A stretch of DNA of 64,000 nt from Cellulomonas sp. B6 (lineage in GTDB: Bacteria; Actinomycetota; Actinomycetes; Actinomycetales; Cellulomonadaceae). Positions 1-64,000 of the stretch are shown piece by piece. The stretch is from the NCBI RefSeq assembly GCF_001462455.1, contig NZ_LNTD01000066.1, positions 1 to 64,000 of the forward strand. Reading direction: 5' to 3'. Position 1 is the stretch's first letter; each line of letters opens with the position of its first letter. A model generated the notes under the pieces. The model made no database searches and was not told the origin of the DNA. It saw only the letters and a list, made by a program, of their open reading frames with translations. Made by a program: the position numbers and the translations under genes.

Positions 1-444
1 CCGCGTCCCGCCGCACCCACGCCGCCGGTGGCGATGGGCGAGCCGACGTCGGACGGGGCCGTCGCGGCGACGCGGTACTTCCTGGACGTGTACGACTACG
101 CCTTCGCGACGGGTGACACCGCGGCGTTGGAGGGGCTGTCCTCCGACGCGTGCATCTACTGCAACGACGTCATCGCGGAGGTGAGGCAGGCGGTCGCGGA
201 CGGCCTGCTCACCGAGCGCGATCCCTCCGAGGTGCTGAGCGAGTCCGTCGTCGAGGTGCGCCCAGCGGAGTGGTTCAACGTCGACCTGCGCCTGCGCGAG
301 GGCGAGATCCGGCTGCTCGGGGATGACGGGTCGGTGCTCGAGACCAACGAGGGCGGCCTCGTGTTCGACATGTCGGCGACGCTGTCATGGGGTGGCCGGG
401 CATGGGTCGTCGACGAGATCGGGCTGGCCGAGGCCTCCGAATGA
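1..444 (+). CDS. DUF6318-type protein, 5' end outside the window
   Basis: The reading frame is open from base 1, and the first visible residues form a Pro/Ala-rich linker, so the true start, probably with a lipoprotein signal, lies upstream. The visible core of about 138 residues resembles the DUF6318 family of actinobacterial lipoproteins. It carries an aromatic 'YFLDVYDYAFATGD' stretch followed by a Cys-x-x-Cys pair (CIYC), which could form a disulfide outside the cell. It ends with ATGA overlapping the next start, so the two genes are probably translationally coupled. Function unknown; in related genomes such genes often sit near pilus or Tad-type loci, which cannot be checked here. Confidence 0.75.
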   Translation, partial: PRPAAPTPPVAMGEPTSDGAVAATRYFLDVYDYAFATGDTAALEGLSSDACIYCNDVIAEVRQAVADGLLTERDPSEVLSESVVEVRPAEWFNVDLRLREGEIRLLGDDGSVLETNEGGLVFDMSATLSWGGRAWVVDEIGLAEASE

Positions 445-1334
445 AGGCATTCACGATGGTGGCGGCGATCGTGCTCGGTGTGACAGTGGCGACGACGGCA
501 GTTCCGTCTCTGTCCACGCCGGGGCGCCGTGGGACCCAGTTCGCAGGCGCTGCTCAGGACCGCAACATCGATCTGCGCGCGGAGCGCTCGCAGCGTCAGC
601 TCATCGACGAGGCGCGATCGGCGCAGGCACCCTCTGAGCGCCGATACCGCTCCGTCCAAACATTCGGCTGCACCCTGTTCTGGGAGGGATCCCGCATCGT
701 GCCGGACGTCGACGGACTGTGCGACGACGGCACCCCGCTCGTCTATGCCTCGACGTGCGAGGGATGGGAGCCGCCCTGGTGGCGGACCGTCCTCGAACCG
801 GGCGCCGCGGCGTGGAGCCCGTGGGAGCGCCTCGACCTGGGGTCCTGCCCGGCGGACCGGCTGCCGGCCATGACGGCGGAGGACTTCCGACGCCTGGCGC
901 TGCCCGCCCCCGTGCTGCGCACGCAGCCGGCCGGTGACTGGGTGCTCGTGAACATCGAGACGGTCGTCATGACCGACGCGACGCCCGTCGTCCTCACGAC
1001 CGACCTGCTGGGCGTCCCGGTCGAGGTCGAGGCGCGGCCGACGCTGTTCACGTACGACTTCGGCGACGGCTCCGAGCCGCTCGTCACCCGGGACGCGGGC
1101 CGCCCGTGGCCCGACGTCACGACGTACCACGTGTACGAGCGCCCGGGCACGGCGGCGATCACGCTCACGACGACGTGGTCGGGGCGGTACCGCGCGATCG
1201 GGGCGAGCGAGTGGTCCGACGTCGCCGGGACGGCCACGACCACGACGACCGGCGCGCCGTTCCGGGTCGAGGAGCGCACGTCGCGCCTGGTGAGCGGCCT
1301 GTGCACGGACCGTCCCGCACCCCCGGACTGCTGA
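441..1334 (+). CDS. Exported protein with a PKD-like domain
   Basis: 297 residues from the ATG at 441, chosen because it overlaps the upstream stop (ATGA) and begins a signal peptide: MKAF, then a hydrophobic stretch of about 18 residues ending near A-V-P. The C-terminal third holds a PKD-like beta-sandwich signature: a 'TYDFGDGS' turn at about residue 200, then a 'YHVYERPGTAAITLTTTW' strand region. This fold is typical of extracellular adhesion or carbohydrate-associated proteins. Several Cys residues (FGCTLF, GLCDDG, STCEGW, GSCPAD) suggest disulfides. Probably one transcription unit with the preceding DUF6318-type gene. Its partner and exact role are unknown. Confidence 0.75.
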   Translation: MKAFTMVAAIVLGVTVATTAVPSLSTPGRRGTQFAGAAQDRNIDLRAERSQRQLIDEARSAQAPSERRYRSVQTFGCTLFWEGSRIVPDVDGLCDDGTPLVYASTCEGWEPPWWRTVLEPGAAAWSPWERLDLGSCPADRLPAMTAEDFRRLALPAPVLRTQPAGDWVLVNIETVVMTDATPVVLTTDLLGVPVEVEARPTLFTYDFGDGSEPLVTRDAGRPWPDVTTYHVYERPGTAAITLTTTWSGRYRAIGASEWSDVAGTATTTTTGAPFRVEERTSRLVSGLCTDRPAPPDC

Positions 1335-1463
1335 CGGAGCGCGGCCCGCGACGCCGAGGTCGCTCTTTCGGGTGAAGCGCGGGGCGTGTCGCCCGTCCGG
1401 ACGGCATGCTGGACGCTGGGCGATTCGTCCGGATCGGCCGACCGACGACGGAGCGGAGGCAGC

Positions 1464-1973
1464 GTGCTCGACCCCTCGTGGCCGCCGCCGGCCACCGGAC
1501 CGCAGCAGCCGCGCGACGCGCACGCCGCGATGTGGCGCAACGACACGCGGGCCCGGGGCGCCGACGCGCCGCTCCCGCCGGACGTGACGTGGTGGCCCGA
1601 CCTGACCGGCGAGGCGGCGTCGCGTCGCCGGGGCGACGCCCGCGCGGTCGAGCGCGGCGAGCGTGGCGAGCACGACGGACCGTGGCACGCGGGCCGCCCG
1701 GCGGGCGACCGCGAGCCCTCCCGCGTCCGACGCTCGTTCCCCGGTGCGCGCTGGGTGCCCGCCGAGGCGTGGATCCCGCAGCCGTCACCGGCGCCCGAGC
1801 AGCGCTGGACCCCCGAGCAGGACTGGCTCAGCGCCTTCAGCGACCGGGCCGCGGCGGACCTCGTGCCCGCCGCGCCCCCGCGCCGTGCGGCTCTGCGGCG
1901 GTGGGCCCCCGTGCTCGCGGTCGCGGTGCCGCTCGCGATGGTGCTCGCGGCCGTCGTCGCGCTGCTGGCCTGA
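1464..1973 (+). CDS. Pro/Arg-rich protein with C-terminal membrane anchor
   Basis: 169 residues from the GTG at 1464, which has a GGAGG ribosome site at 1455-1459; an upstream in-frame ATG at 1386 lacks one. Residues 1-145 are low-complexity, rich in Pro, Arg, Ala and Trp (WWPDL, RWVPAEAWIPQP, QRWTPEQDWL). A single hydrophobic segment follows at the extreme C-terminus (about 148-169, 'VLAVAVPLAMVLAAVVALLA'). This is tail-anchored topology with the bulk in the cytoplasm. No family recognised. The base composition is coding-like, but the disordered sequence gives no functional clue. Confidence 0.55.
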   Translation: MLDPSWPPPATGPQQPRDAHAAMWRNDTRARGADAPLPPDVTWWPDLTGEAASRRRGDARAVERGERGEHDGPWHAGRPAGDREPSRVRRSFPGARWVPAEAWIPQPSPAPEQRWTPEQDWLSAFSDRAAADLVPAAPPRRAALRRWAPVLAVAVPLAMVLAAVVALLA

Positions 1974-2049
1974 CGGGCGCGCGGTCGGGCCGCGTCACCG
2001 ACCGGGGACGCCCCCGCAACGCGGCCTGCCGCCGCGACGACCGCCGGGC

Positions 2050-2055
2050 TACCGT
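2050..2055 (+). promoter_or_regulatory. Leaderless -10 element of the YbaK gene
   Basis: TACCGT matches the actinobacterial -10 pattern TANNNT and ends 6 nt before the ATG at 2062. Transcription should therefore begin at or next to the start codon, and no ribosome site is present. Confidence 0.5.
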
Positions 2056-2061
2056 GGCCGC

Positions 2062-2574
2062 ATGAACGACCCGGCCCCGTCCGCGACCCCCGACACCGAG
2101 CTGCGCACCGAGGGCGAGCGTCGCGTCGTGGAGGCGCTCGACGCCGCGGGGGTGGCGTACGTCCGCACGCGGCACGGGCGCGTCGGCTCGCTCGCGGAGG
2201 CCGCCGCGGCACGGGGCATCGCGCCCGCGGACCTCGTCAAGACGATCGTCGTGCGGCGCGGCGACGACGACTACCTGCTCGTGCTGCTGCCGGGCGACCG
2301 CACGATCTCGTGGCCGCTGCTGCGCGGCCTGCTGGGCGTCAAGCGCCTGTCGATGCCCGACGCGGCCGTCGCGAGGGACGTCACGGGCTTCGAGCGCGGC
2401 ACGATCACGCCGTTCGGCACGACGCGCACGTGGCCGGTGGTCGTGGACGCACGGGCCGCGGGGCGGCGCGTGTCGATCGGCGGCGGCGGTCACGGCGTGG
2501 GCATCGAGCTGGCGGTCGACGACCTCGTGGCCGCGTTGGGCGCGACGGTCGCGGAGGTCAGCGAGGCCGAGTGA
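2062..2574 (+). CDS. YbaK/EbsC-family aminoacyl-tRNA deacylase
   Basis: 170 residues. It matches the YbaK/ProX fold of trans-editing enzymes that hydrolyse mischarged aminoacyl-tRNA (for example Cys- or Ala-tRNA-Pro). Visible signatures are 'LVKTIVVRRGDDDYLLVLLPGDR' (about 57-79, containing the conserved Lys) and 'GFERGTITPFGT' (about 113-124), followed by the glycine-rich 'SIGGGGHGVGIEL' strand. The length equals the usual free-standing enzyme. Start chosen at ATG 2062 because a -10 element lies 6 nt upstream. Specificity among Cys, Ala and Ser substrates cannot be decided from the sequence. It stands alone between unrelated genes. Confidence 0.85.
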   Translation: MNDPAPSATPDTELRTEGERRVVEALDAAGVAYVRTRHGRVGSLAEAAAARGIAPADLVKTIVVRRGDDDYLLVLLPGDRTISWPLLRGLLGVKRLSMPDAAVARDVTGFERGTITPFGTTRTWPVVVDARAAGRRVSIGGGGHGVGIELAVDDLVAALGATVAEVSEAE

Positions 2575-2799
2575 GCGGACGCCCCCGACGACCCGTGTGG
2601 TCAAGTCCTGGTCAAGGACCGATCCAGCAGGAGTAGGGTGCGGGAACGCGTGCGGCGAGCCGTGCGTTGTGGCGAGGGATGGAAGGTCCCTGTCGTCGTT
2701 CGGCGCGCGGGTGTCGGAGGTCGCAGGTAGCGTCGATCCGCCCGTCGCACCCCGGTACGACGACGTACCGACCCGAGGCACGAGGAGCACGAACGCCAC

Positions 2800-3168
2800 A
2801 TGACGGAGCTGACGAGCGTCGTCGAGCCCTTGCCGTCGACCGTGGAGCAGGTGATGACCCCGGAGCACGCGATCCGCGTCGAGCACCGTGAGGACCGGGC
2901 CGTGGTCTGCCTGGTCGGCGAGATCGACGCGTCGCTGCGCGAGTCCGCGTCGGCGTCGATGGGGATGGCCCTGATGAGCGGCCTGCCGCTGCTGGTCGAC
3001 GCGACGGAGGCGACGTTCGTCGACTCCTCGGGCGTCGCGTTCGTGCTGCAGCTGCACCTCGCCGCGAGCGAGGCGCAGATCCCGCTGACGCTGCGTGACC
3101 CGAACCGCGTGCTGCGCGACGTGCTCGACATGGTCGGGCTGGGCGCCGCGATCCCCGACGAGGCCTGA
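2800..3168 (+). CDS. STAS-domain anti-sigma-factor antagonist-like protein
   Basis: 122 residues with one STAS domain (about 23-118). The phosphorylatable loop motif DSSG is at 75-78, preceded by the typical 'LLVDATEATFV' strand. In the SpoIIAA/RsbV family, a Ser in this loop is phosphorylated by an anti-sigma kinase, and the dephosphorylated form binds the kinase and frees the sigma factor. No kinase or sigma gene lies within the window, so the partner is encoded elsewhere. The 225-bp upstream gap holds no gene I can support. A residual possibility is a role in chemotaxis or light-stress signalling rather than sigma control. Confidence 0.8.
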   Translation: MTELTSVVEPLPSTVEQVMTPEHAIRVEHREDRAVVCLVGEIDASLRESASASMGMALMSGLPLLVDATEATFVDSSGVAFVLQLHLAASEAQIPLTLRDPNRVLRDVLDMVGLGAAIPDEA

Positions 3169-3231
3169 GCCCGGACCACGTCGTCGAGCGCCCCGCGCGG
3201 CGGCCTGCGCGGTCGTGTCGGTGGCCTCGGC

Positions 3232-3237
3232 TACGTT
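3232..3237 (+). promoter_or_regulatory. Leaderless -10 element of sbcDC
   Basis: TACGTT fits TANNNT and ends 6 nt before the sbcD ATG at 3244. A leaderless transcript of the two-gene operon is likely. Confidence 0.5.
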
Positions 3238-3243
3238 CGCGGC

Positions 3244-4416
3244 ATGCGGTTGCTGCACACGTCGGACTGGCACCTGGGCCGGACCCTGCACGGGGTCGAC
3301 CTGCTGGACCACCAGTCCGCGTACCTCGACCACCTGGTCGACGTCGTGCGCAGCGAGTCCGTCGACGCGGTGGTCGTCGCGGGGGACGTGTACGACCGGG
3401 CGATCCCGCCCGTCGAGGCCGTGACGCTCCTGTCGGACACGCTCGCGCGGCTCGCGGAGCACACGACCGTCGTCGTGACGTCCGGCAACCACGACTCCGC
3501 GACGCGTCTGGGGTTCGGCGCCGCGCTCATGCGTGACCGCGTGCGCGTGCGCACGCGTGTCGCGTCGCTCGCCGAGCCGGTCCAGGTCGGTGACGCCCTG
3601 GTCTACGGCCTGCCGTACCTCGACCCCGACGTGTGCCGCGCCGAGCTCGCACCCGTCGCCGACGACGGCACGCGTGCGCTGCTGGCGCGCTCGCACGAGG
3701 CCGTGACCACCGCCGCGATGGCGCGCGTGCGTGCGGACGCGGCCTCCCGCGCCGTCGGCGGTGCGCGGCCGAAGGTCGTCGTGGCCGCGCACGCGTTCGT
3801 CGTCGGCGGGCTCGCGAGCGAGTCCGAGCGCGACATCCGGGTCGGGGGCGTCGACCACGTCCCGGCCGAGGTGTTCGCGGGCGCCGACTACGTCGCGCTG
3901 GGCCACCTGCACGGCCCCCAGGTGGTCACCGGGCCCGCGGGGACGACGTTGCGCTACTCGGGGTCGCCGCTCGCGTACTCGTTCTCCGAGCAGCATCAGA
4001 CCAAGTCGACCGTCCTGGTCGACCTGGCGGGCGACGTGCCCACCACCACGCTCGTGCCGGCGCCCGTGCCGCGCCGCCTCACGGACCTCACCGGCACGCT
4101 CGAGGACCTGCTGGGCGCCGCCGGCGAGCCGCACGTCGAGGACTGGGTGCGCGTCACCGTGACCGACGTGGCTCGCCCGGCCGAGCTGTTCCGCCGCGTG
4201 CGGCAGCGGTTCGCGCACGCGCTGGTCGTGCAGCACCGGCCCGACCGGCCGGACGACGCGCACGAGCGGCTCGCGCTGGTCACGGCCGCTGCGGACCCGG
4301 TCCAGGTCGCCGCCGACTTCGTCGCGCACGTGACGGGTGCCGCGCCCACCGACGCCGAGCGCCGCGTGCTGCGCGACGCCCACGAGCACGTCCTCGCCGC
4401 CGAGCGGAGCGCCTGA
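3244..4416 (+). CDS. sbcD: Exonuclease subunit SbcD (Mre11-type)
   Basis: 390 residues. This is the nuclease subunit of the SbcCD complex, which degrades DNA hairpins and protein-blocked ends during repair and replication. All Mre11-family phosphoesterase motifs are visible: DWHLG (Asp8, His10), GDVYDR (Asp48), GNHDS (Asn82, His83), then 'VVAAHAFVVGG' and 'LGHLHGPQ' with the late metal-binding His residues. These bind two Mn ions. Length is normal for the family. The stop overlaps the sbcC ATG (TGATG at 4414-4418), coupling expression of the two subunits. Confidence 0.97.
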   Translation: MRLLHTSDWHLGRTLHGVDLLDHQSAYLDHLVDVVRSESVDAVVVAGDVYDRAIPPVEAVTLLSDTLARLAEHTTVVVTSGNHDSATRLGFGAALMRDRVRVRTRVASLAEPVQVGDALVYGLPYLDPDVCRAELAPVADDGTRALLARSHEAVTTAAMARVRADAASRAVGGARPKVVVAAHAFVVGGLASESERDIRVGGVDHVPAEVFAGADYVALGHLHGPQVVTGPAGTTLRYSGSPLAYSFSEQHQTKSTVLVDLAGDVPTTTLVPAPVPRRLTDLTGTLEDLLGAAGEPHVEDWVRVTVTDVARPAELFRRVRQRFAHALVVQHRPDRPDDAHERLALVTAAADPVQVAADFVAHVTGAAPTDAERRVLRDAHEHVLAAERSA

Positions 4417-7400
4417 TGCACCTGCGCTCGCTGACCGTCCAGGCGATCGGCCCGTTCGCGGGCCGGCACACCGTCGACGTCGACGCGCTCGCCGCGTCGG
4501 GGCTGTTCCTGCTGGAGGGCCCCACGGGGTCGGGCAAGTCCACGCTCATCGACGCGGTCGTGTTCGCGCTCTACGGCAAGGTCGCGGGCTCCGACGCCTC
4601 CGACGAGCGGTTGCGCTCCGCCTACGCCGCCGACGACGTCGAGAGCGTCGTCGACCTCGTGTTCGAGGTGCCGTCGGGCGTCTACCGCGTGCGTCGCACA
4701 CCCGCGTACCAGCGCGCCAAGCGCCGCGGCACGGGCACCACGACCGCGCAGGCGAGCGTCAAGGCGTGGCGCCTGCCGGCCGACGCCGACGTCGCGGGCG
4801 CGCCCGACGCGCTCGAGGGCGTGGGCGAGCTGCTGGGCACGCGGCTCGACGAGGTCGGCGCCGAGCTGCAGCGGGTCGTCGGGCTGGACCGCACGCAGTT
4901 CGTGCAGACCGTGGTGCTGCCGCAGGGCGAGTTCGCGCGGTTCCTGCGCGCGACCGGCGAGGAGCGGCGCGTGCTGCTCCAGAAGATCTTCGGCACACAG
5001 GTGTACGAGCAGATGCAGCAGCGGCTCGCGGCCCAGCGCGCCGAGGCCGCCCGCACCGTCGACGCCGCGCGCACGGGTCTGGGCCACGCGGTCGAGCACC
5101 TGCTCGGTGCGTGCGGCCTGGCCGACGACGAGCAGGAGACCGCCCGTGCCGCGCTCGACGAGGCCGTCGTCGGGTCGCCCGTGACGCAGCACGTCGAGGT
5201 CGCGCTCACCGCGACGGTCGGCGGGCTGGGTGCGAGCGCGGTCGACGTCGCCGCGCGCGCCGACGCCGCACGCGCCGCGTGGGAGGCCGCCCGTGCGGCG
5301 CACGAGGAGGGGCGTCGGCTCGCCGCGCTCGTGGCCCGCCGCGACGCGCTGCACGCCGAGCGCACCGCGCTCGCGGACGCCGCCGAGCAGCACGCCGAGG
5401 ACGTGCGCCGCCTCGGCCTGGCCCGTGCCGCCGCCGCCGTGCGTCCGCTGCTGACCGGGTGGCAGGACGCGTGCACCGCGCACGCGGGCGCCGCGAAGTC
5501 CCTCGTCGCGACCGCGGACGCCGCACCGGCCGTCCTGCTGCGCGCGGGAGACGCGGCGGCCGACGTGACGGACGTGCTGGTCACCCTGGCCGACGTGGTC
5601 GAGGGTGCCGCGGCCGCGGGCGCCGCCAGGTCGGCGGCCGGCGCGGACCCGGACGGTGGCGCAGGGCCCGACGTCGAGCACGTGCTCACGGCCTGGCGCG
5701 CCCACCTGCGGACCGAGCGCACCACCGCGTCGGACGCCGCCGCCGCGCTGCGGCGCACGGTCGCGGTCGAGGCGGGACTCGTCGCGCAGCGGCGCACCGT
5801 GCGCGACCTCACGAGCGTGCTGGAGGACCTGCGGGCCGAGGTCGTCGCGGCGACCACGTGGCTCGACGCCCGCCCGGCCGCCCGTGCCGAGATCGAGCAG
5901 CGGCGGGACGTCGCCCGCAGCACGGCCGCCGGGGCCGAGGCCGCCACGGCCGCGCTCCTGGCCGCGCGCCAGCTCGCGACCGACGTCGAGGGGCTCGTCG
6001 CCGCGCGCGCCGCGCTCGCCGACGCCGAGACCGTGGCCCGCACCGCGGCGGACGCCGCGCTCGCCGCGATGCAGACCGAGACCGCGCTGCGCACCGCGCG
6101 CGTCGCCGGCCTCGCGGGCGAGCTCGCCGGAACGCTGGTGCCGGGCGAGGAGTGCCCCGTCTGCGGGTCCGTCGAGCACCCCGCACCCGCGTCCGTCGGC
6201 GCCGACCACGTGACGGCCGACCAGGTGGCCGCCGCCGAGACGGCCCGCGTCGCGGCCGAGGCCCGCGTCGCGGAGGCCGGTGCGCTGCGGGCCGGGCTCC
6301 GCGAGCGGGTCGACGGGCTCGCCGCACGCACCGGCGACCACGACCCCGCGTCGGTCGCCGCGCTCGTGCGGGACGCCGAGCAGCGCGTCGCCGAGGCCGC
6401 ATCGGCGGCCGAGCGGGCGACCGCGCTCGACGCCGCGCTGCAGGAGCACGACGCCGCGACGCGCCGCCGCGAGGCGGTCCGCGACGACGTGCGGACCCAG
6501 CTCGGCACGGCCGAGCTCACGCTCGAGACGCAGCGCGACGCGCTCGCGCGCGACGAGGCCGAGGTCGCGCAGGCGCGCGGCGACCACCCGACCGTCGCGG
6601 CCCGGCACGCCGCGCTCGAGGCCCTCGCGGCGCACGCCGACGACCTGCTCGACGCGCTCGACGCCGAGCGCGCCGCCGCCGCCGACGCGCACCGCCGCCG
6701 CGGGCAGGCCGACGACGCCGTCACGGAGCACGGGTTCGCCGACCATGCCGCCGTGCACGACGCGTGGTGCACGCCGGGCGTCCTGGCCGACCTCGAGCAC
6801 CGCGTCCTCACGCACGCGGCCGCGGCGGCACGTGTCGCAGCCGCGCTCGCCGAGCCCGACCTCGTCGCCCTGCCCGAGGCGGTCGACGTCGACCTCGCCG
6901 CGACCGAGCGCGTCGAGCGCACGGCCCGTGCCGCGCTTGACGACCTCGACGGGAGCGCCCGCGTCGCCGCCGCGCGCGCCACGGCCGCCGCGGACGCCGC
7001 CGCGCGCGTGCGCACCGCCGCCACCGCGCTCGACACCGCCGTGGCGGCTGCCGCCCCCGTCACGCGCATGGCCAACCTCGCCGCGGGCACCGGCAGCGAC
7101 AACGCGCACGCCCTGTCGCTCGCGACCTACGTGCTGGGCCGGCGGTTCGAGGACGTCGTGGCCGCCGCCAACGACCGGCTCGCCGTGATGTCCGACGGCC
7201 GCTACGAGCTCGTGCGCTCCGACGAGAAGGAGGACGTGCGCACCCGCACGACCGGGCTCTCGATGCGCGTCGTCGACCACCGCACCGAACGCGCGCGCGA
7301 CCCGCGCACGCTGTCCGGCGGCGAGACGTTCTACGTGTCGCTGTGCCTCGCGCTGGGCATGGCCGACGTCGTCACCGCGGAGGCCGGCGGCGTCGAGCTC

Positions 7401-7607
7401 GGCACGCTGTTCGTCGACGAGGGGTTCGGCGCGCTCGACCCGCACGTGCTCGACCAGGTGCTGGCCGAGCTCGGGCGGCTGCGCAGCGGCGGGCGCGTCG
7501 TCGGCGTCGTGTCCCACGTCGAGGCGCTCAAGCAGGCCGTCGCCGACCGCATCGAGATCCGCCCCACCCCCGAGGGGCCCAGCACGCTGCGCGTCCTCGC
7601 CGGCTGA
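4416..7607 (+). CDS. sbcC: Exonuclease subunit SbcC (Rad50-type SMC ATPase)
   Basis: 1063 residues. This is the ATPase and DNA-tethering partner of SbcD. The N-terminal ATPase half has Walker A GPTGSGKST (35-43) and the 'VVLPQGEFARFL' segment. A very long Ala/Glu/Arg coiled coil follows, interrupted near its middle by the zinc hook CPVC (Cys580, Cys583) that dimerises the arms. The C-terminal half has the signature LSGGE (about 966-970) and Walker B 'TLFVDEGFGALD' (about 998). Start is the ATG overlapping the sbcD stop. The coiled coil is exceptionally Ala/Arg-rich, and the GC bias also opens a long spurious antisense frame across this gene. Confidence 0.97.
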   Translation: MHLRSLTVQAIGPFAGRHTVDVDALAASGLFLLEGPTGSGKSTLIDAVVFALYGKVAGSDASDERLRSAYAADDVESVVDLVFEVPSGVYRVRRTPAYQRAKRRGTGTTTAQASVKAWRLPADADVAGAPDALEGVGELLGTRLDEVGAELQRVVGLDRTQFVQTVVLPQGEFARFLRATGEERRVLLQKIFGTQVYEQMQQRLAAQRAEAARTVDAARTGLGHAVEHLLGACGLADDEQETARAALDEAVVGSPVTQHVEVALTATVGGLGASAVDVAARADAARAAWEAARAAHEEGRRLAALVARRDALHAERTALADAAEQHAEDVRRLGLARAAAAVRPLLTGWQDACTAHAGAAKSLVATADAAPAVLLRAGDAAADVTDVLVTLADVVEGAAAAGAARSAAGADPDGGAGPDVEHVLTAWRAHLRTERTTASDAAAALRRTVAVEAGLVAQRRTVRDLTSVLEDLRAEVVAATTWLDARPAARAEIEQRRDVARSTAAGAEAATAALLAARQLATDVEGLVAARAALADAETVARTAADAALAAMQTETALRTARVAGLAGELAGTLVPGEECPVCGSVEHPAPASVGADHVTADQVAAAETARVAAEARVAEAGALRAGLRERVDGLAARTGDHDPASVAALVRDAEQRVAEAASAAERATALDAALQEHDAATRRREAVRDDVRTQLGTAELTLETQRDALARDEAEVAQARGDHPTVAARHAALEALAAHADDLLDALDAERAAAADAHRRRGQADDAVTEHGFADHAAVHDAWCTPGVLADLEHRVLTHAAAAARVAAALAEPDLVALPEAVDVDLAATERVERTARAALDDLDGSARVAAARATAAADAAARVRTAATALDTAVAAAAPVTRMANLAAGTGSDNAHALSLATYVLGRRFEDVVAAANDRLAVMSDGRYELVRSDEKEDVRTRTTGLSMRVVDHRTERARDPRTLSGGETFYVSLCLALGMADVVTAEAGGVELGTLFVDEGFGALDPHVLDQVLAELGRLRSGGRVVGVVSHVEALKQAVADRIEIRPTPEGPSTLRVLAG

Positions 7608-7658
7608 GGGCCGTCGCGTCGCGGCGGCAGGCCGTGCCCCGTCGCGGCGGACTCTGCC

Positions 7659-7793
7659 GCACCACGTCGGGCCGCACCAGGTCGGGCCGCACCAGGTCGG
7701 GCCGCACCACGTCAGGCCGCACCGTGTCCCACCGCACCGCCTCCGGCCGCATCGCGTCCCGCCGTACCGCGTCCCGCCGTACCGCCTCCGGCC
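7659..7793. repeat. Nine-copy 15-bp tandem repeat downstream of sbcC
   Basis: Nine contiguous 15-bp units run through 7659-7793. The consensus is GCACCACGTCGGGCC. The first four copies are almost identical and the later five drift (GTACCGCGTCCCGCC type). Most change falls at positions 6-7 and 11-13. The array fills most of the gap between sbcC and the next convergent gene. Because 15 is a multiple of three, each frame reads as a five-residue periodic peptide, but no plausible start and ribosome site precede it, so I treat it as non-coding. Confidence 0.9.
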
Positions 7794-7797
7794 CCGC

Positions 7798-8214
7798 TCA
7801 CCACGTCCAGCCCCGTGCGGTCAGCTCGACCTCCTCGCGGAACCGCTCCTGCGCGTCGCCCCGCGCGGCGGGCAGGACCTCGACCCCCGCGAGGTCGCAC
7901 GCCTCCGCCAGCAGCGCGTCGTACGCGAGCCGCGACGCGATGATCCGCTCGGCCCGCGCGTACGCGTGGACGTCGACCTCGAGCCGGCGCACGTGGTCGG
8001 CCACCGCCCCCAGCCGTTGCTGCACGCGCAGCGTCCGGAACGGGTCCTGCGGCGGCGCCGCGGGCGGCCGCAGCCGCACCGCGACGGCCTCCAGACGCGC
8101 CGCGAGCCACGTCCGCCAGCGCGGCGGCTCGTCCGGCGACGGGTACAGCGACCACGCCGCGAGCAGCAGCGCGCTCGGTGCCGCCGAGATCAGCAGGAAC
8201 AGAACCCAGGTCAT
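7798..8214 (-). CDS. Small membrane-anchored protein of unknown function
   Basis: 138 residues from the ATG at 8214; AAGGA lies just upstream on this strand. Residues 1-22 form one hydrophobic segment (MTWVLFLLISAAPSALLLAA). A soluble, Arg/Ala-rich helical region follows, containing 'RVQQRLGAVADHVRRLEVDVHAYARAERIIASRLAYDALLAEA', probably a short coiled coil, then an acidic end 'REEVELTARGWTW'. No family recognised. The Tyr-Asp-Ala 'AYDALLAEACDLAGVEV' pattern recurs in actinobacterial hypothetical proteins with N-terminal anchors. It converges on sbcC across the tandem repeat. Confidence 0.65.
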   Translation of the reverse strand: MTWVLFLLISAAPSALLLAAWSLYPSPDEPPRWRTWLAARLEAVAVRLRPPAAPPQDPFRTLRVQQRLGAVADHVRRLEVDVHAYARAERIIASRLAYDALLAEACDLAGVEVLPAARGDAQERFREEVELTARGWTW

Positions 8215-8406
8215 CGCGCGTCCTTGGTCGAAGCCCTGCCAGAAGCCTAGGCACCCGCTGTGACGTGCGCCACAGGATTGCGCTGTCCAGACCGTCGGAC
8301 GTCCGTCGGGCACCGATCCGGCCGGGCCGCTCCCCGCCGGGGCGCCTACGGTGTGGGCCGGGAGCGCCGCGCCGCACGGCCCGGCCCGGACGAGGACGGG
8401 GAGCCG

Positions 8407-9096
8407 ATGGGAGCCAAGGGAGTCGTCGCGGGCGTCGTCGCGCTCGGACTCGTGGGCGTGGGCGCGTACGTCGGCGACGGCCTCGCGCGCAGCGCGGCGG
8501 AGGACCGCGCGGCGCAGGTCGTCACGCAGGAGCTGCGGGTCGACGGGACGCCCGACGTGCGCATCGACGGCTTCCCGTTCCTGACCCAGCTGCTCGGCCG
8601 CTCGCTCGACGACGTCGGCGCCACCGCGCAGGGCGTCACGTTCGAGGGCGTGCGCGCGACGGACGTCGTCCTCGACGCCACCGACGTGTCGCTCGACGCG
8701 CCCTACCGCGTCGGGCGCGCCCGGCTCGAGGCCACGCTGCCGCCCGAGTCGATCAAGCGTGCGGTGGCCGACCGCGCGGGCGTCGTCGTCGAGGTCACGG
8801 TGGACGGTGACGTGCTGCGCGCGTCGGGCGACGTGCTCGGTGCGCCGCTGACGGCGGGCCTCGTGCCGCGCGTCGAGGACGGGCGGCTCCTGGTGGACCT
8901 GCGCGACGTGACCCTCGGCGTCGGTGCGTTGCAGGTCGACCGGCTGCCCGACGCGATCTCCGACCGGCTGAGCGGGTTCGAGATCCCCCTCGGCGGATTG
9001 CCCGAGGGTGTGCGGCTGGAGGGCGTCGACGTCGTGCACGACGGCGTCCGGGTCGTGCTCGGCGGCACCGACGTCGTGCTGGAGCAGACCCGATGA
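8407..9096 (+). CDS. DUF2993 (LmeA-type) lipid-binding domain protein
   Basis: 229 residues from the ATG at 8407. An N-terminal hydrophobic signal or anchor (about 4-23) is followed by a DUF2993 domain. The family features are visible: 'VRIDGFPFLTQLLGRSLDDVGATAQGV' near 57-83, alternating beta strands, and a C-terminal 'LPEGVRLEGVDVVHDGVRVVLGG'. DUF2993 proteins have a fold related to eukaryotic lipid-transfer domains. In mycobacteria, LmeA helps lipomannan elongation at the periplasmic face of the membrane. A role in envelope lipid or glycolipid handling is inferred. Its stop overlaps the next gene's ATG (ATGA), suggesting a functional link with the membrane protease that follows. Confidence 0.8.
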   Translation: MGAKGVVAGVVALGLVGVGAYVGDGLARSAAEDRAAQVVTQELRVDGTPDVRIDGFPFLTQLLGRSLDDVGATAQGVTFEGVRATDVVLDATDVSLDAPYRVGRARLEATLPPESIKRAVADRAGVVVEVTVDGDVLRASGDVLGAPLTAGLVPRVEDGRLLVDLRDVTLGVGALQVDRLPDAISDRLSGFEIPLGGLPEGVRLEGVDVVHDGVRVVLGGTDVVLEQTR

Positions 9097-9857
9097 CGCG
9101 CGCACCGCTGGCGGCCGCGCCCGACGTCACGGGCGTCGTCGACCTGTGGCACCGCGTGACCACCGCGCAGCCGGCACCCGACCGGACCACCGTGCTCGTC
9201 GTGGGGGCGGTCGTCCTGGTCGCGCTGCTCGTGCCGGGCGTCTGGCACCTGCTGCGGCACGGTCTGACGATCGTCCACGAGGCCGCGCACGCGGGCGTCG
9301 CGGTCCTCGTGGGCCGTCGGCTGTCGGGGATCCGCGTGCACTCGGACACCTCGGGCCTGACGGTCTCGCGCGGCAAGCCCCGCGGGCCGGGCATGGTCGC
9401 GACCGTCGCGGCGGGCTACCCGGGCCCGGCGGTGCTGGGCGTCGCCGCCGCGTGGCTGCTGTCCCGCGGGTACGCGCTGGGCGTGCTGTGGCTGCTGCTG
9501 GTCGTCGTCGTGCTGGTGCTGCTGCAGATCCGCAACTGGTACGGGCTGTGGGCGGTGCTGGTCAGCGGAGCCGTGCTCGTCGGCGTCACGGGGTGGGCGC
9601 CCGCGGGCGTGCAGACCGTCGTCGCGGCGGGCCTGACGTGGTTCCTGCTGCTCGGTGCGCCACGCGCCGTCCTCGAGATGCAGGCCCAGCGCGGCCGCCT
9701 CGCACGGCGCGGTGGCCGGGACACGTCCGACGCGGGTCTGCTCGCGGGGCTGACCCACCTGCCGGCCGTCGTCTGGGTGGCGGTCCTGCTGCTCGTGTGC
9801 GTCGCCGCCCTCGCCGCCGGCGGGGCGTGGCTCCTCGCGGCCTGGCCGGCGTCCTGA
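9093..9857 (+). CDS. M50B-like integral membrane metalloprotease
   Basis: 254 residues with about six hydrophobic segments. The zinc-protease motif HEAAH (62-66) lies in 'LTIVHEAAHAGVAVLVGRR', and a later conserved 'NWYGLWAVL' segment (about 149) fits this family. M50B peptidases cleave within the membrane. The family close to this one in actinobacteria is short, lacks a PDZ domain, and has no known substrate. It is translated from an ATGA overlap with the DUF2993 gene, so the pair is probably co-expressed. An Asp that would complete the metal site in a second NxxPxxxLDG-type motif is not obvious, so activity is uncertain. Confidence 0.75.
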   Translation: MTRAPLAAAPDVTGVVDLWHRVTTAQPAPDRTTVLVVGAVVLVALLVPGVWHLLRHGLTIVHEAAHAGVAVLVGRRLSGIRVHSDTSGLTVSRGKPRGPGMVATVAAGYPGPAVLGVAAAWLLSRGYALGVLWLLLVVVVLVLLQIRNWYGLWAVLVSGAVLVGVTGWAPAGVQTVVAAGLTWFLLLGAPRAVLEMQAQRGRLARRGGRDTSDAGLLAGLTHLPAVVWVAVLLLVCVAALAAGGAWLLAAWPAS

Positions 9858-9964
9858 CCTGCGGCGTCACCCGTCGGTGGGACGTGGGTGCGCGTCGGTG
9901 TGCACGGGGCGACACCAGGCCGACGTCCTACGGGACGAGCGTCCAGGTCTGGGACAGTGATGCG

Positions 9965-10801
9965 GTGAGCACAACACCGGACGACGAGGCCCGCCCGGCG
10001 CGCAACGAGTCGCTCTCGCTGCGGCGTGCGCTCGCCCTCCTCGAGGTGTGCGCGCAGGACTCCGACCCGGCCGGTCTGACGGCCGCCGAGATCGGCCGCC
10101 GCCTCGACGTCCACAAGTCCACCGTGCTGCGTCTGGCGGCGCCGCTGCTCGAGGCCGAGCTGCTGCGCCGCGACGCGAGCACCAGCCGGTTCCGGCTCGG
10201 GCCGGGCGCGCTGCGCCTGGGGCACGCCTACCTCGCGAGCCTCGACGTCGAGACGGTCGCCGCCGGCCCGCTCGACGACCTGGCGCGCACGAGCGGCTGC
10301 ACGTCGCTGCTCTCCGTGCCCGACGGGCTGCAGGTGCGGGTCGCGGGGCGGCGTGCCGCCCCCGGCGCGGCGGGCCGTGCCACGGGCCGTGTTCCCGCGA
10401 GCGTGCCGATGCACTGCTCGGCCAGCGGCAAGGCGATCCTGTCGTTCGCGGCGCCGTCGCTCGTCGACCGCGCGGTCGCGGCCGGCCTGCCCGCGGCGAC
10501 ACCGCGCTCGATCACCGACCCGGGCGAGCTGCGCGCCGAGCTGATGCGCACCCGCCGCCGTGGCTTCGCGGTCGACGACCGCGAGCTCGACCCGGACCTG
10601 CGTGCCGTCGCCGCGCCCGTGCTCGACCACACGGGCGACGTCGTCGGTGCGCTCGCGGTCGTGGCACCCGCCTCGCGCATGCCGGCCGCGGCCGTGCAGG
10701 AGCACGCGCGCGCGGTCGTCCACGCGGCCCGGACCGTCACGCGTCACCTGGGCGGCGTCGCGGGGCCCGGCGTCGACATCCACGCGCGCCGGGGCGCCTG
10801 A
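9965..10801 (+). CDS. IclR-family transcriptional regulator
   Basis: 278 residues from a GTG at 9965. The N-terminal winged helix-turn-helix (about 18-80) includes 'LTAAEIGRRLDVHKSTVLRLAAPLLEAELLRR'. A GAF-like effector domain follows, with the usual 'MHCSASGKAILSF' motif (about 150-165), a helical 'RRRGFAVDDRELDPDLRAVAAPVLDHTGDVVGALAVVAP' and a final amphipathic helix. IclR regulators commonly control catabolism of aromatic or sugar-acid substrates. No catabolic operon lies next to it: it is downstream of the M50 gene on the same strand and convergent with map, so its target is unknown. Confidence 0.9.
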   Translation: MSTTPDDEARPARNESLSLRRALALLEVCAQDSDPAGLTAAEIGRRLDVHKSTVLRLAAPLLEAELLRRDASTSRFRLGPGALRLGHAYLASLDVETVAAGPLDDLARTSGCTSLLSVPDGLQVRVAGRRAAPGAAGRATGRVPASVPMHCSASGKAILSFAAPSLVDRAVAAGLPAATPRSITDPGELRAELMRTRRRGFAVDDRELDPDLRAVAAPVLDHTGDVVGALAVVAPASRMPAAAVQEHARAVVHAARTVTRHLGGVAGPGVDIHARRGA

Positions 10802-10907
10802 CACCCGTCGGCGGTCGGCACGTGCGACGGTCCCGCACCTGACGGACGTGCGCCCGGACCGCCGGGGCGGCCCGGGCGCGATCGCCCGGCTGCCGTGGAC
10901 CCGGCGG

Positions 10908-11684
10908 TCAGGCCGAGGTCGGCAGCGTGAGGATCTCGACCCCGTCCTCGGTGACGGCGACGGTGTGCTCGGTGTGCGCAGTGAGGCAGCCTGTCGCGCT
11001 GCGCAGCGTCCACCCGTCGGCGTCGGTGACGAGCTCGTCGGTGTCGGCCATGACCCACGGCTCGAGCGCGAGCAGCAGGCCGGGGCGCAGGGTGTAGCCG
11101 CGGCCGGGGCGCCCGGTGTTGGGCACGTGCGGGTCCTGGTGCATCGTCGAGCCGATGCCGTGACCGCCGAACTCGGTGTTGACGGGGAACCCGGCCCCGG
11201 TGAGCACGGTGCCGATCGCGTGGGACAGGTCGCCGATGCGCGCGCCGGGCCGGACCGCGGCGATCCCCGCCGCGAGCGCCGTCCGGGTCGCGTCGATGAG
11301 CGCGTCGGCCTGCGGCGACGGCCGCTCCCCGACGACGAAGCTGATCGCGGCGTCGGCGGCGATGCCGTCCTTCATCACCGCGAGGTCGAGGGTCAGCAGG
11401 TCGCCGTCGGCGAGCACGCGGTCGTGCGGCAGGCCGTGCAGCACGGCGTCGCCGACCGACGTGCAGACGTAGTGCCCGAACGGCCCGCGGCCGAACGACG
11501 GCGCATAGTCGACGTAGCAGGACTGCGCACCGGCGTCGCGGATCATCTGCGCGGTCCACGCGTCGATGTCGAGCAGGTTGGTGCCGGCCCGGGTCCGGCG
11601 TCGCAGCTCGGCCAGGATGTCGGCGACGAGCCGGCCGGTCACGCGGGCGCGGACCAGCTCGGACGGGGACAGGATCTCGATCAT
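10908..11684 (-). CDS. map: Type I methionine aminopeptidase
   Basis: 258 residues, the length of class Ia enzymes without an N-terminal zinc extension. It removes the initiator Met from new proteins. The five metal ligands are all visible: Asp100 (LTLDLAV), Asp111 (GIAADAAISF), His175 (GGHGIGST), Glu208 (LALEPWV) and Glu239 (HTEHTVAVTEDG). His83 sits in VLHGLP. Start is the ATG at 11684, with an AAGGAC ribosome site just upstream. It is not next to secY/adk as the housekeeping gene usually is, so this is probably an accessory copy. It is divergent from an XRE regulator with a palindrome between them, implying control by that regulator. Confidence 0.93.
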   Translation of the reverse strand: MIEILSPSELVRARVTGRLVADILAELRRRTRAGTNLLDIDAWTAQMIRDAGAQSCYVDYAPSFGRGPFGHYVCTSVGDAVLHGLPHDRVLADGDLLTLDLAVMKDGIAADAAISFVVGERPSPQADALIDATRTALAAGIAAVRPGARIGDLSHAIGTVLTGAGFPVNTEFGGHGIGSTMHQDPHVPNTGRPGRGYTLRPGLLLALEPWVMADTDELVTDADGWTLRSATGCLTAHTEHTVAVTEDGVEILTLPTSA

Positions 11685-11774
11685 GCGGGGGTCCTTCGCG
11701 GGAGGAGCGTGGTGGGGCGGTCGCCGCGGTCGAGCGCGACGAGAGCGTCGTGCCGATAACAATACCGGCACGAA

Positions 11775-11786
11775 AGTACCGGTACT
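11775..11786. promoter_or_regulatory. Palindromic operator between map and the XRE gene
   Basis: AGTACCGGTACT is a perfect 12-bp palindrome, and a second TACCGG-containing half-site lies about 15 bp to its left (ATACCGG at 11762-11768). It sits in the only AT-richer patch of the region, between divergent genes and directly upstream of the TATCAT element. This is the expected place for an autoregulatory XRE binding site. Confidence 0.55.
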
Positions 11787-11791
11787 ATCAT
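11786..11791 (+). promoter_or_regulatory. Leaderless -10 element of the XRE gene
   Basis: TATCAT fits TANNNT and ends 6 nt before the ATG at 11798. No ribosome site is present, so a leaderless message is likely. It abuts the palindrome at 11775-11786, which would let the bound regulator block RNA polymerase. Confidence 0.5.
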
Positions 11792-11797
11792 CGGCCC

Positions 11798-12085
11798 ATG
11801 GTCCGCCTGCCGCTCACGCCCGCCGAGGTCGAGCGCGGGAAGCGCCTCGGCGCTCTCCTGCGTCGTGCCCGCGGCGCCCGCACCATCCTCGAGACCGCGC
11901 TCGACGCGGGCCTCTCGCCCGAGACGTTGCGCAAGATCGAGTCCGGTCGTGTCGCGACGCCGTCCTTCCCGACGATCGCCGCGCTCGCCGCCGTGCTCGG
12001 CCTCTCGCTCGACGACCTGTGGGTGCAGATCAGCGAACCGGTCGACGTCGCCCCGCGCAGCACCCGGGAGCGCCTGGCGTCCTGA
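11798..12085 (+). CDS. Small XRE-family helix-turn-helix regulator
   Basis: 95 residues. The helix-turn-helix covers about 10-70: 'RGKRLGALLRRARGARTILETALDAGLSPETLRKIESGRVATPSFPTIAALAAVLGLSLDDLW'. The 'SPETLRKIESGR' recognition region and 'PSFPTIAALAAVLGLSLDDL' tail are typical. There is no effector domain. It faces map across a 113-bp gap containing a palindrome, so autoregulation and control of map are likely. Its stop lies 2 bp from the stop of the convergent HNH nuclease gene. Confidence 0.88.
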   Translation: MVRLPLTPAEVERGKRLGALLRRARGARTILETALDAGLSPETLRKIESGRVATPSFPTIAALAAVLGLSLDDLWVQISEPVDVAPRSTRERLAS

Positions 12086-12087
12086 GC

Positions 12088-12834
12088 TCAGCTGGCGACC
12101 ACGCACCGGCCCAGCTCACGGTCGAGCGCGTCGTGCTCGGCGCGCGTGACCCACAGCCCGTACGCCGCCTTCACCGTGGTCTGCCGCAGCGCGTACACGC
12201 ACCGGTAGCCCGCGTTCGGCGGCAGCCACGTGGCCGCGTCGCCCGCGCCCTTGCGCTGGTTGGTCGGGCCGTCGACGGCCTGCAGGTTGGCGGGGTCGTT
12301 CGCGAACGCCCGGCGCTGCTCGGCGGTCCAGCCCTGCGCGCCCTTCTGCCACGCGTCCGACAGCGCCACGACGTGGTCGATCTGCACCTGCGACGACCGC
12401 TCGCCGCGCTCGAACGCGATCGTCGTGCCGGTGTACGGGTCGTCGAGCGTGCCCGTGAGCACGACGCACCCGCGCGTCCCGGGGTCGGTCGTCACGTCGG
12501 ACAGGTCCCGCGCGAGCACGTCGTTGCGGGTGTCGCAGCCGTTGCGGTCGACGTCGGCCCACGCCTGGCCGAACTCCTCGCGCGCGTAGCCCGTGCGCGG
12601 GGCCCGGCCCTTCACGGCGAGCGAGTCGAGCGCCGCACGCCCGGCCGCGAGGTCCACCGCCGTGACCGGGTACCGGGCCGCCGCCCGGGCGTCGAGCCAC
12701 ACGGGCCCGCCCAGGCCCGCGGCGAGCGCGACGAGCAGCAGCACCGTCCACGGCCACGCGCGCCGGCGGCGCCGCCCACCAGGGCGCGGCGCAGGGCGGG
12801 CGGCGGCGCGGACGAGGGCGTCGAGCGAGGTCAC
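12088..12834 (-). CDS. Exported HNH endonuclease, DUF1524/GmrSD-like
   Basis: 248 residues from a GTG at 12834. An Arg-rich start and one hydrophobic segment (about 27-45) suggest export or a membrane anchor. The nuclease core has the DUF1524 (His-Me finger) pattern: 'CVVLTGTLDDPYTGTTIAFERG', then 'QIDHVVALSDAWQKGAQGW' with the catalytic Asp-His pair, 'FANDPANLQAVDGPTNQRKGAGDAATWLPP' with the Asn-Lys region, and 'YRCVYALRQTTVKAAYGL'. Cys pairs (NGCDTRN, RGCVVL, YRC, GRC) suit an extracellular protein. Such secreted nucleases are widespread in actinobacteria and are thought to degrade environmental DNA; nutrient use or competition is an inference. Confidence 0.85.
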   Translation of the reverse strand: MTSLDALVRAAARPAPRPGGRRRRRAWPWTVLLLVALAAGLGGPVWLDARAAARYPVTAVDLAAGRAALDSLAVKGRAPRTGYAREEFGQAWADVDRNGCDTRNDVLARDLSDVTTDPGTRGCVVLTGTLDDPYTGTTIAFERGERSSQVQIDHVVALSDAWQKGAQGWTAEQRRAFANDPANLQAVDGPTNQRKGAGDAATWLPPNAGYRCVYALRQTTVKAAYGLWVTRAEHDALDRELGRCVVAS

Positions 12835-12989
12835 GGGCGCACACCCTGCCCGACGGGTCCGACACCGCGCCCGTCGACGCGCGCGGTCGGGGACGTGGTG
12901 CGCGCCACGGGCACCTGGGGGCGGGCCGTGCACCGGTCCGGACGGGTCCGGCCCGCGACCGGCCGGCGCCCGTCGCCCGGCCGGGCGCG

Positions 12990-13448
12990 TCAGGCCTCGA
13001 CGTCCTCCGGCAGCGCCTCGTGCCCCGGACGCCCGTGCGTGCGCTCACGTTCCTTCAGCCGCGCCTCGTAGACGTGCCGCCGGCCCGCGGTGAGCTCGTC
13101 GCGGACCAGTCGCTCGGCGTCGGCGAACGCGTGGTGGTACCCCGCGTCGAACTCCTCGACCACCTGGAACGTCCACCGGCCCGGCAGCACGTCCCGCCCC
13201 ACGACGTCGGCGCGCACGCGGTCCGCGAGCTCGGCGTGCCCCGCCTCCGCGAGCCGGTCGAGGGCCTCCTGCAGCTCCATGTCCGCACGCCCGACCAGAC
13301 GGTGGAACGCGTAGAGCATCCCGCGTGCGTGCTCGACCACCTCGAACGCGGCCGTCACCCCGCCGACCGCCTCGACGGTCGCGTCGTCGACGCCGTCGGG
13401 CGGCAGGTGCTGGTCGTCGGGCCCGTCGTCGCGCGTGCGCTCAGCCAT
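12990..13448 (-). CDS. Conserved actinobacterial protein of unknown function
   Basis: 152 residues from the ATG at 13448. An acidic, disordered N-terminus (about 1-25, rich in Asp and Pro) precedes a helical region starting 'VTAAFEVVEHARGMLYAFHRLVGRADMELQEALDRLAEAGH'. It continues with 'GRWTFQVVEEFDAGYHHAF' and a basic end 'YEARLKERERTHGRPGHEALPEDVEA'. The closing 'ERTHGRPGHE' motif recurs in actinobacterial proteins of this size. No membrane segment or catalytic motif is evident. It is a single gene on this strand, divergent from the amino-acid permease. Confidence 0.75.
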   Translation of the reverse strand: MAERTRDDGPDDQHLPPDGVDDATVEAVGGVTAAFEVVEHARGMLYAFHRLVGRADMELQEALDRLAEAGHAELADRVRADVVGRDVLPGRWTFQVVEEFDAGYHHAFADAERLVRDELTAGRRHVYEARLKERERTHGRPGHEALPEDVEA

Positions 13449-13617
13449 GACCCCACCCTGCGGGCGGCGCGGGCCGCGCGCACGCCCGGCGCGCGACCCG
13501 GGCCGCGGGTGCGCCGCCCGACGCCGCACGCGGGTGCCGGGACGTACGTCCGGTGGACCGTGGGGCGCTCGCGCGTCATGCTCACCCGGTGATGCGCACG
13601 ACACCCGAGGGGGAGCG

Positions 13618-15168
13618 ATGACGGCACGGCAGGGCACGGGAGGGATCTCCGGCCCCCGCGGGATCCTGCGGCGCAGGTCCGTCGAGGACGCGCTCGCGGC
13701 CGTCGACGACCCGTCGCGGCAGCTGCGGCGCACGCTCACCGCGTGGGACCTCGCGGTCCTGGGCGTCGCGGTCGCGGTCGGCGCGGGCATCTTCTCGGTC
13801 GGGGCCACCGCCGCCGCCCGGCACGCCGGCCCGTCGGTGATCCTGTCGTTCGTCATCGCGTCCGTCGTGTGCGGGCTCGCGATCATGTGCTACGCCGAGT
13901 TCGCGTCCACCATGCCCGTGGCGGGGTCGGCGTACACGTACTCGTACACGACCATGGGCGAGTTCGTGGCGTGGATCATCGGCTGGGACCTGATCCTCGA
14001 GATGCTCCTGGCCTCGGCCGTCATCGCGAAGTTCTGGGGCGTCTACCTGTCCGACGCGTTCGGGCTGTTCGGCGTCGACGTGCCGACGGTCGTCAGCGTC
14101 GGGGGTGTCGACGTCGCGTGGGGACCCATGCTCATCGTCGGCGTCTTCACCGCGCTGCTGGCGGTCGGCACGCGTCTGTCGACGCGCGTGAACAGCGTGT
14201 TCACCATCATCAAGGTCGGCATCACGCTGTTCGTGATCGTCACCGGGTTCTTCTACGTCAAGGCCGAGAACTGGACGCCGTTCGTGCCGCCCGCCGAGCC
14301 GGCCCCCGCGGGCACGAGCGGCCTGCACCAGCCGCTCACCGGGTTCCTGCTGGGCTTCGAGCCCACGACGTACGGCGTCATGGGCATCCTGTCCGGCGCC
14401 GCGCTGGTGTTCTTCGCGTTCATCGGGTTCGACGTCGTCGCGACCACCGCGGAGGAGACCAAGGACCCGCAGCGGGCCGTGCCCAAGGGCATCCTCGGCG
14501 GGCTCGCGCTCGTCACCGTGCTGTACGTGCTGGTGACGGTCGTCGTCACCGGGATGGTGAGCTACCGCGACCTCGCGGCGTCCGACTCGCCGTCCCTCAC
14601 CACCGCGTTCGTGCTGGTCGGGGCCGACTGGGCGGGCAAGGTGATCTCGGTCGGCATCCTCGTGGGCCTCACGAGCGTGCTCATGGTGCTGCTGCTGGGG
14701 CTCACGCGCGTCGTCTTCGCGATGAGCCGCGACGGTCTGCTGCCCCGGGCGGTGTCCCGCACGTCGCCGCGGTTCGGCACGCCGATGTGGCTGCAGATCG
14801 GCGCCGGGGTCGTCGTCGCGCTCATCGCCGGGCTCTCGGAGGTCGAGCTGCTCGAGGAGATGATCAACATCGGCACGCTGTCCGCGTTCGTCCTCGTCAG
14901 CTTCGGCGTCCCGCTGCTGCGCCGCTCGCGGCCCGACCTGCCGCGCGGCTTCCGCGTGCCGTGGTCGCCCGTGCTGCCGGTCGTCGCGGGCGTCGCGTGC
15001 CTGTGGCTCATGCTCAACCTCACGACGCTCACGTGGCTGCGGTTCCTCGTGTGGGTCGCGGTCGGTGCGGTGGTCTACGCGACGTTCTCCTACCGGAACT
15101 CGATGCTCGGACGCGGCCGTCCCGTCGCGCTGGCCGAGTCGGAGCTCGAAGGCGGCGCGCACGGCTGA
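13618..15168 (+). CDS. APC-superfamily amino-acid permease (cationic amino-acid transporter type)
   Basis: 516 residues, with twelve or more hydrophobic segments after a cytoplasmic N-terminus. The unwound first helix is present as 'VAVGAGIFSVGATAA' (about 53-67, the GxGIF substrate loop). The family motif 'FFAFIGFDVVATTAEETKDPQRAVPKGILGGL' lies near 263-295 and places it in the CAT/YfnA branch. These are proton- or sodium-coupled importers of basic or branched amino acids. Start is ATG 13618, with GGGGGAG just upstream. The late 'LRRSRPDLPRGFRVPW' loop is also typical. Substrate cannot be fixed from sequence. Confidence 0.92.
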   Translation: MTARQGTGGISGPRGILRRRSVEDALAAVDDPSRQLRRTLTAWDLAVLGVAVAVGAGIFSVGATAAARHAGPSVILSFVIASVVCGLAIMCYAEFASTMPVAGSAYTYSYTTMGEFVAWIIGWDLILEMLLASAVIAKFWGVYLSDAFGLFGVDVPTVVSVGGVDVAWGPMLIVGVFTALLAVGTRLSTRVNSVFTIIKVGITLFVIVTGFFYVKAENWTPFVPPAEPAPAGTSGLHQPLTGFLLGFEPTTYGVMGILSGAALVFFAFIGFDVVATTAEETKDPQRAVPKGILGGLALVTVLYVLVTVVVTGMVSYRDLAASDSPSLTTAFVLVGADWAGKVISVGILVGLTSVLMVLLLGLTRVVFAMSRDGLLPRAVSRTSPRFGTPMWLQIGAGVVVALIAGLSEVELLEEMINIGTLSAFVLVSFGVPLLRRSRPDLPRGFRVPWSPVLPVVAGVACLWLMLNLTTLTWLRFLVWVAVGAVVYATFSYRNSMLGRGRPVALAESELEGGAHG

Positions 15169-15307
15169 GCCGCGGGCGTGCCCGTGACCTGCGGCTGTCC
15201 GTGCACGCGGTTCACCCGGACGCGCGTCCGGCTGGGTCCAGGGGCCCGGCCGGGACGGTGGCATCTGCGGCATACTGACGCGCAAGCCACCGAAGGGACC
15301 CCCTCAC

Positions 15308-15778
15308 GTGACCGTCTTCCTCGTCGTCGGGGGCCTCGGCCTCGTCGTCCTGCTCGCGTCGCTCGTCTTCGGCGACGTGTTCGAGTCGATCGGCGTCGGT
15401 GAGGGCGGGTTCTCCGGCATCGCCGCCGGCGTGGGCTCCGTCGTCTTCGGCGCGAGCGGCGTCATCGTCCTCAACTCCCACCTCGCGACCGTGTGGGCGT
15501 ACGTCATCGGCGTGGGCTTCGCGATCGTCGCCGGGGCCGTCGCGCAGCTGCTCATCAAGCGGCTGTCGGACACCGAGGACGCACCCCCGCCGCCCCTCGA
15601 CGGCGCGTACGGCATGACGACCGCGACGACCGGCCCCGGCGGCGGCGAGGTCCGCCTCGAGGGCGTGCGCGACCTCGAGGCCCGCCTGGCGTGGTCGCAC
15701 GAGGACATCCCCGCGGGCACCCGCGTCGTCGTCGTCGGCGTCTCCGGCTCGCGCGTGCAGGTCGTCCGCGCGAGCTGA
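15308..15778 (+). CDS. NfeD-like membrane protein paired with SPFH protein
   Basis: 156 residues from the GTG at 15308, with an AAGGGA ribosome site. It has an N-terminal transmembrane segment (about 2-20) and two more at about 37-54 and 58-77. A soluble C-terminus follows that ends in a small beta-barrel-like stretch, 'IPAGTRVVVVGVSGSRVQVVRAS', the OB-type end seen in NfeD-family proteins. NfeD proteins are encoded beside flotillin/SPFH genes and assemble with them in membrane microdomains. Here the SPFH gene follows 107 bp downstream on the same strand, supporting the call. The transmembrane arrangement is shorter than in full-length NfeD. Confidence 0.75.
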   Translation: MTVFLVVGGLGLVVLLASLVFGDVFESIGVGEGGFSGIAAGVGSVVFGASGVIVLNSHLATVWAYVIGVGFAIVAGAVAQLLIKRLSDTEDAPPPPLDGAYGMTTATTGPGGGEVRLEGVRDLEARLAWSHEDIPAGTRVVVVGVSGSRVQVVRAS

Positions 15779-15885
15779 CGCGCGCCGGCCCCGTCCCACC
15801 CCGCTCCACCCCGCCGCCGCGTGCGGCGGCCGCACCACCCGAGCAGGACCGAGAGGAAGGAGCCCCGGCCCGGCCGGGACCCACC

Positions 15886-17355
15886 ATGTTCGACTTCACG
15901 CAGGGCAGCGGCTCGACCGTGCTGGCCGTCGGCGCCCTCATCATCGCGTTCGTCGCGGTGATCGCCCTCATCACCAAGCGCATCCGCCGGGTGCCCCCGA
16001 ACGAGGCCCTCATCATCGTCGGGCGCGGCGCCGGCCGGAACGCGGCGGCCGACGCGGGCCAGCGCGTGGTCGTCGGCGGGCGCGTGTTCGTGTGGCCCGT
16101 GCTGCAGCAGGGCTTCCCGATCTCGCTCGAGCAGCGGCAGATCGGCATCACCGTCGAGGGCGTCGACAAGAACCGCATCAAGCTCGCCATCAAGGCGTCC
16201 ATCAACTTCAAGGTCCGGGGCGACGAGGAGGGTGTGCGGCGTGCCGCGCAGCGCTTCCTGTCGCAGCAGGCCACGCTGACCGACGTCATCAAGGAGTCCC
16301 TCGAAGGCTCGCTGCGCTCGATCATCGGCGACATGACGATCGAGCAGATCATCAGCGACCGGAAGTCGCTGCAGGACGCGGTGGTCAACTCGACCAAGAC
16401 CGACCTGGCCGAGCAGGGTCTGCAGGTCGACCTGCTCAACATCTCCGACATCTCGACGCCCGGCTCCGACTACCTCGCGAACCTCGGCCGCGCCGAGGCC
16501 GCGCGCGCCCGCCAGGTCGCCGAGGTCAAGGAGGCCGAGGCGCAGCAGGTCTCCGAGTTCGCGAAGATCCAGGCGATGGAGTCCATCGCCGAGCGCCAGC
16601 GCGACCTCGCGCTCAAGCAGGCCGGCATCAAGGCCGAGACCGACAAGGCGAACGCCCAGGCGAACGCCGCCGGTCAGCTGGCCCGCGCCGAGCAGGACAA
16701 GCTGGTGGCGCTCCAGGAGCGCGAGGCCCTCGCCGAGAAGGCGAAGGTCACCGAGGAGCAGCTCGACATCGACGTCCGCAAGCCGGCCGAGGCGTCCGCG
16801 TACGCCGCGGTCCAGCAGGCCAACGCCGAGCGTGACGCCGCCAACGCGGCCGCCGAGGCCGACGCGTACCGCCGCATGAAGGTCGCCGAGGCCAACAAGA
16901 TCGCGACCGTGCAGGACGCCGAGGCCGCGGCCGAGGCGACCATCCGCGCCGGCAACGCCGAGCGCGACCGTCAGCTCGCCGAGGCCAAGGCGCTCGAGGC
17001 GCTGGGTCTGGCCCGTGCCGCGGCCGCCAAGGCCGAGGGTCTTGCGCAGGCCGAGGCCACGCACGCGCAGGCCGAGGCGCTGCGCGAGCAGGGCGAGGCC
17101 GTCCTCGCGCAGCAGGTCATCGCGCTGCTGCCCGAGATCGTGCGGGCCGCGGCCGAGCCGATCAGCGGCATCGACCAGCTCACGGTCGTCTCGACCGACG
17201 GTGCGTCGGCCGTGACGAAGACGGTCGGGCAGGTGCTGGGCGAGGGCCAGGAGGTCATCAAGTCCCTCACGGGGCTCGACCTCAGCACGCTCGTCGCGAG
17301 CATCGCCGGCAACGCGGTCACCGGGTCGTCGACGGGCACGAACCACACCGCCTGA
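15886..17355 (+). CDS. SPFH-domain (flotillin-like) membrane scaffold protein
   Basis: 489 residues. One N-terminal membrane segment (about 12-30) precedes an SPFH/band-7 domain (about 35-200: 'RVPPNEALIIVGRGAGR', 'VFVWPVLQQ', 'LSQQATLTDVIKESLEGSLRSIIGDMTIEQIISDR'). A long Ala/Glu-rich coiled coil (about 205-410) contains repeated EAxAxA heptads, and a flotillin-like C-terminus follows. Flotillins oligomerise on the inner face of the membrane and organise ordered lipid domains and their protein cargo. Start is ATG 15886, with AGGAAGGAG upstream. It follows the NfeD-like gene as an operon, closed by a strong terminator at 17374-17411. Confidence 0.92.
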   Translation: MFDFTQGSGSTVLAVGALIIAFVAVIALITKRIRRVPPNEALIIVGRGAGRNAAADAGQRVVVGGRVFVWPVLQQGFPISLEQRQIGITVEGVDKNRIKLAIKASINFKVRGDEEGVRRAAQRFLSQQATLTDVIKESLEGSLRSIIGDMTIEQIISDRKSLQDAVVNSTKTDLAEQGLQVDLLNISDISTPGSDYLANLGRAEAARARQVAEVKEAEAQQVSEFAKIQAMESIAERQRDLALKQAGIKAETDKANAQANAAGQLARAEQDKLVALQEREALAEKAKVTEEQLDIDVRKPAEASAYAAVQQANAERDAANAAAEADAYRRMKVAEANKIATVQDAEAAAEATIRAGNAERDRQLAEAKALEALGLARAAAAKAEGLAQAEATHAQAEALREQGEAVLAQQVIALLPEIVRAAAEPISGIDQLTVVSTDGASAVTKTVGQVLGEGQEVIKSLTGLDLSTLVASIAGNAVTGSSTGTNHTA

Positions 17356-17373
17356 CGCACGGCACGCACGGCA

Positions 17374-17411
17374 CGAGGCCCCGGCCCGGAGCGATCCGGG
17401 CCGGGGCCTCG
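17374..17411. terminator. Strong hairpin after the SPFH gene
   Basis: A perfect 17-bp stem (17374-17390 with 17395-17411) closes on a GCGA tetraloop. It lies 19 bp after the SPFH stop. There is no U-tract, which is common for high-GC actinobacterial terminators. Confidence 0.8.
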
Positions 17412-17450
17412 TCGTCCGGCCACCCGTCGGCCCCGGGTCCCCGGGTCGGT

Positions 17451-17606
17451 GCTGGATCGCTCTCTCACGCCGAGAGTGCGATCCAGCACCCTCCGGCGGC
17501 GAGAGTGCGATCCGGCACCGGCTCGCGCCGAGAGTGCGATCCGGCACCGGCTCGCGCCGAGAGTGCGATCCGGCACCGGCTCGCGCCGAGAGTGCGATCC
17601 AGCACC
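17451..17606. repeat. 29-bp tandem repeat with a leading inverted copy
   Basis: The 13-mer GAGAGTGCGATCC recurs at 17472, 17501, 17530, 17559 and 17588, exactly 29 bp apart. The middle copies share the whole unit, ending CGGCACCGGCTCGCGCC. The array is led by an inverted copy at 17451-17469 (GGTGCTGGATCGC then TCTCTC) that can pair, with one mismatch, with 17472-17490 around a short loop. It occupies the gap between the SPFH terminator and the convergent reductase gene. Confidence 0.92.
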
Positions 17607-17647
17607 TGTCGGCGCGTGGACCTGCTCGTCAGGCGCAGGCCGGCCCG

Positions 17648-18085
17648 TCAGGGAGCGGGCGTGAGCACGACGACCGGGATCTGCCGGTCGGTGCGCGTCG
17701 TGTAGGTGTCGTAGTCGGGCCACACGGCGGTCGCGCGCGCCCACCAGGCGTCGCGCTCGGCGCCCGTGACCTCGCGGGCCACGTAGTCGCGCCGCACGGG
17801 CCCGTCCTGCAGCTCGACCAGCGGGTGCGCGAGCAGGTTGCCGTACCAGACGGGGTGCGTCGGCGCGCCGCCCATCGACGCGACGACCGCGTACTCGCCG
17901 TCGTGCTCGACGCGCATGAGCGGCGTCTTGCGGATCTTGCCGCTCTTCGCGCCGAGGGTCCACAGCACGACGACGGGCCGGTCGTTGAGCGTGGTGCCGC
18001 GCGTGCCGCCCGAGCTCTCGATCAGCTCGACCTGCTCGCGGGCGAACTCCGACGTGCTGGGGGCGTACTCACCGACGAGGGGCAT
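17648..18085 (-). CDS. Deazaflavin (F420)-dependent nitroreductase-family protein
   Basis: 145 residues. It fits the DDN/FDOR-A family of split-barrel proteins that use cofactor F420 to reduce quinones or nitro-compounds. Visible hallmarks are '[56 protein letters not shown]', where the Ser-Gly-Lys and Lys-Thr-Pro-Leu loop binds the cofactor phosphate, and '[19 protein letters not shown]'. The 'HPVWYGNL' motif is close to mycobacterial Ddn. Start is ATG 18085; a longer upstream frame is Arg/Ala-rich and unlikely. Enzymatic substrate unknown; menaquinone protection is the usual suggestion. Confidence 0.88.
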
Positions 18086-18144
18086 GCCGTGCACAACTCG
18101 AGCCCGGCACCCCTCATTCCCCGCCCCGGCCCCCGGCCCCTGTC

Positions 18145-18218
18145 GCCGAGTGCGCCAGGACGCCGCCGAGTGCGCCGCTCGTCGCGGGCGCACTCGGGCG
18201 CGTCGTGGTGCGCTCGGC
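18145..18218. repeat. Short direct and inverted repeats related to the 29-bp family
   Basis: GCCGAGTGCGCC occurs at 18145-18156 and again at 18165-18176, and its inverse (GGCGCACTCGG) lies at 18187-18197, followed by a further partial inverse near 18208-18218. The core GAGTGCG is shared with the 17472-17600 array, so these may be members of one intergenic repeat family. The inverted copies could also act as a terminator for the importer operon on the minus strand. Confidence 0.6.
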
Positions 18219-18240
18219 GGTGAGGGTCAGGTGGTGAGGG

Positions 18241-19125
18241 TCAGGCGCTGGGTGTCGTGGCGGGGGCGGCACCGGCCGTGCGCCGGCGGGCGAGCCGGGT
18301 CGTCACGACGCCGCGGCGCGGGCCGAACAGGTGGACCAGCGCGAACACGACGCCCTGCGCGAGGACGATCGTCGGCCCGGACGCGGTGTCGGCGTAGTAG
18401 CTCGCGTACAGCCCGACGACGCCGCACGAGGCGGCCATGACGGGCGCGATCACGAGCATGCGCGCGAACCGGTCGGTCAGCAGGTACGCGGTCGCGCCGG
18501 GGATGACGAGCAGCGCGACGACGAGCACGACGCCGACGGCCTGCAGCGCGACGACGGCGGTGAGCGCGAGCAGCCCCAGCAGCAGGGCGCCGATGCGCCG
18601 CGGGTGCAGGCCGATCGCGTGCGCGTGGGTGGGGTCGAACGCGTAGAGCGTGAGGTCGCGGCGCTTGAGCAGCAGCAGCGCGAGCACGACGACGCCGAGC
18701 GCGGCGACCTGCGCGAGGTCGGCGCGCGAGACGCCGAGCAGGTTGCCGAAGACGATGTGGTTGAGGTCGGTCTGGCTCGGCGTCACCGAGACCAGCACGA
18801 GTCCGAGCGCGAACAGCGACGTGAAGACGATGCCGATCGCGGCGTCCTCCTTGACGCGGCTGGTGTCGCGCACGAACCCGATGAGCACGACCGCGAGGAC
18901 GCCGAACACCACGGCCCCGGCCGCGAACGGCGCGCCGACGACGTACGCGAGCACGACGCCCGGCAGCACCGCGTGCGACACGGCGTCGCCCATGAGCGAC
19001 CAGCCCACGAGCACGAGCCAGCACGACAGCACCGCGCACACCACGGATGCGACGAGCACGGTGACCAGCGCGCGGACCATGAAGTCGTACGTCAGCGGCT
19101 GGGTCAGCAGGTCGATCACGGTCAC
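18241..19125 (-). CDS. Metal ABC transporter permease (Mn/Fe/Zn class)
   Basis: 294 residues with about eight to nine membrane segments. This is an ABC-3 family permease, which forms the channel of high-affinity Mn, Fe or Zn importers. Signatures include 'GWSLMGDAVSHAVLPGVVLAYVVG' (about 43-66, the family motif) and 'FDPTHAHAIGL' (about 171). The GTG start at 19125 overlaps the stop of the ATPase gene (GTGA), so translation is coupled. The C-terminal tail is basic and disordered. The final dozen bases repeat as a short tandem duplication (GTGAGGGTCAGG twice) around the stop codon. Confidence 0.92.
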   Translation of the reverse strand: MTVIDLLTQPLTYDFMVRALVTVLVASVVCAVLSCWLVLVGWSLMGDAVSHAVLPGVVLAYVVGAPFAAGAVVFGVLAVVLIGFVRDTSRVKEDAAIGIVFTSLFALGLVLVSVTPSQTDLNHIVFGNLLGVSRADLAQVAALGVVVLALLLLKRRDLTLYAFDPTHAHAIGLHPRRIGALLLGLLALTAVVALQAVGVVLVVALLVIPGATAYLLTDRFARMLVIAPVMAASCGVVGLYASYYADTASGPTIVLAQGVVFALVHLFGPRRGVVTTRLARRRTAGAAPATTPSA

Positions 19126-19901
19126 CGCGCACCTCCGAGCGGGTCGAGCCCGAACGCGCGGGCGAGGTTCTCGGGGCGCAGCACGTCCTGCGGGGTCCCG
19201 TGCACGAGGACGTGCCGGTGCAGCAGCACGGCCTCGTCGGCGAGCGCGGGCAGCGCCGCGAGGTCGTGGGTCGAGACCAGGACCGCGGCGCCGTCGGCGG
19301 CGAGCTCGCGCAGCAGGCGCGTGATCATGGCCTCGGACGCCTTGTCGACGCCCGCGAACGGCTCGTCGAGCAGCAGCACGGTCGCTCCCTGGGCGATGCC
19401 GCGCGCGACGAACGCGCGCTTGCGCTGCCCGCCCGACAGCCGACCGATCTGCCGGTCGGCGAGGTCGGCGAGGCCCACGCGCGCGAGCGCGTCGTCGACG
19501 GCAGCGTGGTCCGCGCGGCGGGGGCGCCGCGTGAACCCGAGGTGCCCGTACCGGCCGGTCATGACGACGTCGCGCACCGCGAGGGGGAACGACCAGTCGA
19601 CGTCCTCGCTCTGCGGGACGTACCCGACGGCGCCGCGGCGGCGGGCGGTCGCGGGGTCGCCGCCGTCGACGCGGACGGTCCCGGAGTCGGGCCGGGCGAC
19701 CCCCATGACGGACTTGAAGAGCGTCGACTTGCCCGACCCGTTGACGCCGACGAGGCCGCAGACCCGCCCGTGCGCGAGCGTGAGGTCGACGCCGTCGAGC
19801 GCGGTGACGTCGCCGTAGCGCACGTGCAGGCCGCGGACGTCCAGGGCGGGCGTCGTCGTACCCGCGGCGCCGGCGGGCGTCGCTTCGGCGCGCCCGGTCA
19901 C
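19122..19901 (-). CDS. Metal ABC transporter ATPase
   Basis: 259 residues. Walker A is GVNGSGKST (about 52-60). The segment 'PQSEDVDWSFPLAVRDVVMTGRYGHLGFTRRP' is highly typical of manganese-type importers. The signature LSGGQRKRAFVARGIAQG and Walker B 'VLLLDEPFAGVD' follow, then the switch His in 'VLVSTHDLAAL'. It energises import through the downstream permease. GTG at 19901 overlaps the stop of the binding-protein gene, and its own stop overlaps the permease start. A Thr/Ala-rich N-terminal extension of about 18 residues precedes the domain. Confidence 0.93.
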   Translation of the reverse strand: MTGRAEATPAGAAGTTTPALDVRGLHVRYGDVTALDGVDLTLAHGRVCGLVGVNGSGKSTLFKSVMGVARPDSGTVRVDGGDPATARRRGAVGYVPQSEDVDWSFPLAVRDVVMTGRYGHLGFTRRPRRADHAAVDDALARVGLADLADRQIGRLSGGQRKRAFVARGIAQGATVLLLDEPFAGVDKASEAMITRLLRELAADGAAVLVSTHDLAALPALADEAVLLHRHVLVHGTPQDVLRPENLARAFGLDPLGGAR

Positions 19902-20827
19902 GACGCACCCCCCGTCAGGCCGTCGACGACGGTGCGCACGTCGTGCCGCAGCAGGTCGAGGTAGGTCGGCACGGGGCCGTCGGGCTCGGACAGCGAGTCG
20001 ACGTAGAGCGTGCCGCCGAACGTCGCGTCGCTCGCGTCGACGACCTGCCGCATCGCGGTGTCCGAGACCGTGGACTCGCAGAACACGGCGGGCACGTCGC
20101 GCTCGCGGACCACGTCGATGACGGCGGCGACCTGGCGGGGCGTGGACTGCCGCTCGGCGTTGACGGCCCACAGGTAGTGCTCGTCGAGGCCGGCGTCGTG
20201 CGCGAGGTAGGTGAACGCGCCCTCGCAGGTCACGAGCACGCGCTGCCGCTCGGGAAGGGTCGCGACGGCGGCGGTGAGCTCGTCGTGCACGCGCTGCAGC
20301 TCGGCGGAGTACGCCGCGGCGTTCGCGCGGTAGTCGGCGGCGTGCGCGGGGTCGAGGGCGGCGAACGCGTCGGCGATGTTCGCGACGTACACCTGCGTGC
20401 GCAGCGGGCTCATCCACGCGTGCGGGTTGGGGCGTCCCGCGTAGGCGTCCTCGGTGACGTCGAGGACGTCGACGCCGTCGGAGACGACGACGTGCGGCAC
20501 GTCGACGCCGTCGAGGAACTGCGCGAACCAGGCCTCGAGCCCGAGCCCGTTGTCGAGCACGAGGTCGGCGTCGCGCGCGCGGGCGACGTCGCCGGGGGTG
20601 GGGTCGTAGCCGTGGATCTCGGCGCCGACGCGCGTGATCGACTCGACGCGCAGGTGGTCGCCGGCGACGTTCCGCGCGATGTCGGCGAGCACCGTGAACG
20701 TCGTGAGGACGACGGGTCGGTCGTCGTCCGGGTCGTCGGCGGGGGTGGTGCCGGCAGCGCCCGGCGAGCACGCCGCGAGCAGCCCGACGACGAGCGCGAG
20801 GGCGGCGAGGGCGCGGGTCCGGGGCAT
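19898..20827 (-). CDS. Metal-binding lipoprotein of the Mn/Fe ABC importer
   Basis: 309 residues. A lipoprotein signal ends in LLAAC (Cys20). The cluster A-I binding-protein domain follows. The four putative metal ligands appear as His in 'AEIHGYDPTPGD', His in 'NPHAWMSP', Glu in 'TCEGAFTYLAHDAGL' and Asp in 'ESTVSDTAM'. His-His-Glu-Asp is the PsaA/MntC pattern for Mn or Fe; Zn proteins have a third His. The His-rich acidic loop of zinc-specific proteins is absent. It is the first gene of a three-gene overlapping operon, and its promoter contains an inverted repeat fitting an MntR/DtxR-type site. Confidence 0.92.
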   Translation of the reverse strand: MPRTRALAALALVVGLLAACSPGAAGTTPADDPDDDRPVVLTTFTVLADIARNVAGDHLRVESITRVGAEIHGYDPTPGDVARARDADLVLDNGLGLEAWFAQFLDGVDVPHVVVSDGVDVLDVTEDAYAGRPNPHAWMSPLRTQVYVANIADAFAALDPAHAADYRANAAAYSAELQRVHDELTAAVATLPERQRVLVTCEGAFTYLAHDAGLDEHYLWAVNAERQSTPRQVAAVIDVVRERDVPAVFCESTVSDTAMRQVVDASDATFGGTLYVDSLSEPDGPVPTYLDLLRHDVRTVVDGLTGGAS

Positions 20828-20834
20828 GCCGGTG

Positions 20835-20840
20835 AGGCTA
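20835..20840 (-). promoter_or_regulatory. Leaderless -10 element of the metal importer operon
   Basis: Read on the minus strand, TAGCCT (20840 to 20835) ends 7 nt before the ATG at 20827. No ribosome site is present, so the message is likely leaderless. Confidence 0.5.
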
Positions 20841-20842
20841 GT

Positions 20843-20856
20843 TTCGGGCGACCGAA
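20843..20856. promoter_or_regulatory. Inverted-repeat operator of the metal importer
   Basis: TTCGG-GCGA-CCGAA forms 5-bp arms with a 4-nt spacer, lying just upstream of the -10 element, between the likely -35 and -10. This position suits metal-dependent repression by an MntR, DtxR or Fur-type regulator. The sequence alone does not say which. Confidence 0.5.
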
Positions 20857-20895
20857 CTTGCAATCGGCGGAGGGCGAAACGTTGCTGACCACGCC

Positions 20896-20901
20896 TAGGG
20901 T
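20896..20901 (+). promoter_or_regulatory. Leaderless -10 element of the S33 peptidase gene
   Basis: TAGGGT fits TANNNT and ends 7 nt before the GTG at 20909. This promoter is divergent from the metal importer, and the operator at 20843-20856 lies between the two start sites. Confidence 0.5.
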
Positions 20902-20908
20902 GGGGCGC

Positions 20909-22204
20909 GTGAGCACGCACGAGTACGCCATGACCGGGTTCCGGGTGCGCGAGCACCGCGTCGAGGTCCCCGTCGACCACGCCGACCCGCACCGGTTCGG
21001 CGCGCTCGAGGTGTTCGCGCGCGAGGTCGTCGACCCCACGCGGGACGCCGAGGACCTGCCGCTGCTGCTGTTCCTGCAGGGCGGCCCCGGCGGCATGGCC
21101 CCGCGCCCCACGCCCGGCGGCTGGCTCGCGACCGCGCTGCGCACGCACCGCGTCGTGCTGCTGGACCAGCGCGGCACGGGACGCTCGACCCGCGTCGACG
21201 CCGCCGACGTCGCCGCGTTCGACGACCCGCGCACCGCCGCCGACTACCTCGCGTGCTTCCGCGCCGACGCGATCGTCCAGGATGCCGAGCACCTGCGCCG
21301 CACGGTCTACGGCGGCCGCCGCTGGACGACCCTCGGCCAGTCGTACGGCGGCTTCTGCACGCTCACCTACCTCTCGCGGCACCCCGAGGCGCTCGACGCG
21401 TGCTGGGTGACGGGCGGCCTGCCGCCCGCCGGCGCGACCGCGGAGGACGTCTACGCCGCGACCTACCCGCGGCAGCGCGCGCGCAACGCCGCGCTGGCCC
21501 GCGCGTTCCCCGACGACGTCGCCCTGCTGGCACGGCTCGCGGACCGCGTCGCCGCCGGGGACGTCCGGCTCCCCACCGGCGACGTCCTGAGCGTCGAGCG
21601 CCTGCAGACCCTCGGCATGCCGCTCGGCATGAGCACGGGCGTCGACGACCTGCACTGGCTGCTCGACACCGCGCTCGACCGCCGCGGCGAGCCCGCGCCC
21701 GGGTTCCTCGCGCAGGTCGCCGCCCGCACGGGCTTCGACACCAACCCGCTGTACCTCGTGCTGCAGGAGGTCATCTACCACCAGGGCGAGCGCGCGCCGG
21801 GCTGGGCCGCGGCCGCCGAGCACGCGCGGCACGCGGACTTCGCGGCCGGTGCGCGGCCGGTGCAGCTCACGGGCGAGGCCGTCTACCCGTGGATGTTCGA
21901 GCAGGTCGCGGCGCTGCGGCCGTTCCGCGCGGCGGCCGAGGAGCTCGCGGCGCGCACGTCGTGGCCGGACCTCTACGACACCGACCGGCTCGCGGCCAAC
22001 GAGGTCCCGGTCGCGGCGGTCCAGTACTACGACGACCCGTACGTCGACCTCGACCTGGCCCTCGCGACCGCGTCCGGGCTCGGGAGCAGCCAGGTGTGGG
22101 TCACCAACGAGCACCTGCACGACGGCCTGCGGGTCGCGGGCGACGTGATCCTGCCGCGGCTGGCCGACCTCACGGCCGGGCGGTGGGCGGTCACGGCACG
22201 CTGA
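20909..22204 (+). CDS. S33-family aminopeptidase (proline iminopeptidase type)
   Basis: 431 residues from a GTG at 20909. An alpha/beta hydrolase with prolyl aminopeptidase hallmarks: oxyanion loop 'LFLQGGPGGMAPRP' (about 55-68), 'VVLLDQRGTGRST' and the nucleophile elbow GQSYGGF with Ser145. A helical cap follows, then 'VPVAAVQYYDDPYVDL' (candidate catalytic Asp near 377-379) and a His in 'NEHLHDGLR' near 400. Such enzymes release N-terminal Pro or hydrophobic residues from peptides in the cytoplasm. Length fits the large S33 branch found in actinobacteria. Start chosen for the nearby -10 element; an ATG at 20930 is the alternative. Confidence 0.88.
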   Translation: MSTHEYAMTGFRVREHRVEVPVDHADPHRFGALEVFAREVVDPTRDAEDLPLLLFLQGGPGGMAPRPTPGGWLATALRTHRVVLLDQRGTGRSTRVDAADVAAFDDPRTAADYLACFRADAIVQDAEHLRRTVYGGRRWTTLGQSYGGFCTLTYLSRHPEALDACWVTGGLPPAGATAEDVYAATYPRQRARNAALARAFPDDVALLARLADRVAAGDVRLPTGDVLSVERLQTLGMPLGMSTGVDDLHWLLDTALDRRGEPAPGFLAQVAARTGFDTNPLYLVLQEVIYHQGERAPGWAAAAEHARHADFAAGARPVQLTGEAVYPWMFEQVAALRPFRAAAEELAARTSWPDLYDTDRLAANEVPVAAVQYYDDPYVDLDLALATASGLGSSQVWVTNEHLHDGLRVAGDVILPRLADLTAGRWAVTAR

Positions 22205-22323
22205 CGCCCGGCGCCGACCGGGTGCAGGCCCGGCGCATCCGGGTGACGGCGCCGCCGCGCACCCGACGGGTCGGGACAAGTCCGGCATCATGGGTGCCCT
22301 CCCCGTCGACCCCGGAGGTTCCC

Positions 22324-23961
22324 GTGCGTCCCCGTCCCGGCCGCGCCGTCGCGCTCGTCGCCCTGCTGCCGCTGCTGCTGACCGCCTGCACCGCCGGCGA
22401 CGGAGACCCGTCGCCCACCTCGTCGCCCGCGGCGAGCGTCGACGCCGGGCCGCAGCCTGAGGACGTCGTGGCGTCCCCCGTCATCCCCGAGGGCGGCATC
22501 GAGGTGCGGGTCGACGTGCACCCGGTCGTGCGGGACGGCGACCTCGCGGTCCTCACGCTCGACCTGACGCCGCTCGAGGACCTCGGCGAGAGCGGGTACG
22601 TCGTCGTCTACGGCTTCGGCGGGCCGACGGCGACGAACCTCACGCTGTCGGACCCGGCGAACGTGCGCCTCGTCGACCTCGAGCGCGACGTCGTGCACCA
22701 CGCGGCGGTCGGCGCCGACAAGAAGCCGGTCGTCGCGCCGAAGGACTGGGAGTGGCTGCGTGGGCCGCAGGGCACGCGGCTGCAGATCCCGTACGCGGCC
22801 CCGGACGCCGACGTCACGGAGATGTCGCTGTTCCTGCCCGGTGCGCCCCTGGTCGCGTCGGTGCCCGTGATCGACGGCGACGTGCCGTCGAGCGTGCGTC
22901 CGGACGCCCCGCGCCCGACGCCGACGGCGACGAGCACGGGGACGGCCACCCCGTCGCCTGCCCCCGAGCCCGAGCGCATCGCGGTCGACGAGATCGTCGA
23001 CGCGCCGGTGTTCCCGCTGGACTCGGCCTCGGCCGAGCTCGAGGGCGCGGTCAAGACCGTCGAGTCGACCGAGCGGGTCGACGTGCAGCTCGGCTCCGAC
23101 GTGCTGTTCGAGTTCGACCAGGCGACGCTGACCCCCGCCGCCGGCGAGGCGATCGCGCTCGTCGCGGCACGCATCGCCGAGCGCGAGCCCGGCACCGTGG
23201 GCGTCGTCGGGCACACCGACGACCAGGGCGACGACGCGTACAACCTCGACCTCTCACGGCAGCGTGCGCAGGCCGTCGCCGACGCGCTGGGGCCGCTCGT
23301 CGGTCCCGACTACCGCATGCATGTCGAGGGGCGCGGTGAGACCGAGCCGTTCGTCGCGAACGACTCGGACGAGAACCGCGCGCTGAACCGTCGTGTCGCC
23401 GTGAGCCTGACGTCGACCGTCACGACCCGCACCGACGTGACCGCGACGGGCGAGCTGCCGCCGTTCGGGGACAAGGGTCTGCTCGGCCAGGGCGAGGAGC
23501 CGCTGGTCGTCGCCAGCGGGCGCGTGCACGAGGTGAAGGCGTCCGCGCGCACCGTGCACGGGCACGTGGTCGTCGACCTGACCGTGCGGGGAATCGACGA
23601 CTACGCGGACACGGGCATGGTGTTCCCGTCGCTGCGCGGGTGGTCGTCGCACCGGGGCAAGGGCACCGACACCCCGATGGACATCTCGGGGCGCGCCGTC
23701 ATCCTCGACGGCGCGACGAAGCTCTACCCGATGGACTACCGGATCGGCACCACCGAGCGCGCGCCCGACGGCGAGTGGCTGACGCTCACCGACCTGCAGG
23801 GTGCGAGCCGGATCGACGGCGGGCAGAGCCGGGTCTACTCGTTCGTCTACCCGCGCATGGCCACCGACGCGGTGACGTTCCAGGTCGGCACCGGCATCTC
23901 GTTCGACACCGACTTCCGCATCGTCGACGTGCCCGTCGCCGCGGACCCCGCCGGCCGCTAG
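22324..23961 (+). CDS. OmpA-domain lipoprotein, copy 1
   Basis: 545 residues from the GTG at 22324, with CGGAGG upstream. The signal peptide ends in the lipobox LLTAC (Cys22), then a Ser/Pro/Thr-rich linker and a beta-rich N-terminal domain (about 50-190). After a second Pro/Thr linker comes an OmpA C-terminal domain (about 255-360), with 'VLFEFDQATLTP', 'VVGHTDDQGDDAYNLDLSRQRAQAV' and 'NRALNRRVAV'. That domain binds peptidoglycan through the Asp and Arg pair. A unique beta-rich C-terminal domain of about 180 residues follows. It probably links the outer membrane face to the cell wall. Tandem paralogue of the next gene. Confidence 0.88.
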   Translation: MRPRPGRAVALVALLPLLLTACTAGDGDPSPTSSPAASVDAGPQPEDVVASPVIPEGGIEVRVDVHPVVRDGDLAVLTLDLTPLEDLGESGYVVVYGFGGPTATNLTLSDPANVRLVDLERDVVHHAAVGADKKPVVAPKDWEWLRGPQGTRLQIPYAAPDADVTEMSLFLPGAPLVASVPVIDGDVPSSVRPDAPRPTPTATSTGTATPSPAPEPERIAVDEIVDAPVFPLDSASAELEGAVKTVESTERVDVQLGSDVLFEFDQATLTPAAGEAIALVAARIAEREPGTVGVVGHTDDQGDDAYNLDLSRQRAQAVADALGPLVGPDYRMHVEGRGETEPFVANDSDENRALNRRVAVSLTSTVTTRTDVTATGELPPFGDKGLLGQGEEPLVVASGRVHEVKASARTVHGHVVVDLTVRGIDDYADTGMVFPSLRGWSSHRGKGTDTPMDISGRAVILDGATKLYPMDYRIGTTERAPDGEWLTLTDLQGASRIDGGQSRVYSFVYPRMATDAVTFQVGTGISFDTDFRIVDVPVAADPAGR

Positions 23962-24003
23962 CCCCGGTACCCCGCCCGCCGTCCGGTCGTCCTTGGAGGC
24001 CCG

Positions 24004-25644
24004 TTGCGTCCCCGTCCCGTCCCCGCCGTCCTCGCGGTCGCGCTGACCGTCCTGCTGGCGGCCTGCACCGCCGACCCGCAGCCGTCGCCGACGGGCGGCG
24101 CCGCGTCGGCGAGCCCGTCGGCCGCCGCCCTCGACCCGGAGGCCGTCGTCGAGACCGTGACGATCCCGTCGGACGGTCACGACGTGCGTGTCGACGTGCA
24201 CCCGCTGGTGCGGGCCGACGACCTGGTCGTCCTCACGCTGGACCTCGGCGTCCCCGGCGCGGGCGAGGACGTCGACGTCTTCCTGCAGGGGTGGGGTGCG
24301 ACGTCGCGCATCGTCCCGACCCTCGGCCCCACGGCCATCCGGCTGCTCGACCTGCAGAACGACGTGGCGCACCACGCCGGGCTCGGGGCGGACGAGCGGC
24401 CGGTCGTCGCCCCGGGCGAGGGTGTCTACGTCCGCTCCGTCGACGGCGTGCGGGTGCAGCTGCCGTACGCGGCGCCACCCGCCGGCGTCGAGCACCTCGC
24501 GGTGCTCGTGCCCGGTGCGCCCCTCATCGCGGGCGTCCCCGTGGTCGACGGCGACGTGCCGGTGGCGCTGACCCCGGCGCAGCAGGACGCACGCGCCGCG
24601 ACCGCGAGCCCGACGTCGAGCGCGGCGGCGACGCCCGACCCGGCGCCCGTGCTCGACCTCGACGCGGTGGTCGAGGCCGGGACGTACCCGCTGGAGCAGA
24701 CGAGCCGCGAGCTCGAGGGCGCCGTGCAGACCGTCGAGTCCGCCGAGCGGCTCGAGATCACGCTCGGCGCGGACGTGCTGTTCGCGTTCGACTCGGCCGA
24801 CCTCGACCCCGCGGCGCAGGGGGCGGTCGCCGTGGTGGCGCAGCGCCTGGCCGAGCGGGCCCCCGGCACCGTCGAGGTCGTGGGCCACACCGACGACCAG
24901 GGCGACGACGCGTACAACGACGACCTGTCGCGCCGCCGTGCGCAGTCGGTCGCCGACGCGCTGGGCGCCGTGGTCGACACCGCCGCGTACCCGCTGCGGG
25001 TCGACGGCCGCGGCGAGCGTGAGCCGTTCGTGCCGAACGACTCCGACGACAACCGCGCGCTGAACCGCCGGGTCACGGTGACGCTGACGTCGACGGTCGT
25101 GACGAGCGTCGACGTGACGACCCGGGGCGAGCTGCCGCCGTTCGAGAAGGGGTCGGTCGGTACCGGTGGTGAGCCCGTGCGGGTCGAGTCCGGCGGGCGG
25201 CAGTTCGACGTCACGGCGAGCGCGCGGCGGGTCGACGGGCACGTGGTCGTGGACCTCGAGGTGGCGAACGCGGACGGCGCGTCGGGTCTGCACCCCATGG
25301 CGTTCCTCACCGGGGAGAACCCCGCGCGGCGTGGCCTGGACTCGACGTCCCCGCTGAACGCGACCGGCTTCACGTCGGTCGTCGACGGCGCGACCCAGGT
25401 GTTCGTCCTCGACTACGCGGCGGCGACGAACGCGACGTGGCCGGCGGGCGAGTTCTTCCCGGCCGGGCCGTTGGGCACGGGCGGCCAGCTCGACGCCGGT
25501 CAGCAGGGGGTGTTTTCGTACGTCTTCCCCGCCTCGCTGCCGGACGTCGTGACGTTGCAGCTCGGGACGGGGGGTCTGGCGAGCGACCTGCGGATCACGG
25601 GGATCGAGGTCGGCGACGAGGCCACGGGCGCGGGCGAGGAGTAG
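24004..25644 (+). CDS. OmpA-domain lipoprotein, copy 2 (TTG start)
   Basis: 546 residues, starting at the TTG at 24004. This start encodes the same signal-peptide opening (RPRP) as the upstream paralogue; the lipobox LLAAC puts the lipid Cys at 21. Domain order is the same: linker, beta domain ('HDVRVDVHPLVRADDLVVLTLDL'), Ala/Thr linker, OmpA domain (about 253-355, 'VLFAFDSADLDP', 'VVGHTDDQGDDAYNDDLSRRRAQ', 'NRALNRRVTV') and a C-terminal beta domain. It lies 42 bp after copy 1, clearly a tandem duplication. The C-terminal domains have diverged far more than the OmpA domains, suggesting different surface partners. Confidence 0.87.
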   Translation: MRPRPVPAVLAVALTVLLAACTADPQPSPTGGAASASPSAAALDPEAVVETVTIPSDGHDVRVDVHPLVRADDLVVLTLDLGVPGAGEDVDVFLQGWGATSRIVPTLGPTAIRLLDLQNDVAHHAGLGADERPVVAPGEGVYVRSVDGVRVQLPYAAPPAGVEHLAVLVPGAPLIAGVPVVDGDVPVALTPAQQDARAATASPTSSAAATPDPAPVLDLDAVVEAGTYPLEQTSRELEGAVQTVESAERLEITLGADVLFAFDSADLDPAAQGAVAVVAQRLAERAPGTVEVVGHTDDQGDDAYNDDLSRRRAQSVADALGAVVDTAAYPLRVDGRGEREPFVPNDSDDNRALNRRVTVTLTSTVVTSVDVTTRGELPPFEKGSVGTGGEPVRVESGGRQFDVTASARRVDGHVVVDLEVANADGASGLHPMAFLTGENPARRGLDSTSPLNATGFTSVVDGATQVFVLDYAAATNATWPAGEFFPAGPLGTGGQLDAGQQGVFSYVFPASLPDVVTLQLGTGGLASDLRITGIEVGDEATGAGEE

Positions 25645-25660
25645 GCCGGGCGGGCTCGGG

Positions 25661-25777
25661 TCAGACCAGCAGCGGGTAGACCGCGTAGACCAGCCCGACG
25701 ACGACCCCGAGCACGACGGCCGCGGCGGTCCAGGTCAGCAGCCGCACGCGCCACCGGGTGCGCTGCTCGTCGTCCAT
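25661..25777 (-). CDS. 38-residue single-pass membrane peptide
   Basis: An ATG at 25777 opens a 38-codon frame ending in TGA at 25661. The product begins MDDEQRTRWRVRL, a charged cytoplasmic head, and continues with one clean hydrophobic helix (about 14-38) ending VYPLLV. The stop lies 16 bp from the convergent OmpA gene stop. Such short single-pass peptides are common in actinobacteria. The clean charge-then-helix pattern and full use of the gap between neighbours support a real gene, but no clear ribosome site is seen. Confidence 0.55.
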   Translation of the reverse strand: MDDEQRTRWRVRLLTWTAAAVVLGVVVGLVYAVYPLLV

Positions 25778-25817
25778 GCGGGACACCCTGCCGTCCCGGG
25801 GTCGGGACGGCACCCGC

Positions 25818-26252
25818 TCAGCCGGCCCGCTGCGCGTGCCGGGCGTCGAGCGCGGCGTCCAGGTCGGTGAGGATCCGCTCGCACTCCTCGACGTCCCACG
25901 GCGTGCCGGCCAGCTCGAACTCGAACAGCACGGGCCGCCCGGACCGCTGCGCGACCTCGCGCGCCGCCTTCTGGTAGTACGCGCCGAAGTTCCGGTTGCC
26001 GGACCCCATGACGCCGACGAGCAGGCGCCGGTTGCGCTCCGAGCGCAGGAACCGGCGCACGGCCTCGGGGATCGTGTCGTTGGACTCGTTGCCGGTCTTG
26101 TACGACGGGGTCAGCAGCACCCACGGGCCGTCGGCCTCGCTGCGCCGGTGCTCACGCTCGGCCAGGTTGTGCACGGGGCGGTCGAGCCGCTCGGCGAACG
26201 TGCGGACGAGCCCGCTCGTGGACGAGTAGTAGTAGACGGGCGTGCGGCGCAT
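25818..26252 (-). CDS. nrdI: NrdI-like flavodoxin
   Basis: 144 residues. It matches NrdI, the flavodoxin that generates superoxide to assemble the Mn-tyrosyl radical cofactor of class Ib ribonucleotide reductase NrdF. Visible: the FMN phosphate loop 'YYYSSTSGLVRTFAERL' (about 7-23), 'PWVLLTPSYKTGNESNDTIPEAVRRFL' and the characteristic 'VGVMGSGNRNFGAYYQKAAREVAQRSGRPVLFEFELAGTPWDVEEC'. Start is ATG 26252. It is alone: no nrdE, nrdF or nrdH gene lies nearby, although these normally form one operon. The partner reductase must be encoded elsewhere, or the protein has another flavodoxin role. Confidence 0.9.
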   Translation of the reverse strand: MRRTPVYYYSSTSGLVRTFAERLDRPVHNLAEREHRRSEADGPWVLLTPSYKTGNESNDTIPEAVRRFLRSERNRRLLVGVMGSGNRNFGAYYQKAAREVAQRSGRPVLFEFELAGTPWDVEECERILTDLDAALDARHAQRAG

Positions 26253-26340
26253 GCCCTCAGCCCACCGCGCCGGACCCCGCGACGACCCCGGACGTTGGTC
26301 CCGAGCGTGCGCGTCGCCCGGGGCGTGGTCGTGCGTCGTG

Positions 26341-27531
26341 TCAGCCCAGCCGGGCCGACGCGATCCGCGCGCCCTCGACGAGGGAGCCGAGCTTGGCCCA
26401 CGCGATCTGCTCGTGCACGCGCCCGCCCAGGCCGCAGTCCGTCGACGCGATCACGTTCTCGGGGCCGACGCGCGCGGCGAACCGCTCGATGCGCTCGGCG
26501 ACGAGCTCGGGGTGCTCGACGACGTTGGTCGCGTGCGACACGACGCCCGGCAGGATCACCGCACCCGCGGGCAGCGCGACGTCGTCCCACACGCGGTACT
26601 CGTGCTCGTGGCGGACGTTCGCGGCCTCGAACGAGAACTGGCCGGCGTGCACGTCGAGCATGGTCGACACGATGTCGCGCAGCGGCAGGTCCGTGGTGTG
26701 CGGGCCGTGCCACGAGCCCCAGCACAGGTGGAAACGGATCCGGTCCTTGGGCAGGTCGCGCAGCGCGTGGTTGAGCGCCTCGACGCGCAGCGCCGTGAAC
26801 GCGAGGTAGTCGTCGAGCGCGGGCTCGGGCTCGATCTGGTCCCAGTTCTCGGCGATCGACGGGTCGTCGACCTGGAGCGTGAGCCCCGCGTCGAGGATCG
26901 CGACGTACTCCTCGCGCAGCACGTCGGCCCACGCGAACAGGTAGTCGCGGTCGGTCGCGTAGTGGTCGTTGGTGAGGCGCGCCGCCGAGCCGGGCGCGAT
27001 CGCGGTGACGAACCCGTCCGTGGCCCCCGCGGCGGTCAGGCCCGCGCGCAGGTTCGCGACGTCGGACGCGACGGCGTCGTGGCCCGTGTAGGTGAGCGGG
27101 CCCGTGCACCGCGGGAAGGTCGTGGGGGCCTCGCCGCCCATGACGCCCGAGCGCGGGTCCTCGTACGCCGCGGCGAACAGCTGGTGGTCGCGCCGGTGCA
27201 CGAACCCGGTCGTGCGCAGGTCGCCGGGGGTCGACAGGTGCCGCTCGACCGCCCACGCCATCGACTCGTCGAGCTCGAGGCCGCCCGTGCGGGCGAACGA
27301 GTACGACCACCACGCGCCGAAGTCGACGCTGCGGCTCATGGCCTTGCCGTACTCGCCGTCGCCCGGGACCGTGATGCCCAGCTCGACCTGCCGCCGCACG
27401 AGCGCGGCGACCTGCTCGCGCAGGAAGTCGTCCCAGTCGGCGCGGGGCCGCCCGGCGGCGCGGTCGGCGTTGGCGGCCGCGAGCTCGGGCGTGCGGGGCA
27501 GGGAACCGGCGTGCGTGGTGGCGATGGTCAC
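26341..27531 (-). CDS. MetE-like (cobalamin-independent methionine synthase II family) protein
   Basis: 396 residues from a GTG at 27531. A single TIM barrel equal to the C-terminal half of MetE; free-standing versions act as methyltransferases or in thiol-group chemistry such as coenzyme M conjugate cleavage. Visible: 'TTHAGSLPRTPEL' at the start; 'VPGDGEYGK'; the zinc-ligand region 'RIRFHLCWGSWHGPHTTD' (His, Cys); and 'VIASTDCGLGGRVHEQIAWAKL' (final Cys ligand). The His-Cys...Cys set indicates a zinc-thiolate site. Full MetE needs an N-terminal folate-binding barrel, which is absent. The acceptor is therefore unlikely to be homocysteine with polyglutamyl folate; substrate unknown. Confidence 0.87.
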   Translation of the reverse strand: MTIATTHAGSLPRTPELAAANADRAAGRPRADWDDFLREQVAALVRRQVELGITVPGDGEYGKAMSRSVDFGAWWSYSFARTGGLELDESMAWAVERHLSTPGDLRTTGFVHRRDHQLFAAAYEDPRSGVMGGEAPTTFPRCTGPLTYTGHDAVASDVANLRAGLTAAGATDGFVTAIAPGSAARLTNDHYATDRDYLFAWADVLREEYVAILDAGLTLQVDDPSIAENWDQIEPEPALDDYLAFTALRVEALNHALRDLPKDRIRFHLCWGSWHGPHTTDLPLRDIVSTMLDVHAGQFSFEAANVRHEHEYRVWDDVALPAGAVILPGVVSHATNVVEHPELVAERIERFAARVGPENVIASTDCGLGGRVHEQIAWAKLGSLVEGARIASARLG

Positions 27532-27538
27532 GCGGGCG

Positions 27539-27544
27539 ATGCTA
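27539..27544 (-). promoter_or_regulatory. Leaderless -10 element of the MetE-like gene
   Basis: TAGCAT on the minus strand (27544 to 27539) ends 7 nt before the GTG at 27531. It fits TANNNT, with no ribosome site between. Confidence 0.5.
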
Positions 27545-27581
27545 CGACCCGCGCCGGTGGACGCGCCGGGACGTCCCGGCC

Positions 27582-27839
27582 TCACGACCCGATCCGCGGG
27601 AACGGCTCGAGCGAGAACGCGACCTCGACGGGGACGTCGAAGAACGCGGCGATGCGCAGTGCGAGGTGCAGCGACGGGCTGTACTCGCCGCGCTCGAGGT
27701 ACCCGACGGTCTGGTAGTGCACGCCGAGGGCCTCGGCGAGCTCGCGGCGGCTGACGCCGCGCTCGGTGCGCAGCACGGCGATGCGGTTGTGGACCGTCTC
27801 GGCCGCGGTGGTGCGGCCCGGCGTGGGTTCGCTCGCCAC
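27582..27839 (-). CDS. Small XRE-type regulator of the ABC exporter
   Basis: 85 residues from a GTG at 27839. Almost the whole protein is one helix-turn-helix (about 17-72): 'VHNRIAVLRTERGVSRRELAEALGVHYQTVGYLERGEYSPSLHLALRIAAFFDVPVEVAFSLEPF'. This is the compact YozG-like class that often sits at the end of ABC-2 exporter operons. It begins 1 bp after the permease stop and is probably co-transcribed, giving autoregulation through the 18-bp palindrome at the operon start (29603-29620). Evidence for that binding is positional only. Confidence 0.88.
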   Translation of the reverse strand: MASEPTPGRTTAAETVHNRIAVLRTERGVSRRELAEALGVHYQTVGYLERGEYSPSLHLALRIAAFFDVPVEVAFSLEPFPRIGS

Positions 27840-27840
27840 G

Positions 27841-28697
27841 TCAGCCGCGCTGCAGGAAGGCGTGGAGGCGGTCGGCCAGCGCGCCCGCGGTCTGGCGGGC
27901 GGCCGTGCGGCGCAGCACGGCGGGTGCGGCGACGAGCCCGACGACGGCCCAGGCGAGCAGCACGAGCACGGCGATCTCGGGGTGCCACGCACCGCCGACC
28001 TCGAGCCCTTCGGCGCCCGGGGGCAGCGTGGTGGACCGCAGCCCGTGCGCGAGCCAGTACAGCGGGAACACCTGCACGACGCCGCTCGCCCAGCCGGGGA
28101 TCGTCTGCGGCCCGAACACGCCGGAGACGGCCGAGAGCGCGACGACGGGTGCCATGACGAGCAGCAGCACGCGGGTCGTGCGTCCGGCGAGCGCACCGCC
28201 GACGATCCCGATCGGCAGCGTCGCGAGGGTCCCGAGCACGATCCAGCCGACGAGCGCGGCCCATCCGGCGACGCCCCGGTGCATGGGGTCCCCGAGCAGC
28301 AGCGCCCACGGCGCGAGCAGGATGACGAACATGGGCAACGCGCCTAGCACCTGCGCGAGCACCACGCCGACCGTGTAGGTGGTCGTGCCGCGCGGCGTGG
28401 TGCGCAGTCGCAGCAGGGTGCCGTCCTCGACGTCGGCGGACAGCGCGAACGCGGGCCCCATGACCATGCCGAACACGACGACGGCGGCGAGGATGCCGGG
28501 CATCGCCAGGTCGGGCAGCGTGGCACCGCCCGCGCCGGGGACCTCGACGTGCCGCTGCGTCACGAGGTAGACCAGCAGCGCGACGCCGATGACGACGTTC
28601 CAGGCCATGTCGTCGGGTGCGCGGAGCATGTTGCGGAAGTCGGCGAGGCCGCGGCGCAGGCCGAGGCGGACGGCGTGGGCGCGGGGCGTGGGCGTGC

Positions 28698-28701
<4 letters not shown>
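27841..28701 (-). CDS. ABC-2 type exporter permease
   Basis: 286 residues with six hydrophobic segments, the usual ABC-2 permease topology. A cytoplasmic N-terminus contains 'RNMLRAPDDMAWNVVIGVALLVYLVT', and the loop 'DVEDGTLLRLRTTPRGTTTYTVGVVLAQ' between TM2 and TM3 is the characteristic 'ERE/GT' coupling region. A later 'GPQTIPGWASGVVQVFPLYWLAHGLR' is typical. ATG 28701 overlaps the stop of the ATPase gene (ATGA). It forms the membrane channel of an exporter for a drug, lipid or peptide; the substrate is not shown by the sequence. Confidence 0.9.
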
Positions 28702-29602
<901 letters not shown>

Positions 29603-29603
<1 letters not shown>

Positions 29604-29620
29604 GTAGTACATGTACTACA
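29603..29620. promoter_or_regulatory. 18-bp perfect palindrome at the exporter operon start
   Basis: TGTAGTACATGTACTACA reads the same on both strands. It overlaps the start codon of the ATPase gene, and a possible -10 (TACGAT, minus strand, 29630-29625) lies just upstream, so transcription would begin inside it. A dimeric repressor bound here would block both initiation and translation. The small XRE gene closing the operon (27582-27839) is the nearest candidate, although GntR/YtrA-type proteins use similar sites. Confidence 0.75.
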
Positions 29621-29650
29621 CGGGATCGTAGGTCCGCTACCCCAGCGGGC

Positions 29651-29788
29651 TCAGAGGATCCCGGACGCGACGCGTCGGAGCAGCGCGTGCACGGCCGGCC
29701 GCCACTCCTCCCCGTACGTCGCGACGAGCCAGGTGCCCACCGCGACCAGCACGAGCGTCACGAGCAGCAGCCCGAGCCGGCGGCGCAC
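29651..29788 (-). CDS. 45-residue membrane peptide
   Basis: A GTG at 29788 opens a 45-codon frame ending at TGA 29651-29653. The product starts VRRRLGLLLVTLVLVAVGTW, a short basic head and one hydrophobic helix, and then a soluble tail 'LVATYGEEWRPAVHALLRRVASGIL'. It lies between the DUF1266 gene and the exporter operon on the same strand, 42 bp after the former's stop. The composition is coding-like; no family recognised. A role as a small regulator of the envelope is only a guess. Confidence 0.55.
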   Translation of the reverse strand: MRRRLGLLLVTLVLVAVGTWLVATYGEEWRPAVHALLRRVASGIL

Positions 29789-29830
29789 GTCAGCGCACCC
29801 CCGGCCCGGGCCGCCCGCAGCGGGACGAGG

Positions 29831-30589
29831 TCACCAGCGGACCGTCAGCCACGGCGAGTCCTCCTGCTCCAGCAGCGACCGGGTCGCGCTGGTGAACTTG
29901 CCGATCTCGGAGTCCAGCGGGTCCCGCATGTTCGACGCCTTCCAGAACGCCCGACCCGCGCAGAACGCGTCGCCGAAGTCCTTCCACGACGCGTACGCCG
30001 GGCGCGCGAGGTCCACGGCCTGCGCGATCACCGCGTACGCGCGCGCCTCGTCGACGAACCCCGCGTCGACCAGCAGCCGGCTCACGTGCACGACGCGTGC
30101 GGCGTCCCACGCGACGACCGACGCCGGCAGCGGGTCGACCAGCTCGCCGTGCCCGCCGACCTTCGCCGACGCGAGCCACCCCAGGTACCACTCGCGGGCC
30201 CGGGCGCCGTCGAGCCCGCGCGCGGCGGCCTGCGCCGCGACCTCGTCGGCCTTGGCCTCCGACTCGCGGCGGCCCAGGCGCTGCTCGAACGTCGCCTCGA
30301 CCGCGGGCCCGACGACCGCGTAGTAGCCGCGGTGGCCCTCGGTCAGCAGGAACGCGTACGTGTTCTCGACGTCCTGCGGGCCGTGCACGTCCCACGCGCC
30401 CGCGAGGAGCCTGGCGGCCGTGCGCTGGTCGGCCTCCATCGTGAGCGCGTTCATGGGCAGGCTGCCCTCGGCCGCGTACACCGCGCCGAGCGCGAGGCCG
30501 CGCTGCTCGGCGTCCGAGAGCGGGCGCGCGCCCTCGAGCGTGTGGAACGACGACGAGAAGAAGCTCTTGAGGGACGACAGGAATCCCAC
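29831..30589 (-). CDS. DUF1266-domain protein
   Basis: 252 residues from a GTG at 30589, with GGAGG upstream. An amphipathic start (MGFLSSLKSFFSSSFHTLEG) is followed by a domain matching DUF1266: 'RPLSDAEQRGLALGAVYAAEGSLPMNALTM', a central helical bundle, 'VAWDAARVVHVSRLLVDAGFVDEARAYAVIAQAVDLARPAYASWKDFGDAFCAGRAFW' (the 'WDxxR' and 'SWxxFxxSFxxGRxxW' motifs) and an aromatic end. DUF1266 proteins such as E. coli YbeR/YbeU are often near polymorphic-toxin or stress genes, but their biochemical role is unknown. Probably soluble and cytoplasmic. Confidence 0.88.
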   Translation of the reverse strand: MGFLSSLKSFFSSSFHTLEGARPLSDAEQRGLALGAVYAAEGSLPMNALTMEADQRTAARLLAGAWDVHGPQDVENTYAFLLTEGHRGYYAVVGPAVEATFEQRLGRRESEAKADEVAAQAAARGLDGARAREWYLGWLASAKVGGHGELVDPLPASVVAWDAARVVHVSRLLVDAGFVDEARAYAVIAQAVDLARPAYASWKDFGDAFCAGRAFWKASNMRDPLDSEIGKFTSATRSLLEQEDSPWLTVRW

Positions 30590-30690
30590 GGGTACCTCCG
30601 GGACGGCGGGTCAGGACGGGTTCGTCCCGATCGTGCCGGGCGCGCGTCCGGCCGCCCGAGGCGTCCGAACGAACCCGAACGTCCGATGAC

Positions 30691-30696
30691 TAGTCT
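30691..30696 (+). promoter_or_regulatory. Leaderless -10 element of the STAND regulator gene
   Basis: TAGTCT fits TANNNT and ends 6 nt before the GTG at 30703. Confidence 0.5.
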
Positions 30697-30702
30697 CGAC
30701 CG

Positions 30703-33240
30703 GTGACCTCTCCCGTCGTCCCGGGCGACCCCCGTGGCTGGGACGACCTGACGAGCGCGCTGCGGGCCCTGCGCGCGCACGCGGGGTCGCCGTCGTTCGC
30801 GCAGCTCGTGCAGCGCGTCGAGCGCGTCCGCGCCGCACGCGGCGTGCCCGCGGGCGAGCGGCGCCCGGGCCGCGTCACGGTCTACGACGTGTTCCGCGAC
30901 GGCCGCGCGCGGCTCGACGTCGAGCTCGTCGCCGACGTCGTGCGGGCTCTGGGCGGCGGCGAGGACGACGTGCGCGCGTGGCGCGCCGCGCACGCCGCCG
31001 TCGCGGGGCGTGCGGCCGACGCCCGGCCGGCCGCGTCGCCCGCCGCCGCGCCACGCACCACCCTGCGCCCGCTGCCCGACGAGCCCGCCGCCCTCACCGG
31101 ACGCGCCGCGGAGGTCGACGCGCTCACCACGGCGTGGGACGCGGGCCGCGTCGCCGTCGTCACCGGCATGCCCGGCGTGGGCAAGTCCGCGCTCGCGCAC
31201 GGCGCCGCGCGCACGTGGGCGGCGGGCACGGGCCGGCCCGTGCTCGTGGTGCCGACGCCCGGCGACGGCGTCGAGGCGCGCGACCTGCTCGCCGACCTCG
31301 TCGCGGCTCCCGGTGCCTCGTCCGCCGGGGCCTCGGCTGCCGGTGCGGTGCCCACCGGTGCCCAGCCCGCGGAGGCGCGGACGGGGGACGCCACCCCCGT
31401 GCCGCGGGGGCTGCTGCTCGTCGAGGACGTGCCCGACGCGGACGTCGTGACCGCCGTCGCCGACGCGGCCCCCGGGTGGGCGCTCGTCGTCACGTCGCGC
31501 CGCGCGCTGCCCGAGGTCGCAGGCGTGCACGTGCGCGTCGAGCCGCTGCCCCCCGACGCGGCGGTCGCGCTCATCGCCGCCGTGGCGGGTCCGGAGCGCG
31601 TCGCCGCCGAGCCCGATGCGGCGCGCCGCGTCGCGACCGCCTGCGAGGGGCTGCCGCTCGCGCTCGTCGTCGCCGCCGGGCGGATCGCCGGGCAGGAGTC
31701 CTGGTCGCTGGCCGACCACGCGCGGCGCATCGAGGCGTCGGCGCACACGCTGCCCGCGCTCGACACCGCGTACGACGCGCTCGCCCCCGACGAGGCGCGC
31801 GTGCTGCGCCGGGTCGCGCTCGTGCCGGCGCCGCTGCCGCCCGTGTGCGTCGCGCTGCTGGTCGGGGCCGACGAGCGGTCGGTGCGCGACGTGCTGTCGG
31901 GGCTCGACGACGTGCACCTGGTCCGCACGGGAGCCGACGGTGCCGTGCACCTGCACGCGCTGGTCCGGCGGTACGCCCGCGAACGGGCGGAGGCGGTCGA
32001 CGCGCACAGCGACGTGGTCGCCGCCGTCGGGCGGCTCGGCGCGTGGCTGGCCGAGCGCGCCGCGGCGAGGGTCGCGGTCGTCGCGCCGCACGCCGCCGAC
32101 ACGCGCGGGACCCCGGACGGTGCGGCGGACGACGACGCCGTCGCGGCCGCGCACGCGTGGCTCGAGACCCACCGCGCGGTGTGCGTCGCGACGGCGCCCC
32201 TCGCGGCGGACCTCGGGCTGACGGACGTCGCGCAGGGCCTGTCGGACGCGCTCGGCCCGTGGTTCGACATGGTCGCGCGCTGGCGCGACGCGCTCGTGGT
32301 GCACGGCGCCGCGGCCACCGGCGGGGACCCCGCCGCCGTCGCGCGCGCGTGCCGCGACCTGGGCCGCGCGCACGAGCGGCTCGGGCACTACGACGAGGCC
32401 CTCGCGCAGCTCGTGCGCGCCGCCGAGTCCGGGCACGACGCGCGCCCGGGGCAGACGTTCAACCGCGTCGGCAACGTCGAGAAGCGCCTCGGGCGGCTCG
32501 ACGCCGCCGCGGCCGCGTACGCCCGCGCCGAGGAGACCGCGCGGGGCGGCGGCGACGCCGTGAGCGAGGGCCGCGCGGTCGGCAACCGCGCCGACACGCT
32601 GCGCCTGCTGGGCCGGTACGACGAGGCGTGCGACGGCTACGCGCGCGCCCTCGCGCTGAGCGAGCGCGTCGGCGACCGCAACAACGCGGGCATCGTGCGG
32701 CTCAACCACGCGACCATGCTCGAGACGCTGGGCGACCTGCCGCGCGCGCGGACCGTGCTGGGCGCCGCGCTCGACGACGCGCGCGCGATGGGCGACGCGA
32801 GCCTCGAGGCGGCCGTGCGGACCGCCCTGGCGAGCGTCGAGCTCGAGGCCGGCGACCCGCACGCCGCCGTGGCCCAGGTGCGGGCCGCGCTCGCCGGGCG
32901 CGCCGACCTCGAGGCCGCGGTCGGCGCCGAGGCGCGCGCCCTGCTGGGGCGGGCGCTGGTGGCCACGGGGGACGTCGACGCGGGCCGCCGTGAGCTGCTC
33001 GCGGCGCTCGCGGCGGGCCGCGCGGCGCGCGTGCTGCTCGTGCAGGGCACGGCCGCGCACGCGCTCGGCGCGCTCGACCTCGCGGCCGGCCGCGCGACCG
33101 ACGCGCAGGCGTGGTTCGCGCTCGCGCTCGACGTGGGGACGCGGATCGGCGTCGCGGCGGACGTGACAGCCGCCCGTGACGGGCTCGCGGCCGTCGCGGC
33201 GCTGCGCGGCGGCGGTGCGGGCGACGAGCCGTCGGCCTGA
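30703..33240 (+). CDS. STAND ATPase regulator with TPR repeats
   Basis: 845 residues from a GTG at 30703. The N-terminal 100 residues look like the helix-turn-helix-type module of Streptomyces NB-ARC regulators: 'SFAQLVQRVERVRAARG', 'VTVYDVFRDGRARLDVELVADVVRALGG'. A STAND/NB-ARC ATPase follows: Walker A GMPGVGKS (155-162), Walker B 'GLLLVEDVPD', sensor 'VVTSRRAL' and 'GLPLALVVAAGR'. A winged-helix region follows, then TPR arrays (about 540-830, for example 'LGHYDEALAQLVRAAES', 'LGRYDEACDGYARALAL'). STAND proteins are ligand-triggered oligomeric switches. The sequence does not show whether this copy controls transcription or acts in immunity. Confidence 0.88.
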   Translation: MTSPVVPGDPRGWDDLTSALRALRAHAGSPSFAQLVQRVERVRAARGVPAGERRPGRVTVYDVFRDGRARLDVELVADVVRALGGGEDDVRAWRAAHAAVAGRAADARPAASPAAAPRTTLRPLPDEPAALTGRAAEVDALTTAWDAGRVAVVTGMPGVGKSALAHGAARTWAAGTGRPVLVVPTPGDGVEARDLLADLVAAPGASSAGASAAGAVPTGAQPAEARTGDATPVPRGLLLVEDVPDADVVTAVADAAPGWALVVTSRRALPEVAGVHVRVEPLPPDAAVALIAAVAGPERVAAEPDAARRVATACEGLPLALVVAAGRIAGQESWSLADHARRIEASAHTLPALDTAYDALAPDEARVLRRVALVPAPLPPVCVALLVGADERSVRDVLSGLDDVHLVRTGADGAVHLHALVRRYARERAEAVDAHSDVVAAVGRLGAWLAERAAARVAVVAPHAADTRGTPDGAADDDAVAAAHAWLETHRAVCVATAPLAADLGLTDVAQGLSDALGPWFDMVARWRDALVVHGAAATGGDPAAVARACRDLGRAHERLGHYDEALAQLVRAAESGHDARPGQTFNRVGNVEKRLGRLDAAAAAYARAEETARGGGDAVSEGRAVGNRADTLRLLGRYDEACDGYARALALSERVGDRNNAGIVRLNHATMLETLGDLPRARTVLGAALDDARAMGDASLEAAVRTALASVELEAGDPHAAVAQVRAALAGRADLEAAVGAEARALLGRALVATGDVDAGRRELLAALAAGRAARVLLVQGTAAHALGALDLAAGRATDAQAWFALALDVGTRIGVAADVTAARDGLAAVAALRGGGAGDEPSA

Positions 33241-33258
33241 GCGTCGGTCGCGCGCGGC

Positions 33259-33681
33259 TCAGCCCTGCGGCTGCCCCGCCACGTTGACCAGCCACGTCGT
33301 GCCGAACCGGTCCGTGACCTGCCCGAACTCGTCACCCCACGGGGCGACCGCCATCGGCATGACGTCGCTGCCGCCGTCCGCGAGCCGCGCGAACGCCGCG
33401 CGCAGCGTCTCGGCGTCCGCCGCGTCGCCGAACAGCGCGACCGCGCCGGGCCGCTCCGGGGCGGGCATCGACGCCGGGGTGTCGGACGCCATGAGCGTCC
33501 CGCCGCCGGGCAGCTCGAGCTGCGAGTGCATGATCTTGCCCGCGTCGGCCGGGTCGGAGGCCATGCCGAACTCGTCGAACGTGCTCGACGTCGCGGCGCC
33601 GCCGAAGACGTCGGCGTAGAAGTCCATCGCCGCGCGGGCCTGGTCGTGGAAGCCCAGGTAGGGGCTGAGGCGTGCGGTCAT
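33259..33681 (-). CDS. VOC/PhnB-like protein
   Basis: 140 residues from the ATG at 33681, with GGGAGGA upstream. A PhnB-type vicinal-oxygen-chelate protein: '[24 protein letters not shown]' (about 6-29), '[18 protein letters not shown]' and '[14 protein letters not shown]' are the usual family marks. Members bind a metal or small ligand in a beta-alpha-beta-beta-beta fold and include demethylmenaquinone methyltransferase-like and resistance proteins. The second half '[31 protein letters not shown]' is typical of the branch with no proven reaction. It converges on the STAND gene. Confidence 0.9.
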
Positions 33682-33782
33682 GGTCGGTCCTCCCGTGGGT
33701 ACGTGCCGGTGGGGGTGCCGACCCGGCGGGTCGCGCGGACTCATCGGCGTGCGCGCACACGGGTGCACCTTCACCCGGTCCC

Positions 33783-33809
33783 CTCAAGGTGTATCGATCG
33801 CACCCGATG
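33783..33809 (+). promoter_or_regulatory. Sigma-28 (FliA/WhiG)-like promoter of chemoreceptor 1
   Basis: CTCAA (33783-33787), a 15-bp spacer and CCCGATG (33803-33809) match the flagellar-type pattern TAAA-N15-GCCGATAT. The same spacing and -10 are found upstream of the paralogous chemoreceptor (45028-45054). The start codon follows about 60 bp downstream. Confidence 0.6.
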
Positions 33810-33868
33810 CTGACGGGAGCGAGTCGGCGACCAAGGACGGTCGTGCGCGAGACCAAGGAGGGTTTCTC

Positions 33869-35473
33869 ATGGCCGGTGTCCCACGGGCCAGGGTGACGAC
33901 GACGCCGTGGCGCTGGTTCGTCGACCGGTCGCTCGGCGTGAAGATCGGCGCGTGCCTCGCGCTGCTCGCGCTCGTCGTCGTCGCGGTCGCGGGGGTCGCG
34001 ACCGCGCGCATGCAGGCGCTCGCGGGCGCCCAGACGCGGCTCGAGCAGGAGGCCATCGGCCCGCTGCGCGGCGTGTCCGACCTGCAGCGCGCGTTCACGG
34101 CCGTGCGGCTCGGCAACGTGCGGCTCATGACGGTGGACGAGGGCGAGCGCCCGGCGACGCTCGACGCGATCGCGGAGTCGCGTGACGCGGTCGGCACGCT
34201 CACGGACGAGCTGACCGCCGCGGACCCCGACCGCGGGGAGCGCCTCGAGCTCGCGATCCAGCCGTACCTGGACCTCACCGACCGGTACCACGAGATGGTC
34301 GCGATGGACGACCCGCGCGCGCCGGTGTTCCTCAACGACGACCTGGTCGTGCGAGGCACCGACGCCGACACCGAGATCGCGGCGGTCGTCGAGGAGCTCA
34401 ACGCGCTCGCGGGCGACTCGACCGCCGCGACGGCACGCATGGTGCGGACGTCGGTCGTGGTGCTGTGGGCCGTGGTCGTCGTGGCCCTGGTGCTGGCCGC
34501 GGGCGTCGCGGTCGTGACCGTGCGCCGCATCCTGCGCTCGGTGCGCGGTGTGCAGGACGCGGTGGTCGCGATGGCCGCGGGCGACCTCACGGTCGAGGCC
34601 ACGGTGCGCGAGCGGGACGAGATCGGGCGCATGACGGCCGCGCTCACCGAGGCGCAGCGGTCGCTGCGCGAGACGCTCGCCGGCGTGGTCGAGGGGGCGC
34701 AGACCGTCGCCGCGGCGACGCAGCAGCTGTCGGCGTCGTCGACGCAGGTCGCGTCGGCGTCGCGAGAGACCGAGCAGCGGGCGGGTTCGGTGGCCGCGGC
34801 CGCGGAGCAGGTGTCGCGCAACGTGCAGGCCGTCGCGGCGGGGACCGAGGAGATGGGCGCGTCGATCCGGGAGATCGCGCAGAACGCGTCGGAGGCCGCG
34901 CGGGTCGCGGGGCAGGCCACAGACGTCGCGAAGACCACGAACGAGCAGGTCAGCCGCCTGGGCGAGTCGAGCCAGGAGATCGGCAACGTCGTCAAGCTCA
35001 TCACCGGGATCGCCGCGCAGACCAACCTGCTGGCGCTCAACGCGACGATCGAGGCGGCCCGCGCGGGCGAGGCCGGCAAGGGCTTCGCGGTCGTGGCCGG
35101 GGAGGTCAAGGAGCTGGCCTCGGAGACGGCCAAGGCGACCGAGGACATCGCGCGGCGCGTCGAGGCCATCCAGGGCGACACCGCCGGGGCCGTCGCGGCC
35201 ATCGGCGACATCTCGCGCATCATCGCGGCGATCAACGACTTCCAGCTGACCATCGCGTCGGCCGTCGAGGAGCAGACCGCCACGACGACCCAGATGTCCC
35301 GGTCGGTGACGGAGGCCGCGACCGGCTCGGGCGACATCGCCGGCACCATCACCGGCGTCGCGACCCAGGCGACGTCGACCAACGAGGCGATGGACCAGGT
35401 CACGACGTCGGTGGCCGACCTGGCCCGGATCGCCGCCGACCTGCGCACCCGGACGGCGCGGTTCACGTACTAG
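33869..35473 (+). CDS. Methyl-accepting chemotaxis protein 1
   Basis: 534 residues from the ATG at 33869 (AAGGAGG upstream). Transmembrane helix 1 (about 24-44) and helix 2 (about 194-217) bracket a periplasmic four-helix-bundle sensor of about 150 residues (MCP-type 4HB). A HAMP domain (about 217-270) and a long cytoplasmic coiled coil follow, with the CheA/CheW-binding hairpin tip '[38 protein letters not shown]' (about 380-418). It senses a ligand outside the cell and controls CheA. Its closest relative is the other chemoreceptor in this window, and both flank the beta-glucoside locus, suggesting but not proving a saccharide ligand. Confidence 0.95.
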
Positions 35474-35516
35474 GGGTTCACGTGCTCGGGGTCGGCCGAC
35501 GCCGGCACCGGGTCGG

Positions 35517-35522
35517 TAGCGT
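35517..35522 (+). promoter_or_regulatory. Leaderless -10 element of the SRPBCC gene
   Basis: TAGCGT fits TANNNT and ends 6 nt before the GTG at 35529. Confidence 0.5.
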
Positions 35523-35528
35523 GCTCGG

Positions 35529-35954
35529 GTGCTGCGCGACTCGGTGACGGTGGGGACGAGGATCGACGCGTCACCCGACGTCGTCTGGCGGCTCCTGACG
35601 GCGGGGCGCGACGCGTGGTGGCCCGACATGCGCTTCGACGCCGTCGTCGGCTCGCCGCTCGTCGAGACCTGGGTCGAGGACGGCGTCGAGGCGACGGCCA
35701 CCGGCCGCGTGACCCGGTGCGACGCGCCGCGGCTGCTCGCGTTCGCGTGGGCCGAGCCGACGTGGGGCCGTCCGCTCGAGGTCGTGATCCGTCTGACCGC
35801 GGACGGGACGTCCACGGTGGTCGACCTGACCGAGACGGGGTTCGTCCGCGCACGGACCCCGCGCTCGCTGCCCGACGAGCACGAGCAGGGGTGGCGCTAC
35901 CACCTCGCGCGGTGGAAGCGAGCGAGCGAGGGCGGCGACGTCGACGGACGGTGA
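35529..35954 (+). CDS. SRPBCC (AHSA1/START-like) protein
   Basis: 141 residues from a GTG at 35529. The fold is the SRPBCC ligand-binding barrel: 'VTVGTRIDASPDVVWRLLT' at the N-terminus, 'RVTRCDAPRLLAFAWAEP' in the middle, 'VDLTETGF' and a final 'WRYHLARWKRASE' helix. Proteins of this type bind hydrophobic small molecules or act as Hsp90 co-chaperone relatives; the specific ligand is unknown. It sits between the first chemoreceptor and the terminator shared with the GH1 operon, as a single leaderless gene. Confidence 0.85.
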   Translation: MLRDSVTVGTRIDASPDVVWRLLTAGRDAWWPDMRFDAVVGSPLVETWVEDGVEATATGRVTRCDAPRLLAFAWAEPTWGRPLEVVIRLTADGTSTVVDLTETGFVRARTPRSLPDEHEQGWRYHLARWKRASEGGDVDGR

Positions 35955-35994
35955 ACGCTCGCGGTGAGCGCAGGCCCGCTCGGGACGCCGACGC

Positions 35995-36036
35995 CGACGC
36001 CGGCGCACGGGAGGGGTGGCCCGTGCGCCGGCGTCG
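35995..36036. terminator. Bidirectional terminator between SRPBCC and GH1 genes
   Basis: A 17-bp perfect stem (35995-36011 with 36020-36036) with an 8-nt loop lies between convergent stops at 35954 and 36046, so it can end transcription from both sides. Confidence 0.8.
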
Positions 36037-36045
36037 TCCCGACCG

Positions 36046-37230
36046 TCAGCGGACGGTCAGGGCGTTCGCCCGCGCCTGCTCGCCGAGCCACGCCAGACTC
36101 GGCTTGGGGCGGCGCTCGAACGTCTCGGGGTCCCAGCCGACCAGGCCGAACGTGGGACGGAAGCCGCTGGCCCACTCGTAGTTGTCGAGCAGGCTCCAGT
36201 GCAGGTAGCCCTCGACCGTGACGCCGTCGGCGATCGCCGCGTGCAGGTGCGCGAGCGCGGCCTCGGTGTAGTCGATGCGGCGCGCGTCGTCGGCGGTCGC
36301 GATGCCGTTCTCGGTGACGAACACCGGCACGCCGCCCGTGAGCTCCCACGCCGAGCGCACGCCCTCGGCCATCGCCGGCGGGTAGTACTCCCAGCCCGTG
36401 AGGGTCGTCTCGACGCCCTCCGGCACCTGCCGCGGGCCGTCGGGGCCGATGATCGTGCGCGTGTACGCCTGCACGCCGACCCAGTCGTCGCCCTTCGACA
36501 TCTCCAGGTACCAGTCGTCGCGCGGGTAGCCGTACGCGTGCTTGACGTCCTCGCAGCCCGGCTCCGCCTGGAACGCCTGCGTCGCGATCGTCCAGCCCGA
36601 CCGCACGCCGCCGACGCCTGACAGCACCTCCTGCGCTCGGTGGTGGCACTCGAGCAGCGTGTCGGCCACCGCGAGGTCCGGCGCGGGCAGCCCGTACGCG
36701 ACCAGGTTGGCCGGGTCCTCGCCGCCCGCGATCATCGCCGCGATGTTCGGCTCGTTGATGGTGCACACCCACTCGACGTCGTCGCCCAGCACGGGCAGCG
36801 CCGCCTCGACGTACCGCGCGAACCGGTCCGCCGCGTCGGCGGCCCGCCACATGCCCTCCTGGTAGAACCAGCGCGGCACCGTGAAGTGCATGAGCGTGAC
36901 CATCGGCGTGATGCCCAGCTCGAGCGCCGTCTCGACCATGCGCCGGTAGTGCGCGACCTCGGCGCGGGACACGAAGCCCTTCTCGGGCTCGATGCGCGCC
37001 CACTCGATGCTGAACCGGTACGTGTCCAGGCCGGCGTCCTTGAGGAGCCGCATGTCCTGCGCGTAGCGGTGGTAGGAGTCCGCGGCGTCGCCCGACGGCT
37101 CGACGATCGTCGTGCCGGCCGCGTGCTCGCGCACCCACCAGTCGCTGTTGACGTTGTTGCCCTCGATCTGGTGCGCGGCGGTCGCCGCGCCCCAGCGGAA
37201 TCCGTCGGGGAACTGCAGGGTGTGTGCCAC
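36046..37230 (-). CDS. GH1 beta-glucosidase
   Basis: 394 residues from the GTG at 37230, preceded by GAAGGACA. Glycoside hydrolase family 1: 'FRWGAATAAHQIEG' at the N-terminus, acid/base Glu160 in TINEPN and nucleophile Glu307 in VTENG. 'LHWSLLDNYEWASGFRPTFGLVGWD' near the end holds the sugar-binding Trp residues. No signal peptide, so it acts inside the cell on imported beta-glucosides such as cellobiose. It is somewhat shorter than the usual 440-480 residues but retains all catalytic motifs. It ends the LacI/ABC operon and supplies the last step of disaccharide use. Confidence 0.95.
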   Translation of the reverse strand: MAHTLQFPDGFRWGAATAAHQIEGNNVNSDWWVREHAAGTTIVEPSGDAADSYHRYAQDMRLLKDAGLDTYRFSIEWARIEPEKGFVSRAEVAHYRRMVETALELGITPMVTLMHFTVPRWFYQEGMWRAADAADRFARYVEAALPVLGDDVEWVCTINEPNIAAMIAGGEDPANLVAYGLPAPDLAVADTLLECHHRAQEVLSGVGGVRSGWTIATQAFQAEPGCEDVKHAYGYPRDDWYLEMSKGDDWVGVQAYTRTIIGPDGPRQVPEGVETTLTGWEYYPPAMAEGVRSAWELTGGVPVFVTENGIATADDARRIDYTEAALAHLHAAIADGVTVEGYLHWSLLDNYEWASGFRPTFGLVGWDPETFERRPKPSLAWLGEQARANALTVR

Positions 37231-37241
37231 AGGGCTGTCCT

Positions 37242-38165
37242 TCACTCGGTTGCAGGGCAGGAGGACCAGAAGCCGACCAGCAGGTCGGCCGTGGCCTCGG
37301 GGGTCTCGAGGTTCGGCGAGTGCGCCGCGCCGGGCAGCACCGCGTAGCGCCCGCCCACCTGCTCGGCGGTGCGGCGTTGCCACGCCTGCGGCCAGGCGAC
37401 GTCGTCGTGCTCGCCGTGCGCGACCAGCACCGGCAGCCCGGTGGCGGCCAGCGCGGGGGTGACGTCGGCGGGGTCGGCGAGGATGTCGATCGCCGCGACG
37501 AGCTGCGCGGTGCTCGTGGCCCGTGAGCGCTCGCGGTGGAACGCGGCCTCGGGGTCGAGCTCGACCGGCTCGCCCTGCGCGAGGCGCCAGGCGAGGTCGG
37601 GGTTGTCGAGGGTCCACAGGTCGGCGGCGCCGCCCGCGGCGAGCAGCCGCGCGCGCAGGTCCGCCTTGCGGCCCGGCCAGCCGTGCGGGCCCGAGCACAG
37701 CAGCGTGAGCGACCGGAACGCGCCCGGGTGGTGCACGGCGGCGGCGGCCGCGACGGTCCCGCCGAACGAGTGGCCGAGCAGGTGCACCGGGGCCCCGAGC
37801 AGCGCCGCGACCTCGTGCACGTCCTCGACCAGGCGGTCGAGCGCGTGGTCGGCGGTGCGGGGGAGCGCGCCGGAGTCGGCCTGCCCGCGCTGCGAGATGG
37901 CCCACGCGTCGACGCCGTGCGCCGCGAGCAGCGGCAGCAGCACGCGGTGGTCCTCCTTGGAGCCCGTGAACCCGGGCACCAGCAGCGCGGTGGCGCGGAC
38001 CTCGCCCGCGGGACGTGCACGCAGCGCGGTCAGCTCGACCTCGGACAGCCGCAGCCGCAGCGGCTCGACGCCTGCGGGGAGCGCCAGAGCGCCGAACGGC
38101 CGCCCGGGCGTGACGACGCCGGTGCCGGGCGCGACGTCCGGGCCGACGTGCTCGGGGGCCGTCAC
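37242..38165 (-). CDS. Alpha/beta hydrolase within the beta-glucoside operon
   Basis: 307 residues. GTG at 38165 overlaps the stop of the double ATPase gene. Nucleophile elbow 'VHLLGHSFGGTVAAAAAVHHP' (Ser near 136), oxyanion loop 'LLVPGFTGSKEDHRVLLPLLA' and the general-base His in 'LPGAAHSPNLETPEATADLL'. The acid is probably the Asp in 'LVAHGEHDDVAWPQ'. It resembles esterases and lipases of the alpha/beta family. Placed between the transporter and the glucosidase, it may deacylate imported (acetylated) oligosaccharides, but this is inferred only from position. Confidence 0.85.
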   Translation of the reverse strand: MTAPEHVGPDVAPGTGVVTPGRPFGALALPAGVEPLRLRLSEVELTALRARPAGEVRATALLVPGFTGSKEDHRVLLPLLAAHGVDAWAISQRGQADSGALPRTADHALDRLVEDVHEVAALLGAPVHLLGHSFGGTVAAAAAVHHPGAFRSLTLLCSGPHGWPGRKADLRARLLAAGGAADLWTLDNPDLAWRLAQGEPVELDPEAAFHRERSRATSTAQLVAAIDILADPADVTPALAATGLPVLVAHGEHDDVAWPQAWQRRTAEQVGGRYAVLPGAAHSPNLETPEATADLLVGFWSSCPATE

Positions 38166-39826
38166 GACGCCTCGAAACGCCGGGCGGGCTGCGGCACGGC
38201 GGCCAGCAGGCGGGTCGTGTAGTCCGCCTCGGGGAACCGCAGCACGCGCACGGTCTCGCCGCGCTCCACGACCTTGCCGTGGTGCAGCACCATGATCTGG
38301 TCGGCGATGACGCGCGCCGAGAGCAGGTCGTGCGTGATGTAGAGCAGCGACACGCCCGTCTCGCGGCGCAGCTCCTGCAGCAGCGCGAGCACGCCCGCGC
38401 GCAGCGACACGTCGAGCATCGACACGGGCTCGTCGGCCACCAGCACCTGCGGGTCCGAGGCCAGGGCGCGCGCGATGACGACGCGCTGACGCTGCCCGCC
38501 GGACAGCTGGTGCGGCAGCTTGGCGGCGAACTGCTCGACCGGGGTCAGCCCGACGGTCTCCAGCAGCTCGAGCACGCGGGCCCGCGCGGCCTCGCCGCGC
38601 AGGTCGGTGAAGTTCTCGACCGGCCGGGTGAGCGTGTACTCGACCGTGCTCAGCGGGTTGAGCGCCGAGTACGGGTCCTGGAACACCATCTGGACGTCGG
38701 CGTGCAGGCGGCGCAGCTGGCGGCGGCGCATCCGGTCGACCCGCTGGTCGCCGAACCGCACGGTGCCGCTCGTGGGTCGCTCGACGCCCGTGAGCATCTT
38801 GGCGATGGTCGACTTGCCGGACCCGGACTGGCCGACGAGCGCGAGCGCGCCGCCCGGCTCGAGCGTGAACGACACGTCGTCGACGGCCGTGACGGGCCGC
38901 TCGCCGCGCCGCGGCGCCGGGTACACCTTGGACACGTGCTCGACGACCACCGCGTCGCGCGCGGCGCCGGCGTCGGACCCCGCCGCGGTGCCGCCCGCTG
39001 CGTCGACCGTGCGCGAGCTCAGGCCCGGCAGCTCGACGACCTCGGCGCGCGGGTCCGCGTAGTGCGACAGCAGCATGCGCGTGTACTCGTGCCGCGGGTG
39101 GCGGTACAGCTCGCGCGCGGGGGCGTCCTCGACGACGCGGCCGTCGTGCATGACCGCGACGCGCTCGGCGGACTCCAGCACGACGCCGAGGTCGTGCGAG
39201 ATGAGCACCGCGGTGAACCCCTCGGCCTTCTGCAGCTCGCGGATCGTGTCCATGACGGCGTGCTGCACGAGCACGTCGAGCGCGGTGGTCGGCTCGTCGA
39301 ACACCATGAGCCGCGGCTCGAGCGACAGGGCCAGCGCGATGGACACGCGCTGCCGCATGCCGCCCGACAGCTCGCCGGGGTACCGGTCCAGGACGGTCGC
39401 GGGCAGCTGCACCTTGTCGAGCAGCTCGACCGCGCGCGCACGCCGCTGCGGCGCCGGCACGTGGCCGTGGGCCGCGAACACGTCGGCGAAGTGGTGGCCG
39501 ACGGACCGCACGGGGTTGAGCGCGTTCATGCCGGACTGCAGCACCATCGCGAACCCGCCGCGGCGCTGCGCGCGCAGGTCCTCGGCGCCCATGCCGGCGA
39601 TGTCGGTGCCGTCGAACACGATCCGCCCCGACGCGATGCGCGCGGGCGCCTTGGCGAGCCGCGTGATCGCGAAGCCGAGCGTCGACTTGCCCGAGCCGGA
39701 CTCGCCGACCAGGCCGACGAACTCGCCCTGCTCGAGGCTGAGGCTGACGCGGTCGACGGCGGTCGTGGGCTGCGCGCCGCGCGGCTCGTAGACGACCGTG
39801 AGGTCCTCGATCTGCAGCAGGCTCAT
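38162..39826 (-). CDS. Fused double ATPase of a DppDF/OppDF-type importer
   Basis: 554 residues with two complete nucleotide-binding domains in one chain. Domain 1 (about 1-265): Walker A VGESGSGKST, signature LSGGMRQRVSIALAL. Domain 2 (about 290-545): Walker A VGQSGSGKST, signature LSGGQRQRVVIARAL, Walker B 'VLVADEPVSMLD'. In most peptide-class importers the two ATPases are separate genes; here they are fused and connected by a Ser/Ala/Gly linker. It powers import through the two permeases just upstream. The start at ATG 39826 overlaps the permease-2 stop. Confidence 0.94.
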   Translation of the reverse strand: MSLLQIEDLTVVYEPRGAQPTTAVDRVSLSLEQGEFVGLVGESGSGKSTLGFAITRLAKAPARIASGRIVFDGTDIAGMGAEDLRAQRRGGFAMVLQSGMNALNPVRSVGHHFADVFAAHGHVPAPQRRARAVELLDKVQLPATVLDRYPGELSGGMRQRVSIALALSLEPRLMVFDEPTTALDVLVQHAVMDTIRELQKAEGFTAVLISHDLGVVLESAERVAVMHDGRVVEDAPARELYRHPRHEYTRMLLSHYADPRAEVVELPGLSSRTVDAAGGTAAGSDAGAARDAVVVEHVSKVYPAPRRGERPVTAVDDVSFTLEPGGALALVGQSGSGKSTIAKMLTGVERPTSGTVRFGDQRVDRMRRRQLRRLHADVQMVFQDPYSALNPLSTVEYTLTRPVENFTDLRGEAARARVLELLETVGLTPVEQFAAKLPHQLSGGQRQRVVIARALASDPQVLVADEPVSMLDVSLRAGVLALLQELRRETGVSLLYITHDLLSARVIADQIMVLHHGKVVERGETVRVLRFPEADYTTRLLAAVPQPARRFEAS

Positions 39827-40785
39827 CGGCCGGTCCCTTCCCGCAGGCGCGGGTTGGACAGGCCGTCCACGCCGAAGTTCACGAGGGTCATGGAGGTGGC
39901 GAGCAGCGCGATGCACAGGCCGGGCGCGAACAGCAGCACCCACTGGCCGGTGAGGATCGCCATCGAGTTCTGGGCCCAGAAGATCATCGAGCCCCAGCTC
40001 ACGGTCGACATGTCGCCCAGGCCCAGGAACGACAGGCCGGACTCCGCGAGGATCGCGGCGGTCGCCGCGCCGAAGAACGACGCCGCGATCATCGACGTCA
40101 TGTTCGGCAGGATCTCCCGGAACACGACGCGCGCCGGGCGCTCGCCCGAGAACACGGCCGCGGTGACGAAGTCGCGCGAGCGCAGCGACCGGGTCTGCGA
40201 GCGCAGCACGCGTGCGCCCCACGCCCACCCGGTGAGCACGACGACCAGGATGATCATCGGCAGCCCGCCGTTCTGCAGGTACGCCGCGATGATGATCATG
40301 AGCGGCAGGCCCGGCATCACGAGGAACAGGTTGACCAGGAAGTTGACGACGTCGTCGCCCCAGCCGCGCAGGTAGCCCCACGACAGGCCGATGACGACCG
40401 CGACGAGCGTCGACAGACCGCCGGCGACGAAGCCGACGAGCAGCGAGATCCGCGCGCCGTAGATCACCTGCGAGAGCACGTCCTCGCCGTTGCCGGTGGT
40501 GCCGAGCCAGTGCGCGGCGGACCCGGCCTCGTTGCGGCCGAACGAGTCGTCGTGCGGGCCGTAGGGCGCGAGCACGGGCGCGAAGACGGCCATGAGGACG
40601 AACGCGCCCAGCATGACGAGCCCGACGCGCGCCTTGGGGTTGGCCCACACGGTCGCGAACCCGCGGCCCACGACCTGGAAGAAGCGCCCGGTGCGGGTGC
40701 GGCTCGTGCGGCGCGGCGGCCCGGGGACCACCTGCGGCTCGGTGCCCGCCGCGGTCACGGCTGTCGGATCGGTCATGTCGCTCAC
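39823..40785 (-). CDS. ABC importer permease 2 (DppC-type)
   Basis: 320 residues from the GTG at 40785, which overlaps the upstream permease stop (GTGA); an ATG nine bases on is the alternative. The N-terminus is cytoplasmic and has an OppC-like first helix. Five further membrane segments and the coupling helix 'FVTAAVFSGERPARVVFREILPNMTSMI' follow, then 'AAAILAESGLSFLGLGDMSTVSWGSMIFWAQ'. The Gly-Leu-Gly and 'SWGSMI' motifs are standard for the DppC branch. With the upstream DppB-type permease it forms the channel for the substrate delivered by the family-5 lipoprotein. Confidence 0.93.
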   Translation of the reverse strand: MSDMTDPTAVTAAGTEPQVVPGPPRRTSRTRTGRFFQVVGRGFATVWANPKARVGLVMLGAFVLMAVFAPVLAPYGPHDDSFGRNEAGSAAHWLGTTGNGEDVLSQVIYGARISLLVGFVAGGLSTLVAVVIGLSWGYLRGWGDDVVNFLVNLFLVMPGLPLMIIIAAYLQNGGLPMIILVVVLTGWAWGARVLRSQTRSLRSRDFVTAAVFSGERPARVVFREILPNMTSMIAASFFGAATAAILAESGLSFLGLGDMSTVSWGSMIFWAQNSMAILTGQWVLLFAPGLCIALLATSMTLVNFGVDGLSNPRLREGTGR

Positions 40786-41762
40786 CGCCTCGTCCGGGGG
40801 TCGAGGACGCCGTAGAGGATCTCGACCAGGAAGTTCGCCACGAGCACGCTGACCGTGATCATGAGGAAGAGCGCCTGCATCAGGGGGAAGTCCTGGTTGG
40901 TCACGGCGTTGAACAGCAGGTACCCGACGCCCGGGTAGTTGAAGACCTGCTCGACGAGCAGGGACCCGCCGACCACGCCGCCGAGGGCCATGCCGAAGCC
41001 CGTGAGGTTCGGCAGGATCGCGTTGCGGGCGGCGTAGCGCAGCGCCACGGTGCGGCCGCGCAGGCCGTTGGCCTCGGCGAACGTCACGTAGTCCTCGCCG
41101 AGGGTCGTGATCATCGTGTTGCGCATGCCGAGGATCCAGCCGCCGAGGGACGTCAGCAGGATCGTGAGCGCGGGCAGCGCCGCGTGGTACAGCGCGTCGC
41201 CGACGAACTCGGCGGAGAACGTGGGGACGGCGGTGGCCGAGTAGGCGCCCGACGTCGGGAACCAGCCGGCGACGTAGCCGGCGAAGAACAGGATGAGCAG
41301 CGCTGTCCAGAAGTAGGGGAACGCGGACAGGAAGCTGCCGGTCATGGTCGGCACCGAGTCCATCCAGGTGCCGCGCCGCCAGGCCGCGCCGACGCCGATG
41401 AGCGTGCCGATCACGAACGCGACGACCGTCACGAGCCCGACCATCACGAGCGTCCAGGGCAGCGCGGCCGCGACCAGCTCGGACACCTGCTGCGGGAAGA
41501 ACGTGTAGGAGACCCCGAAGTCGAGGGTCACGACGTTGTGCAGGTAGCTGACGTACTGGTCCCACAGGTTGCCGTCGGGCAGGCCGAGCTGCACCTCGAT
41601 GGCGCGCTGCACGGCGGGGGAGACGGGGCCGTTCTGGGACAGCCGGGCGATGGCGGCGTCGGCGGGCGAGCCGGGCATGAGCCGCGGCAGCACGAAGTTC
41701 AGCGTCACCGCCGCCCACAGCGTCAGCAGGAGCAGACCGAGCTTGCGCAGGGCGTAGCGCAC
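40782..41762 (-). CDS. ABC importer permease 1 (DppB-type)
   Basis: 326 residues from a GTG at 41762, with GAGGAGG upstream. The N-terminal helix 'LRKLGLLLLTLWAAVTLNFVLPRLMPGSPADAAIARL' is the DppB/OppB signature. Later membrane segments and the coupling loop 'DYVTFAEANGLRGRTVALRYAARNAILPNLTGFGMALGGVVGGSLLVEQVFNYPGVGYLLFNAV' match the family closely. It lies 77 bp after the binding-protein stop, separated by a strong hairpin (41801-41833) that probably sets the ratio between binding protein and membrane components. Confidence 0.94.
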   Translation of the reverse strand: MRYALRKLGLLLLTLWAAVTLNFVLPRLMPGSPADAAIARLSQNGPVSPAVQRAIEVQLGLPDGNLWDQYVSYLHNVVTLDFGVSYTFFPQQVSELVAAALPWTLVMVGLVTVVAFVIGTLIGVGAAWRRGTWMDSVPTMTGSFLSAFPYFWTALLILFFAGYVAGWFPTSGAYSATAVPTFSAEFVGDALYHAALPALTILLTSLGGWILGMRNTMITTLGEDYVTFAEANGLRGRTVALRYAARNAILPNLTGFGMALGGVVGGSLLVEQVFNYPGVGYLLFNAVTNQDFPLMQALFLMITVSVLVANFLVEILYGVLDPRTRR

Positions 41763-41800
41763 CGGAGCCTCCTCGTGTCGGGTCGGGTGGGTCGAGCGGG

Positions 41801-41833
41801 GTGCCCGGGCGCGTCGTGGCCGCGCCCGGGCAC
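41801..41833. terminator. Intercistronic hairpin after the binding-protein gene
   Basis: A perfect 13-bp stem (41801-41813 with 41821-41833) with a 7-nt loop lies between the binding-protein stop and the permease start. In ABC operons such hairpins act as partial terminators or mRNA stabilisers, giving excess binding protein. Confidence 0.75.
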
Positions 41834-41838
41834 CTCCG

Positions 41839-43491
41839 TCAGGAGGCCGGCTCGAGGCTCGTGAGGATGAGCAGCGGCGTCTGGTCCCACGTCTTGGGGG
41901 ACGCGTACGGGTCGTCGGCGCTGGGCCAGCCGGTGAACGACTTGGTGGAGAACAGGCCCCACGACCCGCCGTAGAACAGCGAGATCATCGGCAGCTGGTC
42001 GTACGCGATCGTCTGCAGCTCCTGCGCGATCTCGGCCTGCCGCGCGTCGTCGACGGTGACCTTGAGCTCGTCGAGCAGCGCGTCCGCCTCGGGGGACCGG
42101 AAGCGCCCGAAGTTGCCCGAGGCGGTGGTGCCGATGTCCTGGTAGAAGCTGGCGCCCATCATGCCGCCGAAGTCCTGGAACGGCTGGCCGGTGCCGCCGA
42201 CGGTGCCCATGACCATGTCGAACTCGCCCGAGCGCATCTCGCGCTGGTAGGCCGCCGGCTGCGGCTGCACGACCTCGACCTCGATGCCGAGCGCGCCGAG
42301 CTGGGTCTTGACCTGCTGGACGCCCTGCAGCCAGTCCGACCAGCCGTTGGGGGTCGTGATCCGGATCGTCAGCTGCTGGCCGTTCGCGTCGACCATCTTC
42401 CCGCCGGACTGCGTGTAGCCCGCGGCGGCGAAGTGCTCGAGCGCCGCGTCGGTGTCCTGCTCGACGATGCCCTGGTTCGGCAGGTCCGGGTTCAGCAGCT
42501 TCTCCTGCGCGGGGAGCATGAGGCCGCTCTGGCTGGCCTGGTCGACGTAGCCCTGCTCGGCCTTGTCGGCGATGGCCTGCTTGTCGAGCGCGGCCGCGAT
42601 GCCCTTGCGGAAGTCGAGGTCGTCGTACGGCGCCTTCGTCATGTTGGGGATGAGCGCGATGGTCGCACCGGCCGGGTACCAGTAGGTGTTGTGCTCGGGG
42701 TCGGCCTTGACCCAGGTGTCCTCGACGTCGCTCATGAACGCGTACGCCCAGTCGTAGCCCTTGTTGACGATGTCGAGCTCGGAGTTCGCGGCGGGCTGCA
42801 CGAGCCGGTCGGCGGCGACCTTGTCGGCCTGCCAGTAGGACTCGTTCTTCACGAGCGTGTACTGGTTGGGCGTGAAGTCGCCGAGCGTGTAGGGGCCGGT
42901 GCCGACCGGGTCCTCGTTGGTGAACGTCACGGGGTCGTCGACGTCGGCCCACAGGTGCTCGGGCACGATCATGGTCTGGGCGATGATGACGGCGCCGGGC
43001 ACGTCCTCGCTGGACAGGTGCACGATCACGTCGGACCCGCTCGCCTCGACCGAGGCGATGTGCTCGCCGACGCCGCGCAGGTCGAGCTGCGGGTGCTGCA
43101 GCAGCAGGTCGAACGAGAAGACGACGTCGTCGGCGGTGAAGGGCTTGCCGTCGGACCAGGTGACGCCGTCGCGCAGGTGGAAGACCACGGTGCTCGCGTC
43201 GGGCTGCTCGTAGGACTCGGCGAGCCAGGGCGTCTCGTCGCCCGACATCTCGTTGACGATCACGAGCGGCTCGTAGATGTAGCCCGCGGTGTTGCGCTTG
43301 TTCGACGAGTACGGGTTGAAGTTCCGCTCGAAGGTCGGCGAGCCGTTGTCGGCGCCGATGAGCATCGAGGTGGTGCCGTCGGCGGCGGTGCCGCCGCCCG
43401 AGGTCTGGACCGGGGCGGCACAGCCCGCGGTCACCAGCACGGCCGCGGTCGCCACGGCCGTGGCGGCCAGGGTCCAGCGCGAGCGGGTCAT
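41839..43491 (-). CDS. Family-5 extracellular solute-binding lipoprotein
   Basis: 550 residues from ATG 43491 (GGAGAAC upstream). The signal peptide ends in VTAGC (Cys24), so it is lipid-anchored. The SBP family 5 (DppA/OppA-like) fold is visible as 'LAESYEQPDASTVVFHLRDGVTWSDGKPFTADDVVFSFDLLLQH', 'GTGPYTLGDFTPNQYTLVKNESYW', 'IPNMTKAPYDDLDFRKGIAAALDKQAIADKA' and 'ISLFYGGSWG'. Family-5 proteins are best known for peptides, but several bind cello- and other oligosaccharides. The GH1 gene and LacI control here favour beta-glucan oligomers. It is the first structural gene after the LacI operator. Confidence 0.92.
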   Translation of the reverse strand: MTRSRWTLAATAVATAAVLVTAGCAAPVQTSGGGTAADGTTSMLIGADNGSPTFERNFNPYSSNKRNTAGYIYEPLVIVNEMSGDETPWLAESYEQPDASTVVFHLRDGVTWSDGKPFTADDVVFSFDLLLQHPQLDLRGVGEHIASVEASGSDVIVHLSSEDVPGAVIIAQTMIVPEHLWADVDDPVTFTNEDPVGTGPYTLGDFTPNQYTLVKNESYWQADKVAADRLVQPAANSELDIVNKGYDWAYAFMSDVEDTWVKADPEHNTYWYPAGATIALIPNMTKAPYDDLDFRKGIAAALDKQAIADKAEQGYVDQASQSGLMLPAQEKLLNPDLPNQGIVEQDTDAALEHFAAAGYTQSGGKMVDANGQQLTIRITTPNGWSDWLQGVQQVKTQLGALGIEVEVVQPQPAAYQREMRSGEFDMVMGTVGGTGQPFQDFGGMMGASFYQDIGTTASGNFGRFRSPEADALLDELKVTVDDARQAEIAQELQTIAYDQLPMISLFYGGSWGLFSTKSFTGWPSADDPYASPKTWDQTPLLILTSLEPAS

Positions 43492-43555
43492 GAGTCGTTC
43501 TCCTCCACGTCGAGGACGGCCGGTGGGCCGTGCGCCGGGGGTGCGCGCGATCGAC

Positions 43556-43569
43556 TGTATGCGCTTACA
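43556..43569. promoter_or_regulatory. LacI-family operator of the beta-glucoside operon
   Basis: TGTATGCGCTTACA is palindromic except at the central pair of flanking bases (TGTA.GCGC.TACA), the classic LacI/GalR form with a GCGC centre. It lies 65 bp upstream of the binding-protein ATG, immediately after the LacI gene, where bound repressor would cover the promoter. Confidence 0.65.
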
Positions 43570-43610
43570 TCGGACAGGGCAACACCACGAGGAACCGCCC
43601 GACGTCGGCC

Positions 43611-44765
43611 TCAGGCCGTGCGTCCCGCCCCACCTGCGGCGCGGCCGGCGGGCGCGGCCGCCGTGGAAGCGCACCCGCACGAGCGCCGCAGCAGCACCCT
43701 GACCGGCAGGTTGATGGTCGCCGGCGGCAGGCCCGGGTCGGCCATCCTCCGGCGCAGCCGCTCGACCGCGGCGCGGCCCAGCTCGACCATCGGCTGCCGC
43801 ACCGTCGTCAGCGGAGGCGTCGCCGCGCGGCCCGCGTCGATGCCGTCGAACCCGGTCAGCGCGACCCGCCCCGGCACGTCCACACCCGCGGCCCCGAGCT
43901 CGTCCAGGAAGCCGAGCGCCGTCTGGTCGTTCGAGCACACGAGCGCGCGCGGCAGGTCGCCCGCGGCCAGCATCGTGCGCGCCAGCCCGCGCGCGGTGGT
44001 CCGCGTGAAGTCACCCCGGACGGCGGGCGCGTCCGGCACCGCCAGGCCCGCGTCGGCCAGCGCCGTGCGGTAGCCGAGGAACCGCTCGGCGTCGTCCGGG
44101 GAGTCCGGCGACCCCCCGACGAACGCGAGGTCGCGCAGCCCGTGGTCGACCACGAGGTGCGTCGTCAGCGCCCGCATGCCCGCCGCGTTGTCGACGCTGA
44201 TGTGGTCGTGCGGGTCGCCCGCGATGCCGGGGCCCGCCATGACCACGACCGGGATGCGACGGGCGATGTGGACGAGCACGTCGTCCGGGACGGTCGCCGA
44301 GAGCACCGCGAGGCCGTCGACCCGGCCCGCCAGGTCTGACACGAGCGCCGCCGACCCCGGGCCGCGGGCGACCCCGATCATCACCGCCAGGCCCGTGCGC
44401 CAGGCCTCGAGCTCGGCGCCGCGCATCACCTCACCCATGTACAGGTTCCCCGGGTGCACGTCCGGCGCCTCGCCGGCGTCGACGACGACCTCCACGGCCT
44501 GACCCGCCGCGACCGGAGCGGGCAGGGCCGCCGGGTCGTCGATGCCGTCGACGTCCGGGAAGCACAGGCCCAGCACGCCGGTCTGCCGCGCCGCGAGCCC
44601 GCGGGCCGCGCCCGAGGGCACGTAGCCGAGCTCCTGGATCGCGGCGTGCACGAGCGCGCGGGTCTCGGGACGCACGTCGTCCGGGCGTCGCAGCACGCGC
44701 GACACCGTCGCGGTCGACATGCCGACGTGCTTGGCCACGTCGTACACCGTGGGGGTCTTCGCCAC
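43611..44765 (-). CDS. LacI-family repressor of the beta-glucoside operon
   Basis: 384 residues from a GTG at 44765 (GGGAGGA upstream). The N-terminal helix-turn-helix and hinge (about 6-60, 'TVYDVAKHVGMSTATVSRVLRRPDDVRPETRALVHAAIQELGYVPSGAARGLAAR') is followed by a periplasmic-binding-protein-like effector domain: 'GVLGLCFPDVDG', 'RRIPVVVMAGPGI', 'ISVDNAAGMRALTTHLVVDHGLRDLAFVGG' and 'LTGFDGIDAGRAATPPLTTVRQPM'. It is transcribed in the same direction as the ABC operon and directly upstream, and probably represses it until a disaccharide inducer binds. Confidence 0.93.
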   Translation of the reverse strand: MAKTPTVYDVAKHVGMSTATVSRVLRRPDDVRPETRALVHAAIQELGYVPSGAARGLAARQTGVLGLCFPDVDGIDDPAALPAPVAAGQAVEVVVDAGEAPDVHPGNLYMGEVMRGAELEAWRTGLAVMIGVARGPGSAALVSDLAGRVDGLAVLSATVPDDVLVHIARRIPVVVMAGPGIAGDPHDHISVDNAAGMRALTTHLVVDHGLRDLAFVGGSPDSPDDAERFLGYRTALADAGLAVPDAPAVRGDFTRTTARGLARTMLAAGDLPRALVCSNDQTALGFLDELGAAGVDVPGRVALTGFDGIDAGRAATPPLTTVRQPMVELGRAAVERLRRRMADPGLPPATINLPVRVLLRRSCGCASTAAAPAGRAAGGAGRTA

Positions 44766-45015
44766 TGGTCCTCCCTCGCCCCGGCGCACGTGCGTCGGTG
44801 GGCGTCGGTCCGCCGGCCCGCGCGGGCGGCGGCGGGGTGCACGCCGCCCGCGGGCGAGCTCGTCCTCGCCCGCCGCTCGTGCCGCGCGCAAGCGTCAGGG
44901 TGCCACGACCGGCCGTCGGGTGCGTCGTCGTCGGCGGGTGCGCCGGGATGCACACGGGATGGTGTGGGGCGCTGACCTGCGACGACGCGTCCGTGGGCGT
45001 CGTCACGTCTCGAAT
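44766..45015. other. Gap between the LacI gene and chemoreceptor 2 promoter
   Basis: About 250 bp of GC-rich, non-coding sequence separates divergent genes. It must contain the LacI promoter (minus strand), but no clear -10 or -35 is visible. Frames in it are short and Arg-rich. I see no RNA gene or repeat here. Confidence 0.5.
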
Positions 45016-45033
45016 TTTGAGCGAACGCTCAAA
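45016..45033. promoter_or_regulatory. Inverted repeat overlapping the chemoreceptor 2 promoter
   Basis: TTTGAGCG-AA-CGCTCAAA is an 8-bp inverted repeat with a 2-nt centre, typical of TetR-family operators. Its right arm contains the CTCAA -35 of the sigma-28-like promoter at 45028-45054, so a bound protein would block that promoter. A TetR gene is encoded at 46821-47432, downstream of this receptor. Confidence 0.65.
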
Positions 45034-45054
45034 TCACGACCTCGTCGCCCGATG
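45028..45054 (+). promoter_or_regulatory. Sigma-28 (FliA/WhiG)-like promoter of chemoreceptor 2
   Basis: CTCAA (45028-45032), a 15-bp spacer and CCCGATG (45048-45054). The spacing and -10 are identical to those of the promoter before the first chemoreceptor. GAGGAG lies before the ATG at 45089. Confidence 0.6.
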
Positions 45055-45088
45055 GTGAGGGAAGACCGCCGCCGACCGAGGAGACCCG

Positions 45089-46690
45089 ATGTCCGACCTG
45101 CTCGCCACGAAGAAGAAGACCGCGTGGAGCTGGTTCGTCGACCGCCCGCTCGGCCTCAAGATCGGCACGTGCCTCGCGCTGCTCGCCCTCGTGGCGGTCG
45201 CCGTGGCCGGGGTCGCCACGAGCCGGATGGGTGCGCTCGCCGCCGCCCAGAGCGAGCTCGAGTCCGAGTCGATCGACCCGCTGCGGGACGTGTCGAACCT
45301 GCAGCGCGCGTTCACGGCCGTGCGGCTCGGCAACGTCCGGCTCCAGAGCAACACCGCCGACGAACGGGCCGCGACGCTCGCGACGATCGCCGCGGAACGG
45401 CAGACGGTCGCCTCGGTCGAGGCCGACATCACGGGCGACAACCCCGAGCTCGGTCAGCGGCTCACCGCCGCCACCGACCCCTACATGGCCTTGACGGATC
45501 GCTACCTCGACATGGTCGAGGCCGACGACCCCCGCGCCCGGGTCTTCGCCAACCAGGACCTCGCGCAGGAGGGCACCGACGCCGACACCGAGATCGCCGC
45601 CGCCGTCGAGGAGCTCAACACCGGCGCGGTCGAGAGCACCGCGCGGAACGTCGAGATGGTGCGGACGTCGGTCCTGGCGCTCTGGGGTGTCGTCGTCGTC
45701 GCGCTGCTGCTGGTCACCGTGATCGCGGTCGTCGTCGTGCGACGCGTCCTGCGCTCGGTGCGCGGCGTGCAGGACGCCGTCGTCGCGATGGCCGCGGGTG
45801 ACCTCACGGTCGAGGCGACCGTCTGGGACGACGACGAGCTGGGCCGCATGACCACGGCGCTGACGGCGTCGCAGCGTGCGCTGCGCCAGACGCTCGCGGG
45901 GGTCGTCGAGGGTGCGCAGACCGTCGCCGCGGCGACCGAGCAGCTCTCGGCGTCGTCGACGCAGGTCGCGGCGTCCTCCCGCGAGACGGGGGAGCGCGCC
46001 GGGTCCGTCGCGGCCGCGGCCGAGCAGGTGTCGCGGTCCGTGCAGTCCGTGGCCGCCGGCGCCGAGGAGATGGGCGCGTCGATCCGCGAGATCTCCCAGA
46101 ACGCGTCCGAGGCCGCGCGGGTCGCCGGGCAGGCCACCGAGGCCGCGAAGACGACGAACGAGCAGGTCAGCCGCCTGGGCGAGTCGAGTCAGGAGATCGG
46201 CAACGTCGTGAAGATGATCACCGGCATCGCCGAGCAGACGAACCTGCTGGCGTTGAACGCGACGATCGAGGCCGCGCGCGCCGGTGAGGCCGGCAAGGGG
46301 TTCGCGGTCGTCGCCGGTGAGGTCAAGGAGCTCGCGCAGGAGACCGCGAAGGCCACCGAGGACATCGCGCGCCGCGTCGAGGCCATCCAGGGCGACACCG
46401 CCGGGGCCGTCGACGCGATCGGCGACATCTCCCGCATCGTGTCGGCCATCAACGACTACCAGCTGACGATCGCCTCGGCCGTCGAGGAGCAGACCGCCAC
46501 GACCGCGGAGATGTCCCGCTCCGTCGCCGAGGCGGCCACCGGGTCGGGCGACATCGCCGGCACCATCACGGGCGTCGCCACGCAGGCGTCGTCGACCAAC
46601 GAGGCGATGGACCAGGTCGCGACCGCCGTCGCCGAGCTGGCCCGCATCGCGGCGGACCTGCGGTCACGGACCGCACGGTTCACCTACTGA
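45089..46690 (+). CDS. Methyl-accepting chemotaxis protein 2
   Basis: 533 residues from the ATG at 45089. Same architecture as chemoreceptor 1: transmembrane helices at about 23-43 and 193-216, a four-helix-bundle sensor, HAMP, and a methyl-accepting coiled coil with the hairpin tip '[38 protein letters not shown]'. Cytoplasmic halves of the two receptors are nearly identical; the sensor domains differ more ('[52 protein letters not shown]'). The pair probably arose by duplication and now senses different signals while using the same CheA pathway. Confidence 0.95.
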
Positions 46691-46760
46691 GCCGACGACG
46701 GTGCGAGGGCGTCTGCACCTATCCCCCCCCGCGGGGCGCCCTCGCGCCGTCGTCACCCTG

Positions 46761-46806
46761 CCGCGTCCGTCTCCGGACCCGGAGGCGGGCCCGGAGACGG
46801 ACGCGG
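46761..46806. terminator. Bidirectional terminator between chemoreceptor 2 and TetR
   Basis: A perfect 16-bp stem (46761-46776 with 46791-46806) lies between convergent stops at 46690 and 46821. Confidence 0.75.
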
Positions 46807-46820
46807 AGACGGGCCCGGGG

Positions 46821-47432
46821 TCAGGCGGCGCGGGTCTCCAGGCTGCTCATCGCGAGCGCCATCGCCCGGATCTCGGCGCGGACCCCCGCGTCGTCGCGCG
46901 TGTACAGCCACGACGAGACGACCGCCGAGCCCTGCGACACCAGGGCCCGCGCGACCACGTCGACCGGCACCGCCCACGTCGAGCCCCGCTCGGCCGACCA
47001 CCGCCGCACCAGGTCGGCCGCCGACTCCAGCAGCCGCGCGTACGTGCCCGGCACACCGTCGGGACCCGCTCGGCGCAGCGCCGTCACGGTCAGCTCCGCG
47101 ACGACGAGCTGGTACGACTCGTCGCGCTGCACGTGCTCCAGGTACGCCAGCAGCGCCGACTCGACACCCTCCCGGACCCCCGCCGCGTGCTCGACGGTCT
47201 GCCACACGTGGCACAGCGTGATCGACAGCTCCCGCTCGATGAGCGCGCTGATCAGCTCGTCGCGATCGGCGAAGTAGTAGTAGAGCGCGCTCGGCCGCAC
47301 GCCCGCGCGCGCCGTCACCGTGCGGGTCGTCACGGCGGAGAGACCTCCCTCGCGGACCACCGCGACCGTGGCGTCCAGCAGCTGCTCGCGCCGCTCGGCC
47401 ATGGTGCGGTGCGGCTGGTGCTGGCCCACCAC
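46821..47432 (-). CDS. TetR-family regulator
   Basis: 203 residues from a GTG at 47432; ATG 47402 is an alternative that aligns better with the usual family start, but neither has clear ribosome spacing. The helix-turn-helix (about 11-60, 'MAERREQLLDATVAVVREGGLSAVTTRTVTARAGVRPSALYYYFADRDELISALI') has the TetR recognition helix 'RPSALYYYFADRDEL'. The C-terminal ligand domain is all-helical. It is divergent from the RHS toxin gene, with a palindrome between them, and converges on chemoreceptor 2 behind a shared terminator. Either the toxin or the receptor (see inverted repeat 45016-45033) could be its target. Confidence 0.9.
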   Translation of the reverse strand: MVGQHQPHRTMAERREQLLDATVAVVREGGLSAVTTRTVTARAGVRPSALYYYFADRDELISALIERELSITLCHVWQTVEHAAGVREGVESALLAYLEHVQRDESYQLVVAELTVTALRRAGPDGVPGTYARLLESAADLVRRWSAERGSTWAVPVDVVARALVSQGSAVVSSWLYTRDDAGVRAEIRAMALAMSSLETRAA

Positions 47433-47493
47433 CTCAGTCCCTCCCCACCCCTGCGGAGCGCGGGCGTCAGAAGCCCAGAGCCTATGCTCCGCC

Positions 47494-47504
47494 GGGAGCG
47501 CTCC
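47494..47504. promoter_or_regulatory. CelR-like palindrome between TetR and the RHS gene
   Basis: GGGAGCGCTCC matches 11 of 14 positions of the cellulose-utilisation (CebR/CelR) operator TGGGAGCGCTCCCA, and its core GGAGCGCTCC is a perfect palindrome. It lies between divergent genes, so it could equally be the TetR operator. Confidence 0.4.
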
Positions 47505-47697
47505 ACGTGCGATCGGGGAGGTGGTTCCACCCCTGTCGGCGCCCTGGGCCGATCAGGTGGATTCCCCGCGTTCGCCCACGGTGGCTCGGTGCCGCGACCT
47601 ACGGTGCGAGTGCCGCCCGACGAGGGGCGCGCGTGACGGGGGCTCGCGCATGTGCCGTGGTCGCCGTCGTGCATCGGGACGTGCAGGGGGCGCTGAC

Positions 47698-50600
47698 GTG
47701 ATCGGTTCGTGGTTTCGCGGCGGATGGGCGCGTGCGCTCGTCGTCGCGCTCGCGTTCGGTGGGCTCTCCGTCGTGGTGGCGACGCCGGCGTCGGCGGCGA
47801 GCGACGTGTCGGTCGAACAGGTCGAGGCGGGAGGTCTGTCGCTCGACCAGGTCGAGGTGGACGGGCGCGTCCGGCTGACCGCCGACGCGACCGGTGGCGG
47901 TGCGCAGGACGGTCTCGCGACGCTCATCGTGGCCGACACCGGCGCGGTCGTGGCGTCCTGCGCGGCCACGGGGCCGTGCAGCGCCGAGGTCGACCGGCCG
48001 GCGGTCGCCGGCGAGGTGGCGGTGTACCAGGCGCGTCGGGGGACGGAGTTCTCGGAGGCGGTGATGGTTTCCGGAGCCGACGACGGAGGCACTCGCACGC
48101 CGCCTGCTCTCGACGGCGCGGTGTCGGCGGCGGCGGGGGCGACCGTGCGGCGTGCGTCGTCGGACGAGCCGGCCGGGCCGGTGACCGACGTGTCCACGAA
48201 CACCGAGAACGGGTGGACGGTGACGATCGGTCGGCAGTTCGTCCCGGGTGCGGGCTACGAGGCGAGTGAGTACTCGGACTACAACTCGGACCACTTGTTC
48301 ATCGCCACAGCTGAGGCGACTTCTGGGGCGTCCGGCGACGGTCTGCTGCTGGAGATCGTGGATCTGGATGGCGACGGGGGCTGGCGTATCGCCTGTGGCC
48401 TGGGCGAGCCATGTTCTGGTGCCCCACCTGCCTACGAGGGGCCGCAGCACCGCATGGCTGCTCGGATCGTCACGGAATCGGGTGAGCGCCTGGTCGTCGC
48501 ACAGGTCGATTACAGCGGCTGGTACGACCGCTACCTGGGAATCTATCTCGTGGCTGATCCGTTCTTCGCAGCCGGTGACACGGCGACCCTGACCGCGCAG
48601 GTGGCTGTCAGCCCGGATGTCGTCGGCCCCTACTACGCGATCTACATCCAGGACCTGTACACGGGAGAGACCGTAAGGAAGTGCTCCACTAGTCCGTGCT
48701 CGGTCGAGGTCTCGTACTACACGGGAGAGCGACGCTACCGGGCCTTCCTCGCCCACCCGTCCGATCCCGAACAGCGAAGGGCGGTGAGCACGACCGGCCT
48801 CACCGTTGCTCGCCAGCGTTGGCATATCGCTGGGCCATACCAGGTCGGTCCCCCGAGCGGAGCGATGATTCCCACCGGTGTCTATTCGAACCAGGACTAC
48901 GGGCTGACCGGCGGGCACTATCGCCTGTATCTGGTGGACCTCACCGCTGGCAGAGTCGTCAAGACGTGCAGTGAGACGTCGGACGGCCCGCCTCAGAACT
49001 GGCCCGGTTGGTGCTATCACACCCTCTCGATCGCCAGCGGCCATCTCTACGTCGCGACAGTGGCCGGACCCGGCGGGCCCTGGGACGACGTGCAGGCGAT
49101 GTCGGACCGCCCGTTGTTCACCTCCTCAGACGGCCCGATGTTCAGCATGCCGCTCCCGGGCGGCGGGAGACGCGGCGAGACGTCGGGCGGCGTGAACCCG
49201 TCCGGCGGGTGCCAGCAGGACTGCGACGCGGACCCGGTGAACGTCGTGACCGGTGAGTACTGGGACTCGGTGGACGACCTGGGGGTCGCGGGTGCCCTGC
49301 GGGTGGTGCGGTCGTACGGCTCGACGGTGGCCTCGGCGGACGGGCCGTTGGGGTTCGGGTGGTCGTGGAACTGGGGCATCCGGCTGGAGGTGTCGCCGGA
49401 GGCGACGGGTGACACCCTGGCGGAGGCGTCGCAGGTCGTCGTGGTGCAGGAGAACGGCAGCGCTGTCCCGTACACGCGGTTCGACGACCAGCTGGTCGCC
49501 CCGGCGCGGATCACCGCGAGGTTGACCGAGCTCGACGACGGTCGGTTCCGCTTCGAGCGCCACGACGGGACCCGGTTCGAGTTCTCGGCGGAGGGGGACC
49601 TGCAGACCGTCGCGGACCGGAACGGCAACACCGTGACGGTCACGACGACGGCGGGTCGTGTGACGGCGTTGACCGACGACCGCGGCCGGTCGATCGACGT
49701 GACCTGGTCCGGCGGGCGCATCACGGGGTTGGCCGACCACACCGGCCGGACCGTGGCCTACGAGTACGACGCCCGCGGCGACCTGGTCGAGGTGACCACG
49801 GTCGACGGGAGCACCCGGGGTTACAGGTATGACGACGCCCACCGGGTGACGCGCATGACCGACGCCGTCGGCGACGACGTCGTGAACACCTACGACGAGT
49901 CGGGGCGCGTGGTCGAGCAGCGCGACCAGCTCGACCGCGTCCACGCCTTCGCGTACACCGGCGACCAGGGTGAGGGCTCGACGACGACGACGTACCCTGA
50001 CGGCGCTCGGCGCCGCGTCACGTACGTCCAGGGTGCGGTCGTGGACCGCACCGAGGGCCTCGGCTCCGAGCTGGAGGCGACGTCCACCACGACGTACTCG
50101 TCCGGTCGCCCCGTGGGGGTGACCGACGCGCTGGGTCGGACCACGACCTTCACGTACGACGAGAACGGCAACCGGACGTCCGTGACCGACCCGTTGGGCC
50201 GCACGTCCACCACGACGTACGACGCGTTCAACAACCCGCTCGTCGTGACGAACGCCGCCGGTGAGGCGACGACGTTCACGTACGACGAGCGTGGCAACCC
50301 GCTGTCGATGACGGACCCGACGGGCGCGGTGACGACGTTCACGGTCAACCCGGACGGCACGGTCGCCACGGCGACGGACCCGACGGGCGGCGTGACCACG
50401 TACGCGTACGACGCGCACGGGTTCGTCGCGTCGCTGACGGGGCCCGACGGGGCCGTGGTGACGACGGTGCGGGACGCGCTGGGCCGTATGGAGGCGTCGA
50501 CGGACCCCCGCGGTGCCGTTCCGGGCTCCACCGCGGGCGAGTTCACGTCGACGTTCACGTACGACGTGGCCGGGCGCCGACTCACGTCGACCGACCCGTT

Positions 50601-53310
50601 GGGAGCGGTGGTGGCCTCGGCGTACGACGCGGCGGGCCGTCCCACGAGCGTCACGGACGCGACGGGTGCGACGACGACCACGGAGTACGACGCGGCCGGG
50701 CAGGTCACGGCCGTGGTCGACGCTGCGGGGGCCCGCACGACGTTCACGTACGACGGCGCGGGACGTGTCACGTCGGTGACCGACGCGTCGGGCGCGGTCA
50801 CCGAGACCACCTACGACGTGCTGGGCCGTGCGACGGCGGTGACCGACCCGCTGGGCCGGGTCACGCGCACCGAGTACGACGCGGGTGACCGGGTCGTCGC
50901 AACGGTGAGCCCGTCGGGCGCCCGGACGACGTACACCTACGACGACGCCGACCAACTCCTCACGGTCACCGACCCGAGGGGCAAGGTCACGACGACGACG
51001 TACGACCTCGCGGGCCGGCCGGCCACGGTCACCGACGCGGACGGCCGGAAGGTCACCACGACGTACGACCGCGTCGGGCGCCCGGTGAAGGTGCTGCGGG
51101 CCGACGGCAGCGCGCTGCTGTGGGAGTACGACCCCGCGGGCAGGGTGACGGCGACGGTGGACGCGGCGGGGGAGCGAACGACGTACACGTACGACGCGGC
51201 CGGCCGACGCGCGTCGGCCACCGACACCGCGGGACGCACGACGACCTTCGCCTACGACGCGGCGGGCCTGCTGACGTCGCTCACGCAGCCCGACGGCGCG
51301 GTGACCACGTACGACCACGACGCCGCGGGGCGTCGCACCGCGACCGACTACTCCGACGGCACAACCGACGAGTCCACCGTCTACGACCTCGCCGGCCGGC
51401 CCACGGCGGTCACGGACGGCAGCGGGACGACGACGTACGCCTACGACGCCGTCGGTCGCGTCACGCGGGTCGCCCAGGGCTCGACCGAGGTCGGCTACGC
51501 GTGGGACGCAGTCGGACGGCTCACCGACCTCACCTACCCGAGCGGCGAGCAGGTGCGTCGCGCGTACGACGCGGCGGGGCAGCTGACGACGGTCACCGAC
51601 TGGGCGGACCGGGTGTTCACGTACGGCTATGACGCCGACGGTCTCACCACCGAGGTCGCCTACCCGAACGGCGTGACGACGGACGTCGACCTGGACGCCG
51701 CCGGGCAGGCCGTCGCGATGACGACGTCCGCGAACGGCATCGACCTGCTCGAGCTCGCCTACGGGTACACCGACGCGGGCCTGCTGGCCGACCAGGCCAC
51801 CACACGCTCGACGCAGTCGCGCGCGCCGCCCGCGTCGGCCAGCACGAGCAGCACGTACACGTGGGACGGCCTGGCGCGGATCGCCGAGGTCGAGGGCCAC
51901 GGCGCCGGGGTGTTCGCGTTCGACGCCGCCGGGTCGGTCACGACCCTGGCCGACGGTCGCACGCTCAGCTACGACGCGGCGCGCCAGCTCCAGTCGCTGA
52001 CCGCGTCGGCGACGACCCCGGGCGGGGACCCGTCGACCACGACGTACTCCTACGACGCCCGCGGCAACCGCCTCGCCGCCACGACAGGCTCCGGTGACGA
52101 CGCGACGAACGTCGAGCACGTCTACGACCAAGCCAACCGCCTCACGTCGGTCACCGCGGCGGACGGCACGGCGACGTCGTACACCTACGGACCCGGTGGC
52201 CTGCGGGCCACCGCGACCACGGCCACGGCCACGGCCACCGAGCACTACACGTGGGACACCCTCGCCGGCGTCCCGCTGCTGCTCGCCGACGCGACGTTCG
52301 CGTACGTGTACGGCAACGGCAGCGTCCCCCTGGCGCAGGTCGACCTGGCCGACGGCGACGTCGACTACCTGCACACCGACACCCTCGGCTCGGTCCGCAG
52401 CACCACCGACGCGACTGGCGTGGTGACCTCCGACGCCGACTACGACCCCTACGGCCGGCCCGAGGCACCCACCTCCGAGCCGACTGCCCAGGTCACGAGG
52501 TTCGGCTACGCGGGCGAGTACACCGACCCCACCGGGTACCTGTACCTGCGGGCGCGGTACTACGACCCCCAGTCGGCGCAGTTCCTCACCCGCGACCCCC
52601 TCGAAGCCACCACCGGGAACCCGTACGGGTACACCGACGGCAACCCGCTGCAGTTTGCCGATCCTCTCGGCCTCGACTGGCTCCAGGACGCCGGCGACTG
52701 GAGCGCCGCTTTTGGCGACACGCTCACGTTCGGCGGCACCAAGTGGGTGCGCGAGAAGTTGGGTGTCGACGACGTCGTCAACTACTGCTCAACGTTCTAC
52801 ACCTGGGGTGGAGTGGGCGGCGGCGTCGCCTCACTCGTTCCCATCGGGTTTGCAGGCTCTGGCGCCATAAGGGCTGGGGGCTGGATCGCCCAGCGGGCTC
52901 CAGCAGTCGCCAACTGGGCAGGGCGGGCTGGATCTGCACTACGGGGCGGCACCGCCGCTGTGGTGAGCCGCATCGGCGCTCAGATCCGACCCACGGTGGA
53001 TTTGTATCGAGCGGTCGGGGTCGAGGAGCTTGAGTCGATAATTCGGTCTGGCCGATTCGCGCCAAGCCCGATGGGGATGCAGGCCAAGCAGTTTGCAACA
53101 ACGCTCGACGAGTCATTAGCATTTGCTGACCGCGTTCCTGACGTGGTGGCGATCGTGCAGGCGACGGTCAGGAAAACAGTTCTAAAGCACCTCGATTTCA
53201 GCAACACTATCGATACCGGGATCTTCAGAAACGGGGTCTACAGTGTCCAACCAGGAGTGCAGAGTGACATGTTCCACGCCGCACTTCGAGGCATCAGGCA
53301 GGTCGTGTGA
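47698..53310 (+). CDS. RHS/YD-repeat secreted toxin with ADP-ribosyltransferase-like tip
   Basis: 1870 residues from the GTG at 47698. A Sec signal peptide (about 1-37, ending ASA) is followed by four Ig-like modules with Cys pairs (C88-C94, C233-C239, C329-C334, C424-C439). A long array of YD repeats (about 520-1600, 'TYDxxGR...') wraps into a shell. The RHS core ends 'RARYYDPQSAQFLTRDPLEATTGN...DPLGL' near 1655. The variable C-terminal domain (about 1656-1870) has a hydrophobic stretch, then 'DLYRAVGVEELESIIRSGRFAP...KQFATTLDESLAFAD', resembling ADP-ribosyltransferase toxin folds. The tip is less GC-rich than the shell, as expected for exchangeable toxin domains. An overlapping immunity candidate follows. 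Confidence 0.88.
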   Translation: MIGSWFRGGWARALVVALAFGGLSVVVATPASAASDVSVEQVEAGGLSLDQVEVDGRVRLTADATGGGAQDGLATLIVADTGAVVASCAATGPCSAEVDRPAVAGEVAVYQARRGTEFSEAVMVSGADDGGTRTPPALDGAVSAAAGATVRRASSDEPAGPVTDVSTNTENGWTVTIGRQFVPGAGYEASEYSDYNSDHLFIATAEATSGASGDGLLLEIVDLDGDGGWRIACGLGEPCSGAPPAYEGPQHRMAARIVTESGERLVVAQVDYSGWYDRYLGIYLVADPFFAAGDTATLTAQVAVSPDVVGPYYAIYIQDLYTGETVRKCSTSPCSVEVSYYTGERRYRAFLAHPSDPEQRRAVSTTGLTVARQRWHIAGPYQVGPPSGAMIPTGVYSNQDYGLTGGHYRLYLVDLTAGRVVKTCSETSDGPPQNWPGWCYHTLSIASGHLYVATVAGPGGPWDDVQAMSDRPLFTSSDGPMFSMPLPGGGRRGETSGGVNPSGGCQQDCDADPVNVVTGEYWDSVDDLGVAGALRVVRSYGSTVASADGPLGFGWSWNWGIRLEVSPEATGDTLAEASQVVVVQENGSAVPYTRFDDQLVAPARITARLTELDDGRFRFERHDGTRFEFSAEGDLQTVADRNGNTVTVTTTAGRVTALTDDRGRSIDVTWSGGRITGLADHTGRTVAYEYDARGDLVEVTTVDGSTRGYRYDDAHRVTRMTDAVGDDVVNTYDESGRVVEQRDQLDRVHAFAYTGDQGEGSTTTTYPDGARRRVTYVQGAVVDRTEGLGSELEATSTTTYSSGRPVGVTDALGRTTTFTYDENGNRTSVTDPLGRTSTTTYDAFNNPLVVTNAAGEATTFTYDERGNPLSMTDPTGAVTTFTVNPDGTVATATDPTGGVTTYAYDAHGFVASLTGPDGAVVTTVRDALGRMEASTDPRGAVPGSTAGEFTSTFTYDVAGRRLTSTDPLGAVVASAYDAAGRPTSVTDATGATTTTEYDAAGQVTAVVDAAGARTTFTYDGAGRVTSVTDASGAVTETTYDVLGRATAVTDPLGRVTRTEYDAGDRVVATVSPSGARTTYTYDDADQLLTVTDPRGKVTTTTYDLAGRPATVTDADGRKVTTTYDRVGRPVKVLRADGSALLWEYDPAGRVTATVDAAGERTTYTYDAAGRRASATDTAGRTTTFAYDAAGLLTSLTQPDGAVTTYDHDAAGRRTATDYSDGTTDESTVYDLAGRPTAVTDGSGTTTYAYDAVGRVTRVAQGSTEVGYAWDAVGRLTDLTYPSGEQVRRAYDAAGQLTTVTDWADRVFTYGYDADGLTTEVAYPNGVTTDVDLDAAGQAVAMTTSANGIDLLELAYGYTDAGLLADQATTRSTQSRAPPASASTSSTYTWDGLARIAEVEGHGAGVFAFDAAGSVTTLADGRTLSYDAARQLQSLTASATTPGGDPSTTTYSYDARGNRLAATTGSGDDATNVEHVYDQANRLTSVTAADGTATSYTYGPGGLRATATTATATATEHYTWDTLAGVPLLLADATFAYVYGNGSVPLAQVDLADGDVDYLHTDTLGSVRSTTDATGVVTSDADYDPYGRPEAPTSEPTAQVTRFGYAGEYTDPTGYLYLRARYYDPQSAQFLTRDPLEATTGNPYGYTDGNPLQFADPLGLDWLQDAGDWSAAFGDTLTFGGTKWVREKLGVDDVVNYCSTFYTWGGVGGGVASLVPIGFAGSGAIRAGGWIAQRAPAVANWAGRAGSALRGGTAAVVSRIGAQIRPTVDLYRAVGVEELESIIRSGRFAPSPMGMQAKQFATTLDESLAFADRVPDVVAIVQATVRKTVLKHLDFSNTIDTGIFRNGVYSVQPGVQSDMFHAALRGIRQVV

Positions 53311-53609
53311 GAAGGGTGTGTTCGGTGGGCGCGGTATTTGCTGCGAGGGTGACCTTCTTGCCTCCTGAGGAGGGGGGTCGAAGTATCGAGACGCGGAGCG
53401 GAGTGACCTCCTTGTTGCGCGTAGGCGGAGAACTGACATCGTGTCGGGTGCATGCGTCGCTGGTCGCTCAAACATGCTTTGATCCGGGCGTGTCTTATGA
53501 CGTGCTTATCGAGTTGCTCTGGGACGACCTCGCGGAAGAAATAGACAAAGATCGCCCGATCGAACTGTTTGAAGGAAACAGACTTGTCGGGCGAGGTGAA
53601 TTTGTCTGA
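53307..53609 (+). CDS. Candidate immunity protein resembling EF-Tu domain 3
   Basis: 100 residues from a GTG at 53307 that overlaps the toxin stop (GTGA), the classic toxin-immunity arrangement. The sequence resembles the beta-barrel third domain of elongation factor Tu: 'VTFLPPEEGGRS' matches the EEGGR strand, 'CFDPGVSYDVLIELLWD' the middle, and 'IELFEGNRLVGRGEFV' the 'xxEGxRxVGxG' ending. No GTPase domain is present. Family resemblance is clear by eye; the immunity role is inferred from position. It could bind the toxin directly, or act as a decoy if the toxin modifies EF-Tu. Confidence 0.75.
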   Translation: MRRVCSVGAVFAARVTFLPPEEGGRSIETRSGVTSLLRVGGELTSCRVHASLVAQTCFDPGVSYDVLIELLWDDLAEEIDKDRPIELFEGNRLVGRGEFV

Positions 53610-53689
53610 CGCGTAGTTGCTCTCGCTGGCACGACGGGCTCTCGCGCACGCACAACGAGTCCTACCTGCGAATATCGTGCAGGGCATGC

Positions 53690-53998
53690 GCGTGATCGCT
53701 CAGCGCCTCGTCCGCGTGCCGACCAGAGGACGTTGTGCGCCGGGTCGGTCGGGGTGCCGGTGGGCCGTCACGGTCGTGCGCGGCACCCAGGTGATTGACC
53801 TGTCCACCGGCCCGACCTCTCGTGGTCTCCTGCAGCGGCTCATCGGCCGCGATCTGGCGGCGGCGAGTCTGCATCGACATGGTCGTCGCCGCGACCAAGA
53901 AGGAGGCCGGCACCGTGTACACCGTCTGGGGCGTCGACGACTGGCCGTGGGTCCTGCGGCAGATGCGTGAGCACGGCCACGCGTCCCGAGGGAGGTGA
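53690..53998 (+). pseudogene. Probable gene remnant between immunity-type genes
   Basis: Coding-like peptide is split over two frames: 'WAVTVVRGTQVIDLSTGPTSRGLLQRLIGRDLAAASLH' in one, then, after a shift near 53870, 'MVVAATKKEAGTVYTVWGVDDWPWVLRQMREHGHASR', which ends at 53998. Neither piece is complete. The second overlaps the next gene's ATG (TGATG), so translation may still be coupled. This is the pattern of a frameshifted small immunity gene. The rest of the 389-bp gap (53610-53690) shows nothing else. Confidence 0.35.
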
Positions 53999-54696
53999 TG
54001 GCCACGCTGTTCGAACGCCTCGAGGGTGCACCGGTCGACGGTGCGCTCACGTACGACATTCCGGCGCACTCGTTCCTCTTCGAGCCGCTGCGGGCGACCT
54101 GCTCCGACGAGGATCGGTCGACGGGGCTCGCTGCCCTGACGATCGGCACCCTGCAGCTCCACGTCGGCGCCGCCAGCGGCCGCGTCTACTTCGTCGACGG
54201 CTACCACGAGGTCCGGTCTCGCTGGTCGTCGGCAGTCGTGCGGCCTCCGGAGCCGCGACCGGGTGTCGTCCGCGTGCGTGGAGGGGACGAGCTCCTCTCG
54301 GGTGTCGGCTACACGCTTGCCCCCGGCGGTGTCTGGCGGACCTCCGTCGACGAGGTGAGCGGCTGGGTCCAGGTGGCGGACCCGTCAGCCGCGCCCGCTC
54401 AGGACGTCGTCCTCGTGGCGACGGGTACGGTGCTCGGGCTCGCCGAGGGACGGCTGCTGGCGCTCTGGCTCCGCCCGTCGACGTGGGACGAGCGCGCGGA
54501 TCATCCGGTCGACGGGAGGCGGCGACGCGCCGAGCCCGGTGGTGTGCTCGCCTCGTTCCTTCGTCGCCGTCGTCGAGACAAGCCTGAGGCGGGGGACAGG
54601 GCGTCGTGGCCAGCGTCGTCGGGACGAGGAGGTCCAGTGATAGATGACGACGTCTCTGTGCGCGGCGGCCGGTGTACCGAGAGGGTGGTGCGGTGA
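53998..54696 (+). CDS. Hypothetical protein in the RHS locus, unknown fold
   Basis: 232 residues from ATG 53998, with GGAGG just upstream (an in-frame GTG lies one codon earlier). The first 160 residues look like a beta-rich globular domain ('LFERLEGAPVDGALTYDIPAHSFLFEPLRATCSDEDRSTGLAALTIGTLQLHVGAASGRVYFVDGYHEV'). The remainder is Arg/Ser/Gly-rich and probably disordered. No family recognised. Position directly after the toxin module and coupling to the next gene suggest an immunity-type or structural accessory role. Confidence 0.6.
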   Translation: MATLFERLEGAPVDGALTYDIPAHSFLFEPLRATCSDEDRSTGLAALTIGTLQLHVGAASGRVYFVDGYHEVRSRWSSAVVRPPEPRPGVVRVRGGDELLSGVGYTLAPGGVWRTSVDEVSGWVQVADPSAAPAQDVVLVATGTVLGLAEGRLLALWLRPSTWDERADHPVDGRRRRAEPGGVLASFLRRRRRDKPEAGDRASWPASSGRGGPVIDDDVSVRGGRCTERVVR

Positions 54697-55028
54697 TGAC
54701 GGACCAGCTGTCGGTCGGGGCGCTCCGTGAAGCGACCTCGCGTGTTCTCGATGCAGTGGTCCGACACGGCGGGGACCGTCCCGATCTCGGCTTCGACTAC
54801 TTCTGGACGATCATCGACCCCAGAATCCTGGACGACCCCGCGAGCCTGGAGCCCGAGCCGACAGTCGCGCAGGTCTCCGAGCTGCTGGAGCATCTGAGAG
54901 ACCCCTCCTTCGGAGAGAGCGATCATCTTCCTTTCATCGGGACGGAGCTGCGCTGGTTGGCAGAGATGCTCAGCGCCCTCGCGGCCCACCTCGAGCAGGA
55001 GCGCTGGTCGGGGCCCGCTCCTCGCTGA
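54696..55028 (+). CDS. Small acidic protein, immunity-like
   Basis: 110 residues. The ATG overlaps the stop of the preceding gene by one base (TGATG). The sequence is acidic and helical: 'SVGALREATSRVLDAVVRHGGDRPDLGFDYFWTIIDPRILDDP' then 'AQVSELLEHLRDP' and 'LRWLAEMLSALAAHLEQ'. Proteins with the 'DxDYFWTI...' pattern are common in actinobacterial toxin loci as proposed immunity factors, which I recall but cannot verify. No membrane segment. Probably co-expressed with the two genes before it. Confidence 0.6.
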   Translation: MTDQLSVGALREATSRVLDAVVRHGGDRPDLGFDYFWTIIDPRILDDPASLEPEPTVAQVSELLEHLRDPSFGESDHLPFIGTELRWLAEMLSALAAHLEQERWSGPAPR

Positions 55029-55067
55029 CAGGCGCACAGATTAGCTCGACGATGGGGGTAGCTTGCC

Positions 55068-55511
55068 TTGAGCGTGTCAGATGAGCCCGAACGTGTTCTC
55101 GTGACGCCTGGTCGTGCCGGTGCAGCCGATTTTCCCTGGGGCGGTCAGATCATTGGTGCTTGCACCGTCCTTCGTGGCGGGAGGCGTCTCTCATCCCCGG
55201 CTGTTCGGTTCTTGGTCCTTGTCCTTGCCCTGCCGATTATTCTGATCGATATCAGCAACTTTCCGGGAACGAAGCGGATGCTCGCTCGGTTGTCGCCGAT
55301 CGGCCAGCTCGCTTACGGTCCTGAGGTGGCGATTTCCGGATTTCAGTACACTGCTGCGTCTGGCGAGAAGGTGCGTGTCGACTGGACCGAGTCTCCTCGC
55401 GATGTCGCTCTCGTGTCAGAGGGCTGGCTTCTGACCCGGATTCGTGTCAATGAGCGAGACATCTATGTCGACCGGCGATGCGGTGCCGCTCTGGTCCGAT
55501 ACTGGCAGTGA
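55068..55511 (+). CDS. Single-pass membrane protein of unknown function
   Basis: 147 residues from a TTG at 55068; a GTG six bases later is an equally likely start, and a TANNNT element (55059-55064) lies just upstream. One clear hydrophobic segment at about 47-64 ('VRFLVLVLALPIILIDIS') separates a short N-terminal part from a beta-rich soluble domain ('SGFQYTAASGEKVRVDWTESPRDVALVSEGWLLTRIRVNERDIYVDRRCG'). G+C is lower here than around it. It may be an immunity or anchoring factor of the RHS locus; no homology is recognised. Confidence 0.5.
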   Translation: MSVSDEPERVLVTPGRAGAADFPWGGQIIGACTVLRGGRRLSSPAVRFLVLVLALPIILIDISNFPGTKRMLARLSPIGQLAYGPEVAISGFQYTAASGEKVRVDWTESPRDVALVSEGWLLTRIRVNERDIYVDRRCGAALVRYWQ

Positions 55512-55758
55512 CCACCAGATGAGGTCGCTCCGGGTGTGACTGGCGCAGCGTTCGACGTTCACGCCGACATCCACGACGCCACATCGCACGATCCCCAGCG
55601 TCAGTGACGGCTCACGGCCATCGGTCACACGACTGCTTCTGCCCGACCATTCCTCCGGGGACGGGCGGTGCGGCAGCGGAGGCCCAGGGATCCCGCGCGG
55701 TCGCGTCCTTCACCAATCCACCAGCCCCGCGTCGCACCGGGATGGTAGGACGGTAGCC

Positions 55759-57864
<2,106 letters not shown>

Positions 57865-57886
57865 GGTCCGCGTGACCGTACGCTGA

Positions 57887-57934
57887 CGCGCGACGGCCGG
57901 CGCACCCGAGCAGGGGTGCACCGGCCGTCGCGCG
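57887..57934. terminator. Bidirectional terminator after the S9 peptidase
   Basis: Stem arms 57887-57900 and 57921-57934 pair perfectly, and inner arms 57902-57907 with 57914-57919 add a second helix, closing on a small loop. It lies between convergent stops at 57864 and 57949. Confidence 0.8.
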
Positions 57935-57948
57935 CGGGCCCGCGGCGC

Positions 57949-59100
57949 CTACAGGTCCGCCGGGTCCACCAGGAAGTCCGCCTCGTCGGCGACCTCGCCG
58001 CCCACGGCGGCCTGCAGCGCCTTCGCGACCTGCGACACGAGCGGCGCCGAGCGCGAGCGCGCGACGCGGTGCGGCAGCGACGGCTTCTCCTGCTCGATCT
58101 GCTCGATCTCGAACGGCTCCCACCGGACCCGGTAGGCGATGACGCCGTCCTTCGTCCACGGCAGGTCCTCCATGAGCGGCGGCAGCTGCTCGCACGCGGC
58201 CACCTCGACCGCGAGCATGCCGTCGACGCCCAGGTCGACCAGCACGCCGAACGCCTCCGCCGCCGGGGGAGCGGCCAGCATCAGCTCGTCGAACGCGTCG
58301 GCCTCGGCCATGAGGCGCCGCCGCTCGTCGTCGTCCGCGACGCCGTGCTGCTCGAGCGCCGAGCGCAGACCAGACCCGCCCGACTCCGGGGCGCCACCCA
58401 CCGCACCCTGCGACGAGCGACCCGCGAGCACGGTCGGACCCTTCCACGACCCCGGGATCGCCTCGGACAGGTAGGCGCGCGGCTGCACGCGCTGCACGAG
58501 CGCGAGCACCGCCTCGGGCTCGACCCAGCGGTCGGTGAGCACCGTGAGGTCGGTCGACGCGTCCGGGTCGGGCGTCAGCACGACACCCGTCTGCGTGCGG
58601 ACCGCACCCCCCAGCCGGCGTGCGGCGGCGACCAGCCACTGCAGCACGCGGCCCTCCTCACGCACGGGCAGCCCGTCGGGGAACGCGCGCTTGAGGCCGT
58701 CGCGGTCACCGCCCGGGTAGGGGCCGTCGCCGCGCTCGCGCGGCGTGTGCAGCACCCACACCATGACGCTCGTCGCGGGCAGGCCCAGCGCGACCGCGCC
58801 GGGCGCGTCGATCCGGTACGGCCCCGCGAGCGTCGACAGCCGCGCGAGCCGCAGCGCCTTCACCGGCGGGGCCTGCCGCCCCACCGCGCGGATGCCGAGC
58901 GCCGCCGTCACGGCGGGCAGCACACCCGTGCGCGTCGACGCCTCGGACGGCGCGGCGTCCTCCCACCGCACGCCGCGGAACCGGCTCGCGGCCAGCACCT
59001 CGACCTCCTCGGGGGAGACCCCGGCAGGCAGCGCGAGCAGGTGACGGTCGGCGAGCGACGGCTCGTCGACGGGCAGGACGGGCGCCTCGGGCGCCGCCAT
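57949..59100 (-). CDS. Conserved hypothetical protein coupled to dcd
   Basis: 383 residues from the ATG at 59100, which overlaps the dcd stop by one base (TGATG), so the two are translated together. It lacks membrane segments. A recognisable central stretch is 'GDGPYPGGDRDGLKRAFPDGLPVREEGRVLQWLVAAARRLGGAVRTQTGVVLTPDPDASTDLTVLTDRWVEPEAVLALVQRV'. The C-terminal half has 'FGVLVDLGVDGMLAVEVAACEQLPPLMEDLPWTKDGVIAYRVRWEPFEIEQIEQEKPSLPHRVARSR'. It resembles actinobacterial proteins of unknown function; I recognise no catalytic motif. Coupling to dcd hints at nucleotide metabolism, but it may be chance. Confidence 0.75.
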   Translation of the reverse strand: MAAPEAPVLPVDEPSLADRHLLALPAGVSPEEVEVLAASRFRGVRWEDAAPSEASTRTGVLPAVTAALGIRAVGRQAPPVKALRLARLSTLAGPYRIDAPGAVALGLPATSVMVWVLHTPRERGDGPYPGGDRDGLKRAFPDGLPVREEGRVLQWLVAAARRLGGAVRTQTGVVLTPDPDASTDLTVLTDRWVEPEAVLALVQRVQPRAYLSEAIPGSWKGPTVLAGRSSQGAVGGAPESGGSGLRSALEQHGVADDDERRRLMAEADAFDELMLAAPPAAEAFGVLVDLGVDGMLAVEVAACEQLPPLMEDLPWTKDGVIAYRVRWEPFEIEQIEQEKPSLPHRVARSRSAPLVSQVAKALQAAVGGEVADEADFLVDPADL

Positions 59101-59675
59101 CACACGTCCGTCCGGTGGAAGTTCTGCCAGGACCGCGACGCCGTCGGGCCGCGCTGCCCCTGGTAGCGCGAGCCGTACTCCTGCGAGCCGTACGGGTGCT
59201 CGGTCGGCGACGACAGCCGGAAGAAGCACAGCTGGCCGATCTTCATGCCCGGCCACAGCAGGATCGGCAGCGTCGCGACGTTCGACAGCTCGAGCGTCAC
59301 GTGCCCGCTGAACCCCGGGTCGATGAACCCCGCGGTCGAGTGCGTCAGCAGCCCCAGCCGGCCCAGCGACGACTTGCCCTCCAGGCGCGCGGCTACGTCG
59401 TCCGGCAGCGTCACCTGCTCGTACGTCGCGCCCAGCACGAACTCGCCCGGGTGCAGCACGAACGGCTCGCCGGGCTCCGCCTCGACCAGGCGCGTCAGGT
59501 CGGGCTGCTCGGCCGCCGGGTCGATCACCGGGTACTTGTGGTTGTCGAACAGCCGGAAGAAGCGGTCGAGGCGCACGTCGACGCTCGACGGCTGGACCAT
59601 CGCGGGCTCGAACGGGTCGAGCACCACGCGTCCCTGCGCGAGCTCGGCACGGATGTCGCGGTCGGAGAGCAGCAC
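59100..59675 (-). CDS. dcd: dCTP deaminase
   Basis: 191 residues from a GTG at 59675. It converts dCTP to dUTP, the main source of dTTP precursors, and in some actinobacteria directly to dUMP. Signatures: '[23 protein letters not shown]', '[56 protein letters not shown]' (the nucleotide-binding Ser-Ser-Leu-Gly-Arg and catalytic Glu in ELSN) and '[11 protein letters not shown]'. Length and motifs fit the trimeric Dcd/Dut family exactly. A leaderless -10 (59683-59688) precedes the start, and its stop overlaps the next gene's ATG. Confidence 0.97.
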
Positions 59676-59682
59676 GGGTGCG

Positions 59683-59688
59683 AGCGTA
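59683..59688 (-). promoter_or_regulatory. Leaderless -10 element of dcd
   Basis: TACGCT on the minus strand (59688 to 59683) ends 7 nt before the GTG at 59675; no ribosome site is present. Confidence 0.5.
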
Positions 59689-59845
59689 GTGGGAACGCGT
59701 GGGAACCGGTGAGGAGACGGGAGGAACCGGGCGCTGCGCACGACGCCCCCTCGCCCGCGCGGCGGCGCCCGTCGCGCCGCGCCGACACGGTCGTGACGGC
59801 CGCGTTCACCCGCCCCCGGGCCCCGAGATGGACCGACGTCCGGGT

Positions 59846-59851
59846 TAGCGT
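59846..59851 (+). promoter_or_regulatory. Leaderless -10 element of the MFS gene
   Basis: TAGCGT fits TANNNT and ends 7 nt before the GTG at 59859. Confidence 0.5.
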
Positions 59852-59858
59852 GGCACGC

Positions 59859-61103
59859 GTGACCACGACGACCGCCCGCACGGTGCGCGTCGTGGTACCC
59901 CTGGCGCTCGTGCAGGCCGCGCTCGCCGCCTGCTACGCCGGCGTGGTCGTCGTGCTGCTGCCGCGCCAGGTCGCGCTGCTCGACGCCGCGTCGAAGGTCG
60001 AGAACCTCGCCCTCGTCAGCACGGTGTCGTTCGCGTTCACCGTCGCCGCGCAGCCGGTGATCGGCGCGCTCAGCGACCGCACGCGCAGCCGGTTCGGTCC
60101 CCGCGTGCCGTGGCTCGTCGGCAGCGCGCTCGTCGCGTCCGTCGCGCTGCTCGCGCTCGGCCGGGCGTCGTCCCTGCTGCTGCTCGGGGCGCTGTGGGTC
60201 GTCGCGCAGGTCGCGCTCAACGGCGTCGACGTCGCGGCGGCCGCCGTGGTCCCCGACGAGGTGCCCCCGCCCCGGCGCGGGCGCACGCTGGCCGCGCTCG
60301 GTGCGGCGTCGGTCGCGGGGGCGGCGGTCGCCGTGACGCGGATCGGCGCCGCGCACGACGGCACCGTGGGCGCGTACGCCGCGCTGGGCGTCGCGGTGCT
60401 CGTCGCGACGGCCGTGTTCGTCGTCGTCGCCGGGGTGGCCCGACCCCGCACCCGCGCGGCGGCCCCGCGCCCGTGGCGCCGACTGCTGGCCGACCCGCGC
60501 CGCGAGCCCGCGTTCGCGCGCGTCTTCGCGTCGCGGGCCTGGTTCGTGCTGGCCTACCAGCTCGTCTACACGTACCAGCTGTACGTGCTGACCGACCACG
60601 TCGGCCTGCCCGACGCCCGGGCGTCCGTCGTGCTCGGCACCCTGACGGCCGTGACCCTCGTGGCGGTGCTGGTCGGCGCGGCCGTCACCGGGCTGGGCAG
60701 CGACCGGCTCGGCCGCCGCACGCCGTTCCTCGTGGGGGCGTGCGCGCTGCTCGCCGTCGCGGTGGCCGTGCCGCTGGTGTGGCCGACGGTCGCCGGCATG
60801 ACCGTGTTCGCCGTGCTCAAGGGCCTCGCGTCCGGTGCGCACCTCGCCGCGGCCACGGCGTTCGTCACCGAGGTGCTGCCCGCCGACGGCACGTCGCCGG
60901 CCACCGACCTCGGCGTGTTCAACGTCGCGACCAACGTGCCGCAGGCGCTCGCCCCGGCGCTCGCGGGCCTGCTGGTCACGCACGCGGGCGGGTACCCGGC
61001 GCTGTTCGTCGCCGCCGGGGTCGTGGCGGTCCTCGCGCTCGTCGCGAGCCGGCGCGCGGGCCGCGTCGCGGGCACGCCGACGCCGCAGCGGGTGGCGGCG
61101 TGA
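59859..61103 (+). CDS. MFS transporter
   Basis: 414 residues from a GTG at 59859. Twelve hydrophobic segments in two six-helix halves. The cytoplasmic loop after TM2 has '[18 protein letters not shown]' and its repeat in the second half is '[17 protein letters not shown]', the MFS motif A (GxxxDRxGRR). '[37 protein letters not shown]' near the end resembles sugar or drug transporters of actinobacteria. Its stop overlaps the GTG of the LuxR-type regulator, so the regulator may control, or be controlled with, this transporter. Substrate unknown. Confidence 0.9.
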
Positions 61104-63874
61104 GCGCCGAGCTGCCGCCGGGCGCGGAGGCGGCGTCGAGCCTGGTGTCGCCCGGGACGCCCGCGACCCCCGGGACGCCCGCGACCCCCGGCACGCCCGG
61201 CGGCGTGCACGGTGCGCCGCGGCTGCCGTCGTGGCTCGTGCCCCGTCCGCACCTCGTCGCGCGGCTCGAGGACGCCGCACCGGTGACGGTCCTGCGGGCC
61301 CCGGCCGGCGGCGGCAAGACGGTGCTGGCCGCCGAGTGGGCGCGCACCACCGCGCACCGCGGCGTGTGGGTCGCCGTGGACGGGACGCACGGGCGCGGGT
61401 TCTGGGGGCGGGTCGTGCAGGCCGTGGCCGACGCCGGCCTGCCGGGCACGGACCACCCGTTCGCCGCCGGCACGACGGGCCTGCGCGAGGCGCGCGACCT
61501 GCGCGGTCACCTGGTGCGCGGGTTCGCGCTGCTGGGCCCGGTGGTGCTCGTGCTCGACGGCGCCGACGCGTTCGACGACGCGACCGCGGCCGACGTCGTC
61601 CACCTCGTCGAGGCCGTCCCCACGCTGCGGGTGCTCGCCACCACCCGCTCGCCCGGGCCCCTGGAGTCGCCGGCCGCGCGGCTGCGCGTCGACGTCGACG
61701 TGCTGACCGGCGCCGACCTCGTCCTCACCGTGGCCGAGACGGCTCGCGTCCTGGCCCGCGGGTCGGCGGCACGCTCGCCGGACGGCCCCGCGGACGAGTC
61801 CTCCGCGGCCACCGTCAGGGTTCACGGCGCCACGGGCGGGTCCCCGCTCGCGGTCCGGCTCGTCGCGCTCGCGGACGGGGACCCGGCGCACGACGCGCGC
61901 CGCACGCTCGAGCAGGTCGTCACCACCTCGGTCGACAGGCTGGACGCCGCGACGGCCGACCTGGTCCGCACCGCCGCGGCCGCCGACGTGCTCACCCCCG
62001 ACCTGCTGGCCGAGCTCGCGGGCTGCACGCCCGCGCAGGCGCGTGAGCGGCTCGACGACCTCGCCGCGCTGGGTCTGGGGACGTGGACGGACCCGGACCG
62101 CGGCGGGTTCGCCTGCACGCCCGTCGTGCGTGACGCGCTGCGCGCCCGGCTGCGGCGCACCGACCCCGCGGGGTTCCGGCGCCTGCGCGCCCGCGTCGCG
62201 GCGTGGTGCGACGCCCACGGCCTGCCCGTCGAGGCGCTGCACGCGGCCGTCGACTCCGACGACCTCGACCTCGTCACCGCGGTCGCACGGCGGCACTGGC
62301 GCTCGTTCCTGCTGGAGAACGTCGGCACCGTGCGCCCCGCGCTGCGCCCGGTGAACCTGCTGCGGCTGCGTCGCCGGCCGCTCCTGCTGTTCCTGCTGGC
62401 GCTCGGGTTCAACGCCGACCCGTCCGGCCGGCTGCGGGCCGTCGCCCTGTTCGGGCTCGCGGCGGCGAGCGCCCGCGTCGAGGGGGAGCGCACGCCGCCC
62501 GCGGACCGGGTGCTGCTGCGCACGATCGAGGTCGTCGCGCTGCGCCTCACGGGGCGCGGTCGCGCGGCGGCCCGCGCCGCGGCTGACGTCGTGCGCCGCG
62601 CGGACGAGCTGACCGAGACCGAGCGCGCCCGCGTCGCCGACGTGCTGCCGCAGTCCTACGTGCACGCCGGGACCGCGTTCCTCTACGACGCGCGCGGCGA
62701 GGAGGCCGTGCACGCGTTCGAGCAGGGCGTCGCGGCGGGTGCGACGCCGCCCGCGCAGCTGCCGGGGATCGCGCTGCTCGCCGGCACGCTCGCGCTCGAC
62801 GGCGCCATGCCGCGCGCGCGGCAGCACGCGCTGCGCGTGCGGTCCGGGACGTGGCCGGCGGGCCTGGTCGACGGGTACGCGGGCGCGCCGTACCGCGTCG
62901 CCGAGGCGTTCCTCGCGCTCGAGGACCTCGACCCGCACGCCGCGCAGCCGCACCTCGACGCGCTCGCACGGCACCTGCCGACCATCGAGCACTGGCCGCT
63001 GATCGCGCACGCGCAGGCGTACACCGACCTGCTGCGCGACGGCGCCGAGACCGCCCTGGCCCGGCTCGACGACACCCTGCGCGCGCACGCCCAGCGTCAG
63101 CCCGCGCACCGCCCGGCGGCGATGGGCCTCGACGCGACGCGCGCGACGCTGCTGGTCGCCGCAGGGCGCCCGCTCGCGGCGCTCGAGCTGCTGCCCCGCA
63201 CGCCCGACGACCCCGCGTGCGTCGTCGCGGAGGGGCGTGCCCACCTCGCGGCCGGGCGTCCCGACGTCGCGCTCGAGACGCTCGCGCGCACCGGCGCGGC
63301 CCGGCGGGCGGCGTTGCGGACCCGGGCCGACCAGGCGCTGCTCGAGGCGGTGGCGCTGCTCGCGCTCGACCGTGCGGCCGACGCGTCCGCCGCGCTGCGC
63401 CGCGCGCACGCGCTGCTCACGGTGCACGAGCTGCGGCTCCCGCTCGCGCTGCTGCCCGCCGACGCCCGCTCGGCCCTCGCGCGGCTCGCGCGCGAGCACG
63501 GGCCGAGGGGCGCCGTCGAGCTGCTCGACGAGCCGTCACCGGCCGTGGTCCCCGCGGCGGAGGAGCTGCCCGCGCTGACCCCGCGCGAGGCCGTCGTGCT
63601 GCGTGCCCTGGCGCGCACCGGGTCGAGCGCGCAGATCGCCGCCGACCTCGTCGTCAGCCAGCACACCGTGAAGTCCCAGCTCCGCTCGCTGTACCGCAAG
63701 CTCGACGCGTCGTCGCGCACCGAGGCGCTCGCGCAGGCCGGGCGGCTCGGGCTGCTGCCCGGGGACGTCCCGACGGCCCGCGGCCCGCAGGGGCGGGACG
63801 CCGCCGGCGGGGGCGCCGCGGGTGGGGGCGCCTCCGGCCCCGAGGACGCGGCCGACGCCCCGCCCCACCGCTGA
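61100..63874 (+). CDS. LAL/MalT-like ATPase regulator with LuxR DNA-binding domain
   Basis: 924 residues from a GTG at 61100 overlapping the MFS stop. A short Pro/Thr repeat ('[10 protein letters not shown]', about 18-34) precedes a STAND ATPase: Walker A 'APAGGGKT' (67-74), Walker B '[12 protein letters not shown]' and sensor 'VLATTRSPG'. A long helical superhelical region (about 300-800) probably senses a ligand, as in MalT. The C-terminal LuxR-type helix-turn-helix is at about 825-885: '[60 protein letters not shown]'. Such regulators switch on carbohydrate or secondary metabolism genes. A Gly/Ala-rich tail of about 35 residues follows. The partner MFS transporter is a likely target. Confidence 0.92.
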
Positions 63875-63926
63875 CGGGACCGTGCGGTCGCACCTCGCGG
63901 CGTCGCGCACGCTCCCGGGACGACGC

Positions 63927-63966
63927 ACGCGGTGGGGCGCCCCGGGGGGAGTGCGCCCCACCGCGT
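63927..63966. terminator. Terminator after the LAL regulator
   Basis: A perfect 14-bp stem (63927-63940 with 63953-63966), 12-nt loop, lies 52 bp after the stop at 63874. The last 34 bases of the window contain nothing I can assign. Confidence 0.8.
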
Positions 63967-64000
63967 GGTGGGTGCCCGCGCAGGCGCGGGCGGACTGCCG

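Follow-up and report, generated by a model that had tools for sequence, protein, structure and literature searches.

A Dispersed Family of Directional Repeats at Gene Ends in Cellulomonas and Its Candidate AbiEi-Nuclease Partner

A tandem array of 29-bp units between two gene ends of Cellulomonas sp. B6 is probably one of dozens of 3'-end site clusters bound by an AbiEi/Vsr-like protein encoded elsewhere in the genome. Judged from sequence comparison, the pairing of this dispersed site family with an AbiEi-nuclease gene is well supported by correlation and layout. Together, the sites and the gene of ten species suggest a bacterial repeat-and-protein pair of a new kind. The window analyzed here is the whole stretch of 64,000 nucleotides (contig NZ_LNTD01000066.1, positions 1 to 64,000). 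G-numbers denote genomes, with G000 being the window's own genome, and L-numbers denote fetched loci.

The Array and Its Surroundings

The 13-nt core GAGAGTGCGATCC was found five times on the + strand with an exact 29-bp period (starts 17472, 17501, 17530, 17559, and 17588). At no more than one mismatch, six cores were found in the window, compared with 0.18 expected by chance, and none of 100 shuffles reached six. Thus, the tandem array led by an inverted copy, as described in the initial annotation, is real. The leading copy and the first unit lie within a 28-nt inverted repeat that is 82% complementary. The array occupies a 292-bp gap between an SPFH gene and a reductase gene, whose 3' ends face each other across it. 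The following features were found in this region:

15886..17355, + strand, SPFH/flotillin gene with its 3' end towards the array (Pfam Band_7 and Flot; gene model)
17373..17412, no strand, perfect 18-bp stem with a 4-nt loop, immediately 3' of the SPFH gene and before the array (inverted-repeat search)
17454..17466, - strand, inverted leading unit, core with one mismatch (repeat and core search)
17472..17484, + strand, core GAGAGTGCGATCC of unit 1 (core search)
17501..17513, + strand, core of unit 2 (core search)
17530..17542, + strand, core of unit 3 (core search)
17559..17571, + strand, core of unit 4 (core search)
17588..17600, + strand, core of unit 5 (core search)
17648..18094, - strand, F420H2-dependent quinone reductase-like gene with its 3' end towards the array (Pfam PF04075, TIGR00026; gene model)
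18144..18219, no strand, quartet of a different unit, CGCCGAGTGCGCC, in the order ++-- with spacing 20/23/20, the two inverted copies having 2 mismatches (repeat search)

The linkers of the array resemble each other and there are no unique spacers, which rules out CRISPR, as had been claimed from the sequence. No Rfam matches above the gathering score were found in seven sources, the window and six array loci.

The stem at 17373..17412 is the ordinary hairpin of the SPFH gene. In G054, whose SPFH gene is 98% identical, the corresponding gap is present without the array, and a similar stem, judged by eye to be less perfect, follows the gene. The variable copy number suggested as one possibility is thus supported between species. 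In G087, G092, and G083 (L265, L267, and L273), an inverted pair of units, degenerate in G087 and G092, lies directly 3' of the SPFH stop, where several other genomes have an ordinary hairpin; reuse of such pairs as terminators is possible. In G049 (L271), the gap after the SPFH gene is occupied by a different, longer tandem repeat with a unit of about 74 bp by eye.

The second gap (18144..18219) had been assigned to the same family. Short direct and inverted repeats do occur there, but their unit CGCCGAGTGCGCC differs from the array core. Copies of GCCGAGTGCGCC numbered 0-10 per genome, compared with 0-9 for the reversed control, in 80 genomes of the genus other than G000. This gap was therefore rejected as a member of the array family, its unit being different and not amplified in the 80 genomes. 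A scan of the window for quartets at one mismatch found none; the second-gap quartet requires two.

Distribution of the Site Family

A profile was built from 297 sites of five genomes, selected by the 13-nt core. The unit is directional: a C-rich tract at positions -16 to -8 is followed by GYGAGAGNGCRATCCRGY over 18 nt. Variation within the 18-nt core consists mostly of purine-purine or pyrimidine-pyrimidine exchanges, plus one free base. The C-tract stays with the unit's own strand in sense units, in antisense units, and in those between convergent genes alike.

In G000, 25 exact cores were found over 8 contigs (reversed control, 0), and other clusters reveal a broader core. Of 81 Cellulomonas genomes, ten have 33-268 copies of GAGAGNGCRATCC each and the remaining 71 have 0-5 (reversed control, 0-2). 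Outside the genus, no genome in an order-wide sample of 396 had more than 7 copies. Since units sit at contig ends in several draft assemblies, the counts for drafts are probably minimal. The motif is thus neither confined to this locus nor lacking in close relatives, and the dispersed intergenic family proposed in the initial annotation is borne out by both the 25 cores and the ten array-rich genomes.

Among the matches listed in a scan of genome contigs, single matches to a 14-mer were found in many unrelated organisms. Eight viral contigs had one match each; these were taken as chance, and a viral origin was rejected. One cluster of G000 (L029:458-568) has a variant core, GAGAGGTCGATCC, in three copies together with one GAGAGGACGATCC. 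Part of this variant core, GAGGTCGATCC, was found in four copies beside a truncated gene in G087 (L388:1460-2046). The variant may be a dialect of the site family.

The Candidate Cognate Gene and Its Product

In a comparison of array-neighbour genes, a gene with a DNA-binding type product was found beside sampled arrays in five of eight carriers. Its copy in the window's own genome is as follows:

G000:C125:220-1134, strand not given, cognate AbiEi-nuclease-like gene (homology search)

Full-length orthologs were found in exactly the ten array carriers among the 81 genomes, with E-values of 1.8e-129 or better and, for the other nine carriers, 66-93% identity to the G000 protein. Non-carrier G087 has only a truncated remnant (residues about 185-305) beside degenerate units; the 13-nt core is not among the units around the remnant, so the five exact cores of G087 lie elsewhere. 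For the 70 remaining non-carriers, best matches to the G000 protein were 8.9e-26 or worse, and the search of 81 genomes found no ortholog in G092. The full-length gene thus accompanies arrays in 10/10 carriers and 0/71 non-carriers. The probability of this co-occurrence is 5e-13 if genomes are independent, which they are not; since the carriers are close relatives, the association is confounded by descent.

In a one-gene tree of SPFH, the array-poor genomes G087 and G092 group with the carrier G093 (98/97), so the loss of the gene seems to have been followed by fading of the sites. The losses of gene and sites in these two genomes would represent one or two events and may be a single loss. Deeper branches of this tree are weak (67/90), including the placement of G010 and G006, which have neither arrays nor the gene.

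When 3 mismatches in 18 were allowed, units were found to flank the cognate gene on both sides in all ten carriers. The nearest downstream units are antisense to the gene in 10/10, and upstream units have both orientations. On the maps of the five complete genomes, the fractional position of the gene is 0.45-0.47. In G003, the genome for which both neighbours were named, these are PflA and 3-hydroxyacyl-CoA dehydrogenase-like (NCBIfam), with no adjoining gene for an AbiEii nucleotidyltransferase toxin. A homolog of the PflA-like neighbour adjoins sampled arrays in 6 of 8 genomes.

A structure model predicts three parts for the cognate protein: an AbiEi-type winged helix, the C-terminal domain of AbiEi, and a domain like that of Vsr and homing endonucleases. 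Pfam AbiEi_1 (PF09407) matched all ten cognate proteins. A match to the MTES_1575 nuclease family scored 26.4 bits, below the curated cut-off of 38.2; MTES_1575 is described as a Vsr-family REase (PMC3710099). Models were built from the 10 orthologs (pLDDT 76) and from 45 homologs (pLDDT 90.6, pTM 0.87). Residues 1-187 of the predicted structure matched AbiEi (6y8q, Z 10.9) with a high rmsd of 7.7 over 174 residues, and 1zel (Z 7.0) with an rmsd over 5. For residues 190-296, the best matches of the predicted structure were the I-Bth0305I homing endonuclease (3r3p; Z 10.2, rmsd 3.2 over 95, TM 0.69 of target), an endonuclease-like protein (3hrl; Z 9.6), and Vsr (1cw0; Z 8.7, rmsd 3.4 over 99). 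I-Bth0305I has a Vsr-like fold, and here it and Vsr match one domain. Vsr was not among the structural matches listed for an earlier, lower-quality model; the 45-homolog model does match it. Residues E195, D227, E238, and D240 are invariant in the 10 orthologs; in the 45 homologs, D227, E238, and D240 are invariant and E195 nearly so.

Spacing and Placement of the Sites

Spacings of convergent pairs fall into groups of about 21-22, 29-33, and 40-43 bp, both in the first five genomes and in three held-out ones; a fourth group at 51-54 bp is clear in the held-out set only. Outside the main peak of 27-36 bp, convergent pairs followed a 10.5-bp period (n=21, R=0.63, p 5e-5 to 2e-4). The same period was found for convergent pairs of the held-out genomes (n=24, R=0.63, 0/20000 jitters). 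Divergent pairs showed no clear phasing (p 0.05-0.18), and for same-orientation pairs beyond the main peak p was about 0.08 at 10.5 bp, a period of 13-14 bp fitting better. Among the roles first suggested for the array, a binding array is the likely reading given this helical phasing of convergent pairs, and the sites are likely to be double-stranded DNA binding sites.

A home-made gene finder was used to place 161 clusters, in stretches fetched from eight carriers, relative to genes. Eleven clusters touch predicted coding sequence and 6 lie at stretch ends. The other 144 clusters comprise 55 in convergent, 81 in tandem, and 8 in divergent gaps, compared with 11, 100, and 27, respectively, for array-free gaps longer than 60 bp in the same stretches. 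In tandem gaps, the upstream stop is nearer for 59 of 81 clusters (median 24 vs. 85 bp). Thus, with respect to gene ends, clusters favour sites after stops and convergent gaps, and divergent gaps are rare.

In the five complete carriers, which all have dnaA within the first 2 kb, the middle 40% of the map, which is opposite dnaA, contains only 14 of 128 pooled clusters, gene-flanking clusters being excluded. The deficit was found in each genome (p 9e-5 to 0.006). For G083, 46 of its 49 map positions were used; for G003, the positions were 39 matches of a 12-base pattern; and the length of G049 was rounded to 4.1 Mb. Pooled p-values overstate independence, since many array loci have orthologs in other species.

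This deficit is what would be expected if the arrays were chromosome-organising or regulatory sites placed by selection rather than by self-copying, and served by a nucleoid-associated factor with a site layout like that of Noc or SlmA. Sites of the latter two are likewise reported as underrepresented in the terminus region (PMC4726725), and helical phasing suits bound arrays. We nevertheless regard such a role as unlikely, though with a real chance of being right. The preference for post-stop and convergent gaps looks like tolerance, array presence differs at one locus between close relatives, the protein has a nuclease-like domain, and 71 of the 81 genus members live without the array family. 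Moreover, terminus depletion may reflect only less conserved DNA there.

The positions after stop codons could also indicate an element acting at the RNA level, as hairpin terminators or as mRNA-stabilising 3' stems; the initial annotation had suggested RNA stems protecting the SPFH and reductase 3' ends. Two further observations fit this role. In G083, G092, and G087, an inverted pair lies after the SPFH stop, where several other genomes have an ordinary hairpin, and at the one core base that varies freely, the two arms of inverted pairs match each other at a frequency above expectation (68% vs. 41% expected, and 63% vs. 33% expected). Direct pairs show the same agreement, which duplication can account for. 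The first unit 3' of a stop was + 97 times and - 97 times, giving no orientation bias to transcription, and the C-tract follows the unit strand. In would-be stems, G-U pairs numbered 114 and A-C mismatches 189, pairs between convergent genes being counted from both sides. Given these counts, that an RNA role does not predict helical phasing, and that Rfam gave no match in the seven sources, it appears improbable as a general explanation; some inverted pairs may still act as terminators.

Linkers resemble one another inside a cluster and differ from one cluster to the next, which indicates that local copy number is shaped by tandem duplication. This is the pattern of an ordinary minisatellite (VNTR, MIRU-like) expanding without a cognate protein, which would leave unexplained both the recurrence of one 18-nt core in dozens of places that are not linked and its match with one gene, and we consider it highly improbable. 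A strict REP/RAYT system, in which palindromic REPs are mobilised by a Y1 (HUH) transposase, shares the extragenic clusters, both orientations, the convergent-gene preference, and the repeat-flanked gene, but has practically no chance of applying here, as Y1_Tnp (PF01797) was found in 0/10 carriers and, among the 81 genomes, only in the non-carrier G004, and the unit is directional and non-palindromic.

Homologous Genes With Other Repeats

In total, 39 loci of homologs (L389-L427) were analyzed, including 19 where the pattern was first seen and 20 fetched later as a check. Homologs were identified by alignment to the G000 protein, with 24-31% identity in 35 of 39. Pfam matches among the 45 homologs were MTES_1575 (19), AbiEi_1 (11), AbiEi_4 (5), and DUF559 (2). 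The flank score counts a shared 11-mer, with one mismatch allowed, that has at least 5 occurrences and is represented in both flanks; it was devised after the 19 discovery loci had been seen, and only the 20 later loci serve as a check.

Private flanking repeats (score of at least 5) were found at 10/19 discovery loci, 12/20 later loci, and 0/26 control genes, the latter a small set taken from mixed genomes. Some of these scores reflect low-complexity or plain tandem repeats (L398, L424, and L425), and excluding these three leaves 9/19 and 10/20. Scores under 5 were obtained for 9/19 and 8/20 loci, and the gene of G000 itself scores 2. Compared with their own 20 shuffles, 10/19 discovery and 14/20 later loci exceeded all; among the ten orthologs 8 did so, the gene of G000 not being one of them. 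Many of the flanking repeats form ++-- quartets at 19 or 20 bp. Repeats in L389-L427 often have CGAGTTCG-like cores with 19-bp spacing.

Quartets with a CGAGCGCGG-like core make up a second dispersed family. Seven of them were found in 80 stretches from carriers (330 kb), always between predicted genes, compared with 0 after one shuffle of each stretch:

L176:1866, L188:6219, L213:774 and 2386, L228:4341, L233:74, and L234:3162, quartets with a CGAGCGCGG-like core

These quartets resemble the repeats adjoining an AbiEi-nuclease homolog of G094 (L427). The second-gap quartet of the window has the same form and a related unit, and may belong, as a dispersed copy, to another site family of the AbiEi type, the same kind of element.

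Proposed Explanation

Under the preferred reading, in which the array is a site cluster for the AbiEi/Vsr-like protein, this protein would bind the 18-nt core, adjacent copies sitting on one helix face, and would repress its own gene, as AbiEi proteins do. It is quite possible, although we propose it tentatively, that the nuclease domain drives site copying into tolerant places after stop codons, in a REP/RAYT- or homing-like manner with an unrelated enzyme. Where the gene is lost, the sites would fade. More speculatively, genes combining AbiEi with a Vsr-like nuclease might form a class of self-spreading elements, each carrying its own operator arrays and copying them. Paralogs would have private site families on both sides of the gene, scattered in successful lineages to tens or hundreds of gene ends, and would be homing- or RAYT-type parasites partly tamed by the cell.

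Among the open-access papers listed for Cellulomonas repeats, for AbiEi/DUF559/Vsr combinations, and for the core as text, no title or beginning of an abstract describes the pairing of a dispersed site family with an AbiEi-nuclease gene, and the papers listed for the core are unrelated by title. REP/RAYT is already known; in this actinobacterial genus, a similar layout goes with a different protein fold, and related genes there show it with other repeats. If binding holds, AbiEi-type genes that lack an adjoining toxin gene would gain a testable role, the arrays would offer a natural genome-wide set of sites with spacing rules set by the helix, and there would be a second case in which to ask how short intergenic repeats arise and persist.

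Comparison With Known Systems

REP elements are reported to be frequent between convergent genes (PMC1525189). In Stenotrophomonas, REPs are described as palindromes with a GT(A/G)G head, and the RAYT gene as flanked by repeats in inverted orientation (PMC2817692). The Cellulomonas family resembles REP/BIME and RAYT in its dispersed extragenic clusters with both orientations, often between convergent genes, and in the inverted repeats flanking the gene. It differs in that the carriers have no Y1 transposase, the unit has a C-tract instead of a palindrome with a GT(A/G)G head, and the protein is AbiEi plus Vsr-like.

AbiEi and Rv2827c are reported to bind inverted repeats of 23 bp, the gaps being 3 bp or 13 bp, about one turn apart (PMC7319586). 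These type IV antitoxin autorepressors are similar to the Cellulomonas protein in the predicted fold of residues 1-187, and their sites are likewise paired and inverted, with gaps about one turn apart. Unlike in AbiE toxin-antitoxin systems, the G003 gene has no adjoining AbiEii, an extra nuclease-like domain is present, and sites lie on the downstream side of the gene as well and are scattered over the genome.

I-Bth0305I and Vsr share with the Cellulomonas protein the predicted fold of the catalytic domain, and its acidic residues are conserved. Unlike in these enzymes, the putative nuclease domain is fused to an AbiEi unit. Sites of Noc and SlmA are described as palindromic and bound by ParB- or TetR-type proteins (PMC4726725). 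Like them, the Cellulomonas sites number in the tens and are scarce near the terminus; unlike them, the arrays are directional and go with an AbiEi-type protein.
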